From IMG/VR virus record IMGVR_UViG_3300043411_000628, positions 1 to 42,268 of that record: a stretch of DNA of 42,268 nt. One strand, written 5' to 3'. The translations under genes were made by a program, and so were the position numbers. This DNA comes from a virus. Positions 1 to 42,268 of this stretch are shown piece by piece. A model generated the notes under the pieces. It was given only the letters and a program-made list of their open reading frames with translations. It searched no databases and was not told where the DNA came from. Numbering within the stretch: the stretch's first letter is position 1; every line of letters starts with the position of its first letter.

Positions 1-125
1 AAGGTCTTCGCCCTTTACGATTTGATACATGAGTCAATGATTGAATGCGGAGGAAGGAATGACAAGCCAGTTCAACGAATCAAAGAAGGAACTCTGGACG
101 TCAGCCGAGAAATGGGTGCGGTTTC
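1..125. repeat. Terminal direct repeat, left copy
   Basis: The first 125 bases are identical to the last 125 bases (42144-42268). The repeat holds the start region of the leftward tail-fibre gene (bases 1-30 here) and the ribosome binding site and start of the first rightward gene (ATG at 59). The simplest reading is assembly overlap from a circular or circularly permuted molecule. A repeat this short and this close to an assembler k-mer size is more likely an artefact of circular assembly than a true physical terminal repeat. The unique genome is then 42143 bp. Confidence 0.9.
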
Positions 126-337
126 ACCTCGACGCCATGCCCGAACAACACCGAGCCAGACTGAAAGAGATCGCCGAAGCTGAATTCGCGGAGACGGTCC
201 TCGCCATTAAAGAAATGAAAGAGAAATTCAAGGTAAGCCAAGACATACCATCGTCTCGCTATGCGTCGGAACGGTACGTTGTATTGAACAAGGAACTGTT
301 TCGGAAGGTGTCTCTGTTTTTGCTTGGCGTCAAGTAA
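59..337 (+). CDS. Small hypothetical protein, first gene of rightward block A
   Basis: This 92-residue soluble, highly charged protein is not recognised. It is rich in Lys and Glu, with a likely long helix around residues 25-60. The ATG at 59 is preferred over an in-frame TTG at 41 because a strong GGAGG (49-53) sits five bases upstream. It opens the rightward block, only 28 bases from the divergently transcribed tail-fibre gene. After its TAA stop (335-337) the same frame stays open for another 36 codons with protein-like composition (see the 338-608 entry), so a longer readthrough product is possible. Confidence 0.6.
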   Translation: MTSQFNESKKELWTSAEKWVRFHLDAMPEQHRARLKEIAEAEFAETVLAIKEMKEKFKVSQDIPSSRYASERYVVLNKELFRKVSLFLLGVK

Positions 338-608
338 TGGTACGGAAACCACGTCTTCGTACCTGCGCGCTACGCTTGCGTTGCTCTCGAGTTCGAGTAC
401 GAACATCGAGCGCCCAACGACCTTGATGAATTGAACTCGGTCTGGTGAATACGAATACGGGGACAGCTCGCTACAGGTCTGTACTGAATTTCGTAGAAGA
501 GGAGGTGCAGTGAGTCGAAAACATTGTCAAGCATTTTAATGAAAACAGAGCGTTAAGTGTTGAAAGACAGGTAAAACAAATTAACCAGAAACGAAAGAGG
601 AGTGAATC
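338..608 (+). other. Inter-gene stretch with an in-frame post-stop extension and tiny ORFs
   Basis: There is no conventional gene here, but the stretch is not empty. In the frame of the preceding gene, 338-445 reads on after the stop as a 36-residue segment beginning WYGNHVFVPARYACVALEFE and ending at TGA (446-448). It has no start codon of its own. That stop overlaps a GTG at 445 that opens a 22-codon ORF (445-513), whose stop in turn overlaps a GTG at 510 preceded by GGAGG (501-505) that encodes 9 residues. These chained GTGA overlaps look like translational coupling. Bases 540-608 are AT-rich and end in the ribosome binding site of the next gene. Confidence 0.35.
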
Positions 609-899
609 ATGACCGATGAACAGAAGATGATTAACAAATTGTTACGAGACATCTCAAAGATGGAGGGCGGTAAGAGCCAAGTCTCCATCGGAGACCTTCG
701 TCAGGTGATAAAGATCTTGGCTGGGTACGAGGCATCCTTCGTTCTCCTGATGGCAAAAGAGAACGGAGACATGGACCTCTCAATTGAGGACTTCATGAGT
801 AAGTGGGGGGATGCAAGAGGTAACGCCTTCCGGGTTCTTGAGGCCTACAAAGACCAGCTCCTTGAGCGTGGCTTCATTCGGTTAAGCGGTGAAGAGTGA
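609..899 (+). CDS. Hypothetical soluble protein
   Basis: A 96-residue, probably all-helical acidic protein with no membrane segment or motif that I recognise. A clear ribosome binding site (AGAGGAG, about 596-602) precedes the ATG. Its C-terminal half (KWGDARGNAFRVLEAYKDQL, then LLERGFIRL) resembles a winged-helix-like or small adaptor fold only in a general way, so I give no function. Its stop overlaps the GTG of a tiny membrane protein. Confidence 0.6.
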   Translation: MTDEQKMINKLLRDISKMEGGKSQVSIGDLRQVIKILAGYEASFVLLMAKENGDMDLSIEDFMSKWGDARGNAFRVLEAYKDQLLERGFIRLSGEE

Positions 900-967
900 G
901 AGACCTATTCGACATAACCTGGCCGCCAGTTCTTCTCATGGTAATCGTGTATATCCTAGCGCGTTAA
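896..967 (+). CDS. Tiny predicted membrane protein (23 aa)
   Basis: GTG at 896 overlaps the preceding stop (GTGA), suggesting translational coupling. The 23-residue product has a charged N-terminus (MRDLFDITW) followed by one continuous hydrophobic stretch (PPVLLMVIVYILA) ending in Arg, so it could span the membrane once. Its place ahead of an exported protein, a membrane glycosyltransferase and a lysin would suit a holin-like or membrane-partner role, but that is inference only. Confidence 0.4.
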   Translation: MRDLFDITWPPVLLMVIVYILAR

Positions 968-1021
968 TGCCTTGAAGATCCGTTCAACGCAGGTATTGTT
1001 TCACCATAATGGAGGTTCTCT

Positions 1022-1408
1022 ATGCGTTTCGTTTTAGCTCTTTTGATGCTTCTTTGCTTTACACAAGAAAGTAAGGCCGGTGCCCAGTTCACAATTCAGA
1101 ACATGGTCTACGAGGACTTGGTCCCACGTACAATGGTCGGGCTCTCGATCGACCAGAAGATCGAAGACAAGCTCTTCATTAGCGGTTGGGCTGGTCTTGG
1201 ATCGCGTCCAGATAAGGTCGAGAAGGATGAATCAAAGCACTGGTCTTCGATGAAGCTTGGTCTTGATTACCGATTCGAGCGCATCTCTTTTGGCGGCGGT
1301 GTCCAGATGAACGCTGTGAGCGAAGACTGGGAGACGTTCTATCCCCAGATCGCTGACGCGGATAAGGAATACGCAGGCTACCTCAAGATGTCGATCAAGC
1401 TCTGGTAG
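1022..1408 (+). CDS. Exported small outer-membrane beta-barrel-like protein
   Basis: A 128-residue protein with a typical signal peptide: Arg at position 2, a hydrophobic core LALLMLLCF, and a likely cleavage after SKA near residue 19. The mature part has alternating amphipathic strands (for example MVGLSIDQKI, LFISGWAGLG, MKLGLDYRF, ISFGGGVQM) and ends in an aromatic residue (KLW), a common outer-membrane barrel signature. At about 109 mature residues it is short for a barrel, so it may oligomerise or be periplasmic. GGAGG lies just upstream of the ATG, and the glycosyltransferase gene starts six bases after its stop, so the two are probably co-expressed. A surface-changing role such as superinfection exclusion or glycan export is speculative. 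Confidence 0.6.
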   Translation: MRFVLALLMLLCFTQESKAGAQFTIQNMVYEDLVPRTMVGLSIDQKIEDKLFISGWAGLGSRPDKVEKDESKHWSSMKLGLDYRFERISFGGGVQMNAVSEDWETFYPQIADADKEYAGYLKMSIKLW

Positions 1409-1413
1409 GTTCA

Positions 1414-2925
1414 ATGTATCTTCCAAAGCCACCATCATCTGAACAGAAGTTCAGCTATCTGGAGCAGAATAAATCCCTGTTCTATGGCTGGGGACTCTTG
1501 TCCTTTGTGGCCCTTCTATCGGGGATGGTGGCTTTCTCTCTTCATAGCCACTACGTGTGGGCCTATGGGATCTATGCCGCGATTGTGGCTGTGTACCTTG
1601 GCGTCTCGTACTGGATCGGGATCTTTGGCCGGTCGTTCAATCACTACGACCACGTCACAAAGTACAGACCCAAGGTTCTGGACCTCATCAAAGACCGGGC
1701 CACGGTGGACGTGTACCTTCCGAGCTGTGGTGAGCCGATAGAGATCCTTGAGAACACGTACAAGTGGGTTCGCGGTCTTGATTGGCCAGAGGGCCAGCTT
1801 CATATCTACGTTCTCGACGACTCTGGCCGGAAAGAAGTGGCCCTTCTTTGTGACAAGTACGAGTTTGAGTACATCTCTCGTCCGAATAAGGGCGAACTCA
1901 AGAAGGCCGGGAACATTCGTTACGCCTTCCCGAAGACGAACGGGAACTTCATCCTGATTTTGGATGCAGACTTTTGTCCAAGACCGGACATGATTCAGGA
2001 GATGATCGGTTACTTCTCTGACGAGAAGACGGCCATCGTTCAAACGCCTCAGTATTTTGAAGTGACGGAGGATCAGACATGGATCGAGAAGGGGGCAGGC
2101 TACGTCCAGGAACTATTCTACCGGATGGTCCAGGTGAATCGGGACACGTGGGGAGCGTCGATTTGCGTGGGGACGTGCGCCATGTATCGAAGAGCGGCCC
2201 TGGCCCCGCACGGTGGGACGTATCCGATAGCGTACAGCGAGGACCTGCACACCGGCTGGCAAGCCCTGGTGGATGGGTGGAAAGTGAAATACCTTCCGCT
2301 CAATTTATCAATGGGCCTGTGCCCAGACTCAATGAGCGGGTACTGGATTCAGCAGACCAGGTGGTGCATGGGGTCGACATCTCTTCTGACCTCAAAGAAG
2401 TTCTGGAGTAGCAAACTCACCTTCATGCAAAGGCTCTGCTACCTGTCCGGGATGTTTTACTACATCGCTACAGCGCTCAGCGTTATACTCACTCCGCTCC
2501 CATCTTTGATTGTGGTCTGGTTCTTTCCGGAAAATGTGTTCTGGTTTAATTACCTGTTTTCCGTCCCATCTTTCTTATTCGGCGTGCTGATCGTTTCTTT
2601 GTGGGGACGCCACCGTTTCGGTGCATACGTTCTCAGCGCACGGCAGGTGAGCTATTACGCGCATCTGGCTGCCCTCTGGGAGAAGACGAAAGGGAACATC
2701 ATTCCGTGGGTTCCGACCGGGAACTCAGGCCAGGTGAAGGGGTCGGTCCTTTACCAGCGGATCAAGGTCTTCATGTTCTGGTGGGTGTCCATCGTCACTG
2801 GTCTTGGTTTTGCCGGTGCGTTCTTTCACATGGACTCGCTTTTCGATTATGATTTCTACCCGATGCTGTTCTTCACGGGACTGCATTACTGGGTTTCAAT
2901 GCGTTGTTTTAGCCAGGAGGCATAA
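1414..2925 (+). CDS. Cellulose-synthase-like family 2 glycosyltransferase (membrane)
   Basis: A 503-residue processive GT2 (BcsA-like) enzyme with every hallmark motif in order: DVYLPSCGEP (99-108), VLDDSGR with D135/D136, KKAGNIR (163-169), LDAD with D184/D186, QTPQYF (210-215), a CVGTCAMYRR segment at 251-260 (the place of FFCGS), YSED with catalytic-base D277, and QQTRW (313-317). About two membrane segments precede the catalytic domain (roughly 22-70) and several follow it, as in synthases that extrude their polymer. No PilZ (cyclic-di-GMP) domain follows, so it should not be controlled like BcsA. It would transfer sugars from UDP-sugars at the inner membrane; the polymer is unknown. It sits between a barrel-like protein and a lysin (1-bp overlap). 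It could modify host surface glycans or make an exclusion layer. Confidence 0.92.
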   Translation: MYLPKPPSSEQKFSYLEQNKSLFYGWGLLSFVALLSGMVAFSLHSHYVWAYGIYAAIVAVYLGVSYWIGIFGRSFNHYDHVTKYRPKVLDLIKDRATVDVYLPSCGEPIEILENTYKWVRGLDWPEGQLHIYVLDDSGRKEVALLCDKYEFEYISRPNKGELKKAGNIRYAFPKTNGNFILILDADFCPRPDMIQEMIGYFSDEKTAIVQTPQYFEVTEDQTWIEKGAGYVQELFYRMVQVNRDTWGASICVGTCAMYRRAALAPHGGTYPIAYSEDLHTGWQALVDGWKVKYLPLNLSMGLCPDSMSGYWIQQTRWCMGSTSLLTSKKFWSSKLTFMQRLCYLSGMFYYIATALSVILTPLPSLIVVWFFPENVFWFNYLFSVPSFLFGVLIVSLWGRHRFGAYVLSARQVSYYAHLAALWEKTKGNIIPWVPTGNSGQVKGSVLYQRIKVFMFWWVSIVTGLGFAGAFFHMDSLFDYDFYPMLFFTGLHYWVSMRCFSQEA

Positions 2926-3449
2926 TGTTCAAACGCTTATTTGATTTTTTCAAACGTATGTTTGGCGGTGAATCTGTAAAGCTACCGAGCACTCTTCCGA
3001 GCGAGACCGATCTTATCGATCTCCCGTGGATGAAAGTTGCCTACAAGTACCTCGGAGTTCACGAGGTCGCCGGATCGAAGTCGCACCCGAAGATCGCCGA
3101 GTGGCTGAAAGGCGTTGGCCAGAATGGATCGGACGAGATCGCTTGGTGCGCTGCGGCAGTGAACGGAATACTCAAAGAGGCAGGATACCAGCAGTCACGC
3201 CGGGCAAATGCGCGGTCGCTTCTCGACGTCGGCACGGTACTCAAAGAGCCAAAGCTTGGCTGCATTATCGTCCTTTGGCGGGGGTCTATCCAAGGGTGGC
3301 AGGGCCATGTTGGATTCCTCGAGAAGGTTTCACCTGATGGAAAGATGGTCCGCATTTTGGGCGGAAATCAGAGTGACGAATTCAACTCAGCATGGTTTAC
3401 AGCGGATCGAATTCTTGGCCTACGTTGGCCGGAAAAACAGGGGGAGTGA
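2925..3449 (+). CDS. TIGR02594/CHAP-type cell-wall hydrolase (endolysin candidate)
   Basis: A 174-residue protein whose core (35-160) fits the TIGR02594 family of NlpC/P60-CHAP-like peptidases: PWMKVAYKYLGVHE, then EIAWCAAAVN with catalytic Cys75, GHVGFLE with His128, and GGNQSDE with Asn148. It should cut peptidoglycan peptide bonds. The first 15 residues form a basic amphipathic helix (MFKRLFDFFKRMF) that may touch membrane; there is no classical signal peptide, so release would need a holin. The ATG overlaps the glycosyltransferase stop (TAATG) and the stop overlaps the next ATG. The other lysis-type genes lie in the converging leftward operon at 4715-5632. Confidence 0.82.
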   Translation: MFKRLFDFFKRMFGGESVKLPSTLPSETDLIDLPWMKVAYKYLGVHEVAGSKSHPKIAEWLKGVGQNGSDEIAWCAAAVNGILKEAGYQQSRRANARSLLDVGTVLKEPKLGCIIVLWRGSIQGWQGHVGFLEKVSPDGKMVRILGGNQSDEFNSAWFTADRILGLRWPEKQGE

Positions 3450-3700
3450 TGAAGGTAGTAGAGATGCCAGCGCCAAAAACGGAGCAGGCAAAAGAAGATC
3501 GCATTAAGGAATGTTCGGAGAGGATTTATCAGGTTCTCGCTGAGAACAAGGTCACTGGGTTCATGTTCTTTGGAATAGATCAAGATGGGAACATGATTAG
3601 CAATGGCCTTGGGATGCAGCCGCAGGACTTGGCGCTCGTATCACTGCTGGTTGGGGATATGGCAAAGCACGCAATCTCCACTCGGATTGAGCGTCAGTGA
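3449..3700 (+). CDS. Small conserved-looking phage protein
   Basis: An 83-residue protein starting at the ATG overlapping the lysin stop (ATGA). A longer in-frame ORF from 3392 exists, but that start lies inside the lysin gene and lacks a good ribosome binding site. A charged N-terminal helix is followed by a compact segment (VTGFMFFGIDQDGNMISNGL) that looks like two beta strands with a turn, then a helix. I do not recognise the family. It is translationally coupled to the nuclease gene downstream (GTGA). Confidence 0.6.
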   Translation: MKVVEMPAPKTEQAKEDRIKECSERIYQVLAENKVTGFMFFGIDQDGNMISNGLGMQPQDLALVSLLVGDMAKHAISTRIERQ

Positions 3701-4047
3701 AGACGTCTAGCTGCAAGGCCAAGGGCCGACGCCTCGCATCACTGATGGCAGAAGTCGTCAGAGACATGATTGGCGTTGAGCCGGATGACGTGCGCGTGAC
3801 TCCAAGTGGAGTCCAGGGTTCGGACATCCAGCTTTCGCCAAAGGCCAAGGCCCTGTTCCCATTCACTGTCGAATCGAAGAATGTCGAGAAAATTGCCATT
3901 TGGGCAGCGATTGAGCAGGCCGAACAGCACGCGAAAAAAGAGGGCGGAACGCCAATGGTGGTCTTTGCGAGAAACCGCACGGCCCCATACGTTTGCATCC
4001 CTTTGTCCGCACTGAAGGGGATCTACAATGTTCCCAAAAATATCTAG
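3697..4047 (+). CDS. PD-(D/E)XK family nuclease (resolvase-like)
   Basis: A 116-residue protein with a compact PD-(D/E)XK core: GSD with Asp43, then FTVESK with Glu59 and Lys61, a following helix AIWAAIEQAEQHAK with Gln74, and a strand pair (TPMVVFARN). This matches the small phage endonuclease/Holliday-junction-resolvase type often found in podovirus genomes, where it trims or resolves branched DNA before packaging. The GTG start at 3697 overlaps the previous stop. The 3' end overlaps an HNH nuclease gene by 20 bp, so two different small nucleases are made from adjacent coupled genes. Confidence 0.75.
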   Translation: MKTSSCKAKGRRLASLMAEVVRDMIGVEPDDVRVTPSGVQGSDIQLSPKAKALFPFTVESKNVEKIAIWAAIEQAEQHAKKEGGTPMVVFARNRTAPYVCIPLSALKGIYNVPKNI

Positions 4048-4300
4048 GCTTGAGAGCCAGGCGAACCTGGATCTCATACGAAGGATGCCGTGCGAGGTGT
4101 GCGCAGTGACGCCAGTTGAATGTCATCACTGGAAAACGAAGGGTGCTGGTGGAGGGGATGATCTACATAACCTTCACCCGCTCTGCATCGTGCATCACCG
4201 TCAGTTCCACCAGCTCGGCGCGAAAACATTTTGGAAGAAATACGGAGAGGCCATCACATGGTACCGGGAGAGGAAGAAGCTGCCGCCAGCGAAAGTCTAG
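4028..4300 (+). CDS. HNH-type nuclease
   Basis: A 90-residue protein with zinc-binding pairs CEVC (22-25) and PLC-x2-HH (53-57), the catalytic ECHHWKTKGAGGGDD block (His33/His34, Asp44/45), Asn48 and His61. This is the phage form of the HNH fold, which cleaves DNA with one metal. It is free-standing with no intron or intein flanks, so a role in genome processing or packaging is likelier than homing. It overlaps the PD-(D/E)XK gene upstream and the coiled-coil gene downstream. Confidence 0.8.
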   Translation: MFPKISRLESQANLDLIRRMPCEVCAVTPVECHHWKTKGAGGGDDLHNLHPLCIVHHRQFHQLGAKTFWKKYGEAITWYRERKKLPPAKV

Positions 4301-4482
4301 AGCGCATTCAGGAGTTATTGGCCAGGAAGGAACGCGCTCAAGAGAAGCTTGCCATTGCGAACAGAACACTGTTTGAAGCGAAAGAAGACAGGGACAACCT
4401 TCTGCTCAGTATTTACGCGATAGACCATCAAATAGAGCTGTTGCAGGATGGGCAGCTTCCGATGTTTGGAGATGACGAATGA
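4258..4482 (+). CDS. Small coiled-coil protein
   Basis: A 74-residue, Glu/Arg/Ala-rich protein predicted to be one long coiled coil (residues 8-62), ending in an acidic tail (MFGDDE). I chose the ATG at 4258, preceded by GGAGAGG at the right distance, over an upstream in-frame start at 4231 lying deeper in the HNH gene. Function unknown. Its stop overlaps the next ATG (ATGA). Confidence 0.55.
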   Translation: MVPGEEEAAASESLERIQELLARKERAQEKLAIANRTLFEAKEDRDNLLLSIYAIDHQIELLQDGQLPMFGDDE

Positions 4483-4718
4483 GTCCGATCCAGTTTGCAG
4501 CCGTGCTTTATGACGTTCGAACAAAGAGAGATGGCGGTGGGCGCATTCAGCTCGACTTCGGTGTTGATGCTTTGCCAGCGATCTTAGAACTCCAGAAACT
4601 CAATGCCGCAGGAGACATCTCACTCGCCCTGGCTGTCGTTCCATATCGTAATCAGCAGGACTCCGTTCAAAATCACGAACGCGTAGATGAACACGGCGAG
4701 ATCGTCATGGATTACTAG
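4479..4718 (+). CDS. Hypothetical protein, last gene of block A
   Basis: A 79-residue acidic protein with an N-terminal beta-rich segment (PIQFAAVLYDVRTKRDGGG, then IQLDFGV) followed by a helix. Its look resembles small phage proteins that bind or mimic recombination proteins, but I do not recognise a family. The ATG overlaps the previous stop. It ends at 4718, four bases into the end of the oppositely oriented lipoprotein gene, with no terminator visible between the two operons. Confidence 0.5.
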   Translation: MSPIQFAAVLYDVRTKRDGGGRIQLDFGVDALPAILELQKLNAAGDISLALAVVPYRNQQDSVQNHERVDEHGEIVMDY

Positions 4719-4999
4719 CGCTGACACGCGTCCCTACTCGTCTTGAGCCACGACTTCACGTTGGCCCAGGACTCCTTGTCAAATACAGTTGCCTTATCAA
4801 GGTCATCGAGAGAGTTGATCTGGATCTTCGAGGCAACGGCCTCGCGTTTGACTGCGCCACTCGTGTCGAGATCGCGCATCATATCGTAGCAAAGAAGGCG
4901 AGACCGAGCGGAGTCGATCAGGCAGATCTTCCCGTCCGGGAATTTCTGACAGCTCGTGATGAAGATTAAACTAAAGCCCAAGAGTGTCTTTAGCAGCAT
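4715..4999 (-). CDS. Small lipoprotein, candidate outer-membrane spanin subunit
   Basis: A 94-residue protein with a lipoprotein signal: MLLKTLLGFSLIFITSC, in which ITSC is the lipobox and Cys17 would be lipidated. The ATG at 4999 is chosen because GGAGG lies six bases upstream; a TTG at 5005 is the alternative. It overlaps by 29 bp the end of an upstream gene for a short hydrophobic/coiled-coil protein, echoing the Rz/Rz1 arrangement. The mature part is longer and less Pro-rich than classic Rz1, with extra Cys residues, so it may instead be an exclusion lipoprotein. It is the last gene of the long leftward operon. Confidence 0.6.
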   Translation of the reverse strand: MLLKTLLGFSLIFITSCQKFPDGKICLIDSARSRLLCYDMMRDLDTSGAVKREAVASKIQINSLDDLDKATVFDKESWANVKSWLKTSRDACQR

Positions 5000-5168
5000 C
5001 TTCAACCTCCCGCTCGGTCTTTGCGTTTTTCAGGCGCTCAAGTTCTTTTCTGGATTCGTTCGCCCGCTCTTCTGCTCGCTTTGCTTGAGCCGCACGCTCA
5101 GCCAGCCAATCGGCAGACTTCTTTGCGGCCCATTCAAGAAACCAAAAGAGGAGCTGTTTCCAGATCAC
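4971..5168 (-). CDS. Short hydrophobic plus coiled-coil protein, possible inner spanin
   Basis: A 65-residue protein with a Trp/Phe-rich hydrophobic N-terminus (IWKQLLFWFLEWAA) and a long Ala/Glu/Arg coiled coil (about 20-60). This is the layout expected of an inner-membrane spanin subunit, though the hydrophobic stretch is short and may lie flat in the membrane. The GTG at 5168 overlaps the previous stop (GTGA). The overlap with the lipoprotein gene supports a spanin-like pair. Confidence 0.5.
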   Translation of the reverse strand: MIWKQLLFWFLEWAAKKSADWLAERAAQAKRAEERANESRKELERLKNAKTEREVEDAAKDTLGL

Positions 5169-5386
5169 TTAAGCATCGCTCCCTTGATGACGGCCAAGAT
5201 CGCATCATCAATCGATCCGGGGATCAGGGCCGCGAGTTTATCCATGAAGAGACCAGCGTCGATCTTCACAGAAAGCTCTGCGTCTGTTTCGACGCCATCG
5301 TACTTTGCCACGATAACGAGCTTGCCAGCCTCGAGCTTCACGTCGTAGTTCGCCTCAGCTCCGATAGGTCCTTGTGCCAATTCCAT
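5165..5386 (-). CDS. Small beta-rich hypothetical protein
   Basis: A 73-residue protein with alternating hydrophobic strands (NYDVKLEAGKLVIVAKYDGV, AELSVKID) and a C-terminal hydrophobic helix (DDAILAVIKGAML). A good AGGAG precedes the ATG. It lies between two small membrane-type genes in the lysis end of the late operon. Similar short proteins occur beside lysis genes in other podoviruses, but I cannot name the family. Confidence 0.55.
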   Translation of the reverse strand: MELAQGPIGAEANYDVKLEAGKLVIVAKYDGVETDAELSVKIDAGLFMDKLAALIPGSIDDAILAVIKGAMLK

Positions 5387-5395
5387 CTCGTACTC

Positions 5396-5632
5396 CTAAT
5401 CCTTTGGTTCAAGTCTTCCTCGGATGTATTCCACGGACGACTTGATTGTTGATAGATCATCTTTCATCGAACTCATCTGCTTCTCAAGGTTCTCGACGCG
5501 GCGTTCAATTGCCTGGGCTTCAGTCTTTGAAGAGAAGTTTCCGAAGGCGAAGACGATAACGATTGCAACCGTACTTCCAAAAGCCAAGGTTTCGGCTAGC
5601 GATAGCTTCCATCTAAGCATGGGCTGATTCAT
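5396..5632 (-). CDS. Small membrane protein with periplasmic-type coiled coil (holin or spanin candidate)
   Basis: A 78-residue protein with one clear transmembrane segment (about 17-31, FGSTVAIVIVFAFG) followed by a heptad coiled coil (VENLEKQMSSMKDDLSTIKS). This layout is shared by small class III/pinholin-like proteins and inner spanins. Start and upstream stop overlap (ATGA). It is the only gene in the late operon with an unambiguous single membrane span, so it is the best candidate for membrane disruption or the inner spanin. Confidence 0.6.
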   Translation of the reverse strand: MNQPMLRWKLSLAETLAFGSTVAIVIVFAFGNFSSKTEAQAIERRVENLEKQMSSMKDDLSTIKSSVEYIRGRLEPKD

Positions 5633-5925
5633 TTCTTTCTAAATCTCCGCATGAGTTTCTTAAAGAATCCACCCTGTGGAACGTCAAACTCAAGACCAGT
5701 TTCCTTCGCCTTAGAGTAAAGAACCGGATAGCGTTTGGCCATCTGCATCAATAGCCCCATGTTGATTTTTACCTTACCCGGTGGGACCTGAACTTCTACC
5801 GTTTCGGCCAAAAGCGGAGACCAGTCCTTAGGCCACTGAGCGATCGCATCGCTTGGCCGGTCTTCCGATTCCATCAGTGACATTTTGTTGAGTTTTCCGT
5901 TGTTTGGAACCAACCACAGTTTCAT
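5629..5925 (-). CDS. Hypothetical late protein with basic C-terminus
   Basis: A 98-residue protein with a hydrophobic/aromatic N-terminus (MKLWLVPNNG), a central beta-like segment (ETVEVQVPPGKVKINMGLL) and a very basic tail (FFKKLMRRFRKK). I do not recognise the family. Start and stop codons overlap those of its neighbours (ATGA), so it is translated with the late block between a tail/surface protein and the lysis genes. The basic amphipathic tail could bind membrane or DNA. Confidence 0.55.
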   Translation of the reverse strand: MKLWLVPNNGKLNKMSLMESEDRPSDAIAQWPKDWSPLLAETVEVQVPPGKVKINMGLLMQMAKRYPVLYSKAKETGLEFDVPQGGFFKKLMRRFRKK

Positions 5926-6173
5926 GTTCTGCCCTTTGCTGCGACCTGTTTGCCGCTGCTTCGCTCCCAGACTGCCATCGTAATTCCCTGACCCTCAAGC
6001 ATTTCACGCACTGCGCGGTAAGTAGCAAACGTGAACTTCCCACTGGCGCCTATGATCTCACAAGTTTCGCCACGACGAAGGACCGTACAAGAGAACTCAT
6101 AGGGATCGCCGAAGTCTTTAAACTCCGGCCCTGCCCTTACAACTCCGACGATCCATTCAACATGTGCCTTCAT
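5922..6173 (-). CDS. Small hypothetical late protein
   Basis: An 83-residue protein starting at the ATG that overlaps the stop of the large tail/surface protein (TAATG). A longer in-frame ORF reaches 6245, but that part lies inside the preceding gene. Near the C-terminus, FATYRAVREMLEGQGITMAV then WER looks like a helix and strand. Small proteins of this size with a similar 'helix, then WER' ending occur beside podovirus tail genes, but that is a weak impression and I give no function. Confidence 0.5.
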   Translation of the reverse strand: MKAHVEWIVGVVRAGPEFKDFGDPYEFSCTVLRRGETCEIIGASGKFTFATYRAVREMLEGQGITMAVWERSSGKQVAAKGRT

Positions 6174-8116
6174 TAGCGAGGACCTACGCAGATGATTTGA
6201 AATTCGACATTGGCCTCCGCTGCCGTATTCGCCAGTCCGGTCCAAAACCTTGCGCCGCTAATTGACGGCGGCGTTGTGTTATCAATCGCACATAGGCGTC
6301 CACCAAGGCGAGCAGTGCAGGTACAGCTAGGAGCTGCGGAAAAATATCCAGTCGAGAAAAAAGTATCAACAAGACCAGTCGAGACGTAGCTTACCGACGA
6401 AAGAAAACCTGTAGACTGCGACGTAATTGAGGCCGATCCAGAGTTCGCTACAGTGGCGCGACCTATTTTGTCTCCATTCACAGTGCCTGTCGAAACGCTG
6501 TTGGCGATCACAATCGCGGGGCTGTTCTGCGACACGTTCTTGATTGAGATGCTGACAGGGCCTTCTGCGTAACACGTACCGTTGCCGGTAACTCGTTGAC
6601 CGCGCACCACGACGTTGATTGTTCCGGCGCTCGACAGAACGAACTGTCCAGTGAGAGAACCAATACCATCGTTTGACTCAGCGGTCAGACCTCCAGGAGC
6701 CAATGCGTACACGTCACCACGGGTCGACGTCCCGTCGTAAAGCGAATAATTGCACACAGTCCGAGTGCCAGTGGTCGCAGCGCTCGACACATAGAAGCGT
6801 CCGGTCGCCTGCACTTCGTAGGTTCCGGCCGGAGCACCTGTCATCCTGATACCAAGATCATTGGCTGTCGTCGGAGCAAGCGCCTGTCCTTCAAGCGTGT
6901 TCGTCCCAAATCCTGCGACGTTGAACGCAGCGACGGCACCTGTATTTGTCGCCGACCCCGATGCGAAATAAATCGAGCCGCGCTTCGAGATGGCGTCGAT
7001 TGATGCTGTGGTCTGAGCCTTAAACGCGGTACATGGAACAGTGAATGAACCACTCACACGGTCATTGTTGGCCCATGTGAATGGAATCGTTGTGCTGATA
7101 GCTGCATCAACCTGGACGTGGTTTCCACCAGCTCCTACGTCATCGGTCCACGTGCGCATAAGAACGGACGTCGTATCATTATAGACAATCGATCCGCCCC
7201 ACTGCCCAGTACCTACGTCGTAAAGACGTGCGTTTGAATTAGGAAGACCTACGCCTGTCGCGTATCCAGTCGGAAGCTGAGTCGTGTCGATTTCCGAGCA
7301 AGCCGATGGGATTGATACCGATGCGACGCCGCCTGTGAATACAGTCGTGAATGTCGCGTCGAACTGAACTTCTACGTTTGTCCCATTTTGTCGGTATTTT
7401 CCATATGCAGTCGTTGAGCCGCCAGTCAGACCGATCGACGGCGTATAGCTCACCCACTCACTGATTAGCTGCGTGCTGCCCTGCCCGCGATCAATTCCAA
7501 GGTAACAGTCGTCAATGTAGAAAACAGGCTCGCCAGCCGTACCGGCCAAGAACCTGATCGAGATGCTTCCGCTTGTTGGAGAAGGGAATCTCAGCGTGTT
7601 TCGAACGTAGTATGTCGAATCCGTTGTGATGAGCTGTTCGGCCAGGACGTTCGTTCCGTCATAAGCCTGGATCTTGTAAAGACCAGCACTCGTGTTCTTG
7701 ATGTCGCACGAAGCCTCAAGCGTCTTTCCAATGAATCCATTTGGCACGGCCACCGCAGCCGATGTCACCGTTCCGTTCGTTGCCGCTGCGTCGTAAGACA
7801 GAGCGTAAGATCCAGATCCGACATTTGCCGCTGTGCTGGTACGGCTGACGGTTCCGGCCAAAGCAATGACCCATACCGCAGTCGGGTCGGACGACTCGAA
7901 CCCTGGATCTTTGAGCAGGTTCTTGTTTCCAGTCTCGATCAGCGCAGTTGTGCCACTTGGTTTGGTGAACTGGTTGAACGGTGCCTGGAAATCAAAGGTC
8001 GTGCTCTTTGAAGTATCAAGCTGGCTCTTGGTTGAGGTCGGAGGAAGGCCCGCCGCCGCGATATTCGCTAATAGGAAGGTCATTACAATAACCCACGTCG
8101 TAGTCAATCTCGTCAT
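6173..8116 (-). CDS. Large tail/surface protein with N-terminal signal peptide and carbohydrate-binding-like domain
   Basis: A 647-residue protein with a classical signal peptide (basic MTRLTTTWVIVMTFLLANIAAA, cut near residue 22), which is most unusual inside a virion operon. After a linker comes a module opening NLLKDPGFESSDPTAVW, typical of CBM-like jelly-roll domains (about 65-210) and closing with FYIDDCYLG. Beta-rich, Ser/Thr/Gly-rich regions with paired Cys follow to the C-terminus. It lies between repeat-containing structural proteins and lysis genes. It may be a receptor-binding tail protein whose leader is a relic, or an exported host-surface adhesin or exclusion protein. A good AGGGGTGAC precedes the ATG. 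Confidence 0.6.
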   Translation of the reverse strand: MTRLTTTWVIVMTFLLANIAAAGLPPTSTKSQLDTSKSTTFDFQAPFNQFTKPSGTTALIETGNKNLLKDPGFESSDPTAVWVIALAGTVSRTSTAANVGSGSYALSYDAAATNGTVTSAAVAVPNGFIGKTLEASCDIKNTSAGLYKIQAYDGTNVLAEQLITTDSTYYVRNTLRFPSPTSGSISIRFLAGTAGEPVFYIDDCYLGIDRGQGSTQLISEWVSYTPSIGLTGGSTTAYGKYRQNGTNVEVQFDATFTTVFTGGVASVSIPSACSEIDTTQLPTGYATGVGLPNSNARLYDVGTGQWGGSIVYNDTTSVLMRTWTDDVGAGGNHVQVDAAISTTIPFTWANNDRVSGSFTVPCTAFKAQTTASIDAISKRGSIYFASGSATNTGAVAAFNVAGFGTNTLEGQALAPTTANDLGIRMTGAPAGTYEVQATGRFYVSSAATTGTRTVCNYSLYDGTSTRGDVYALAPGGLTAESNDGIGSLTGQFVLSSAGTINVVVRGQRVTGNGTCYAEGPVSISIKNVSQNSPAIVIANSVSTGTVNGDKIGRATVANSGSASITSQSTGFLSSVSYVSTGLVDTFFSTGYFSAAPSCTCTARLGGRLCAIDNTTPPSISGARFWTGLANTAAEANVEFQIICVGPR

Positions 8117-8126
8117 ACGTCACCCC

Positions 8127-9011
8127 TTAGGCGCTGAGAATCCATTGAATGAAGAATGCGTTTGTTCCTGATGTAATCGCGCAAACCGATACGTTCGCCG
8201 CACACGGAAGGTATCCAGTGTCTCGGCCTGGTTCCAAGCGTCCACCGACAGAGGTCGAGGCCGTGGCTCCGATGGCAAACCGGATTGTGTGCGTATTGTC
8301 AGTGTCTGCGTAAAGGATGAATCCGACCGCATTCGCTGGGGCCGTGGCCGTTGAAGCCGTGGTTGCAGTCAAAGACGTGTTCGCAGCGCTTCCAGCCGTG
8401 TTTACCGGGGCCTTGGTCGCGATCGCAGCCTGGTCAGAGGCGACGACAACCGCAAAGCTGTTCGCCGAAGTCTTTGAGCCAAGTGACGACGGAACCAGAG
8501 CAATCAACGACGTGAATCGCTGAGCGATTCGCTGAAGCCTGCCGTTGAGGCCGCTCGATGCGGTGTCAGTGACTGGTGCGGTCTCTGTCACAGCTCCAAG
8601 AAGAACACCATTGGCAAGCTGGGTTGCCTCAAGAGCTGCCCCAGTTGGCAGAGGAAGTGAGGCCACGCTTACTGGCACCGCCGAGGCCCTGAGTTCAGTG
8701 TCGGTCAAAGGACCAGAAACCGGCACAGCCGTGGCCCGAAGCTGAACATCGGTGAGCGGCCCTGATACAGGAACCGCTGTCGCCCTAAGTTGAGTATCAG
8801 TCAGCGGACCGGAAACTGGGACTGCTGATTGGTTCGATGCGATAACGACTGGGACGCTCGCCGCCATTGCCGCCTGGCCAAGAGCAGGCGTCTTTAGATC
8901 GACAGACTCTACTGCCGTCTCAATGTTGTTTGCGTGAGCATCAACAGAAAGGAGCGTGGTTTCAGTAGCAAGTCCACCGCCAGTAGCAAATGCCTGATTA
9001 AGTGTAGACAT
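8127..9011 (-). CDS. Tail/structural protein with tandem AVPVSGPLTD repeats
   Basis: A 294-residue, Ala/Ser/Thr-rich, lysine-poor protein. Residues 63-110 carry three tandem 16-residue repeats (AVPVSGPLTDTQLRAT and close variants), followed by the partial AVPVS. Such PVSGPLTDxxLRA repeats are familiar from phage virion appendage proteins and probably form a repeated beta or fibrous stalk. The C-terminus (TDNTHTIRFAIGATAS, GRLEPG, NAFFIQWILS) looks like a compact beta domain. It is separated by nine bases from its upstream neighbour, with AAGGAG ahead of the ATG. Confidence 0.7.
   Translation of the reverse strand: MSTLNQAFATGGGLATETTLLSVDAHANNIETAVESVDLKTPALGQAAMAASVPVVIASNQSAVPVSGPLTDTQLRATAVPVSGPLTDVQLRATAVPVSGPLTDTELRASAVPVSVASLPLPTGAALEATQLANGVLLGAVTETAPVTDTASSGLNGRLQRIAQRFTSLIALVPSSLGSKTSANSFAVVVASDQAAIATKAPVNTAGSAANTSLTATTASTATAPANAVGFILYADTDNTHTIRFAIGATASTSVGGRLEPGRDTGYLPCAANVSVCAITSGTNAFFIQWILSA
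8682..8825 (-). repeat. Three tandem 48-bp repeats inside the structural gene
   Basis: Three consecutive 48-bp units encode AVPVSGPLTD(T/V)(Q/E)LRA(T/S). The units are similar but not identical at the DNA level, so duplication is not very recent. Repeat number could change by recombination and alter stalk length. Confidence 0.8.
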
Positions 9012-9020
9012 CGATTCTCC

Positions 9021-9734
9021 TTACCAGATGTGGATAATTGGCGTGACCCCACCGGAGCCGCCAGAAAAAGTTGCTCCAGATGCCGTCGCAGTTGAGGCAG
9101 TGCCAGCGTCAAGCGCCACCGCATTCCCATCTGTTCCGCCAAAGATCGAAGTGAAATCAGTTTGAGCCGCTGCGGCTACGGCCACGATATTCGGGTCACT
9201 TGAGTTCACTGCTGCCGCGAAATTCGTCATTGTGTTCGAAAGCGCTGCGCCGATGTCGACTTTGATTCGGCCAACAGCCACACTCATGTCGCTCGAAAAC
9301 TCATACGTGACTCCGTTCAGAACAACGTACTCACCATTCAGCGGTTGGCCGGAGAAAGCGAAGTTCGCAGTGGCAAGAGCTCCGGAGTTTCCACTGAGTT
9401 TTGCACGTAGCTTTGTGGCCATCTGAATAGAGGCAGACTCGTCTTCAAACGCACCGAAGGTTTGTGCGTCAAACGTCACAAGTCCGCTCGGGAGAAGGTC
9501 GATGCAGATGTCGTCAGCGAAGTCGTCGCCGATTGCGATCTGAATCCTAAGAGTGGATGATGGGTTTTCCACCATCAGACCGTTGAAGACGCGACCAACT
9601 GGGAAGTCGATCATATCTCTGAAGTAGGTCCCACTGCCTAAGATCTTCGATCTACAGCAAAGAGGGATTCCCATCGCCCGGTTAAACGGGCTGTTATTCG
9701 CATCCTGTGGAAGCTTTGCGTTCACATTGGTCAT
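9021..9734 (-). CDS. Virion structural protein
   Basis: A 237-residue protein whose C-terminal half has a pattern seen in many phage structural proteins: a 'NGVTYEFSSD' strand, an 'IGAALSNTMTNFAAAVNSSD' helix, 'IVAVAAAAQTD', then 'GGTDGNAVALDAG' and 'SGATFSGGSGG'. A related block occurs in the tail fibre at 39603-42173, suggesting a shared interaction module. The N-terminus has Cys pairs (GIPLCCRS). Its ATG overlaps the stop upstream (ATGA). It is probably a tail or decoration protein; the exact place in the virion is unknown. Confidence 0.65.
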   Translation of the reverse strand: MTNVNAKLPQDANNSPFNRAMGIPLCCRSKILGSGTYFRDMIDFPVGRVFNGLMVENPSSTLRIQIAIGDDFADDICIDLLPSGLVTFDAQTFGAFEDESASIQMATKLRAKLSGNSGALATANFAFSGQPLNGEYVVLNGVTYEFSSDMSVAVGRIKVDIGAALSNTMTNFAAAVNSSDPNIVAVAAAAQTDFTSIFGGTDGNAVALDAGTASTATASGATFSGGSGGVTPIIHIW

Positions 9735-12700
9735 TGCCCCTCCATCAACATCTGAGACTTGATTCTTCCAGCCTCTAGAGCCGGAGCCGACTCCATCAGC
9801 ATATTCTGATTGTCAGCTTCTTCTGCGGTCAACGGCTTCTCTGGCTGGATCGCATTCTTAATCATGTCGATAGCCATGCCGCCGGATTTTTGCTGAGAAA
9901 TGTAGTACCCGTAAAACGTGCTGAGTGCCGCGTTTCGCTGGTAAAGCTCTCCAAGTTCGGCAACCAAGTCAGCCGTCTTCTTGTCGCCAATATCCATCCT
10001 TTGTTTTATCAGCTTTGGCGTAGCGAGAGGGTCGCGCAGGACGTTGGCCTGGATGTTCACGGTCTCCATTGCCTTCTGTGATTTCAAGATCTGTCGCTGG
10101 ACTGCGGCCATCCTTGTCACAATCGCTCGATCCATGTCGTTCATTCGAACTAGACCAAGAGACATATCGCGCATTCTGGACTTTACGAAGTTCCCGAAGA
10201 TTGCGTCCTTGTCGCCAAGCGCATCCTTGTTCGTGATGTATGGCTCTTTGAACTGGCCAAACATCACCGCATTGTAGAACCAATTTGGAGATACGTTCTC
10301 TCTTAAGAACTTGCCAAACTCTTGCGCATTATTCGTGAGCATTGCGGCTGATGTGTTTCCTGAAGCCTCGGCAAAGGTCTTCGCCATAAGCGGAGTGACG
10401 AAATCAAGAGGCAATGCTCGGACCTCGTCTGGGCTCTTCATCTGCGCAATGGTGAGAGGGATCTTGATCGATGGCGGGATCAACTGCCGAAGCTGATCGC
10501 CAAGGAACGAATCCCATTTCGATTTGTACGTTTCCGAATCAAGTCTGGCTGCCTCGAACTCAGGGTCCTGCGGAGCGTCGGCCTGTGACGAAGCTGTAGT
10601 CGCCATCGCCAGCGCCTGGATAAGAGGGTGCACGTTGTCGAGAGGATTCAGGAACGACTTCACTGAGTTTACGACGAACGGAGCCTCCGCAAGAAGCTGC
10701 CTTCCGCCTGGAAGTGCGTCGCCGATTACGTAGTGGTCAGCATACGGAGGGAGAGTCGTCTTTAACGCCTGCCGCTCCTCGTATGAATCGACGAATGCGC
10801 CATCAAGAATCTGGTTCACGTAATGCGGAAGCGTGATCGGAGTCAGATCAAGCTTCGCAGCGCGTCCGGCAACGCTCTCGAGCGTCTTCATCGAGAAAGA
10901 AGAAAACGGGATTGCCTTCGATACCGCTCGCTGGCCCTTCGGCATGTCGCGGAAATCGTAGAAGTACATCCCGACCCGCTCTTTTGCTCCTTCGAGAGAG
11001 TATCCTTTCTCGAGAGAGTCGAAAAAGAGGCCGCTGCGGAAGATGTTGTCGTTCTGTTCAGCGAGATGGCGGTTAAACTTAAACAAAGTGACTTTGTCTG
11101 TCAGAGTTTTTGCCCTGTATTTAAGCTTATCTCGTGTCGATTTGGTCGTGGCCACCTGATCCCAGATGTCACTGATGACGTCTGCCTCATTCGTGTGCGA
11201 ACCGCCGAGAATTCCGATATCAGCCATCGTATTGTAAAGCTCTTCGCCGCCAATCGAGATTTGCTGAGCGCCCTTCCCAAAGGTGTACGTCGACCCACGG
11301 ACCTTGGCCGAGTTGTTTCTTGCGTCGAACAGGAACTTTGAAGCACGAGGGATCTGGGCCAGGTCTCCACGCGCAGTCATGTGCGTCGTCAAGTTTCCAA
11401 AGGCGTTCATGCCCTGGTATCCAGGGCCGAACAGAGCGGAGTTCCTGAACCAGTACCCGTAGGCATCAATTGCCTGGCGGGCAATCCCACCCTTTTCTCG
11501 CTGCATGACGTAGTTGATTCTCGTTGCAACGTCTTCCGGGAAATAAATGGTAGCGCCGCTCTCGATCGCAGTCTTGTATTGTGGAGGAAGGAACGACTTG
11601 AACTGAATGTACTCTTTCGCCTGAAGATCAGATGTCAGGCTCTTTCCAATGAGTCCGGAGCCCATCGTCGCTCCGCCACCAGACTTCTTGAACACCGGAG
11701 AAGCGTAATCTTTCCAGTCCATTTTGACGAATCCACGCCATGGATCTTCGTCGATGTACGAAGCTTTTAGCGCCTTGAACGCTGGACCATCGTACTCCTC
11801 AGACATCGCTCCAAGCTTTCCGCCAGGCCTTTTGATTACAGCCAGCGGCCAGATCTCCTGAAAGAGATCGTGCTGCGCGATGATGTTGTCCATGTCTTCG
11901 ATCCGAGAATACGAAGCCGAGATCGGATCTGTGATGAAGATTGGCTTATCGAGGCCAGATGCTTTCTTCACTGAGTCGATGATCGTGTGTGTGCTCCTGC
12001 GATCAGCACGACCAACCTGAGTGCGGTCGATTAGTCCCATCTCCGCCTGATGATCTTCCCATGCAGTCATGGCCGAAGAGTATTTCGGCTTTCCTGCATC
12101 ATCGATGTAGTCAGGGTTCAGGATGTGAGGGAAATATCCCATCGCCCGCTCGTTCACTGGGATCGTTTCGTCGAATGGGTTTAGAACATTGAACGGGATT
12201 CCGCGTTTTTCCATCTCCGCTACGCGAGAATTGAACTGCTCGCGAATCAATCGAACACGCTGCGCAGCCTTCGGATTCTTCATCTCAAGCTGGGCCATTG
12301 TCTGGTCAGCAAGCTGGCGAGTTTGCGATAGCTCTGTCGCCTGCTTTTTTACTCCAAGTGGCAAGTATCCAGGCGTCACTTCTGCGCGAAGCTCGGCGGG
12401 GCCGTACTTCGCCAAAAGCGTTGCATCATCTTGAGTCGGCATTTGATTGAGCCACTTGACCATGAGGTCAGATGTCTCAGGATCATTGCCTACTTCTTTT
12501 ACAGACTCATCCATCTGGCGAAGAGCCCAGTTCGAGTTACCAGCCTTTTTGTTGATGTACTTGTTTGACGACGAATCCCACAGCGGACGCGTGGTGAACG
12601 TCTTCATCGCCTGGTATCCGCTTGATAGCGCGTCGCCAATGTCTGCGCCAATCTGGGCAGCAGTTTGGAGACCTTCTGATTTTGCAAGAACACTTCCGGC

Positions 12701-13987
12701 AACACGGTTTGCGCTGCTGAAAGCCCAATCCTTCACACCCAACGCACCTTCTGCCGCCCAGCGGGTTCCCTGCCCAAAGAGCGGGACCTGCTGTTCGATG
12801 GCGATGTTTGTGAGCGGAAGCCTGAATCCAAAATTGAGACTCATCTCTTTATCGGCAAGAGATCTTACGAGACCCTTCTCTGCCTGACGAGATCGGATCA
12901 CCGACGAAACCTGTTCACCAAGAGCTGGGTCGACGCGCGAAAATCGATCAACAATTTCTCCGTCAAGACCCTGAAGCCCACGCTCAGACACGGCCTTCGA
13001 CAGCGTATTCATCGCCTCGTCAGCAACCTCAAGATTCTGGATTCGTCCAGGTTCGCGCACAAGCCTTACGATGTCGTTCTGCGCAAGAAGAGCTTGACGC
13101 TCAGCCCTTGCCAAGAGCTTTGGGTCAGTGATGACACGGTTCCCCATCTTTACCGTGCCTTCTTTGAAGATGTTCTTCATCACTGGACCTGCGCCGAATG
13201 TCAGATACGACAATGGGTCCATCGCCACATCAGCAGCAAAGCCCATCACACCTCGACCGATCTTTCCTGCTGCCGTTTCTGGAATCCAGAAGTAGTCAAC
13301 GAGGTCTGATCCATGAAGCTGTGTCTGAGAAAGAAGCTCGATCGCGTCTTTTCGTGGGATCGCTCCAATGCCAGACAATGCGCCAAGGCTTGCTCTTGCG
13401 ACAAACTGTTCCGGAGCCGAAACAGTGTCGCCGAGTTTCTCAAGCACTCCGGCGTTTCCTTCGCCCCAGGTGAAGGCCTTGCCTTTCACCATCGCGGCCA
13501 CGTTCATTTCAGCAAGAGACTTATCCATGACGTCCATTGCCTGCATGTCGGCAAGGATCTGTGGATTTACATCACCTGTTCGGCGCGTTTTTGCGTCGCC
13601 CTCTTTCACGCGAAGGACGTCAAATGCGTTCTGAAGAAACATCTCAGACGCGGCGGCCATCTTGTTGCCAATGCCAGGCTCCACCTTTCCCGAGCGAACC
13701 TCTTCAGGCGTGGCGCTTCCTTCTTTTAGGAGCTGATTCATCGCCTCGGTACGAATGTTGTCGGACGACAGTGACGACAATGAGCCGTAGATGTCTGCCG
13801 CTTTGTCGACAATTGGTCGAGCGATGTTCTCTTGAAACCAGCTAGGCTGATTTGGATCTTCTGGCTGCATGTCAGCGATTGCCTTCAGGTCGCTATCGCC
13901 GAGATCCTCAAGAGTCCCGCCGTTTGCAATCTTCTGAAGACCTTCGTCAGACAGAGCGTTCAGCTCTGCATCTGAAAGTTCTTCCAT
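9731..13987 (-). CDS. Giant internal virion (DNA ejection) protein
   Basis: At 1418 residues this is the largest product here. The N-terminus has short repeats of the 'LSDAELNALSDEGLQ' type common in podovirus internal virion proteins, followed by long mixed helical regions without transmembrane spans or a recognisable lytic-transglycosylase motif. Size, position after two Gln-rich internal proteins and late-operon context fit an inner-core/ejectosome protein (role comparable to T7 gp16 or the large ejection proteins of P22-like and N4-like phages). It would enter the host with the genome and help form the DNA channel. Starts with TAATG overlap. Confidence 0.7.
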   Translation of the reverse strand: MEELSDAELNALSDEGLQKIANGGTLEDLGDSDLKAIADMQPEDPNQPSWFQENIARPIVDKAADIYGSLSSLSSDNIRTEAMNQLLKEGSATPEEVRSGKVEPGIGNKMAAASEMFLQNAFDVLRVKEGDAKTRRTGDVNPQILADMQAMDVMDKSLAEMNVAAMVKGKAFTWGEGNAGVLEKLGDTVSAPEQFVARASLGALSGIGAIPRKDAIELLSQTQLHGSDLVDYFWIPETAAGKIGRGVMGFAADVAMDPLSYLTFGAGPVMKNIFKEGTVKMGNRVITDPKLLARAERQALLAQNDIVRLVREPGRIQNLEVADEAMNTLSKAVSERGLQGLDGEIVDRFSRVDPALGEQVSSVIRSRQAEKGLVRSLADKEMSLNFGFRLPLTNIAIEQQVPLFGQGTRWAAEGALGVKDWAFSSANRVAGSVLAKSEGLQTAAQIGADIGDALSSGYQAMKTFTTRPLWDSSSNKYINKKAGNSNWALRQMDESVKEVGNDPETSDLMVKWLNQMPTQDDATLLAKYGPAELRAEVTPGYLPLGVKKQATELSQTRQLADQTMAQLEMKNPKAAQRVRLIREQFNSRVAEMEKRGIPFNVLNPFDETIPVNERAMGYFPHILNPDYIDDAGKPKYSSAMTAWEDHQAEMGLIDRTQVGRADRRSTHTIIDSVKKASGLDKPIFITDPISASYSRIEDMDNIIAQHDLFQEIWPLAVIKRPGGKLGAMSEEYDGPAFKALKASYIDEDPWRGFVKMDWKDYASPVFKKSGGGATMGSGLIGKSLTSDLQAKEYIQFKSFLPPQYKTAIESGATIYFPEDVATRINYVMQREKGGIARQAIDAYGYWFRNSALFGPGYQGMNAFGNLTTHMTARGDLAQIPRASKFLFDARNNSAKVRGSTYTFGKGAQQISIGGEELYNTMADIGILGGSHTNEADVISDIWDQVATTKSTRDKLKYRAKTLTDKVTLFKFNRHLAEQNDNIFRSGLFFDSLEKGYSLEGAKERVGMYFYDFRDMPKGQRAVSKAIPFSSFSMKTLESVAGRAAKLDLTPITLPHYVNQILDGAFVDSYEERQALKTTLPPYADHYVIGDALPGGRQLLAEAPFVVNSVKSFLNPLDNVHPLIQALAMATTASSQADAPQDPEFEAARLDSETYKSKWDSFLGDQLRQLIPPSIKIPLTIAQMKSPDEVRALPLDFVTPLMAKTFAEASGNTSAAMLTNNAQEFGKFLRENVSPNWFYNAVMFGQFKEPYITNKDALGDKDAIFGNFVKSRMRDMSLGLVRMNDMDRAIVTRMAAVQRQILKSQKAMETVNIQANVLRDPLATPKLIKQRMDIGDKKTADLVAELGELYQRNAALSTFYGYYISQQKSGGMAIDMIKNAIQPEKPLTAEEADNQNMLMESAPALEAGRIKSQMLMEGQ

Positions 13988-15357
13988 TACTTACCTCCAC
14001 GGGCCTTTAGAAGTTCTGCTGCGCGGTTTTTCGCTCCGCCAGACTGTTGCTGCTGTCCGCCGCCACTCGTGATGATGTTGCCGAACCCTTCGAAGTTTTG
14101 ACGAACATCCGGCCATTTCGATCCAAGATCGTACAGGCGCTTTGCCTCTTCGATCGTCGGACCGTATTGGCCAGGATTCATTCTCACTATTCGAGAGACG
14201 TTCTCTGGTGTCATGAAGCGGAAGTTCTTCACGACGTCAGCCTGGAGTCGGTCGTATTTGTCCTGAAACCGCATCAACTGATCGCGATAATTCTTCTTGT
14301 TCGGATCTTCTTTTCCAGCTCCTGCTGAGCGCGGACGATTCGCCATCATCGATGCCTTCAAGATGTCGACCATCGCCTGTTGTTGTGCGATCTGAGCCTT
14401 GAGCTGGTTCTCCGCATTCGATGCGCCAGCTTTTGCAGCAAGATCTGCCGCACGTTGAAGCGTCTCGATCTGCATCTGAGCCTTCTTCATCTCCATCTCA
14501 GCAGATGTCTCTTGCGACTTCTGGTTCATTTGAGCAGCCTGTTTTGCGGCCAAAAACTGAGTTTGCTCAAGCTCTCCGAGAGCCTTCATGGTGTCGCCAG
14601 TTTGAATGCCAAGACCTGGGATTGACCCTGTGCGAACCATTGAATCAAACATCATTCGGCGCATCTCTGGGTTGCGAAGAGCGCTGTATGGAGATCCTTT
14701 GAACTCACCGGAAACGAAGTTGAGCGCCTGCTCCGCATTCGGATCAGCAACAATGGTCTCTGGCTGAAGATTGGTGACTCCGTCAGGACCTACGGCACTG
14801 TTCTGGTACGGAGAAGTTGTTCCCTCAAGTGGCTGTACGATTGATTCGACCGACTGTGGTGCGCGTCCTCCTGATCCACGAAGCTTTTCGATAGACTGCG
14901 CCTGGGTTTCTTCGCGAGAGAGCGGCTTCTGTGCCGGCTTCATCTCCCCTGACTTCATCGCCGACCCGATCATGTTTGCGCCAACGCCAATCGATGGGAT
15001 GTTCAGGTTGATGTCCGGTCGTTTTCCAGTAGCCATCTGGATGAATGCGTCGGCTGACCGAGTGTCGACTGGACCTGGAGCTTGGATTGGAGCAATACGG
15101 CTGAATGGATCAACAGCGAGGGCGAGCGCCTGCCCAATCCGTGGCTCATTTCGAACAGGGATTGCTTTCATCATCTCGAGCCCAAGCATTGCCTGGCGAT
15201 CTTCGAGGCCAGCATTCTTCAAAGCCAAATCCATCATCTGGCCCTGCGCAACGCGCTCAGCTTCGGCCTGCTTCATCGCAAGATCTTGCCCGCGCATGAA
15301 AGAATCAACGCCGCCCTGCGCGTTTGCGAGAGCAAGTCCCAAAAGCTTAGGGTCCAT
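13987..15357 (-). CDS. Internal virion protein, Gln/Ala-rich coiled coil
   Basis: A 456-residue protein with a central Lys/Gln/Ala/Met coiled coil (about 255-335: KQAAQMNQKSQETSAEMEMK and so on) and a Gly/Gln-rich C-terminus (GGGQQQQSGG). Small size of neighbours, composition and gene order (GNAT-like protein, two small Gln/Gly-rich proteins, this gene, the giant ejection protein) match the ejection-protein cluster of podoviruses, with a role comparable to T7 gp15. It overlaps both neighbours by one base. Confidence 0.65.
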   Translation of the reverse strand: MDPKLLGLALANAQGGVDSFMRGQDLAMKQAEAERVAQGQMMDLALKNAGLEDRQAMLGLEMMKAIPVRNEPRIGQALALAVDPFSRIAPIQAPGPVDTRSADAFIQMATGKRPDINLNIPSIGVGANMIGSAMKSGEMKPAQKPLSREETQAQSIEKLRGSGGRAPQSVESIVQPLEGTTSPYQNSAVGPDGVTNLQPETIVADPNAEQALNFVSGEFKGSPYSALRNPEMRRMMFDSMVRTGSIPGLGIQTGDTMKALGELEQTQFLAAKQAAQMNQKSQETSAEMEMKKAQMQIETLQRAADLAAKAGASNAENQLKAQIAQQQAMVDILKASMMANRPRSAGAGKEDPNKKNYRDQLMRFQDKYDRLQADVVKNFRFMTPENVSRIVRMNPGQYGPTIEEAKRLYDLGSKWPDVRQNFEGFGNIITSGGGQQQQSGGAKNRAAELLKARGGK

Positions 15358-16010
15358 TAGTAGCCCCCGTAGTTATAGTTTCCACCAGAGATAGGTGCGT
15401 TATAGACCATTCCGGCTGGCTGTCCTCCGCCGTATCCAGGAGATCTTGCGGCAAACCCACTCATGTAGTCGTTTGAGCGGTTCTGGTTCTGCTGGTAGTT
15501 GTATGCGGAAATTCCGGCATTCGTCAGAGCGCCGATTCCGCCAATCAACCCAGCTTGTCCTTCCATCTCTCGGTTGTAGTTGCCCATTTGAGCGGCATAG
15601 TTCTTGTCGGCCATATTCATCATCATGTTGCCTTGAGATGTTCCGCCGCTGATCGCTGCCTGGTAAGCCTGAAGACGACGCTGAAACTCACCCTCTTGGA
15701 ATTTCTTCGCAAGATCGTTCTGCGCGTTCTGCGCAAAGCCAATCCCTGCCCCAGAAGTCCCAAGACCTCGCGATGCCGCGATTCGATTTGACTGAGCGAG
15801 GGCCTGGTTCGACGCCTGCTGGTAGATGTCTGACTGAGGATCGTAAGCAGATCGAAGCATTGAGTTTCGATAAGCCAGCATCTCTGGGCTGTTCATGTAG
15901 GCCATGGCTGCAGAGTAATCTGGGCCAGACGGAGCGTTGTTCTGAGGCATAAACATCGACACCACAGATGGTGCCGCCGCGCCTAACATTGCTGCTGTGA
16001 TTGGGTCCAT
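15357..16010 (-). CDS. Small internal virion protein (gp14-like)
   Basis: A 217-residue protein beginning MDPITAAMLGAAAPSVVSMF, a Gly/Ala-rich hydrophobic helix. A helical Gln/Asn/Met-rich middle (MNSPEMLAYRNSML, QASNQALAQSNRIAASRGL) contains the 'SRGLGTSGAG' turn often seen in T7 gp14-type proteins, and the tail is Tyr/Gly/Asn-rich (NYNYGGY). It is probably the smallest ejection protein, inserted into the outer membrane. GGAGG precedes the ATG; the stop overlaps the next start. Confidence 0.6.
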   Translation of the reverse strand: MDPITAAMLGAAAPSVVSMFMPQNNAPSGPDYSAAMAYMNSPEMLAYRNSMLRSAYDPQSDIYQQASNQALAQSNRIAASRGLGTSGAGIGFAQNAQNDLAKKFQEGEFQRRLQAYQAAISGGTSQGNMMMNMADKNYAAQMGNYNREMEGQAGLIGGIGALTNAGISAYNYQQNQNRSNDYMSGFAARSPGYGGGQPAGMVYNAPISGGNYNYGGY

Positions 16011-16559
16011 TTAGCCTCCTTGTCCATAGCTCAGGCCGCCGCCAGTGAGACCAAAAGATCCACCGCGAAGCATCTGATCGAGCCACTGCTGATACTTATT
16101 CTTAAGATTCTGCTGGTATCCTTCGTAGACACCAGGCTGCCTGCTTCCTTGCGACTCAAACGCCAACTGGTTGAATGCACCCTGGTAGATATTCCCAAGA
16201 TTCCCAGCGGCGTATTGCGAGTTGTCGAATTGGAAACCAGCTCCTGGCATTGCTGAATAGGCAAGCTGTCCAGCCGGGCTGATGTTGAGGTAGTTCGGAT
16301 CAAGCATGTTCTGTACGTTTTGGTTCGCCTGAACTCCACCTGGATCGCTTGATATTTGAGGATTGAAGTTGATTCCGTAAGGATCAGCACCAGAACCTAC
16401 CGGAGCGGCTGACTGTCCTGACGGAAGGCCGCTTTTCATCGAGTCGATTCCAGATTTGGCTACGATTTGGCGCGGGTCCTGACCCATTCCCTGAGTAAAC
16501 CCAGGGTTATAGTCACCAGTTTTGAATGAGTATGCTGAACCGTAACCGAATGCGCTCAC
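16011..16559 (-). CDS. Gly/Gln/Asn-rich internal virion protein
   Basis: A 182-residue, low-complexity protein rich in Gly, Gln, Asn, Ser and Tyr with few charges, probably largely disordered, with one helix near the C-terminus (YQQNLKNKYQQWLDQML). I use the GTG at 16559, preceded by TTGAGGTG, instead of a TTG at 16571 that lies inside the preceding gene. It is adjacent to the ejection proteins, so a role in the same complex is likely. Confidence 0.55.
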   Translation of the reverse strand: MSAFGYGSAYSFKTGDYNPGFTQGMGQDPRQIVAKSGIDSMKSGLPSGQSAAPVGSGADPYGINFNPQISSDPGGVQANQNVQNMLDPNYLNISPAGQLAYSAMPGAGFQFDNSQYAAGNLGNIYQGAFNQLAFESQGSRQPGVYEGYQQNLKNKYQQWLDQMLRGGSFGLTGGGLSYGQGG

Positions 16560-16560
16560 A

Positions 16561-17025
16561 TTACACCTCAAGCGTCATGTAGTTCGCGACCTTCACAGCT
16601 TTTCGCTTCTTTCCCCAGTATTCAACCATTTCATCCTTACACATGAACTCGAACTTCTTGATGTCGAATCGACCGGACAGGAACACAAGCTCATCAATGA
16701 GAAGTTTGCCACCGCCGCGTTTTCTTTTGGAGTCCAGAACGTAGATCATTTTCACGACCATCGATGACTTGTGGCCAAGCGGTACCGGGAGAACGATTGC
16801 GTGGATCATTCCGTAAAACTTCGCCCCGCGCTGAAGGAGAATGACCACATGCGCTGGGTCGGCGAGTTCGTTGAGCAGGGTCCAGTAGTAGTCTTTCTGC
16901 TGAGTTTCGCTTAAGGCAGGAAGGATCGACCCTTCTTTCCACGCGCGCTTGTAAATATCGTAACAGTCCAAGATGTTGCTCGGTTTGGCGCGGACCACAC
17001 GAAGTCCGCCTAGCTTTGTCTTCAT
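16561..17025 (-). CDS. GNAT-like protein of the virion operon
   Basis: A 154-residue protein with a GNAT-like plan: an N-terminal strand-helix (LRVVRAKPSNILDCYDIYKR), a central strand pair (HVVILLQRGAKFYGMIHAIV), then VVKMIYVLDSKRKRGGGKLL, which sits where the acetyl-CoA pyrophosphate loop (R/Q-x-x-G-x-G/A) should be. GNAT-like genes commonly sit between the nozzle and internal virion genes of podoviruses, and it is uncertain whether they are active acetyltransferases. GGAGG precedes the ATG. Confidence 0.6.
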   Translation of the reverse strand: MKTKLGGLRVVRAKPSNILDCYDIYKRAWKEGSILPALSETQQKDYYWTLLNELADPAHVVILLQRGAKFYGMIHAIVLPVPLGHKSSMVVKMIYVLDSKRKRGGGKLLIDELVFLSGRFDIKKFEFMCKDEMVEYWGKKRKAVKVANYMTLEV

Positions 17026-19623
17026 TCAAATCCTCCGTCGTTCAGCCCGCACTCCAAGGAGAAGGCCGCTAATACCAAACCCCTCCTGTGTATCAATTTC
17101 AAGCCTTAGCTTGATGATTCGACCACGAACCCTGCCGGTCGGGATGAACGGGAATACCTGAGTCACTTGGGCGATGATGTCTGACATGGCGGTCTTTGGG
17201 ATCAGCGGTGCAAACTGAGTCCAGATTAAGACTCCGTCGGCATACGTCTTAACTAGGGCGTTCACCTGGTCAGTCACCCTCCCGCGAATTTGAAAACGGA
17301 CCAGCTTCTTGTTCGCAAACTGGCCGCCATCGCCGACGATCTCTTTCTCAAACACGGTCTGGATGGTAGACCCAAGATCAGTCGAATATGCAGCGCTATC
17401 CGCATAATCATTACGATCTGCGTCAACATTGATGATGATACGCTTCTCGACGTCACCCTGAGCCAGCACCTCGTCGACGATTGAGTAGCTGATTGTCCGT
17501 CCGATGTGCGGTCCATACCAGCTTGGCTTCCCTTTATTGGCTTTCATCTTCCTTAGGTTTAGCCAGACCTCTTTTGTCGGAGCTGCGGCGCCCGGTACCG
17601 AGTATGCAAGCTTGTAGTGGCCATCGTGATACACTGCGTTCCAGTGCGACGTGTCGATCCCAAGAGTCTTGTTTACTGGGTTGATGAATCCAGAGATGTC
17701 CTGCCCGATCGGAGTCGGTTCGCCAGAGTCTCGGATGAGATACACGTCGTCGAGTCCGGTCAGGATTGTTCCAATCTCGGTGTTCACCAGGGTCCAGTGC
17801 GAAGCGAGACCAACCTTATTCGAAAGCTGATCTAGGTACGCCGACCCGAAATCAGCAGCGGCAGGGATCGAGTTTAGCTTAAAGAGCTTCGTTCTTGAGC
17901 CAACGATGAGCTGCGTGTTGATGCCGCTATCCGCTGTTGTGATCGAGAAGATGCCCATACCCATTACCGGCTCGCCAGCCGTCTCGAGACCGATAAACGC
18001 GAGATTTGCACCTGAGCCAGAGTCAGAGAAGTTCGCTGGGTTGTAGGCGTTTGAACAGTAGATATTGCTGTACGCCTCTGACTCCGACGGACCACCGCCA
18101 AGTATGATCGATTCCTGAAATGCGGTGATGAAGTTGCACTTCGGAGGCGCAGTGGTCCCGAAATCAAACACCACCTGGCCGCAAATCGTCCCATCGGTGA
18201 TGAGGTAAATTCCTCGGTACAGTTCAAAAGGATCGCTGAGACTTCCAGGGGTTACGCCCTGTATCTCCGACGCGTTGTTTGTGATGTAAGCGACGTCACC
18301 AAGCTGCTGGAAGCAGTATCTGGACCCGCTCGACATATCCACCGTCCGGAAGACGATGCTTGAGAATGTGTTCTCGACTGTCGCAACTCGGTTCATGAAG
18401 TCGGTCGCAGTCTCGTACACAGCCTTGTTCACGATCGTTGTACGAGAAACGTAAATCGGTAGCGTCCCGTTTGCGGCCGCCGCCGAATAGCGGAAGAACA
18501 TGTCCGTCTGCGAGCAGTCGCAGTAGCGCCAGATGTAGTCGCTATACGTTGCGTCATACGGAGTGATGCCGCACAAGTTTGGGCTGGCCAGCGGGAGCGA
18601 GTAGATGAAATTCGAATCAGACGGCGTAGCAAAGACGTTCGTGATGAAGATCGGCTGCATGAGCTGAGGGTGTTCACCGACGGCGATGCAGTAGCAAGCC
18701 GAGTCTCCAGGAGGGGATGCGGCAGGGGTCACACGGATCGACGTCTCTCCAGGTCTCAGTGTCACGCTCTGGGGCGTAGATTCGCGAGCGCGGAATACGG
18801 AGGCCCTGGTTGTAGCCCCTGATCCGCTCGAGAAGTATTGTTCCAAAACAGAAACGTAGTACGTCTTTCCGGGTGTGAGAGATCCTCCGGTGTATCCCTC
18901 AACCGTGAAATTCGGTTTCGTCGGAGCGCCAAACATGACGCCAGTGACGCCTGGGTTCCCGTAGTTTGTGATCGGGGCCTGGGTAAAGTCGTACGTCGTT
19001 CCGCGAGTTCCGCTGGCATTGAGGTCGATGTATCCAACCCAAGCCGTCTGCTCGGTAGGTGTGCCAGTCCAAACCTCAACCGAGACATAGACGTTGATTC
19101 CAAGAATGCGGCTGTCGATATTGGCCGGAACAGTGATCCTAAGTGTGTTGTTTGCGCCTCGCGTTACTGCCGTCTCAACCGTAAAGTTTGTTCCAAATCC
19201 AACATATTGAAGCTGACAGTAGCCATTCGAATCAAGGCGCGTGTTCGCCGGAGACCCGATGGCCGTACCCCAGTTTCCACCAGTGGCCGTAATGAAAGAT
19301 GGTGTCGCGAGATTCACATACGTCGCCGGGTTCATGTCGGCATTGGTCTGGTTTGTGTGAACCGCCTGGACGTGGATCTTGTTCCCGAACTTCTTTCTCA
19401 GGATCATGGCATTGTCTATGCCAGCAACAGAGCTGACTGCCGACTGCGTTGGAAACGTGGTAGTGATCTGCGAGGTCCCGCCTTTTCGGTGAAGCTCGCC
19501 CAGTACGCGCTCGTACAGATTCTGTAAGGAACTGCAATATTGGTCAGGAAGATCCTCTGCCAGCGTCTGGTTTGATACACCCTGAACGTCGACGATCTTT
19601 ACCGGGATTTCAGATTCAATCAT
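17026..19623 (-). CDS. Tail nozzle/stabilisation-like protein
   Basis: An 865-residue, beta-rich protein with few charges. The N-terminus (VDVQGVSNQTLAEDLPDQYC, SLQNLYERV) resembles the start of podovirus tail-nozzle and P22-gp10-type stabilisation proteins, in which the early segment lists the positions to be 'installed'. Internal Ig/Fn3-like strands appear (LTPGKTYYVSVLEQYF). It directly follows the adaptor gene and precedes the GNAT-like gene, the expected order for the tail nozzle. GGAGG precedes its ATG. Confidence 0.65.
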   Translation of the reverse strand: MIESEIPVKIVDVQGVSNQTLAEDLPDQYCSSLQNLYERVLGELHRKGGTSQITTTFPTQSAVSSVAGIDNAMILRKKFGNKIHVQAVHTNQTNADMNPATYVNLATPSFITATGGNWGTAIGSPANTRLDSNGYCQLQYVGFGTNFTVETAVTRGANNTLRITVPANIDSRILGINVYVSVEVWTGTPTEQTAWVGYIDLNASGTRGTTYDFTQAPITNYGNPGVTGVMFGAPTKPNFTVEGYTGGSLTPGKTYYVSVLEQYFSSGSGATTRASVFRARESTPQSVTLRPGETSIRVTPAASPPGDSACYCIAVGEHPQLMQPIFITNVFATPSDSNFIYSLPLASPNLCGITPYDATYSDYIWRYCDCSQTDMFFRYSAAAANGTLPIYVSRTTIVNKAVYETATDFMNRVATVENTFSSIVFRTVDMSSGSRYCFQQLGDVAYITNNASEIQGVTPGSLSDPFELYRGIYLITDGTICGQVVFDFGTTAPPKCNFITAFQESIILGGGPSESEAYSNIYCSNAYNPANFSDSGSGANLAFIGLETAGEPVMGMGIFSITTADSGINTQLIVGSRTKLFKLNSIPAAADFGSAYLDQLSNKVGLASHWTLVNTEIGTILTGLDDVYLIRDSGEPTPIGQDISGFINPVNKTLGIDTSHWNAVYHDGHYKLAYSVPGAAAPTKEVWLNLRKMKANKGKPSWYGPHIGRTISYSIVDEVLAQGDVEKRIIINVDADRNDYADSAAYSTDLGSTIQTVFEKEIVGDGGQFANKKLVRFQIRGRVTDQVNALVKTYADGVLIWTQFAPLIPKTAMSDIIAQVTQVFPFIPTGRVRGRIIKLRLEIDTQEGFGISGLLLGVRAERRRI

Positions 19624-20256
19624 CTACAGCCTCCGGCGGAAACTTTTACCAAGCTTGATTCTGTTCGTCGAGGCCCTGAAGTCTGGGCTGTTGATCTTCG
19701 CTTTTTTAATCATGTCGTCGAGGCGAGCGCTCTCTTTATCAAAACGAGCGTCATCATCGAACTGAAGCGCCTTCACATAAACTGCCTGGATCAGGATGTC
19801 GTCATCAACCGCCCATAGCGGCGTCTCGCTGTCGCCAATTGGCGTGTACGGGTCAGGAAGTACCGGCATGAAGTAGTAGCGAAGCTCCATGGTGAAGACT
19901 TCGCTCGGGGCCGGAACCCAGTTGAACGTGCGCTCGTATTGGTCGACGAAAACCTTGCGAGGGATCGACGGATTGATCGAAGACTGCCTATCAAAATCAT
20001 ACTGCTCAGGCGTAAGGAACAGAACTGGAAGGCGATTCGATCCATTGATGATGTCGGCAGACCGAACGCGAAGGTAATCAGTCGGGATCGTCGCGCCCTG
20101 GGTGACAGGAAGAGATACGGTCTTCATAGCAAACGGCCAGTCCTGGTTTCGGTACTGGCCGTCTAAGAACATATTCAGCCACAAGCGGGCTTCTGACAAA
20201 AGATCCGTTCGGTTAGCTAGGTTGAGCGCTTCCTGAATGATCTGGAGTCTTGTCAT
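19624..20256 (-). CDS. Head-to-tail adaptor (gp4/gp11-like)
   Basis: A 210-residue protein with the typical adaptor plan: N-terminal helices (IIQEALNLANRTDLLSEARL, WLNMFLDG), then WPFAMKTVSLPV with a strand, the loop DYLRVRSADII, and a conserved-looking C-terminal region (LWAVDDDILIQAVYVKALQF). This fits T7 gp11/P22 gp4-type adaptors that join portal and nozzle. The ATG at 20256, with GGAGGAAATC upstream, is preferred over an ATG at 20277. Confidence 0.65.
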   Translation of the reverse strand: MTRLQIIQEALNLANRTDLLSEARLWLNMFLDGQYRNQDWPFAMKTVSLPVTQGATIPTDYLRVRSADIINGSNRLPVLFLTPEQYDFDRQSSINPSIPRKVFVDQYERTFNWVPAPSEVFTMELRYYFMPVLPDPYTPIGDSETPLWAVDDDILIQAVYVKALQFDDDARFDKESARLDDMIKKAKINSPDFRASTNRIKLGKSFRRRL

Positions 20257-20647
20257 GATTTCCTCCGGCGATAGCATGAACTGCGGCCATGTCTCCAGAC
20301 TTTGCCGCTTTTTTCATAGCCACCAGAGTAGCACTGTGCGCTTTCGCTTCAAGCTCCTTCTTCATCTTCAGCTCCTTGAGGAGTTCTTCGGACTTAAGGA
20401 GGGCCTGGTTGTTCTCGTTCATGCGCTTGTCGCCGATTTGCGAAAGGACATGGAAACGCATACGGAGGTCCTCATGCGTATCTTCCGCGAAAACAGGAAC
20501 CGTGATCTGCATCGCTTCGCCATCATGGTTTGTTGGACGAGAAATGGTGATCGCAGTCACTGGCTGGCTCTTTGGCCAGGCGCAGTCCGCTGGACCTTTG
20601 CCGTAAAACTTCGCTCGCTCAGGGAAAAGAATCTCGTTGTCGAACAT
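20213..20647 (-). CDS. Hypothetical protein between capsid and adaptor genes
   Basis: A 144-residue protein with a structured N-terminal half (SQPVTAITISRPTNHDGEAM, then a strand VPVFAEDTHEDLRMRF), a helical middle and a Lys/Ala-rich end. Its 3' end overlaps the adaptor gene by 44 bp. Genes of this kind usually code for a head completion or minor structural protein, but I do not recognise it. The ATG overlaps the stop upstream. Confidence 0.55.
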   Translation of the reverse strand: MFDNEILFPERAKFYGKGPADCAWPKSQPVTAITISRPTNHDGEAMQITVPVFAEDTHEDLRMRFHVLSQIGDKRMNENNQALLKSEELLKELKMKKELEAKAHSATLVAMKKAAKSGDMAAVHAIAGGNHDKTPDHSGSAQPS

Positions 20648-20958
20648 TATGCCTCCACTCGCTGCTTTGTGTGCGCGTCACGGATGACGAGCTGACCGTC
20701 TACTTTAGTACGCTCGAATTCTTTACCGATATGGATTCGTGCATCAGTCGCTTTTTTTTTAGACAACATCTCAAGGATCGACTCGGCCTCAAGGCGAGTT
20801 ACCTTCACCATGCCGAAATGCTCTTTGCCATTGATCGTGATTGGACAAAAGCAATTGACCTCAACGATGTCGGCAGAGTTGTCATGCTTCTTCTTTTCAA
20901 CTACTGGGGCTTCGCCCATCACTTCTTCCTGAGCTTCGAGAACAGATTTCTTAGCCAT
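20647..20958 (-). CDS. Small hypothetical protein after the capsid gene
   Basis: A 103-residue charged protein. The ATG at 20958 fits the GGAGG better than the one at 20961. It has an acidic/Lys-rich N-terminus, then a beta-rich part (CFCPITINGKEHFGMVKVTR). Its coding strand contains a run of nine A residues (complement of 20752-20760) coding for Lys-Lys-Lys, a possible slippage site. Family not recognised; it is probably a minor head protein. Confidence 0.55.
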   Translation of the reverse strand: MAKKSVLEAQEEVMGEAPVVEKKKHDNSADIVEVNCFCPITINGKEHFGMVKVTRLEAESILEMLSKKKATDARIHIGKEFERTKVDGQLVIRDAHTKQRVEA

Positions 20959-21032
20959 CATTCCTCCAAAATAAATATGGGGACCTTTCGATCCCCATAC
21001 AAAGTTACTTACAAAAATCCTGTTTTCAAGGA

Positions 21033-22268
21033 TTAAGCGTAGAACGCAGAAGCCGACTCGATGCGTGCGAGGAAGTTCTCGTTACAGATGACGGATTTGA
21101 ACATCACCTTCCACGAAGCCTTACGACGCTGGCTGAGCGGATCAGAGTCTGACGCGCCACGCGGAGTCATGAACGTCTGGAGAGACATCAGCTCAGGAAC
21201 TGCGAAGGCCTCTTTGCCAAGAACCCACGAGAAGTGGACCTTGACACCAGCCGCCGGAGTTGCCGGAGGAGTGTCGCCAGAAGTCGGAACCGCAAGAACA
21301 GTCACAACTGCCGACGGGTCTTGGAGCGACGCAACTTTGTACAGAACGCCAGTCGATGCTCCGAAGTACACGTTGTACGTGTAGCCAGAAGTCGCAGGCA
21401 TTGTGATCGCAATCGCCTCATCACCAGCACCAGTTGCCTGGGTCTGCTCAACAGTCACCGCTGTCTCGAAGCCGATGGCGTTATCAACCGCAGTTACCTT
21501 CATGTAGTAAGTGGTCGAGTTCGCAAGCGAACCGCCAGATGCCACAGAAGATGCAGTTGTTACCGACGCAAGGCGCTCAAGAACAGGGAGCAAGTTCGAT
21601 GTCACCCAACGAACGCCCATCCAGCGACCGGCCTCACCATTCTGGAGAACCAGAATGTTTGAGTACGATGCTGCCGTCTGGAAGGTGCTGTCTTTCGACA
21701 GATCCATCTCGACGTAGGGATCGATGAGACCCATGAACAGGCGACCCTCGTAAGGCTGAGCACCGCGACCACGGAGGGCAGCGATAGTCTTACGAGCTGT
21801 GTCTGTGTCGAAGTACGAGTTCGACGCAAGGCCGCCGCGCGAGCTGACAGCGCCTGGGTAGTACACAGACGTGTTAGCAAGGAGAACCTTGATGACCTCG
21901 CGGTCAATTGTTTCCGACGCCTGCTCCGAGAGAAGCTGAATCGCTTGCTCCATCACAGGGTGCTTCACGGTGAGGTCAGCAACATCCGAGATGTTGACGA
22001 AATCGCCCCACTGATCCATGACCGCCTGAACGGTAGAGATCGTGATCGACGCATTCGTGCTCGGAGTTGTTCCCTCAGTGAGGGCAACCTTTGGGAGGTT
22101 CAGTTTCTCGTAACGAGTGAACTGGAACGTCTTCGAGAAACGGTTCGGGAGCTTTTCTTTCTTGCCGAGGCCGTAGACGATAACGTCGCGCTTGATACGC
22201 ATAAGCGTTTGCGCGGCGATATACGTCTGAGCGTCTGCCGAAAAGTTGCTAAATGTTTGAGCTGCCAT
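21033..22268 (-). CDS. Major capsid protein, N4-gp56 family, with inserted Ig/Fn3-like domain
   Basis: A 411-residue protein that reads as an N4-gp56-family (HK97-fold) capsid subunit: DVIVYGLGKKEKLP, FQFTRYEKLNLP, LTEGTTPS, then DQWGDFVNISDVADLTVKHP and QLLSEQASETIDREV. Between about residues 233 and 340 there is an extra beta domain (GGSLANSTTYYMKVTAVDNA, YTYNVYFGASTGVLYKVASL) resembling Fn3/Ig-like surface domains often seen on phage heads, then the capsid fold resumes (HFSWVLGKEAFAVPEL). The insert probably stands on the outside of the head. It follows the scaffold gene and is headed by AAGGATG. Confidence 0.85.
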   Translation of the reverse strand: MAAQTFSNFSADAQTYIAAQTLMRIKRDVIVYGLGKKEKLPNRFSKTFQFTRYEKLNLPKVALTEGTTPSTNASITISTVQAVMDQWGDFVNISDVADLTVKHPVMEQAIQLLSEQASETIDREVIKVLLANTSVYYPGAVSSRGGLASNSYFDTDTARKTIAALRGRGAQPYEGRLFMGLIDPYVEMDLSKDSTFQTAASYSNILVLQNGEAGRWMGVRWVTSNLLPVLERLASVTTASSVASGGSLANSTTYYMKVTAVDNAIGFETAVTVEQTQATGAGDEAIAITMPATSGYTYNVYFGASTGVLYKVASLQDPSAVVTVLAVPTSGDTPPATPAAGVKVHFSWVLGKEAFAVPELMSLQTFMTPRGASDSDPLSQRRKASWKVMFKSVICNENFLARIESASAFYA

Positions 22269-22291
22269 TTTTCATCCTTTTTTGCGGAACC

Positions 22292-23038
22292 CTATAGTGG
22301 GATGTCCGCGTATTTTCCGGCCCATGCGCTAAGCTGGTCTGCTGTCATGTCGACATCCAGCTTCGATGGAACCTGTGTTTGTGTTTGGGTTTGGGCAGCA
22401 GCCGGTGGAACTACGGTTTGTGGCGGGAGCTGTGGCAGGGCTGTTTGCGCAGGCGCTGCAACCTGTGGCTGCTGAGCTTGTGGCTGAAACGGTACAGCCG
22501 CTGGGCTCTGTTGTGCCTGAGTTTCTGGCGCTGCCGACTCCCTCATAAAACCAGTATAGGGATCTACAGCAGGTGCTTGTGGTGCTGCTGGCTGAGCTGT
22601 TTGTGGATTGACAGCAGGCTTTTTACCGTTCTCGTCAAAGAAGACGAGGCGGTACGCGTCTTCACGCGAAACCCACTGGCCAGTCCGCGAACGCTCTTCG
22701 CGAACACGCTCGATCTTGTCCTGGTACTTCTCATAGACATCTTGCCCATAACGAAGTGAGAACTTAAGAGCGTCATTCTGATCCGCTAAAGCTCCAATCG
22801 CCTGTTTGGTTTGTTGTTCGATAGGTGCAAATCGCTTCGCCATCTCGCGCTCGAAACGCACTTGAAGCGCTCGCTCAACCTCAGGCTGAAACGGGCTCTC
22901 TTCTGGCGCCTGCTCTTGCTGCATTTGCTGAGGACGCTGCATAAGCGCATCCACAGTTCCACGAAGCCTAGCATTCTCGCTCTCGAATGTGCGGAGCTTT
23001 TGCATAATCTCATCCAAACGGTGATCCGGTACTGTCAT
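22292..23038 (-). CDS. Scaffolding protein
   Basis: A 248-residue, Gln/Pro/Ala-rich acidic protein with an N-terminal coiled coil (KLRTFESENARLRGTVDALM), a helical middle, long low-complexity Pro/Gln/Ala/Val stretches and a short C-terminal helix (MTADQLSAWAGKYADIPL) of the kind that binds the capsid. Composition and position between portal and major capsid fit a scaffold. Upstream GAGGAG supports the ATG. Confidence 0.75.
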   Translation of the reverse strand: MTVPDHRLDEIMQKLRTFESENARLRGTVDALMQRPQQMQQEQAPEESPFQPEVERALQVRFEREMAKRFAPIEQQTKQAIGALADQNDALKFSLRYGQDVYEKYQDKIERVREERSRTGQWVSREDAYRLVFFDENGKKPAVNPQTAQPAAPQAPAVDPYTGFMRESAAPETQAQQSPAAVPFQPQAQQPQVAAPAQTALPQLPPQTVVPPAAAQTQTQTQVPSKLDVDMTADQLSAWAGKYADIPL

Positions 23039-23059
23039 TTCTATCTCCTCAAACCCAAC

Positions 23060-23374
23060 TTACGATGTGGGCACCGACTGCTTTTTCGATTCCGCAGCAA
23101 CGAGCTTGTCCTGTTTTATTTCAATCTGACGAATCAATGAGCTGAGAAAGCTCACAGACAAGGATAAGCCTTTAGCTTCACCGATTCGTTTTGCGTAATC
23201 TTCAGGTTTTACATGGAACAATCCCTTGAGCAGTTGGTCGCTCTGGGATTGTAACATGAGGGAGTAGCGCTTCCAGCCAGGATGGTTAACCAAGGAAAGC
23301 AGGGCGCTTTTCAGTTCTTCATCCATTACCAGATTCATTACACCTGCTTCAGTGTGGATCTCTACTTTCTTCAC
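23060..23374 (-). CDS. Small hypothetical protein between portal and scaffold
   Basis: A 104-residue protein with a beta-strand N-terminus (KKVEIHTEAGVMNLVMDEEL), then helices. I use the GTG at 23374, three bases after the portal stop with GAGGGG upstream; a TTG at 23380 is the alternative. It may be a head accessory protein; not recognised. Confidence 0.55.
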   Translation of the reverse strand: MKKVEIHTEAGVMNLVMDEELKSALLSLVNHPGWKRYSLMLQSQSDQLLKGLFHVKPEDYAKRIGEAKGLSLSVSFLSSLIRQIEIKQDKLVAAESKKQSVPTS

Positions 23375-23376
23375 TG

Positions 23377-25431
23377 TCAACCCCTCATGCCTCTTTGGAG
23401 ATCATCAGGGCTCGTTGCCTCTGACAACTGGCCCTGGTTTCCATTAGGATTCTTGGGTCCTCGTCCTTGGACCTGTTGAGCCATCATCATCTGCTGCTGC
23501 ATCTGCTGCATCATCAGTTCTTCCGCTTTCTTCTGCTTCTGAACCTCGTGCTCAGCAATATGAGCCGAGACTTTGGCCCTGACAAGCGCATCCTTGCTTT
23601 CAAGAAGTTGTTTATGGAAGTTGATGTGGATGTCGTCGTTATCCGAATACCTGACTTCGATCTCACCATTCATGAGAAGAATCTTGTTCTCAATGAGCGG
23701 CGGAACAGTGGCCTTCATTCGGTCTGTTTCGACAACCTCTTCGACGTTCTTCATCTGGAACCCGTCTTTCATGACGCGAATGATGAAGTTCTGCCAGTTC
23801 ATGTTCACCCCTGCACCAGGAGGAATCATCGGAAGGATCTTCAGGAGCTGGAGCATTTGCTGAGTCTTTACCGACTGAGCCTCGACCTGGATCGAGCCAA
23901 CCCACTTGAAGTCGTAGTTCCCGTTGATGTCGTCAGGAGTCACGACTTTAAAGATGTACTCGTTTGCAAGCTTCCCGGTGATCCGAATGACCGAATCATC
24001 GGAGATGTTCTGCTGAATCAGGGCGTGGGTCATTGCCGCGAACGGGTTCAGTGCCTCATTTGAAAGCTGCTCGATGAAGTTAAAGAGGTCGGTTTGCCAT
24101 TCGCCGATAGCAAGCTCCGCCTGACCAGTGCTTCTTGCTTTTCCTGCAATCGGGTCTGGGATCTGTGGCTGGTTATCAGAAAGCTCAGAGATCATACCCT
24201 TAAGCATGGACGCGTTTTTGATGCCGACGTCTGTCAAATCCGGGAACGTGAACTGCTTCACGGAGTCTGGCGATGCCCACCAGATACCACCCGGCTCAAC
24301 CTCAAACGAGTCGGCGTTCGGAGCCGCTGCCGGGTCCACAATCGTCAGTGGGTTTAGGGTCATCGTGACCGAGTCCATCATCTGGTTCATGACGTCATCG
24401 AGCTGGAACTGCATCGGAAGCAGGACCTCTGGGAGTCCTCGACCGTAGAAATCACCAGGAAACGGCAGAACGTACCGACCGAAAGAGAAAGGGGGAGCCT
24501 GGAACCAGTACGGGTTCTGCTGAATCCTTATGCAGTACGTCTCATCAAGGATCTCAACGATGGCCGCGATTGGTTCTTTTCGTCCTGGGATGATGATCTT
24601 CGCCCAGCATTCAAGGATCGTGTAGAGCTTTTGGCCAGGAAGTGCTGGCCGGAATCCCGTTGCTCCGAACTCCTGAAGGCGCTCCTGGGTTTTATCAAAC
24701 TCCATCGTAGTCTCGCGACCGAGGTTCTCGATGTCTTCAGGAAGAATGTAGCAGCCCTCGGCTGCCTTCTTTTTGAGGTAATCAAGGTCGACCTGTTGAC
24801 GAAAGAAGACGGCCTGGATCTGGGAGGGGTTCGCCGCCGTGTCGGGGTAAACCCAGGTTTGAAACATGTCGCAAGTTTCAGCACATGGGGCGTCGTACAG
24901 GACCACGTCTTCATAAACGGTCCGCATCTTTGGAACCAAGATTCCCTGGTCGTCGGTCTCGAAGAAGCGCTTTTTAAAGATCTGCTTGTTCGTTTCCTTT
25001 CTCCAGTAAAGACGCATCGGGCTTGTGCCCAAAGTCACACACTGCTTCACCCACGGCATGACAGATTGTTTAAGATTCATCTTGTTGTCGAAGAAGTGGC
25101 GAACGATCATCGCGTTCACTTGGGCCGACTTCTCGTTCTCAAGGCCGTTTGGGATCGCCTTTAGATAGTCCTCTTGGAAGAGTCCCTTCACCAGGCGACG
25201 GGTCATTGTTTCAATTTCTTTTCGGAGCTGCGGAACTCGGATGTTGGCTCGGCCTTTGTAGTTTCTGCCGTCTTGAACTTCTGCCGGATTTGACGACCAA
25301 GCGAGATAGGCGTCCATCCATCTTCGCTCGCGCTCTTCGCGGTTTGCTTTTGAGTTCTGCCAGATCGAAACCATCTTGGTCATCATCTGTTCGGCGAAGA
25401 CTTTATCTTTGGCGAAGTTTGGTGCCTGCAT
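23377..25431 (-). CDS. Portal protein
   Basis: A 684-residue protein of podovirus portal size. Typical elements are visible: the N-terminal helical region (ERRWMDAYLAWSS), the wing (VMPWVKQCVTLGTSPMRLYW), an extended strand part with PFSFGRYVLPFPGDFYGRGL, the stem/clip helix region LDDVMNQMMDSVTMTLNP, then a long C-terminal helical Gln/Met-rich barrel (MMQQMQQQMMMAQQV). It is placed directly after the terminase (1-bp overlap), as usual. It forms the dodecameric channel for DNA packaging. Confidence 0.85.
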   Translation of the reverse strand: MQAPNFAKDKVFAEQMMTKMVSIWQNSKANREERERRWMDAYLAWSSNPAEVQDGRNYKGRANIRVPQLRKEIETMTRRLVKGLFQEDYLKAIPNGLENEKSAQVNAMIVRHFFDNKMNLKQSVMPWVKQCVTLGTSPMRLYWRKETNKQIFKKRFFETDDQGILVPKMRTVYEDVVLYDAPCAETCDMFQTWVYPDTAANPSQIQAVFFRQQVDLDYLKKKAAEGCYILPEDIENLGRETTMEFDKTQERLQEFGATGFRPALPGQKLYTILECWAKIIIPGRKEPIAAIVEILDETYCIRIQQNPYWFQAPPFSFGRYVLPFPGDFYGRGLPEVLLPMQFQLDDVMNQMMDSVTMTLNPLTIVDPAAAPNADSFEVEPGGIWWASPDSVKQFTFPDLTDVGIKNASMLKGMISELSDNQPQIPDPIAGKARSTGQAELAIGEWQTDLFNFIEQLSNEALNPFAAMTHALIQQNISDDSVIRITGKLANEYIFKVVTPDDINGNYDFKWVGSIQVEAQSVKTQQMLQLLKILPMIPPGAGVNMNWQNFIIRVMKDGFQMKNVEEVVETDRMKATVPPLIENKILLMNGEIEVRYSDNDDIHINFHKQLLESKDALVRAKVSAHIAEHEVQKQKKAEELMMQQMQQQMMMAQQVQGRGPKNPNGNQGQLSEATSPDDLQRGMRG

Positions 25432-26768
25432 CAGTACCCCGTATATCTGTTGCGAGTGGGCTTGTGCCGGTTCTTCCTCGCGATGATGATGTCTTTTACG
25501 ACCGAGTTCGACTTGTGATTGTAGGCGATGTACCTGTCACAGTCGGCCAAATGGTCATAGAAGCCATCTTTCTTTGGATTCCCATCCTCGTCTCTCACGT
25601 ATTTCCCGAAGTAGGCGGAACGCATGATTGTGCATCGTGGATCAACCGTAAGTTCAGGAACTCCGTCAATCAAAGTAGAAAGCTCTTTTCTCACGATTGC
25701 AATACCGGGCTCGACGTAATCCCTGACTCCGCGCTCACCTTCGGCCCAAATTCCTAGGTCTCGAAGGATGTCGACAGAACTCTGGCCGGAATCCTTTTTG
25801 TCGTGACCCCTGGGGTCGCAGTAATCCAAACACTGGACCTTCCCATACCTATGGACAGTCGTCTCCATAACGCGACGGGCAAACACCTCGAGGTTCTCTT
25901 TCTCACCGAGGAGTTCGCAGTTGATGTTCTTTCTTCCCAGCGGATCGATGATCCTCCAAACGCAGCCTGGCCTATTGAATCCAAAGTCCCACCCTCGAAC
26001 GACGCGCATTGAGGAATCAAAATTCACTGAGCGAAGGTGAAGAAGCGGGTTCAAGAGCTTCCCGTACACCGGTGAGCCCTTGATGATTGAGCCCCATTTT
26101 CCATGGATGTAGCGGTCGATCTCGTCAGGAGTAAGACCGGCACAGACGGATTCGATGTATCCGGCAGGTAAGTTATCAGCGTTGTCGTAGGTCGAGAAAT
26201 GGATAACGAGACAGCCAGGACCAGAGTCTCCATTCACCACCCGACCGGCTTTATCCATCGCGTCGAAGTTTGTGACGAAGGTCTTATATATCCAGTGGGT
26301 TTCATCAACCGGGTTCAAGAGAAGAATGATGCGAAGCGGCCAGTTCCCTTCAGCTCGGATACGACCGTTTAAAAAGTTAAAGTCCTCGTATGTGAATTCG
26401 TCGGCCTCTTCCATGACGATTGTGGCGTAGTTCGTGGACTTGGCTTTGTTCGGGTCATCGAGGCCACGGAAGTTGATGAAGGAGCCGTTATTGAAGGTGT
26501 AGGAAAGAACGGATTCGTTCATCCGTCCGATGCCTTCGGGAACCATCATCCGATATTCGTGAAGCGTTGAGTCGCGAAGGGCTGGAAGGGTCTTTCGATA
26601 AACCGCAACCGGGTACCTGGGATAGTCGATACCGGACTGGATCAGCTCTTCAATTAGGGCACGCGACTTCCCAGACCCCTGTCCTCCGACGAGGACGATG
26701 AACCTGGCGGTAGAGGCGTGGAACTCAAGAGCCTTTTTGGTCGGTTTGTAATTCCGTTGAATCAGCAA
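25431..26768 (-). CDS. terL: Terminase large subunit
   Basis: A 445-residue packaging motor. The ATPase part has Walker A GGQGSGKS (28-35), Walker B IVMEEADEF (E120/E121) and a coupling LLLNPV motif (149-154). The nuclease part has VRGWDFGFNRP with Asp261, CLDYCDPRG (Asp315/318) and DHLADCDRY near 405-412. The start appears to be TTG at 26768 with GAGG upstream, overlapping the small-subunit candidate by 44 bp; no ATG fits. It should cut and translocate DNA into the procapsid. Confidence 0.9.
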   Translation of the reverse strand: MLIQRNYKPTKKALEFHASTARFIVLVGGQGSGKSRALIEELIQSGIDYPRYPVAVYRKTLPALRDSTLHEYRMMVPEGIGRMNESVLSYTFNNGSFINFRGLDDPNKAKSTNYATIVMEEADEFTYEDFNFLNGRIRAEGNWPLRIILLLNPVDETHWIYKTFVTNFDAMDKAGRVVNGDSGPGCLVIHFSTYDNADNLPAGYIESVCAGLTPDEIDRYIHGKWGSIIKGSPVYGKLLNPLLHLRSVNFDSSMRVVRGWDFGFNRPGCVWRIIDPLGRKNINCELLGEKENLEVFARRVMETTVHRYGKVQCLDYCDPRGHDKKDSGQSSVDILRDLGIWAEGERGVRDYVEPGIAIVRKELSTLIDGVPELTVDPRCTIMRSAYFGKYVRDEDGNPKKDGFYDHLADCDRYIAYNHKSNSVVKDIIIARKNRHKPTRNRYTGY

Positions 26769-27519
26769 GCAGGGCCTCTATCTTTCTGGTTTCCTCTGAG
26801 AGTTCATTGATAAGCGGAACGACGTCAACGATGCGCTCCCTAGAATCCCCGGGGCGGGGGATGTAGTACGCGTTCTGAACAATGATTGACGCACCTGAGT
26901 TATGTTTATCAGCAGCCTTGGCCTTCTTCATTTCCAGGTGGTCAGTGAGGTTCTTTGAGTTCTCTTCCAAGAGAAGCTTCATGATCTCGGTCTTAACCTT
27001 CCAGTAGTCCTTATCGATGGAGCTGATGCCCTGTTTAATCGAGAACAGTTCCATCCGGCCTTCTAGTTTCTCAAGCATCTCTTCAAGCTTTTGAACTAAG
27101 AAGGTCCTTTGGGAACCCACTGCCTTAATGGCCGCATCCTCATCAACCGGAAGGAGTCCTTCCACCGCCCGCTCACGAATCAATCTCCAGCGAACGTCAG
27201 AAGGACCAAGACCAAGTTTGTGACGAAGGGCAGACCACGTCCCCCCGGCCCCGAGATGAGATAAACAAAAGGCCAGGACTTCCGCAGAACGGGCATGGGC
27301 GATGTCGATCACCTGTAACTCAACCGGACACCTGTCCTCGTTGAGCCGCTCCCTCATCTTCTGACGCGCTAGCTCAAGAAGGGAGAGGTTCCTGTGTGTC
27401 TTCACCGCTCGACGCACGTCGGCTAGGTCTTGGGGCTTTTCTTCTTCCCACTCGGCCCATTGTTCCTTCTCTTCTTTCGGAAGCTCTGATGGCCTAAGGG
27501 CTCTCTTTGGCGGCTTCAC
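26725..27519 (-). CDS. Candidate terminase small subunit
   Basis: A 264-residue helical, highly charged protein immediately before the large terminase. A helix-rich DNA-binding-like segment (ARSAEVLAFCLSHLGAGG, ALRHKLGLGPSDVRWRL) precedes a coiled coil (VQKLEEMLEKLEGRMELFS) and a helical tail (VVPLINELSEETRKIEALL). Position, size and the HTH-then-coiled-coil plan fit a small terminase subunit that recognises the packaging site. The start is GTG at 27519, with the 5' end overlapping the small HTH gene. Confidence 0.6.
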   Translation of the reverse strand: MKPPKRALRPSELPKEEKEQWAEWEEEKPQDLADVRRAVKTHRNLSLLELARQKMRERLNEDRCPVELQVIDIAHARSAEVLAFCLSHLGAGGTWSALRHKLGLGPSDVRWRLIRERAVEGLLPVDEDAAIKAVGSQRTFLVQKLEEMLEKLEGRMELFSIKQGISSIDKDYWKVKTEIMKLLLEENSKNLTDHLEMKKAKAADKHNSGASIIVQNAYYIPRPGDSRERIVDVVPLINELSEETRKIEALLADSTELQTDQKGS

Positions 27520-27703
27520 ATATACCTTTCTTCCCGCGCCCGCGACGTCTTACCGCCACTCCGCGACTCTTTAAGTGATAATGGACCGTTCTATAGCTCA
27601 GATCGAATATAGAGGCTATCTGGCGCATAGACTTACCTCTCTTGTATAAGTTCAGTATTGTCTCGATTTGAGGCTCCTTATACGTCTGTCTCCTCAACGC
27701 CAT
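27494..27703 (-). CDS. Small helix-turn-helix protein ahead of terminase
   Basis: A 69-residue protein with a clear HTH (ILNLYKRGKSMRQIASIFDL, SYRTVHYHLKSRG) followed by a strongly basic tail (VRRRGRGKKG). It is the first gene of the packaging/virion operon. It could be a late-gene regulator or an extra DNA-recognition subunit for the terminase. The ATG at 27703 is chosen; a TTG at 27709 is also possible. The Shine-Dalgarno is poorly spaced. Confidence 0.6.
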   Translation of the reverse strand: MALRRQTYKEPQIETILNLYKRGKSMRQIASIFDLSYRTVHYHLKSRGVAVRRRGRGKKGICEAAKESP

Positions 27704-28095
27704 CTCCAATTAAACGAACAACCAGGAAAGAAGTGTGGCAAATCCCCGGGATTATATCCGAACCTCAAGACGAAGAATTACTGAACAATTAATCTCTGTC
27801 AATACCAACTGTATTCGATCTGAGGAACCATCGTGCGCACGCGTAGCTTATTATTTTTCTACACTGGCCTGTTTCTTTGCCTTTTAAGGCTTTCAGGTTT
27901 GATGGGTGGGTTTGGTAAACCCCTACCAGCCTACACTACAAGTATTGCAGGCCACTAGGCTGTTAGACGCTAAGTATGTGATATTGCTTGGTATCAATAC
28001 CTCAAGCCTATAATTGAATGCGTCCCTCATATCTATTGAGTCTTAGGAGATAGTCTATTGAGTGTCCCTAGGATCTTTTGAGAATGCGGGTCCCT

Positions 28096-28110
28096 TGCCG
28101 CGTTTTCAGC
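28096..28110 (+). repeat. CCGCGTTTTCA-type motif, copy 1
   Basis: TGCCGCGTTTTCAGC, identical over 15 bases to copy 2 at 28202. The core recurs four times between 28.1 and 29.4 kb, always on the plus strand. Confidence 0.7.
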
Positions 28111-28201
28111 GTATAGACCTATTGAGGGGATTCATTGAATGCTTCGATTCATTACAGTCTTTGTAAGACCTATCCGGTATTGAAAGAATTTTTACAATCT
28201 C

Positions 28202-28216
28202 TGCCGCGTTTTCAGC
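28202..28216 (+). repeat. CCGCGTTTTCA-type motif, copy 2
   Basis: TGCCGCGTTTTCAGC. With its left flank it shares the 17-mer CTCTGCCGCGTTTTCAG with copy 3 at 29066. Confidence 0.7.
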
Positions 28217-28343
28217 TTCATTGCTCATTTAATTCGATCTGAGCTCGGCACGGGCTTTGGAAGGTATTGAATCCGAGCAGCGACGATAAGCGTAAATGCT
28301 CTAAATTTAATCACTCGCTCATTGCGAGGAAAGAGAGAGAAAG

Positions 28344-28673
28344 ATGAAACAGGCTACTAAGTCCAATGCGTTGACGACAGTTGAAATGTCTAAGACCTAT
28401 TCCTTGGTCTTATACTCAAGCGGAGCGGTGATGATTCGTAGGACCGCATTCCCATATAACTCAGTCTCAGTGAATGCGGAGTTAATACCATTCCTAGATG
28501 CTTCGATTCGTGATGTCGCAGCTATGATGATCGAGGATGGCAAGGCACTAAGGGGCGCAAAGCCTGCGGAAATTAAGGCGCCAATTAAGGCCACCCAACC
28601 GGCGAAGATTGATGATCAAGATTACGCCGATTACATGGCCTTTAAAGCATTCAAAGCATCACTGAAGGCGTAA
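28344..28673 (+). CDS. First early-operon protein, unknown
   Basis: A 109-residue soluble protein with a strand-rich N-terminal half (TYSLVLYSSGAVMIRRTAFP), a helix and a Lys/Ala/Pro-rich linker, then a helical end (DYADYMAFKAFKASLKA). A purine-rich GAGGAAAGAGAGAG precedes the ATG. It is the first gene after the divergent control region and is followed at once by an intrinsic terminator, so it is probably strongly and early expressed. Not recognised. Confidence 0.6.
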   Translation: MKQATKSNALTTVEMSKTYSLVLYSSGAVMIRRTAFPYNSVSVNAELIPFLDASIRDVAAMMIEDGKALRGAKPAEIKAPIKATQPAKIDDQDYADYMAFKAFKASLKA

Positions 28674-28683
28674 GCTTTACAAT

Positions 28684-28708
28684 GGGGCCATGGTCGGCCC
28701 GCTTTTTT
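28684..28708 (+). terminator. Intrinsic terminator
   Basis: Stem GGGCC (28685-28689) and GGCCC (28696-28700), loop ATGGTC, then GC and TTTTTT. It follows the first early gene and should partly or fully separate it from the genes downstream. Confidence 0.7.
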
Positions 28709-28735
28709 AATTAAATTAATATCTGAGGAGTGATT

Positions 28736-28855
28736 ATGGACCGCGAATTTGCTGAAGCAATCGTATTCTTGGCTGGGTTTTCAGGGTTTTTAATCGTCGG
28801 CGGTATCGTCTTTGGTATCTTGGTCGACTTGATCGAGGAGAAGACATGGAAGTGA
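28736..28855 (+). CDS. Small membrane protein (39 aa)
   Basis: TGAGGAG lies 6 bases before the ATG. The 39-residue product has a long hydrophobic segment (IVFLAGFSGFLIVGGIVFGI) flanked by acidic residues before it and an acidic/basic tail after (DLIEEKTWK), as in single-pass membrane peptides. The next small membrane ORF starts inside its 3' end, so the two are probably translated together. An early small membrane protein could be an exclusion or takeover factor. Confidence 0.6.
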   Translation: MDREFAEAIVFLAGFSGFLIVGGIVFGILVDLIEEKTWK

Positions 28856-28920
28856 TTCATTTCATGACAGCCGTTATTGTCGGGCTTGTCGTTCTGGTCT
28901 TGAATCTCATGATCGAATAG
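28846..28920 (+). CDS. Small membrane peptide (24 aa)
   Basis: The ATG at 28846 is preceded by GAGGAG inside the previous gene and overlaps it by 10 bp. The 24-residue product (MEVIHFMTAVIVGLVVLVLN plus LMIE) is nearly all hydrophobic after a short start and should span the membrane once. It is followed by a strong intrinsic terminator, which supports this as the end of a small transcription unit. Confidence 0.5.
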   Translation: MEVIHFMTAVIVGLVVLVLNLMIE

Positions 28921-28960
28921 AGATATTGGTTGTCTAAACCAATCACTCCCGGATTGCTTA

Positions 28961-28993
28961 AGGTCTTAGTCTTCGGACTAGGGCCTTTTTTTT
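28961..28993 (+). terminator. Strong intrinsic terminator with UUCG loop
   Basis: An 11-bp stem (28961-28971 with 28976-28986, two G-U pairs) closed by C(UUCG)G and followed by a run of eight T. A smaller hairpin TTGGTT/AACCAA lies just upstream (28926-28942). It ends the two-peptide membrane unit. Confidence 0.9.
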
Positions 28994-29011
28994 GCTCTTT
29001 TGTCGATTCTC

Positions 29012-29338
29012 TTACTTCGAAGCTAACCCATAGCCTCTATCTGAGTAGCCTCTTGGCAGACCCTCTGCCGCGTTTTCAGTCATACCCGCACCGTCACCAC
29101 TACTCCCATTGCTTGCTCTTAATGGCGGCCTGTTCCCGGCCCTATGGCGAGCCATTGCCGCGTCAAGTCTAGCCTCGTTAACCAATGCTTTTAGATCATG
29201 CTTCAAAATGTTACGGTCTATCGTCTGTCTCGACACGTCGGCGACACTTGCCATAGCCGTGAGGTTGCCGTGGCAGCATCGGACTAGACGTTTGTAATAG
29301 TTCGCCTCGTTTTCACTCATTGTCTCAATTTCATTCAT
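29012..29338 (-). CDS. Fis-type helix-turn-helix regulator (leftward)
   Basis: This is the only leftward gene inside the early region. Near the N-terminus it has a Fis/NtrC-C-terminal-type HTH: a helix (ANYYKRLVRCC), HGNLTAMASVADVSR and QTIDRNILKHDLKAL. The pattern 'GN-(A)-A--ADVSR-TI-R-L-KH-L' is typical of Fis-family helices. The C-terminal part is Gly/Arg/Ser-rich and probably disordered. Three starts are possible (GTG 29398, ATG 29338, ATG 29320) with weak ribosome binding sites; I use 29338. It is divergent from the exported-protein/Ubl block and flanked by dyads, so it probably controls that promoter and its own. Confidence 0.6.
   Translation of the reverse strand: MNEIETMSENEANYYKRLVRCCHGNLTAMASVADVSRQTIDRNILKHDLKALVNEARLDAAMARHRAGNRPPLRASNGSSGDGAGMTENAAEGLPRGYSDRGYGLASK
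29066..29079 (+). repeat. CCGCGTTTTCA-type motif, copy 3
   Basis: TGCCGCGTTTTCAG, lying in the 3' part of the leftward Fis-type HTH gene. Confidence 0.7.
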
Positions 29339-29641
29339 AGTCTCGTTTCGTATTCGCGCGTGGGCGCACGGTCCACCGTTTCCGCTCCGCGTTTTCACGT
29401 TTTCGACTCGGTGTCGTTTCGACTCCGGTCGGTGTCACCGTGTCACCACGTGGTGTCGTTTCGACTCCGCATTTCGTGGAGAAATTTCAAATCAAATGAC
29501 AGCGAGTGAACGGTTTACTCGATTTGGCCGTGTCAATTGTTCACTTTTCACGGTGGATTCGATGGCACGGCGATTGCGTGAGCGAGTGATTGCCGGTCGA
29601 TTCGGGCCGGGCTTGTAAAAACTTTAACGGGAGAGAATTGG
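29339..29641. promoter_or_regulatory. Operator-rich divergent region before the Ubl block
   Basis: About 300 bp with no convincing gene. It holds the perfect 12-bp palindrome CACCACGTGGTG (29444-29455), an imperfect 19-bp dyad CGAGTGAACGGTTTACTCG (29503-29521), an 18-bp direct repeat GGTGTCGTTTCGACTCCG (29410-29427 and 29452-29469), CCGCGTTTTCA copy 4 (29387-29397) and short GCGAGTGA copies near 29502 and 29581. It separates the leftward Fis-type gene from the rightward exported-protein gene. The layout is that of a regulatory switch or an origin. Confidence 0.6.
29387..29397 (+). repeat. CCGCGTTTTCA-type motif, copy 4
   Basis: Core CCGCGTTTTCA only, upstream of the start of the leftward Fis-type HTH gene. 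A further partial match (CCGCGTTTT) occurs near 29912. Confidence 0.6.
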
Positions 29642-29857
29642 ATGTTAATTCCATTAGTGATTTTCTTTGTTTCAGCAGTATCAATCGCATCAGCTCAGGA
29701 CTCTAAGCCTCAGCTCTATGTCCTAGAGAATGGGGTCTTGACCCCAATCACCAAGGTCGAGGCCATCATTCACTTGGCCAAGAACCAGGGTGGGCAGGTT
29801 CTGAAATGCTCAGAACAGGTCCTTTCTGATAAGGCCACCATCGTTTCTAAGAAATGA
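29642..29857 (+). CDS. Small exported protein
   Basis: A 71-residue protein with a signal peptide (hydrophobic MLIPLVIFFVSAVSIASAQ, likely cut after ASA near residue 18) and a small mature domain with alternating strands and a helix (KVEAIIHLAKNQGGQVLKCS), one Cys. CGGGAGAG lies upstream. After its TGA stop the same frame stays open for 24 protein-like codons (29858-29929). As an early periplasmic protein it could block superinfection or act on the envelope; not recognised. Confidence 0.6.
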   Translation: MLIPLVIFFVSAVSIASAQDSKPQLYVLENGVLTPITKVEAIIHLAKNQGGQVLKCSEQVLSDKATIVSKK

Positions 29858-29954
29858 AAGCATCCACGGCACCCTAGGCTTACGGACCCTCAGTTCGATG
29901 AGTACGGGACGCCGCGTTTTTATTATGAGTAGCGTGCTCTCGCGCTGCTCCGTC

Positions 29955-29980
29955 TGGCCCACGATACGGGCCATTTTATT
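29955..29980 (+). terminator. Intrinsic terminator before the Ubl gene
   Basis: Stem TGGCCC (29955-29960) with GGGCCA (29968-29973), loop ACGATAC, followed by TTTTATT. It lies 50 bp before the Ubl start, separating it from the exported-protein gene. The stretch 29858-29954 holds only the possible readthrough extension of that gene. Confidence 0.75.
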
Positions 29981-30031
29981 CAAAAACAAACCGACCCAGC
30001 GGTTTCTGGGACAAACAAAAGGGAGGCCTTA

Positions 30032-30229
30032 ATGGCTAACAAGATCCGTGGACAAGTAGTAGGTGGAATGACTCGTGACTTCGACGGAGTTAATACCGTC
30101 GCTGACATCGCAGCAGCTCTTGGAGCTGGCGACCGAGTGGCAATGGTCAATGGTCTGACAGCAGATCATTCAACCGTTCTGAAGGATTACGACTACGTGA
30201 CCTTCACTGATAAGAAAAAAGGCGGCTGA
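30032..30229 (+). CDS. Ubiquitin-like (ThiS/MoaD-type) protein ending in Gly-Gly
   Basis: A 65-residue beta-grasp protein. The order of elements matches ThiS/MoaD-like Ubls: strand (NKIRGQVVGG), strand (TRDFDGV), helix (VADIAAALGAG), strand (RVAMVNGLTAD), the loop 'STVLKDYDYV' (compare the 'T-LKDGD-V' of ThiS), a last strand, and a charged tail ending exactly KKKGG at the stop. A C-terminal Gly-Gly is what an E1 adenylates and joins to an E1/E2 Cys. GGGAGG precedes the ATG. It is bracketed by two intrinsic terminators and followed by E2-like, JAB and E1-like genes. I see it as the modifier of that pathway; sulfur-carrier use is the alternative. Confidence 0.85.
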   Translation: MANKIRGQVVGGMTRDFDGVNTVADIAAALGAGDRVAMVNGLTADHSTVLKDYDYVTFTDKKKGG

Positions 30230-30243
30230 GCCTTGCTCGTGGC

Positions 30244-30264
30244 CAGGGACGGCCCCTGTTTTTT
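30244..30264 (+). terminator. Intrinsic terminator between the Ubl and the E2-like gene
   Basis: Stem CAGGG (30244-30248) with CCCTG (30254-30258), 5-base loop, then TTTTTT (30259-30264). Placed 15 bp after the Ubl stop, it should lower transcription of the enzyme genes relative to the Ubl. Confidence 0.8.
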
Positions 30265-30292
30265 ATAAAATCATCATCACTGGGGAGTGAAT

Positions 30293-31660
30293 ATGTTGAA
30301 AATGACCGACGTGAAGTCGAACGACTTCGCATATTTCGATTCTATCGAAAATACACAGACAAGAGGGGCCGTTAAGGGCGCCTTCAGATACATTGTAAGC
30401 CTTTCAAACCTATCCGGCACAGCTATAGACCATTGGGACATTGAGTCAGTGTTTAAACACGAGGACAAATGGCTTACGGATAAGGGTGACATCAACCGAG
30501 AGTTCTTTAAGCGGAAGGATGCTGAGCCCGCCGCGATTTTGAATCTGCCGGAACCGCTCGTAAAACTGCTCGAGGTCCCTCTGAAAGAGGTTCACGGTCA
30601 GAATGTTCGGGAGATAAAGAACAACATCGCAAGTCGAGAGCGAACGATAGGCACCGCTCACCAGAACATCAGAGGAGCCGTCTCTGACCTTCGAAATTTC
30701 AGGCAACGACTGTTGGTTGCCGAGATTGCAGCAAAGGAATCCGTTAACACAGTCTCGACGCAGCTTAAGAAAGTTCTATCTGAACTTCCGCTTGAGCTTT
30801 GGAGCGTCACTTCCGACTGCGTTTCTTTCATTTGCAAGACCGACACGCTGGTCAATGCTCGAGACATTCCAAACAAAATCAACCGCACCTACAACCTTGG
30901 TCGACTGATCTTCCACGTAAACGTCATGGATTTCAAAATCACGGTGACGAGGATGGACATCGTCAATCGGTGGGTCTCGGCAAGCAACGCTCACTTCCAT
31001 TACGGAACGTACTTTTGCTACGGCGGGTTTTCTAGCGAGTTCGAGAAAGCTCAGGAAGAGGTCAACCTCTTCGATCTCATGTCTGCCTGTGTTCGATGGA
31101 AAGACACCTACGACGCAAGATCAACGCTGGTCTCGTCAGTAAGATTCAATCACCACCCAGCATTCACGACGTATCACGAAGGCGATGTGTTCTTTGGGAT
31201 GGACGAGAAGAAACAATGCGAAGAGGCATGGAGAGGCGGTCTGTATTTCACACAACCGATGACTTCTCCGAGCATCACCGCCGCGAATTTGAAGATCGGG
31301 ACTCAGATATCCCCATGGAGCAACGAGTATCCATTCGCTGCAAATGGCGGACCTCGGCCAGGATACAAATACGAGTACGACAAGCCGCTCGATAATCAAA
31401 TCAAAGCGATAGAGAAGAATCTTGAAGATGAAGAAAACGAAGGAGAGCTGATTGAGTGGTCGTTCATCGAATACTTAAGCTGGCTTAATTACAACTTCGA
31501 ACTTGTGGACTTCTCTCAAGGCGATTTGGCTCCGAATCGCAACGGATATCAACAGCACACTGCCTACGCCAATACAGAGACTGGCGAGTGGATGAGCGAA
31601 GATGAATGGGATGAATGGGACTCAAACAATAGCGCTGATGAAGATAGCGAGGATGCGTAA
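30293..31660 (+). CDS. E2-like (ubiquitin-conjugating-type) protein, candidate
   Basis: A 455-residue protein; the ATG at 30293 follows GGGGAG (a GTG at 30287 is also possible). An N-terminal domain is followed by a coiled coil (about 110-160) and then a region with an E2/RWD-like plan: helix, strands (LWSVTSDCVSFICK, RLIFHVNVMDFKITVTRMD), then SNAHFHYGTYFCYGGF. This H234-x-H236 then Cys242 stands where prokaryotic E2-like proteins have HPH/HPN then the catalytic Cys. A helix VNLFDLMSACVRWKDTYD follows, as in E2 folds. The acidic C-terminus (about 375-455) is Asp/Glu/Trp-rich. Gene order (Ubl, this, JAB, E1-like) strengthens the case. The alternative is a structural partner that binds the Ubl. 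Confidence 0.6.
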   Translation: MLKMTDVKSNDFAYFDSIENTQTRGAVKGAFRYIVSLSNLSGTAIDHWDIESVFKHEDKWLTDKGDINREFFKRKDAEPAAILNLPEPLVKLLEVPLKEVHGQNVREIKNNIASRERTIGTAHQNIRGAVSDLRNFRQRLLVAEIAAKESVNTVSTQLKKVLSELPLELWSVTSDCVSFICKTDTLVNARDIPNKINRTYNLGRLIFHVNVMDFKITVTRMDIVNRWVSASNAHFHYGTYFCYGGFSSEFEKAQEEVNLFDLMSACVRWKDTYDARSTLVSSVRFNHHPAFTTYHEGDVFFGMDEKKQCEEAWRGGLYFTQPMTSPSITAANLKIGTQISPWSNEYPFAANGGPRPGYKYEYDKPLDNQIKAIEKNLEDEENEGELIEWSFIEYLSWLNYNFELVDFSQGDLAPNRNGYQQHTAYANTETGEWMSEDEWDEWDSNNSADEDSEDA

Positions 31661-32616
31661 TGAACAAACCAAAATTAATTATTCCAAGGGCGGTTTTCGA
31701 TAAGGTCCTGCACTGGTGTATCCTAGCCAAAGGGCTTGAGATCAGCGGACTTGGCAAGTGTGATTACGATCCAAAGACAAACACCTTTAAGGTTGTCGAC
31801 GCTCAAGTTCTCAAGCAGTCGATTCAGACTGCCGGGAATACCGAGATCACAGCGGAAGCCATCGGAAAGTTTCTTTACGACACACGAGACCAAGGTTCAG
31901 TCACTTGGTGGTGGCATTCTCATCACAGCATGGGTGCGTTTTGGTCGTCGACTGACATCGATTGCATCGACTCATTCGGCAAAGAGGGTGGCGTTGTGGC
32001 CACGGTGTTCAACAATAAAGGCGAGCACCTGTCTGCGTGCCAATTCAAAAGCTCTACCATGTTTGGAGAGACTTCGATCTTTCACGACAAGCTAGACACT
32101 TCAGTGGTCACTTACTACGACACGACCATGTTTGATGAGTGGGAACGCGAGTACAATGAAGCGAAATTGGTTTACGTCCCAACACAAACTGCGTGGAACT
32201 ATAGCCAACAGCATGGAACAAAACGAAAGAAGCCACCAAAGAAGCTTCGAAAGTTATGGGACAAGATCCCCGAGTGGCGACGAAGGCAACTCATCTTCGA
32301 ACAGCCTGGCGGCAAGAACAGCCCAGACTGGATCTGGGCTTCTTATCTCTCCGACTACATTGAGGCCACGGAATACGACTACAAGGTAAGGGATCTGGTT
32401 GAGCACGCAGACCTTCCGAAAGAGGTCGGAACTGTCGCTAGCAGCCTTCTGGACCCAAGAGAATTGACCGACATCGAGGACGACGAAGAGATCACAGCCG
32501 ACGAGCGACAGTTGATTAACACATGGGGGATCTCCGAGTCGGAGTGGATGAATATGGAACCAAGAGAGCGCGAATATTACAAAGACCAAACTTACATGGC
32601 CTACATGGGAGACTAA
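31660..32616 (+). CDS. JAB/JAMM-domain isopeptidase
   Basis: A 318-residue protein with a full JAMM signature: Glu27 in LEISGLGK, then WWWHSHHSMGAFWSSTD, i.e. His86-x-His88-x7-Ser96-x-x-Asp99, the zinc and catalytic residues of Mov34/JAB peptidases. These cut bonds after the C-terminal Gly of ubiquitin-like proteins, or trim Ubl precursors. About 150 further residues, partly basic (KRKKPPKKLRKLWDK) and partly acidic, are unusual for prokaryotic JAB proteins and may bind substrate. The start overlaps the previous stop (TAATG), so it is coupled to the E2-like gene; the E1-like gene starts one base after its stop. Confidence 0.88.
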   Translation: MNKPKLIIPRAVFDKVLHWCILAKGLEISGLGKCDYDPKTNTFKVVDAQVLKQSIQTAGNTEITAEAIGKFLYDTRDQGSVTWWWHSHHSMGAFWSSTDIDCIDSFGKEGGVVATVFNNKGEHLSACQFKSSTMFGETSIFHDKLDTSVVTYYDTTMFDEWEREYNEAKLVYVPTQTAWNYSQQHGTKRKKPPKKLRKLWDKIPEWRRRQLIFEQPGGKNSPDWIWASYLSDYIEATEYDYKVRDLVEHADLPKEVGTVASSLLDPRELTDIEDDEEITADERQLINTWGISESEWMNMEPREREYYKDQTYMAYMGD

Positions 32617-32617
32617 G

Positions 32618-33307
32618 ATGCTGAGCAAAGACACAAGAGAAGCGATGCTGACCCGTCAGCTCGACTTCATTCCGATGGATACACTTGGAAAAGAGATCAA
32701 CATTGTGGGCGCCGGAGCCATTGGCTCATGGGTCGCACTGTCTCTTGCGAAAATGGGGTTCGTTGACATCACCGTGTGGGATGATGACGAGGTCTCGATT
32801 GAAAATATGAACTGCCAATTTTATCCGATCTCCATGATCGGGCGGCCCAAGGTTGATGCCCTGGCTGACATGGTTTCGATGTTCACCGGCACGCAGATAC
32901 AGACCAGGCGGCGTTATGAGGGCCAGCCTTTAAACGGTATTGTAATCAGTGCCCTCGACAACATGGCAACGCGGCGTCTGATCTTCGATAAACGGGTGGC
33001 TGGGACCACTTGGATTGTCGACCCCAGGATGAGCCTTGAGGCCGCGTCTTTATTTAACTGCAACGTCCGAGACCCAGCGTCTGTCGCGGCATACGACAAG
33101 ACGTTCTATTCGGATAGCGAAGCAGTTCAAGAGCGGTGCACCGCGAAATCAACCATCTACACAGCGAACCTGATCGCAGGTCTTGTGTGTAAGTCAGTGA
33201 AGGACATCGCTACCGATGGCAAAGCTGACGAGCTGATTCGAAATGCTGAGTGGCATATCGGAAAGAACCAACTAATGGCATGGCAGACAAACGGAACAAT
33301 GAACTAA
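32618..33307 (+). CDS. ThiF/E1-like adenylyltransferase
   Basis: A 229-residue protein with the E1/MoeB/ThiF nucleotide loop NIVGAGAIGSW (29-38), VWDDDEVSIENMNCQFYP (54-70; the usual D-D-V--SNLNRQ motif with Asp57, Asn65 and Gln67), GRPKVDAL (75-82), ISALDNMATRR (110-120; compare DATDNFAAR) and ERCTAKSTIYTANLIAG (172-188), where Cys174 sits at the crossover-loop position as candidate thioester Cys. It lacks CxxC zinc pairs and any rhodanese or UFD domain, so it is a minimal E1. It should adenylate the Gly-Gly tail of the Ubl at 30032. Confidence 0.88.
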   Translation: MLSKDTREAMLTRQLDFIPMDTLGKEINIVGAGAIGSWVALSLAKMGFVDITVWDDDEVSIENMNCQFYPISMIGRPKVDALADMVSMFTGTQIQTRRRYEGQPLNGIVISALDNMATRRLIFDKRVAGTTWIVDPRMSLEAASLFNCNVRDPASVAAYDKTFYSDSEAVQERCTAKSTIYTANLIAGLVCKSVKDIATDGKADELIRNAEWHIGKNQLMAWQTNGTMN

Positions 33308-33318
33308 GGGAGGAAACA

Positions 33319-33639
33319 ATGGGAATGAATAAGACAACTAAGGCGCTACTGAAAGTGTATCGCCAGTACAAAGCAGATGGGCTTAATAACAAACAGATTG
33401 TCCAAGCTATGGCTGAAGCTGGATACAAGAAGCGCGATGGCGAACCTGTAAACAGCAACACGATTCAGCATCTATCAAAGATCAGTTACCAAATGAAGCG
33501 ACCTTACACTAAGAAAGCTGCGGCCAAGACCGAGTCAACAATAGAGCGAGCAGACCAAAAGGAACTCACCGTCCTTATCTTGGTTTCGAATGTTCCTGAC
33601 TCGGCCAAGGTCCATGCTTTAAAGGCCATCTATGCGTAG
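33319..33639 (+). CDS. Small HTH DNA-binding protein, recombinase-type helix
   Basis: A 106-residue protein from the ATG at 33319 (GGGAGG five bases upstream; a longer ORF begins inside the E1-like gene). The segment LNNKQIVQAMAEAGYKKRDG then PVNSNTIQHLSKI follows the 'repeat-unit' HTH seen after resolvase/recombinase domains (leucine-rich helix, then 'G--N--GKPVTS-TI--L'). No catalytic recombinase domain is present. It may regulate the operon or help recombination. Confidence 0.6.
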   Translation: MGMNKTTKALLKVYRQYKADGLNNKQIVQAMAEAGYKKRDGEPVNSNTIQHLSKISYQMKRPYTKKAAAKTESTIERADQKELTVLILVSNVPDSAKVHALKAIYA

Positions 33640-33916
33640 CGTTTACGAGCGCATTGATGAAATCAGAAACGAAATCTATGCGCTTGTTCGTGAGGTTCAG
33701 CTCCTACCTGGGGCTGACTCCTCTCGTCTTGCGTCATACTGTCACCGCGAATTGAGTCCAGCCTTTGATTCGCTGGCATACACTGGAGGAATTAGTGACC
33801 GAGCTAGAGATACAATCGTTGATCGACAGGACCGTGCTATCGAGGACGGACATGCAGCCGTCGGACTCAGTGGCCCTGAGGATGTCAGCGGCAGGGGATT
33901 GCCCAAGACTTCTTGA
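33632..33916 (+). CDS. Hypothetical protein overlapping the exonuclease gene
   Basis: A 94-residue ORF starting with an ATG overlapping the previous stop. Residues 1-50 (VYERIDEIRNEIYALVREVQ, then LLPGADSS) look like a real helical protein, while the last 40 residues overlap the exonuclease gene by 122 bp and look like the shadow of another frame. So the gene is probably real but its end is uncertain. Confidence 0.4.
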   Translation: MRSVYERIDEIRNEIYALVREVQLLPGADSSRLASYCHRELSPAFDSLAYTGGISDRARDTIVDRQDRAIEDGHAAVGLSGPEDVSGRGLPKTS

Positions 33917-34700
33917 TTACAAACTACAGCGTGGGCGCGGAGAGACCAGCCTTTCGTCTGCGATGCGGCTCCTCACTGGGGAACCGATCCATGCTTTCTA
34001 TCGGGAGATTCTTGGTGCTGCGTTTGGCGATGCCTTTGGCATGGCCGAGCATGCGGTAGAGATCACACTCAAGAGCGGGACCAAGGTGCTTGGTCATTGT
34101 GACGGCGTGCTCTTGTATGAGGGTCTTGTGGTTGAGATCAAGACCGTGAGTGATTCGACCTACACGATGGTCAAGAATTCAGGCGAACCGCTCTCTTCGC
34201 ATAAGGCCCAAGGCAATATGTATTGCGGATCGCTTGGACTGAATGGTGTCCTGTTCATCTATCACAACAGGGATTCCGGCGAGTACCTGACCTACATCAT
34301 CCCGTATGACAAAGACCTGTTCGGCGCCACGGTTGAGAAGTTCAACATGGCTGACCGCCGGGCTGCGGCAAAGACCATGTGGCCAAGGCCATACCAAGAT
34401 CCAACCTGCTCTCCGTGTTTTTTCTGCGACTGGAAAGAGGACTGCTATCAAGGGTTTGACTCGCAAGTCGCGAGTGGCGATACTCGTGACGCCGATGCTG
34501 ACGCCAGCTCCATGGTGACTGAGCTTCTCTCCTCAAGAAGAGACCGCTTAGCTATGGAAAAGGTCGAAGAGAAGGTGAAATCTTTGCTCTCAACAAAGAT
34601 GATAAGTGAAGGTATCAAGGTATTAAAACATCCGAGCGCCACTCTCGAAGTGCGAGTAGGCAAGGCGGGCAATCCGCTCATCGGAATAAAGGAGAAGTGA
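33795..34700 (+). CDS. Cas4/RecB-type PD-(D/E)XK exonuclease with Fe-S cluster Cys
   Basis: A 301-residue protein with the RecB/Cas4 pattern: first Cys36 in AAGDCPRLLDYK, Asp103 in GHCDGV, Glu114-x-Lys116 in VVEIKT, Gln139 in KAQGNMY, and a Cys cluster (C205, C208, C211, C217 in TCSPCFFCDWKEDCY) that could hold an Fe-S cluster with Cys36. It should degrade or process DNA ends. I use GTG 33795 with GGAGGA upstream; ATG 33852 is an alternative. It precedes an SSB-like gene, which suggests a joint recombination/repair role. The phage homologue could also interact with CRISPR adaptation. Confidence 0.78.
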   Translation: MTELEIQSLIDRTVLSRTDMQPSDSVALRMSAAGDCPRLLDYKLQRGRGETSLSSAMRLLTGEPIHAFYREILGAAFGDAFGMAEHAVEITLKSGTKVLGHCDGVLLYEGLVVEIKTVSDSTYTMVKNSGEPLSSHKAQGNMYCGSLGLNGVLFIYHNRDSGEYLTYIIPYDKDLFGATVEKFNMADRRAAAKTMWPRPYQDPTCSPCFFCDWKEDCYQGFDSQVASGDTRDADADASSMVTELLSSRRDRLAMEKVEEKVKSLLSTKMISEGIKVLKHPSATLEVRVGKAGNPLIGIKEK

Positions 34701-35509
34701 TGGGAGATTTAGTTCCAAAAACAAACGGCCAGTTGGCAGTGCAGGGTGGCGATTTCTGGGCAGAGATGAACGCCGAAGACTTTGCAATCCCAAGCGTGTC
34801 TCTTGGTCAAGGCACCTCGTCGAAGGGCGAGATCGGTAAGTACAACTTCAACAACGGCAGTGCCCATTCCGTATTGACTGGCGTGACGCTTCTTGTCCCA
34901 TCAAAAACGCGGACCCTATTCGCCGGGAAGGGTAAGCCCACTCGTTGTGGATCGGATAACTACCATAGCCCAAGCGAGCGATACGCAAACCCAGTGTCGA
35001 AGAATTGCGGCACGTGTTTCGCCGCCCAGTGGGGCGATGACCCGGACAAGGTCCGTCTTCACCTTGAGCTTGGTGTTAAGAAAGACATCAACATCCCGCT
35101 ATGTCAGCAGACCTACACGATGATGTTCCTTGATGGCGAAGGTAATCCGTTCTTCATGGACTTCCGTTCATCGTCACTGAAGATCGTACAGGAGAAGCTG
35201 CTGTCCCGTCTGCGCATGGGGTTCTCAAAGAACCACCCAGTAACAGTGCAGTTCGACATGAGCGTATCTCGAAACGATGGAAAGCAGGGCGTGTTCTACG
35301 AACCTGCGTTCGATAACTTCCGGGTGAGCGATGCCGACAGGTCAGAGAAAGCGCTTGCTCTCTACGGTCAGTATTCAAAGCGAGCGCAGTCACTACGGTC
35401 TGAGCAGATCGCAAAGATGGATGCGGAGACTGAGTTTGCTATGGCCTCAGCACCACCGATTGAGACTCCATGGCCAGACCATGGGCCTGATGATTCCATC
35501 CCGTTCTGA
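34700..35509 (+). CDS. Single-strand DNA-binding-like protein with DDSIPF tail
   Basis: A 269-residue protein ending GPDDSIPF, almost identical to the acidic tip (DDDIPF) with which SSB proteins recruit partners. A Pro/Ala-rich linker (about 240-260) precedes the tip. The body has beta-rich stretches and a possible zinc Cys set (RCGSDNY, then NCGTCFAAQW). It overlaps the exonuclease stop by one base (the ATG at 34700 is favoured over a GTG at 34697). It likely binds ssDNA in replication or annealing, though it lacks a standard OB-fold signature that I can recognise. Confidence 0.6.
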   Translation: MGDLVPKTNGQLAVQGGDFWAEMNAEDFAIPSVSLGQGTSSKGEIGKYNFNNGSAHSVLTGVTLLVPSKTRTLFAGKGKPTRCGSDNYHSPSERYANPVSKNCGTCFAAQWGDDPDKVRLHLELGVKKDINIPLCQQTYTMMFLDGEGNPFFMDFRSSSLKIVQEKLLSRLRMGFSKNHPVTVQFDMSVSRNDGKQGVFYEPAFDNFRVSDADRSEKALALYGQYSKRAQSLRSEQIAKMDAETEFAMASAPPIETPWPDHGPDDSIPF

Positions 35510-35520
35510 TTGGAGGACAG

Positions 35521-35922
35521 ATGATCGTAGCTAAAGATCCAATCGACTTCCTTAAGAAGTGGCGGAAGCAGGAGAAGATTTCCCAAGCTCAGCTAGCGAA
35601 GATGGTCGGTGTTTCGAACGGAATGGTTGGTGACTTTGAGCGCGGGCGAAGAGACAGCCCGCGTTTTTGCCTTCTCGTTTCTGTTCTTCTTACCGAGTAC
35701 GAGCGGTTGATGTTCTTTGATCTCGTGGCCATGCACTATGCGGAAAGCAAAGAGCAATACCAGGAGATCAACAAGACGTTCGAAGAGATCAAGCGCAGAG
35801 GGAAGCTGCATCAGATCAACAAGAATGATGTCAGCTTCTTGAGGGCCATGGGTCACAAGATTGATTCGACTGACGAAGAGTGGAAGCGCGAACGGAAGCC
35901 ACGTAAAAAGCGAAAGAAGTAA
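35521..35922 (+). CDS. XRE-type (Cro/CI-like) HTH regulator
   Basis: A 133-residue protein with an N-terminal Cro/C1-type HTH (FLKKWRKQEKISQAQLAKMV, GVSNGMVGDFERGRR), followed by a helical region and a strongly basic C-terminus (RERKPRKKRKK). GGAGGAC lies before the ATG. As no integrase is present, it is more likely a regulator of timing or of the early operon than a lysogeny repressor. Confidence 0.8.
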   Translation: MIVAKDPIDFLKKWRKQEKISQAQLAKMVGVSNGMVGDFERGRRDSPRFCLLVSVLLTEYERLMFFDLVAMHYAESKEQYQEINKTFEEIKRRGKLHQINKNDVSFLRAMGHKIDSTDEEWKRERKPRKKRKK

Positions 35923-35935
35923 ACAGGGGGAGTGA

Positions 35936-36256
35936 GTGGAGAGAATTTGCAGGCAATCAAGACAAGAGCGATCAACAAAAGAAAAGCACGATGAGATGGC
36001 AAAGCTAACGGCCAGGCTCGAGAAAGCCCATGAGCGTCTAGCCATTAAGCGTGCGGCTGGTGCCGAAAGAGATGCGCTGTCGAGACTTGAGCGCAGAATC
36101 AGAGACATCCAAGCTGACATCAAGTCGTGGGGCATGGCTGTTGCGGCCATAGCTATGCTTTCAGGGTGCGCTAAGACTGGGTTTGATAACTGCGTTGAAC
36201 ACCAAGACATCAACGAGTGCGCGAAGTATTACCACACCCCAAAGGAGAGGCGGTGA
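35936..36256 (+). CDS. Coiled-coil protein with embedded lipobox-like segment
   Basis: A 106-residue protein starting at GTG 35936 after GGGGGAG. Residues 15-60 form a Lys/Arg/Glu/Ala coiled coil; then comes a hydrophobic run with a lipobox-like end (MAVAAIAMLSGCAK) and a Cys-rich tail. A lipobox in the middle of a protein cannot work as usual, so either an internal ATG (near 36133) makes a separate ~40-residue lipoprotein or the segment is just a membrane span. No SD of note precedes that internal ATG. Confidence 0.5.
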   Translation: MERICRQSRQERSTKEKHDEMAKLTARLEKAHERLAIKRAAGAERDALSRLERRIRDIQADIKSWGMAVAAIAMLSGCAKTGFDNCVEHQDINECAKYYHTPKERR

Positions 36257-36259
36257 AAC

Positions 36260-36613
36260 GTGGCGAAGCATGAAGAGTTTTTGAAGCAGGTGAAGGAGCG
36301 GGCGGATGCTGCGACGCCAGGGCCATGGCAGGTCAGTGGCACTTATAAAGCCTCTATTATCGCTGACGGTAAGTTTGTCGGGTCAACACTTGGTGTTGAC
36401 GGTGGTACTGGCAGAGATGAGCGCGAAAGGAATACAGCATTCATCGCGGCCGCGAACCCACAAACCGTTCTCAATCTCCTCGCGATCATCGAGAAGTTGA
36501 AGGGAGAGTTGGAGTTTACAGAACATTTACTGTCGAATGGAGATGGTCAACTTATGGCGCTTTGGAAAGAGGATACAGACCAAGAACTCGACGAGATTGT
36601 GGGGCGGGAGTGA
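36260..36613 (+). CDS. Ea22-like protein
   Basis: A 117-residue protein with the Ea22/Ead-type pattern: RADAATPGPWQV at 14-25, then a Gly-rich stretch and NTAFIAAANPQTVLNLLAII (58-77) followed by a coiled coil. This family is common in the early regions of temperate and lytic phages, function unsettled. It starts with GTG at 36260. Its stop overlaps the next GTG. Confidence 0.75.
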   Translation: MAKHEEFLKQVKERADAATPGPWQVSGTYKASIIADGKFVGSTLGVDGGTGRDERERNTAFIAAANPQTVLNLLAIIEKLKGELEFTEHLLSNGDGQLMALWKEDTDQELDEIVGRE

Positions 36614-36909
36614 GTAATTCCAAGCATCACGAACTGAAATTGAAAGTCAGAAAGCTTATTTACGCGGTTCATCTATTCGAGAAAACAAATTGTCGAGGAT
36701 CGTATGTCGTGGCGGCGTACCATCATCCCGATTCTATAACGTGGCGATGGTCGATATGGTACTCACTGCCGCGAAAGTTATTTGTATTGCCAAAGCTGCA
36801 ATACGATTCAACGAACGGATATGGGTATCTGAGTTTGAATGTGCCAATTTTTGGAAGCATTTCGCTCAACACTCAACCGTCTATGTGGAGATACGAGACC
36901 AAACCATGA
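36610..36909 (+). CDS. Hypothetical early protein
   Basis: A 99-residue protein from GTG 36610 (an upstream in-frame start lies in the previous gene). It looks beta-rich and aromatic (SYVVAAYHHPDSITWRWSIW) with basic parts. Not recognised. The SD is a G-rich GGGGCGGGAG. It ends just before a short ORF-like stretch 36906-36956. Confidence 0.5.
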   Translation: MSNSKHHELKLKVRKLIYAVHLFEKTNCRGSYVVAAYHHPDSITWRWSIWYSLPRKLFVLPKLQYDSTNGYGYLSLNVPIFGSISLNTQPSMWRYETKP

Positions 36910-36952
36910 CCGACTTAACGAAGCAGCTAGAACAGGCACTGGAGGAATGCAA

Positions 36953-37495
36953 GTGAGCGACATCAATTCTCCGCGAACCAAAGAGCTATTATTGCAAGTG
37001 ATAGCCGACGTTACAGAAATGAGTGATGAGCAGCTTCGCGCAGAGCTTGAAGTCACTCCAGACGGCGACATATCAAGACTATTTGAGGAGGCACAAGTGA
37101 GAAACGGTAAAGCAGAACGACTGTGGATTCAAAACGAGAGCGGCCACGTCGGTGTTTTCAATGTTAGGAAACTCGTTCTTGACTACCAGCCGGAAGGATA
37201 CGACGAGAAGACTCCGCTCGGACCAAGGTACATCGAAGTGGTCCCAGTTACAGAGCACGAGCGCGTCGTGGCTGAGTTGAAGGCAAGCATTGAACACTCA
37301 GAAACAAAAGTGGGATGGCTTCTGCACGACAACGAGAAGAACGTCAGGGAGCGCGATGCGGTCATCGCCAAGCAGGCGAAGGTGATTGAGGTCCTCAAAG
37401 CCTGCATCTTGAAAGAGGACAAGAGGTGCGGCATTTGGCACGAGGGCAGGAAAGCGATTGAACAGGCGGAAACTATCGAGAGAGGTGAGGCGTGA
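36953..37495 (+). CDS. Hypothetical protein with coiled coil (possibly two translated starts)
   Basis: A 180-residue protein from GTG 36953 with GGAGG seven bases upstream. N-terminal helices (PRTKELLLQVIADVTEMSDE) are followed by a beta-like segment (AERLWIQNESGHVGVFNVRK, LVLDYQPEGY) and a C-terminal coiled coil (about 115-160). A second GTG near 37096 also has GAGGAGG upstream, so an internal short form is possible. A gene of this class is common beside Ea22-like genes. Confidence 0.5.
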   Translation: MSDINSPRTKELLLQVIADVTEMSDEQLRAELEVTPDGDISRLFEEAQVRNGKAERLWIQNESGHVGVFNVRKLVLDYQPEGYDEKTPLGPRYIEVVPVTEHERVVAELKASIEHSETKVGWLLHDNEKNVRERDAVIAKQAKVIEVLKACILKEDKRCGIWHEGRKAIEQAETIERGEA

Positions 37496-37749
37496 AATAC
37501 AGAAAGAAACCCGTTGTCATTGAAGCCGTTCAATATAACGGAAACAATTGCTTTGAAATTTTGAAGTTTATGGGTCGAGCGAGCGACATTTGGGAAGGCG
37601 ATCTTTTGCCTTGCGATATTCCTGTCATCTATACGCTTGAGGGTGATTTAGCCGCCAGTGTTGGCGATTGGATAATTAAAGGAATCAAGGGCGAGTTTTA
37701 TCCATGCAAGCCGGACATCTTTGAGGCGACATACGAGGCTGTCGAATGA
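37492..37749 (+). CDS. Small conserved phage protein
   Basis: An 85-residue protein starting with GTG 37492 overlapping the previous stop. The form MKYRKKPVVIEAVQYNG... ending IIKGIKGEFYPCKPDIFEAT is a family widely met in phages with the same PGD/VGDWIIKG...FYPCKPDIF ending; function unknown. Confidence 0.75.
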   Translation: MKYRKKPVVIEAVQYNGNNCFEILKFMGRASDIWEGDLLPCDIPVIYTLEGDLAASVGDWIIKGIKGEFYPCKPDIFEATYEAVE

Positions 37750-38093
37750 AGCCGACGCACTATCACTGCGAATTCTGGAAACAGAGCTTTTGGTTCTGCA
37801 TTGGATGGCCGCACCAAGACATGGCCACTTACCTAAGAAAGAACTACGGCCATGACCCGGACCTTTCGCAGAAAGCCGGGACTGTGTTTGAGATCCCACA
37901 AAAGAGTGGCGCCACGGTGTACTTGGTTTGGACCAGGAAGAAGCACGCAGCCGTCGTCGCACATGAATGCGTACATGCGGCCAATGTCCTTCTCAAATCT
38001 CGAGGATGGAAACCCGAACTAGATAACGATGAACCCCAAGCGTACTTGGTTGAGGCGCTGGTATCGGCTGCGCTTGGACTAAAGGGGATGTAA
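37746..38093 (+). CDS. Small HExxH metallopeptidase-like protein
   Basis: A 115-residue protein with HECVH (73-77) in a helix AAVVAHECVHAANVLL, a zinc/catalytic HExxH pattern, and a downstream DNDEPQAYLVEAL where a third ligand (Glu96 or Glu103) could sit. A minimal zincin of the phage type; substrate unknown. The ATG overlaps the previous stop (ATGA). It lies before the RmlC-like gene. Confidence 0.65.
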   Translation: MKPTHYHCEFWKQSFWFCIGWPHQDMATYLRKNYGHDPDLSQKAGTVFEIPQKSGATVYLVWTRKKHAAVVAHECVHAANVLLKSRGWKPELDNDEPQAYLVEALVSAALGLKGM

Positions 38094-38527
38094 TGAAAAT
38101 GATATACGACAACAGGGGCTGGTTCTTGCCGCTTCCCAACAACACGAACGTCTCTTTCTCAAAGAAGGGCGTGTTTCGTGGGCTCCATGCGCAGACCAAC
38201 AAGCCGCAAGGTAAGCAGCTCCATCTCCTATCTGGGAGGATCACTGACTTCTTCGTGTCGCCAAGTGGGAACATTGGTTCGATAGATCTTGTAGCTGGCG
38301 ACAGCTTCTTCATTCAGCCAGGATTCCTTCACGGGTTCTATGCAATTGAGGATTCGATGCTGCTCTATGTCTGTGACCAACCATACAACCCGGAGTCTGA
38401 GATCGGTCTCCGGTGGACATACGTCATGGATCTACTGCCAGATATTTCATATGAGCACCCGTTTGAGCCGATCCTAAGTGAGAAGGACAAGGCGTGGCCA
38501 AAGGAGCTCAAGCATGTATCGAGATAA
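38093..38527 (+). CDS. RmlC-like cupin (dTDP-4-dehydrorhamnose 3,5-epimerase-like)
   Basis: A 144-residue cupin with the RmlC order: GVFRGLHAQ (His32), KPQGKQLHLLSGRITDFFVS, GDSFFIQPGFLHGFYAI (His80), LLYVCDQPYNPESEIGLRW and PILSEKD. These are the segments of dTDP-4-keto-6-deoxyglucose 3,5-epimerases. The protein is shorter than the usual 170-190 residues. No RmlA, RmlB or RmlD is present here, so it would act on a host intermediate or on a different keto-sugar. It starts with TAATG overlap and could work with the GT2 enzyme of block A to change host surface glycans. Confidence 0.78.
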   Translation: MKMIYDNRGWFLPLPNNTNVSFSKKGVFRGLHAQTNKPQGKQLHLLSGRITDFFVSPSGNIGSIDLVAGDSFFIQPGFLHGFYAIEDSMLLYVCDQPYNPESEIGLRWTYVMDLLPDISYEHPFEPILSEKDKAWPKELKHVSR

Positions 38528-39350
38528 GTACGGACTGATCGTTCAAAAAGATGGCGATGACGGGGATTCGCTTCACCGAATGGGTGTGTTCTTAATTGGG
38601 GAGATCCTCGCTCGCCGCGATTTGGCCGCATCGAAAGCCATGCTCGATATGATCTCGCACCTATCAAGTATCGACGAACATGGGCGCATCACGTGGATAC
38701 GCGGCGCAACGCAATGGACCAATCCGAATGATGTTTCGAGGGACCAACTGATCCCGGTCATCATTGGCCTTGGTCTTTTCGAGAGGGAGGCTGGCCTTCC
38801 GTCCCACGTTTTGGACAAGACGGTCTCGATGATCGAGGAGAACAAGCTCCGGGCTCCGAACGGTGACCTCTTTATCGGCCATTACAGCCTCATCGTCAGG
38901 GCTACCTGGCAAAGGTACGACTACCTACAGAAGGCCCTATCCTGGGCGTTCCTATTGATAACTGACGTGCCTCTGGTGTTGGGTTCCGTTGTTAAGTGTT
39001 TACCGTTTAGGTGGAATGAGCAGAAACGGGAGATCGAACGGAACGGAATGGACCAGGTGGATGACTGGAACGACCTCTTGCCGCTTTTGCAGGCAATGAT
39101 CTTGGCTCCGACACCGCTTACGTGGCTTGCGCGGAAGATCTATTCGAACTTCAGGGGCGAGAATCATGGCCACTTAATCAGTGCGCACGTCGGACCGGAG
39201 AACGACGTGTTCAATGCGCTGCTTTGGTACAACAGGCTAACGTCTGGCGGAAACCCGGAGCTGGTTGACCCATTCGTATCTGCGATCAGCTTCCACTTTA
39301 GAACGAACCAGTGGATCAAACGGGTGAAATCGATGGTACGTTTTTGGTAG
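38514..39350 (+). CDS. Hypothetical protein, end of early operon
   Basis: A 278-residue protein from the ATG at 38514 (GGAG about eight bases upstream), overlapping the RmlC-like gene by 14 bp. The N-terminus contains QKDGDDGDSLHRMGVF, a form shared with some uncharacterised phage proteins. The middle has a hydrophobic stretch (ALSWAFLLITDVPLVLGSVV) that could be a membrane segment or a buried helix. The C-terminus overlaps the end of a small leftward gene by 35 bp. No function assigned; a helical toroid enzyme acting on glycans is one possibility. Confidence 0.6.
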   Translation: MYRDKYGLIVQKDGDDGDSLHRMGVFLIGEILARRDLAASKAMLDMISHLSSIDEHGRITWIRGATQWTNPNDVSRDQLIPVIIGLGLFEREAGLPSHVLDKTVSMIEENKLRAPNGDLFIGHYSLIVRATWQRYDYLQKALSWAFLLITDVPLVLGSVVKCLPFRWNEQKREIERNGMDQVDDWNDLLPLLQAMILAPTPLTWLARKIYSNFRGENHGHLISAHVGPENDVFNALLWYNRLTSGGNPELVDPFVSAISFHFRTNQWIKRVKSMVRFW

Positions 39351-39462
39351 CTTCGGCCATGAGTACGGATAGGGCCTTCTCAAGCATGACGTGATTTTGT
39401 TTTGTCGTGTTGATTTGGTTGATGGCGGAAAGAAGTATTTCGTAGGCCTGCTGCTTTGTCAT
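39316..39462 (-). CDS. Tiny protein, MTK(Q/E)QA family copy 1
   Basis: A 48-residue ORF with GAGGTGATC before its ATG, beginning MTKQQAYEILLSAI and probably one helix-turn-helix-like helical pair. It is a paralogue of the ORF just upstream (39465-39593, MTKEQAIEILATY). The last 35 bp overlap the end of the rightward operon. Function unknown. Confidence 0.5.
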   Translation of the reverse strand: MTKQQAYEILLSAINQINTTKQNHVMLEKALSVLMAEATKNVPSISPV

Positions 39463-39464
39463 GA

Positions 39465-39593
39465 TCACCTCGGCCTATAGATACACCAAGATGATCTCAT
39501 CAGAGCAAGCGCGATTTTGAAATCTCTCATCATCGCGTCAGACATTGGCATCTTGTAGGTAGCAAGGATCTCAATGGCTTGTTCTTTTGTCAT
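39465..39593 (-). CDS. Tiny protein, MTK(Q/E)QA family copy 2
   Basis: A 42-residue ORF beginning MTKEQAIEILATY, 9 bp after the tail-fibre stop, with a GGCGG-like ribosome binding site. It shares MTK-x-QA-x-EIL with the ORF downstream, so the two are tandem duplicates. It is translated as part of the leftward tail-fibre unit. Function unknown. Confidence 0.5.
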   Translation of the reverse strand: MTKEQAIEILATYKMPMSDAMMRDFKIALALMRSSWCIYRPR

Positions 39594-39602
39594 CGCATCC
39601 GC

Positions 39603-42173
39603 CTAGTGTAGATCAACCCATGAGCCAGCCGCATAGACCTGGAGCTTATCGGTTGTTGTGTTGTAGAGCTGCATCCCGTCGATGGCAGCAAGGGCGTCCC
39701 GCTCAGCCGTTGTCATCCTTGCATTGACGAATGCCTTGGCTGTGGACTTTATCTCAAGAGCAACGCTTGCATTGGTAACGGTGTCGTCCGTGCCTGCCGC
39801 TCCACCGATAAGCAGGTTGCCTGCAAAGTAATTGTTCTTTCCCGGCCTATCGTAGAATCCCCAGGTCGTGATCCCGGGGTCGCCGAAAGGAAGGTCGAAC
39901 AGGTAGCCGTAAAGATTGTTGACCGTGGTCACGCCATTTGGAATGGCAAGTGATTTACAAAGACCGACTTCGTCAACCGTTCCGCCGCCAGCTCCAGCGT
40001 CAAGACTCAGGGCGAACAGCGCGCCGTACACTCTATCGAGAGTTGACCCTGCGCCCATTGTCAGTACAGCAGGGAGGCCGAGTGCCGCGACGCCAATGAA
40101 AGATGTACCAACGGTGGCGTTGTCGCCAATGTTGATGAGGGCTGCGGTGTTAACAGAGATTGTGTCGGCGCTGGTAAGGACTGCGTTTGCCGCAACGGTT
40201 GGGTTGGTGATCAGACTGTGGATTGATGACGGTGTCCCGCCCCCATCGACGAGTGGCTGTGAGCTAAAGGCATTGAGCTGTCCAATGGACAGTGCCCCTC
40301 CGAAGGTAAGACCTCCGGTAATCTCGACGTCACCATCAAGGTACGCAGCCTTCTTGTTTCCCGGCCACTCCCCGCCCGCGAAATTCACAGCGGCAAACGA
40401 TGTCTGAGCATTGCTACCAACGCCTGAGATCGTGACCGTTAGGTTTGAGTTGAGCGAAGGGTTGGCTTCAATTGCGGATTTGATCTGAGTTGCAGTCGAG
40501 GCGCCGCTCTCCATGTGAACGGTGACAAGCTGTCCTGAGATTACGGCTGTCTCGGAACCAGCGAGTACGTCGTTAACGTATTCGATTTGGTACGAGTCAT
40601 TGTCTCCTGGCTGCTGAAAGGCGATGGTCAGGTCCTGAACAACGAGGGACGACACGACGCCAGGATAGACCGTGACGCCATCCATGCTTACGTAGATTCC
40701 GTAGGCGTAATTGGCGTTCGTTGCCGTCTGGTTTATGCTGATGCCGTAGATTCCACCGCTGTTAAACGCGCCCCAGTTACCGCCAATAGCAAGGCCATAA
40801 CCAGAAGCGTTGCCATTAAACGTGGTGATCGTTGGGTTGATCGACAGTCCATTGTAATTGTTGTTGTTCCGAACCGAGGCGAGTGTCGGGGACGCTGTGA
40901 AAGAGTTGTACCCTGGTGACTCGCAAAGAATGTTTGAGAAGTCGTAGAAGGCGTTGATGTAGGTGTTTAGCGCAGCAAATGAGGCTGCGGCGTTTACGTT
41001 TGGCTGGAAGCCATAGCCCTGAAAAGGACCATTGACCTGGACGTTTGCGTTGACCTGACCGAACCCGAAGGCGTAGCCGAATCCTTTAAAGTCAATCGGG
41101 TCAGTGCCGTTCCCGATACTGAAGTTGTTTTGAATGAACTCGACCGAGCCCAAGTCGCCGGTGCCGCTGTGCACAATGTTGTGAGAAAGGAATCGGAAGG
41201 CTGTGCCTGTGGTTCCGAACTCAAACCCGGTTGAGGCAGGGTCCACGTTGAGCTGGACCTGTCTAGCGCACCACGTTTCATCTGGGGAGTTGGCGGAAGC
41301 GGAGAAATTAAGATTGAAGCGGTTGACGTCGAAGGTCCCGGCTTGATTTGACAGCGTTCGAGTTAAGTCGAGCTGTTCAAACCCAAGCGCAATGCCAACT
41401 TGAACTTCTTCCAGGGATTTAACGACGCCGAGGTTGTCTTTATAGACCAAACGGTCGTTTGTTCCGCCGATAGCAAGGGCTTGCAGCGCATCGAAGACCG
41501 CGTTTTGAGACGGAGCTACGTCGGTGACCCCATCGACAATGGAATCTTGAACGGCGGCTGTCTTGGCTGCTGCCGCGAAATCGGAAATCGTGGTCGAGGC
41601 CTGCGTCCCGGTGTGGTTTGAACGCTGAATCGAGAAGGCCTGCACTGCGCTATCTGCAATGGCCTGCGCTGTAGAGACTGGCTTGTTAACATCAGAGGTA
41701 TTATTGACGTTACCAAGGCCAACGTCGGACGAAGAGAGGGTGTGCCATTCAACGTCTAGGTCTAGGTTGCTGGCCTTTCTCAGGACCTGGCCGGTGGTTC
41801 CACCATTTGGAAGGTCGCCACCGCCACCGCCACCTCCACCTCCGCCGCCACCGGGCAATCCGTTCTCTGGGAGGACGACGTTTAGTTTATCGGCAAGTGG
41901 GTAGATGTCCCGGTCAAGACCGAAGTCAACGACGACGAACAAGGGTATGTCGTAGGCCTCGGCCAACGCATCGGTGGAGTAGAACGCAACGTCAAGGATT
42001 CCAGTGGAAACAACGGTGATCTCTGCTGGCTCCGCTTTTGTAATCAAACCGCCGGAGTCGTTCGGTATTTGAATTGCAATCCCGGTGTTGCCGGTGAAAT
42101 CGACGAGTGACCCGGACGGATCGAGGACATACAAACGAATGGTAAGGTCTTCGCCCTTTACGATTTGATACAT
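39603..42173 (-). CDS. Tail fibre protein
   Basis: An 856-residue protein that begins with a compact Ig-like domain (1-100; TIRLYVLDPSGSLVDFTG...), of the sort found at the attachment end of BppU-like baseplate/fibre proteins. Next come a polyglycine linker (twelve Gly near residue 115), fibre repeats (VGLGNVNNTSDVNKPVSTAQ, NHTGTQASTTISDF, PSQNAVFDALQ) and long beta-rich segments. It ends with MTTAERDALAAIDGMQLYNT, TDKLQVYAAGSWVDL, a familiar fibre-end motif. A module near 600-690 resembles the one in the gene at 9021. It starts at 42173, inside the terminal repeat, divergent to the first rightward gene, with little promoter space between. Confidence 0.85.
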   Translation of the reverse strand: MYQIVKGEDLTIRLYVLDPSGSLVDFTGNTGIAIQIPNDSGGLITKAEPAEITVVSTGILDVAFYSTDALAEAYDIPLFVVVDFGLDRDIYPLADKLNVVLPENGLPGGGGGGGGGGGGDLPNGGTTGQVLRKASNLDLDVEWHTLSSSDVGLGNVNNTSDVNKPVSTAQAIADSAVQAFSIQRSNHTGTQASTTISDFAAAAKTAAVQDSIVDGVTDVAPSQNAVFDALQALAIGGTNDRLVYKDNLGVVKSLEEVQVGIALGFEQLDLTRTLSNQAGTFDVNRFNLNFSASANSPDETWCARQVQLNVDPASTGFEFGTTGTAFRFLSHNIVHSGTGDLGSVEFIQNNFSIGNGTDPIDFKGFGYAFGFGQVNANVQVNGPFQGYGFQPNVNAAASFAALNTYINAFYDFSNILCESPGYNSFTASPTLASVRNNNNYNGLSINPTITTFNGNASGYGLAIGGNWGAFNSGGIYGISINQTATNANYAYGIYVSMDGVTVYPGVVSSLVVQDLTIAFQQPGDNDSYQIEYVNDVLAGSETAVISGQLVTVHMESGASTATQIKSAIEANPSLNSNLTVTISGVGSNAQTSFAAVNFAGGEWPGNKKAAYLDGDVEITGGLTFGGALSIGQLNAFSSQPLVDGGGTPSSIHSLITNPTVAANAVLTSADTISVNTAALINIGDNATVGTSFIGVAALGLPAVLTMGAGSTLDRVYGALFALSLDAGAGGGTVDEVGLCKSLAIPNGVTTVNNLYGYLFDLPFGDPGITTWGFYDRPGKNNYFAGNLLIGGAAGTDDTVTNASVALEIKSTAKAFVNARMTTAERDALAAIDGMQLYNTTTDKLQVYAAGSWVDLH

Positions 42174-42268
42174 GAGTCAATGATTGAATGCGGAGGAAGG
42201 AATGACAAGCCAGTTCAACGAATCAAAGAAGGAACTCTGGACGTCAGCCGAGAAATGGGTGCGGTTTC
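42144..42268. repeat. Terminal direct repeat, right copy
   Basis: Exact second copy of bases 1-125. It lets the tail-fibre gene be read whole on the right end and the first rightward gene whole on the left end, which supports joining the two ends into one circle. Confidence 0.9.

Follow-up and report, generated by a model that had tools for sequence, protein, structure and literature searches.

The stretch of DNA analysed here (the window, 42,268 nt) raises the question of whether a phage may carry a ubiquitin-like (Ubl) conjugation pathway of its own and, if so, what purpose it serves. The window was found to be a complete phage genome, with 125-bp terminal repeats and genes for capsid, portal and terminase. 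Approximately 3 kb of this ~42-kb genome is occupied by a cassette of four nearly abutting genes, all on the plus strand (30032-33307), and the four ORFs (Ubl, E2-like, JAB and E1) lie at the coordinates reported in a first-pass annotation of the sequence. The stop codon of the E2-like gene overlaps the start of the JAB gene (taATG), the E1 gene starts 1 nt past the JAB stop, and purine-rich sequences resembling ribosome-binding sites precede the Ubl and E1 genes. The start of the E2-like gene was taken as the ATG at 30293, with an alternative GTG at 30287. The features of the cassette are as follows.

30032..30229, plus strand: Ubl, a single beta-grasp, SAMP2/ThiS-like modifier of 65 aa with a mature Gly-Gly C terminus (family profile against the PDB; C terminus)
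30293..31660, plus strand: predicted E2-like conjugating enzyme of 455 aa, with an N-terminal helical/coiled-coil region, a divergent E2/RWD core (~residues 147-290) and an acidic disordered tail (leave-one-out profile, E2-core profile, AF2 models)
30992..30994, plus strand: His234 of the E2-like protein, at the position of Asn in the eukaryotic HPN motif; His in 23/31 family members (family alignment)
31016..31018, plus strand: Cys242 of the E2-like protein, predicted catalytic residue, invariant and followed by an invariant Gly244 (family alignment)
31660..32616, plus strand: predicted JAB/JAMM isopeptidase (DUB-like) of 318 aa with a C-terminal extension (family profile against the PDB; Prok-JAB)
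31738..31956, plus strand: JAMM residues E27, H86, H88, S96 and D99, invariant in 36/36 members
32618..33307, plus strand: minimal E1 of 229 aa with a single ThiF/MoeB-type adenylation domain (Pfam ThiF, 2.5e-20; best profile match UBA5, 4e-18)
33137..33139, plus strand: Cys174 of E1 in (R/P/K)-C-T-A-K-(S/A)-T, candidate thioester cysteine, present in 33/34 members

When searched as single sequences, the phage's four proteins gave significance for E1 only. The family profiles matched UBA5, Rpn11, SAMP2 and, weakly, E2s, and support the earlier suggestion of a complete phage-borne Ubl/E2/JAB/E1 module. It is considered likely, from sequence comparison, that the phage carries a self-contained pathway for both Ubl conjugation and deconjugation.

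The phage Ubl ends in ...KKKGG, the exact Gly-Gly terminus that had been claimed for it. VKGG is common at this end in its relatives, often followed by a short tail, with GG or GG plus tail found in 20/30 Ubl C termini and GA or AG in 10/30; tandem Ubl domains were observed only in locus L030. A Ubl search of crAss-like, Flavobacterium and Xanthomonas phages, run without a positive control, gave no match. The Ubl family profile matched SAMP2 in the PDB (1e-8) and, more weakly, MoaD, ThiS and Urm1. These weaker matches, together with an E1 consisting of a single ThiF domain, would also suit a sulfur carrier that E1 thiocarboxylates and JAB just trims, as in pathways of the ThiS/MoaD type. Such a role appears extremely unlikely, given that the Ubl gene is nearly always accompanied next door by a dedicated E2-like gene whose Cys is invariant, and that rhodanese, cysteine synthase (PALP) and MoaE were found in 0/27 viral records (the complete phage and 26 relatives; controls positive), although such partners could be encoded by the host.

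The E2-like protein is recognisable solely through synteny. As a single sequence it had no match in Pfam (of which no family contains it), NCBIfam, PADLOC, the phages collection or the viral scan. Foldseek against viral models returned nothing useful. A leave-one-out profile built from the relatives of the E2-like protein, however, matched residues 23-289 of the phage protein at E=3.4e-25. Of the PDB matches to the E2-core profile at E≤1, all 51 of 51 were E2s, albeit weak ones (best E=0.016), and fold searches placed RWD/E2 folds on top, again weakly and short of significance (E≥0.04, TM about 0.4–0.5). On balance these matches lean towards an E2/RWD fold. The N-terminal helical/coiled-coil region and the acidic tail correspond to the extra domains noted for this protein in the first-pass annotation.

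The relatives share the motif H-P-H-V-x(4-6)-C-W-G, in which Cys-x-Gly is invariant in 32/32 family members. Eukaryotic UBE2W carries the same arrangement, its HPHVYSNGHIC agreeing with HPHV..(S/N)G..C; similarity over the full length is marginal, and direct descent is not claimed. In the phage the first His-Pro of HPH is replaced by Asn-Ala, with H234, C242 and Gly244 retained. The "H-x-H then Cys" previously described is present as H234-F-H236...C242 but does not in itself constitute the family motif, of whose two histidines the phage keeps only the second (H234). Lacking the His-Pro, the phage E2 may be less active than those of its relatives. It could even be a degenerate scaffold or target adaptor, with E1 alone conjugating in the way that archaeal UbaA attaches SAMPs, and the closeness of the Ubl to SAMP2 and the match of the JAB to JAMM1 would fit such E2-independent conjugation. 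This is nevertheless quite unlikely, as Cys242 and Gly244 are retained as in all relatives and the gene is intact within the operon.

For the JAB protein, the full JAMM signature that had been proposed was confirmed (E, HSH-x7-SxxD, the HSH being H86-S-H88). Its family profile matched Rpn11 in the PDB at 9e-13 as well as JAMM1, and Prok-JAB was matched by 34/36 members. The extra domain that had been noted is accounted for by ~190 aa C-terminal of the JAB core.

The phage E1 has one ThiF match (residues 26-190). The residues GxGAxG (G31, G33), D55, N63, Q67, K78 and D114 are invariant in 34/34 E1s, and Cys174 is a candidate catalytic residue. Besides UBA5, itself a minimal E1, the E1 profile matched ThiF, MoeB and Cap2 in the PDB. 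An Arg is found in the ATP site of MoeB (R73) and of UBA1 (R515) (PMC12355090); at the MoeB R73 position all 34 cassette E1s have Cys, Asn, Ser, Gly, Ala or Thr, and never Arg.

The comparison shows how the genes are ordered, which families they belong to, that their catalytic residues are conserved and that the parts diverge in a correlated manner; the chemical steps of the conjugation cycle proposed below are inferred. As its invariant residues suggest, E1, probably a homodimer like MoeB, ThiF and UBA5, would adenylate the C-terminal glycine of the Ubl with ATP. The Ubl would then pass as a thioester to Cys242 of the E2-like protein, either via Cys174 of E1 or directly, and from there to an amine of the target protein. 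A separate E3 is probably dispensable because the long N- and C-terminal regions of the E2-like protein can serve targeting. Finally, JAB would remove the Ubl and, where the Ubl of a relative extends past Gly-Gly, would trim the tail first.

The order Ubl-E2-JAB-E1 was found in 26/31 distinct IMG/VR contigs; of the other five, one is truncated where its contig stops, and the remaining four show rearrangement or have no recognised copy of one gene. Pairwise identity among the cassette proteins is 8–68%, yet the JAMM residues, the Cys-x-Gly of E2 and the adenylation residues of E1 are invariant. Conservation of gene order at 16–50% protein identity, together with the leave-one-out E2 match, indicates a cassette beyond chance. 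Protein distances are correlated across loci (E1-JAB, rho 0.78; E1-Ubl, 0.66; E1-E2, 0.53; all p=0.001), which suggests that the parts travel as a unit. In bacterial and archaeal genomes, the E1 scan identified 27 loci with the cassette, or with the part of it spared by a contig end, which rules out a virus-only cassette; loci L075-L086 have other E1s only and no cassette. When 84,980 species genomes were scanned for JAB, no match was obtained.

Prokaryotic Ubl conjugation is already known from bacterial defence (Bil, CBASS) and from plasmid cassettes of obscure role (PRTRC). By the features tested, the cassette is neither Bil nor PRTRC. PRTRC (NCBIfam TIGR03735/TIGR03736), which in our reading is probably neighbourhood type 6d of Iyer, Burroughs and Aravind 2006, resembles it in mobile-element carriage, in a related single-domain E1 and in a shared core arrangement of Ubl, E2-like, JAB and E1, its genes running C(Ubl)-F-B(E2)-A(JAB)-ThiF. 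PRTRC ThiF is hit by the E1 profile at 2e-16 and has the lowest E-value of the plasmid matches. The E1 tree, which gave little resolution, did not separate the cassette E1s from PRTRC as a single clade. That a phage took up a reduced form of PRTRC is nevertheless very unlikely, as all four proteins fail the PRTRC models or comparisons. The phage E1 scored 36.5 bits against TIGR03736 (cut-off 144.75) and the phage JAB 12.1 bits against TIGR03735 (cut-off 101.8), the best of the 36 JAB members reaching E=9e-4. PRTRC B and C showed no hmmsearch match to the cassette E2 and Ubl, and hhalign gave probabilities of 2.6% and 0.8%, respectively. PRTRC B has THPN after its Cys and no HPH before it, whereas the cassette E2 family has HPH before the Cys; the C terminus of PRTRC C is AKG or similar, in contrast to the GG of the phage Ubl; and PRTRC E1 keeps the arginine of NxGRQ that cassette E1s do not have. 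No ParB-related protein and no PRTRC E or F is present in the four-gene operon or was recognised among the scanned phage genes.

Bil likewise comprises a Ubl, an E2, a JAMM DUB and an E1, and the BilABCD gene order by name matches that of the cassette. The Bil E1, however, combines inactive and active adenylation domains with a Cys domain; two Ub domains are found in BilA, and BilB carries a CEHH motif (PMC11354881). The phage E1 is in contrast a 229-aa protein with one ThiF match, its Ubl is a single domain of 65 aa, and the cassette E2s have conserved His residues before the Cys and no conserved Glu or His after it, where CEHH places a Glu and two His downstream. Type II CBASS (Cap2/Cap3) and the 6A-MBL E1-E2-JAB fusions share a related E1 adenylation domain and a JAB. 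In Cap2 and 6A-MBL the E1 and E2 are fused, and the modifier of Cap2 is the CD-NTase (PMC12355090); the phage has separate E1 and E2 genes and a true Ubl, and no CD-NTase was found among the scanned neighbours. The archaeal SAMP2/JAMM1/UbaA system offers the closest solved Ubl, one of the JAB matches and a single-domain E1, but SAMP systems need no E2 (PMC11354881), unlike a cassette in which the E2-like gene is nearly constant.

The genes beside the relatives' cassettes encode primase/helicase, SSB-like protein, PD-(D/E)XK nuclease, Rad52, SprT and UDG; clustering of the cassette with replication and recombination genes is seen in phages as well as in mobile elements of Myxococcota. In the phage itself, the following neighbour lies outside the cassette.

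33765..34700, plus strand: Cas4/RecE-like exonuclease (PHROG 1706, 4e-21; PHROG 1990, 4e-20)

Since the cassettes of relatives adjoin replication and repair genes, we lean towards a role in replication or recombination rather than host takeover, although the link may merely mirror the clustering of early genes. From the same neighbourhoods, the replication/recombination proteins of the element itself, or proteins of the host that are bound to the element's DNA, can be tentatively named as the likeliest Ubl targets. The first-pass annotation had suggested host takeover or protection against defence, for which no supporting evidence was found. Bil acts on phage structural proteins, and the phage Ubl could similarly be placed on those of competing phages, or on immune or metabolic proteins of the host. 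Related parts occur in the defence systems Bil and CBASS Cap2/Cap3 (PMC11354881; PMC10097602), and the phage E1 matches the PADLOC E1-E2 models. A defence, counter-defence or takeover function is still rather unlikely: the cassette clusters with replication and recombination genes as above, it is unlike Bil in every tested feature, and no defence genes were recognised adjoining it among the loci with scanned neighbours.

No description of phage-encoded Ubl systems was found among the open-access papers searched, and such a cassette is mentioned neither in a 2021 survey of 224 jumbo phages (PMC7824862) nor in a 2026 jumbo-phage review (PMC13282480). The question is opened of whether phages have ubiquitin-like signalling of their own and on which targets, and four small genes make this directly testable. 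With a replication role, one may speculate that viruses and mobile elements use a Ubl pathway to regulate their own DNA replication and recombination, as ubiquitin and SUMO do on PCNA in eukaryotes, perhaps with the Ubl placed on protein N termini in the manner of UBE2W, and that viruses have spread it among bacteria and Asgard archaea. The cassette also represents a mobile reservoir that histories of eukaryotic-type E1/E2/JAB systems could take into account, and was found both in many divergent viral contigs and in multicopy mobile elements of Myxococcota.

The window begins and ends with the same 125 bases (1-125 and 42144-42268, direct terminal repeats), and the record of 42,268 bases, with a GC content of 52%, is therefore read as most probably the whole genome of a phage with terminal redundancy. 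Among the part of its genes scanned against PHROGs, a portal, major head protein, tail fibre and terminase large subunit were recognised. A gene resembling dTDP-4-dehydrorhamnose 3,5-epimerase is found at 38093-38527 (PHROG 8784, 1.7e-19). A Cas4-like exonuclease gene lies downstream of the following feature:

30032-33307: four-gene cassette (Ubl, E2-like, JAB and E1), co-directional and almost gapless

The E1 is the sole cassette protein placed confidently from its single sequence (Pfam ThiF, 2.5e-20). Single-sequence searches gave sub-threshold matches for the JAB (Prok-JAB, 0.012) and the Ubl (TGS, 0.016; ThiS-like, 0.08), and such family searches returned no match for the E2-like protein. 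IMG/VR was scanned with the E1 and with alignments of the E1 and JAB, yielding about 40 loci. Five relatives, the first ones obtained, served to build profiles that were refined by iteration. With the iterated profiles, the order Ubl-E2-JAB-E1 was kept in 26 of 31 distinct contigs (window included). At locus L024 the contig end falls within the JAB, at L030 and L034 the E1 is placed upstream, and by the family profiles L022 has no recognisable E2 and L031 reads E2-E1-JAB-JAB with no Ubl recognised. The JAB gene is doubled at L031:7887-9717, the Ubl stands in tandem at L030:6233-6643, and an additional short E2 follows the E1 at L010:9600-10349. The window E2 was recovered at 3.4e-25 by a profile built without it. 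Inter-locus distances correlate between cassette parts (rho 0.49-0.78, p=0.001), to which common phage phylogeny contributes.

Catalytic residues stay invariant while protein identity elsewhere falls to 8-68%. This holds for the JAMM E, HSH, S and D (36/36 JABs), the E2 Cys-x-Gly (32/32, preceded in most by His-Pro-His) and the E1 GxG, D, N, Q, K and D (34/34), with Cys174 present in 33 of 34 E1s. Together with the shared gene order, this bears out the first-pass annotation's four neighbouring genes. Its H-x-H-then-Cys description of the E2 is not as such the motif of the family: the window protein has Asn-Ala instead of the first His-Pro and keeps His234 (the catalytic-Asn position) and Cys242.

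Against solved structures, the E1 profile matched UBA5 best (4e-18), followed by TcdA, Uba1, ThiF, NAE, MoeB and Cap2; the JAB profile matched Rpn11 (9e-13) and also JAMM1, and the Ubl profile SAMP2 (1e-8). These three profiles match the folds first proposed; the E2 match was weaker. The E2-core profile reached at best E 0.016; its matches at E<=1 were E2s in 51/51 cases, mutually homologous and so non-independent, and the printed alignments fall on the HPN...Cys of E2s. AlphaFold2 gave a confident core for a typical relative's E2 (pLDDT 95, pTM 0.88), for which Foldseek placed RWD and E2 domains among its top, non-significant matches. Because of this weak profile and these non-significant matches, the window protein is classed as a putative E2/RWD protein, divergent but with its Cys conserved, and not as a proven E2. 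In a fold search with the window E2, UBE2W was the second match (probability 0.85, E 0.1), and the family motif HPHV..G..C is that of UBE2W (HPHVYSNGHIC), an E2 whose substrates are N-terminal amines.

The cassette parts fit a closed cycle, all chemical steps of which we infer: the E1 would activate the Ubl, the E2 would take it up and pass it on, and the JAB would trim it and take it off again. Sulfur-transfer partners were found in none of the 27 records searched (window and relatives).

The genes run in the same order as C, B, A and ThiF at the core of PRTRC, and BilABCD also has this order; by membership tests the cassette belongs to neither PRTRC nor Bil. PRTRC ThiF keeps the ATP-site arginine of MoeB/UBA1 (NxxRQ), whereas it is replaced in 34/34 family E1s, in the alignment (A7) column of window E1 Cys66. 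The E1 tree has too low a resolution to show whether the cassettes and PRTRC descend from a common ancestor of recent date. None of 32 cassette E2s matched the Pfam Prok-E2 families, and four of the 32 weakly touched UQ_con. Judged from sequence, the cassette would then be a pathway of a kind already known, marked by a distinct E2 family that no Pfam model covers and by a minimal E1, and at home in viruses or mobile elements.

Among 84,980 species genomes, the JAB scan gave no match and the E1 scan 39 loci, 27 of which (L048-L074) hold the cassette in the same order, complete in 20 and cut by contig ends in 7. Most of them come from uncultured Myxococcales, whose genomes carry several copies each; in a Myxococcota phylum sample the E2 occurred in 12 of 379 genomes, in up to 6 copies. 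Multicopy Ubl-E2-JAB-E1 cassettes, in L048-L074, genome G001 and others, occupy two mobile-element-like settings. Subtype one adjoins a CHC2/Toprim primase, SprT-like protease, TrwB-like coupling protein and replication-relaxation protein, and subtype two Rad52 and a PD-(D/E)XK nuclease, with DUF6908 in some. Because of these replication and recombination neighbours, and the tyrosine and serine recombinases close to several cassettes, the Myxococcota loci look like integrated mobile elements.

In four phages (L001, L015, L023 and L025) a primase-helicase and an SNF2-type helicase lie downstream of the cassette, with an SSB-like gene (function guessed) in three. Taken together, the phage neighbours (the window's Cas4-like exonuclease included) and those in the bacterial elements favour replication or recombination proteins as targets, although early-gene clustering could yield the same picture.

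A 'Lokiarchaeota'-bin phylum sample gave a match in 3 of 195 genomes. At L102 (G563, 4.94-Mb contig), a Ubl-like ORF, E2, JAB and E1 lie at 8731-11885 among many small co-directional ORFs; another Ubl-like ORF is found at 3990-4235, and the surrounding stretch looks viral. 'Lokiarchaeota' L048 (8-kb contig), whose E1 is nested among viral E1s in the low-resolution tree, may be a misbinned virus.

In crAss-like and Flavobacterium phages (L043, L044, L046 and L047), no Ubl was found at these loci, and the JAB-E1 pair lies near genes for UDG and for a primase, toprim or nuclease. It is preceded by an E2-like candidate with an invariant HSH...C-x-G, whose alignment to the cassette E2 is weak (probability 30% and E 5.5e-4 by hhalign). 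The annotations of the genes there read hypothetical, thiamine biosynthesis or E1/ThiF. A Xanthomonas jumbo phage (L045:2736-6609) encodes a 140-aa protein ending in ASGG, then an 892-aa HPH...CLG protein with Cys-rich ends, upstream of the E1.
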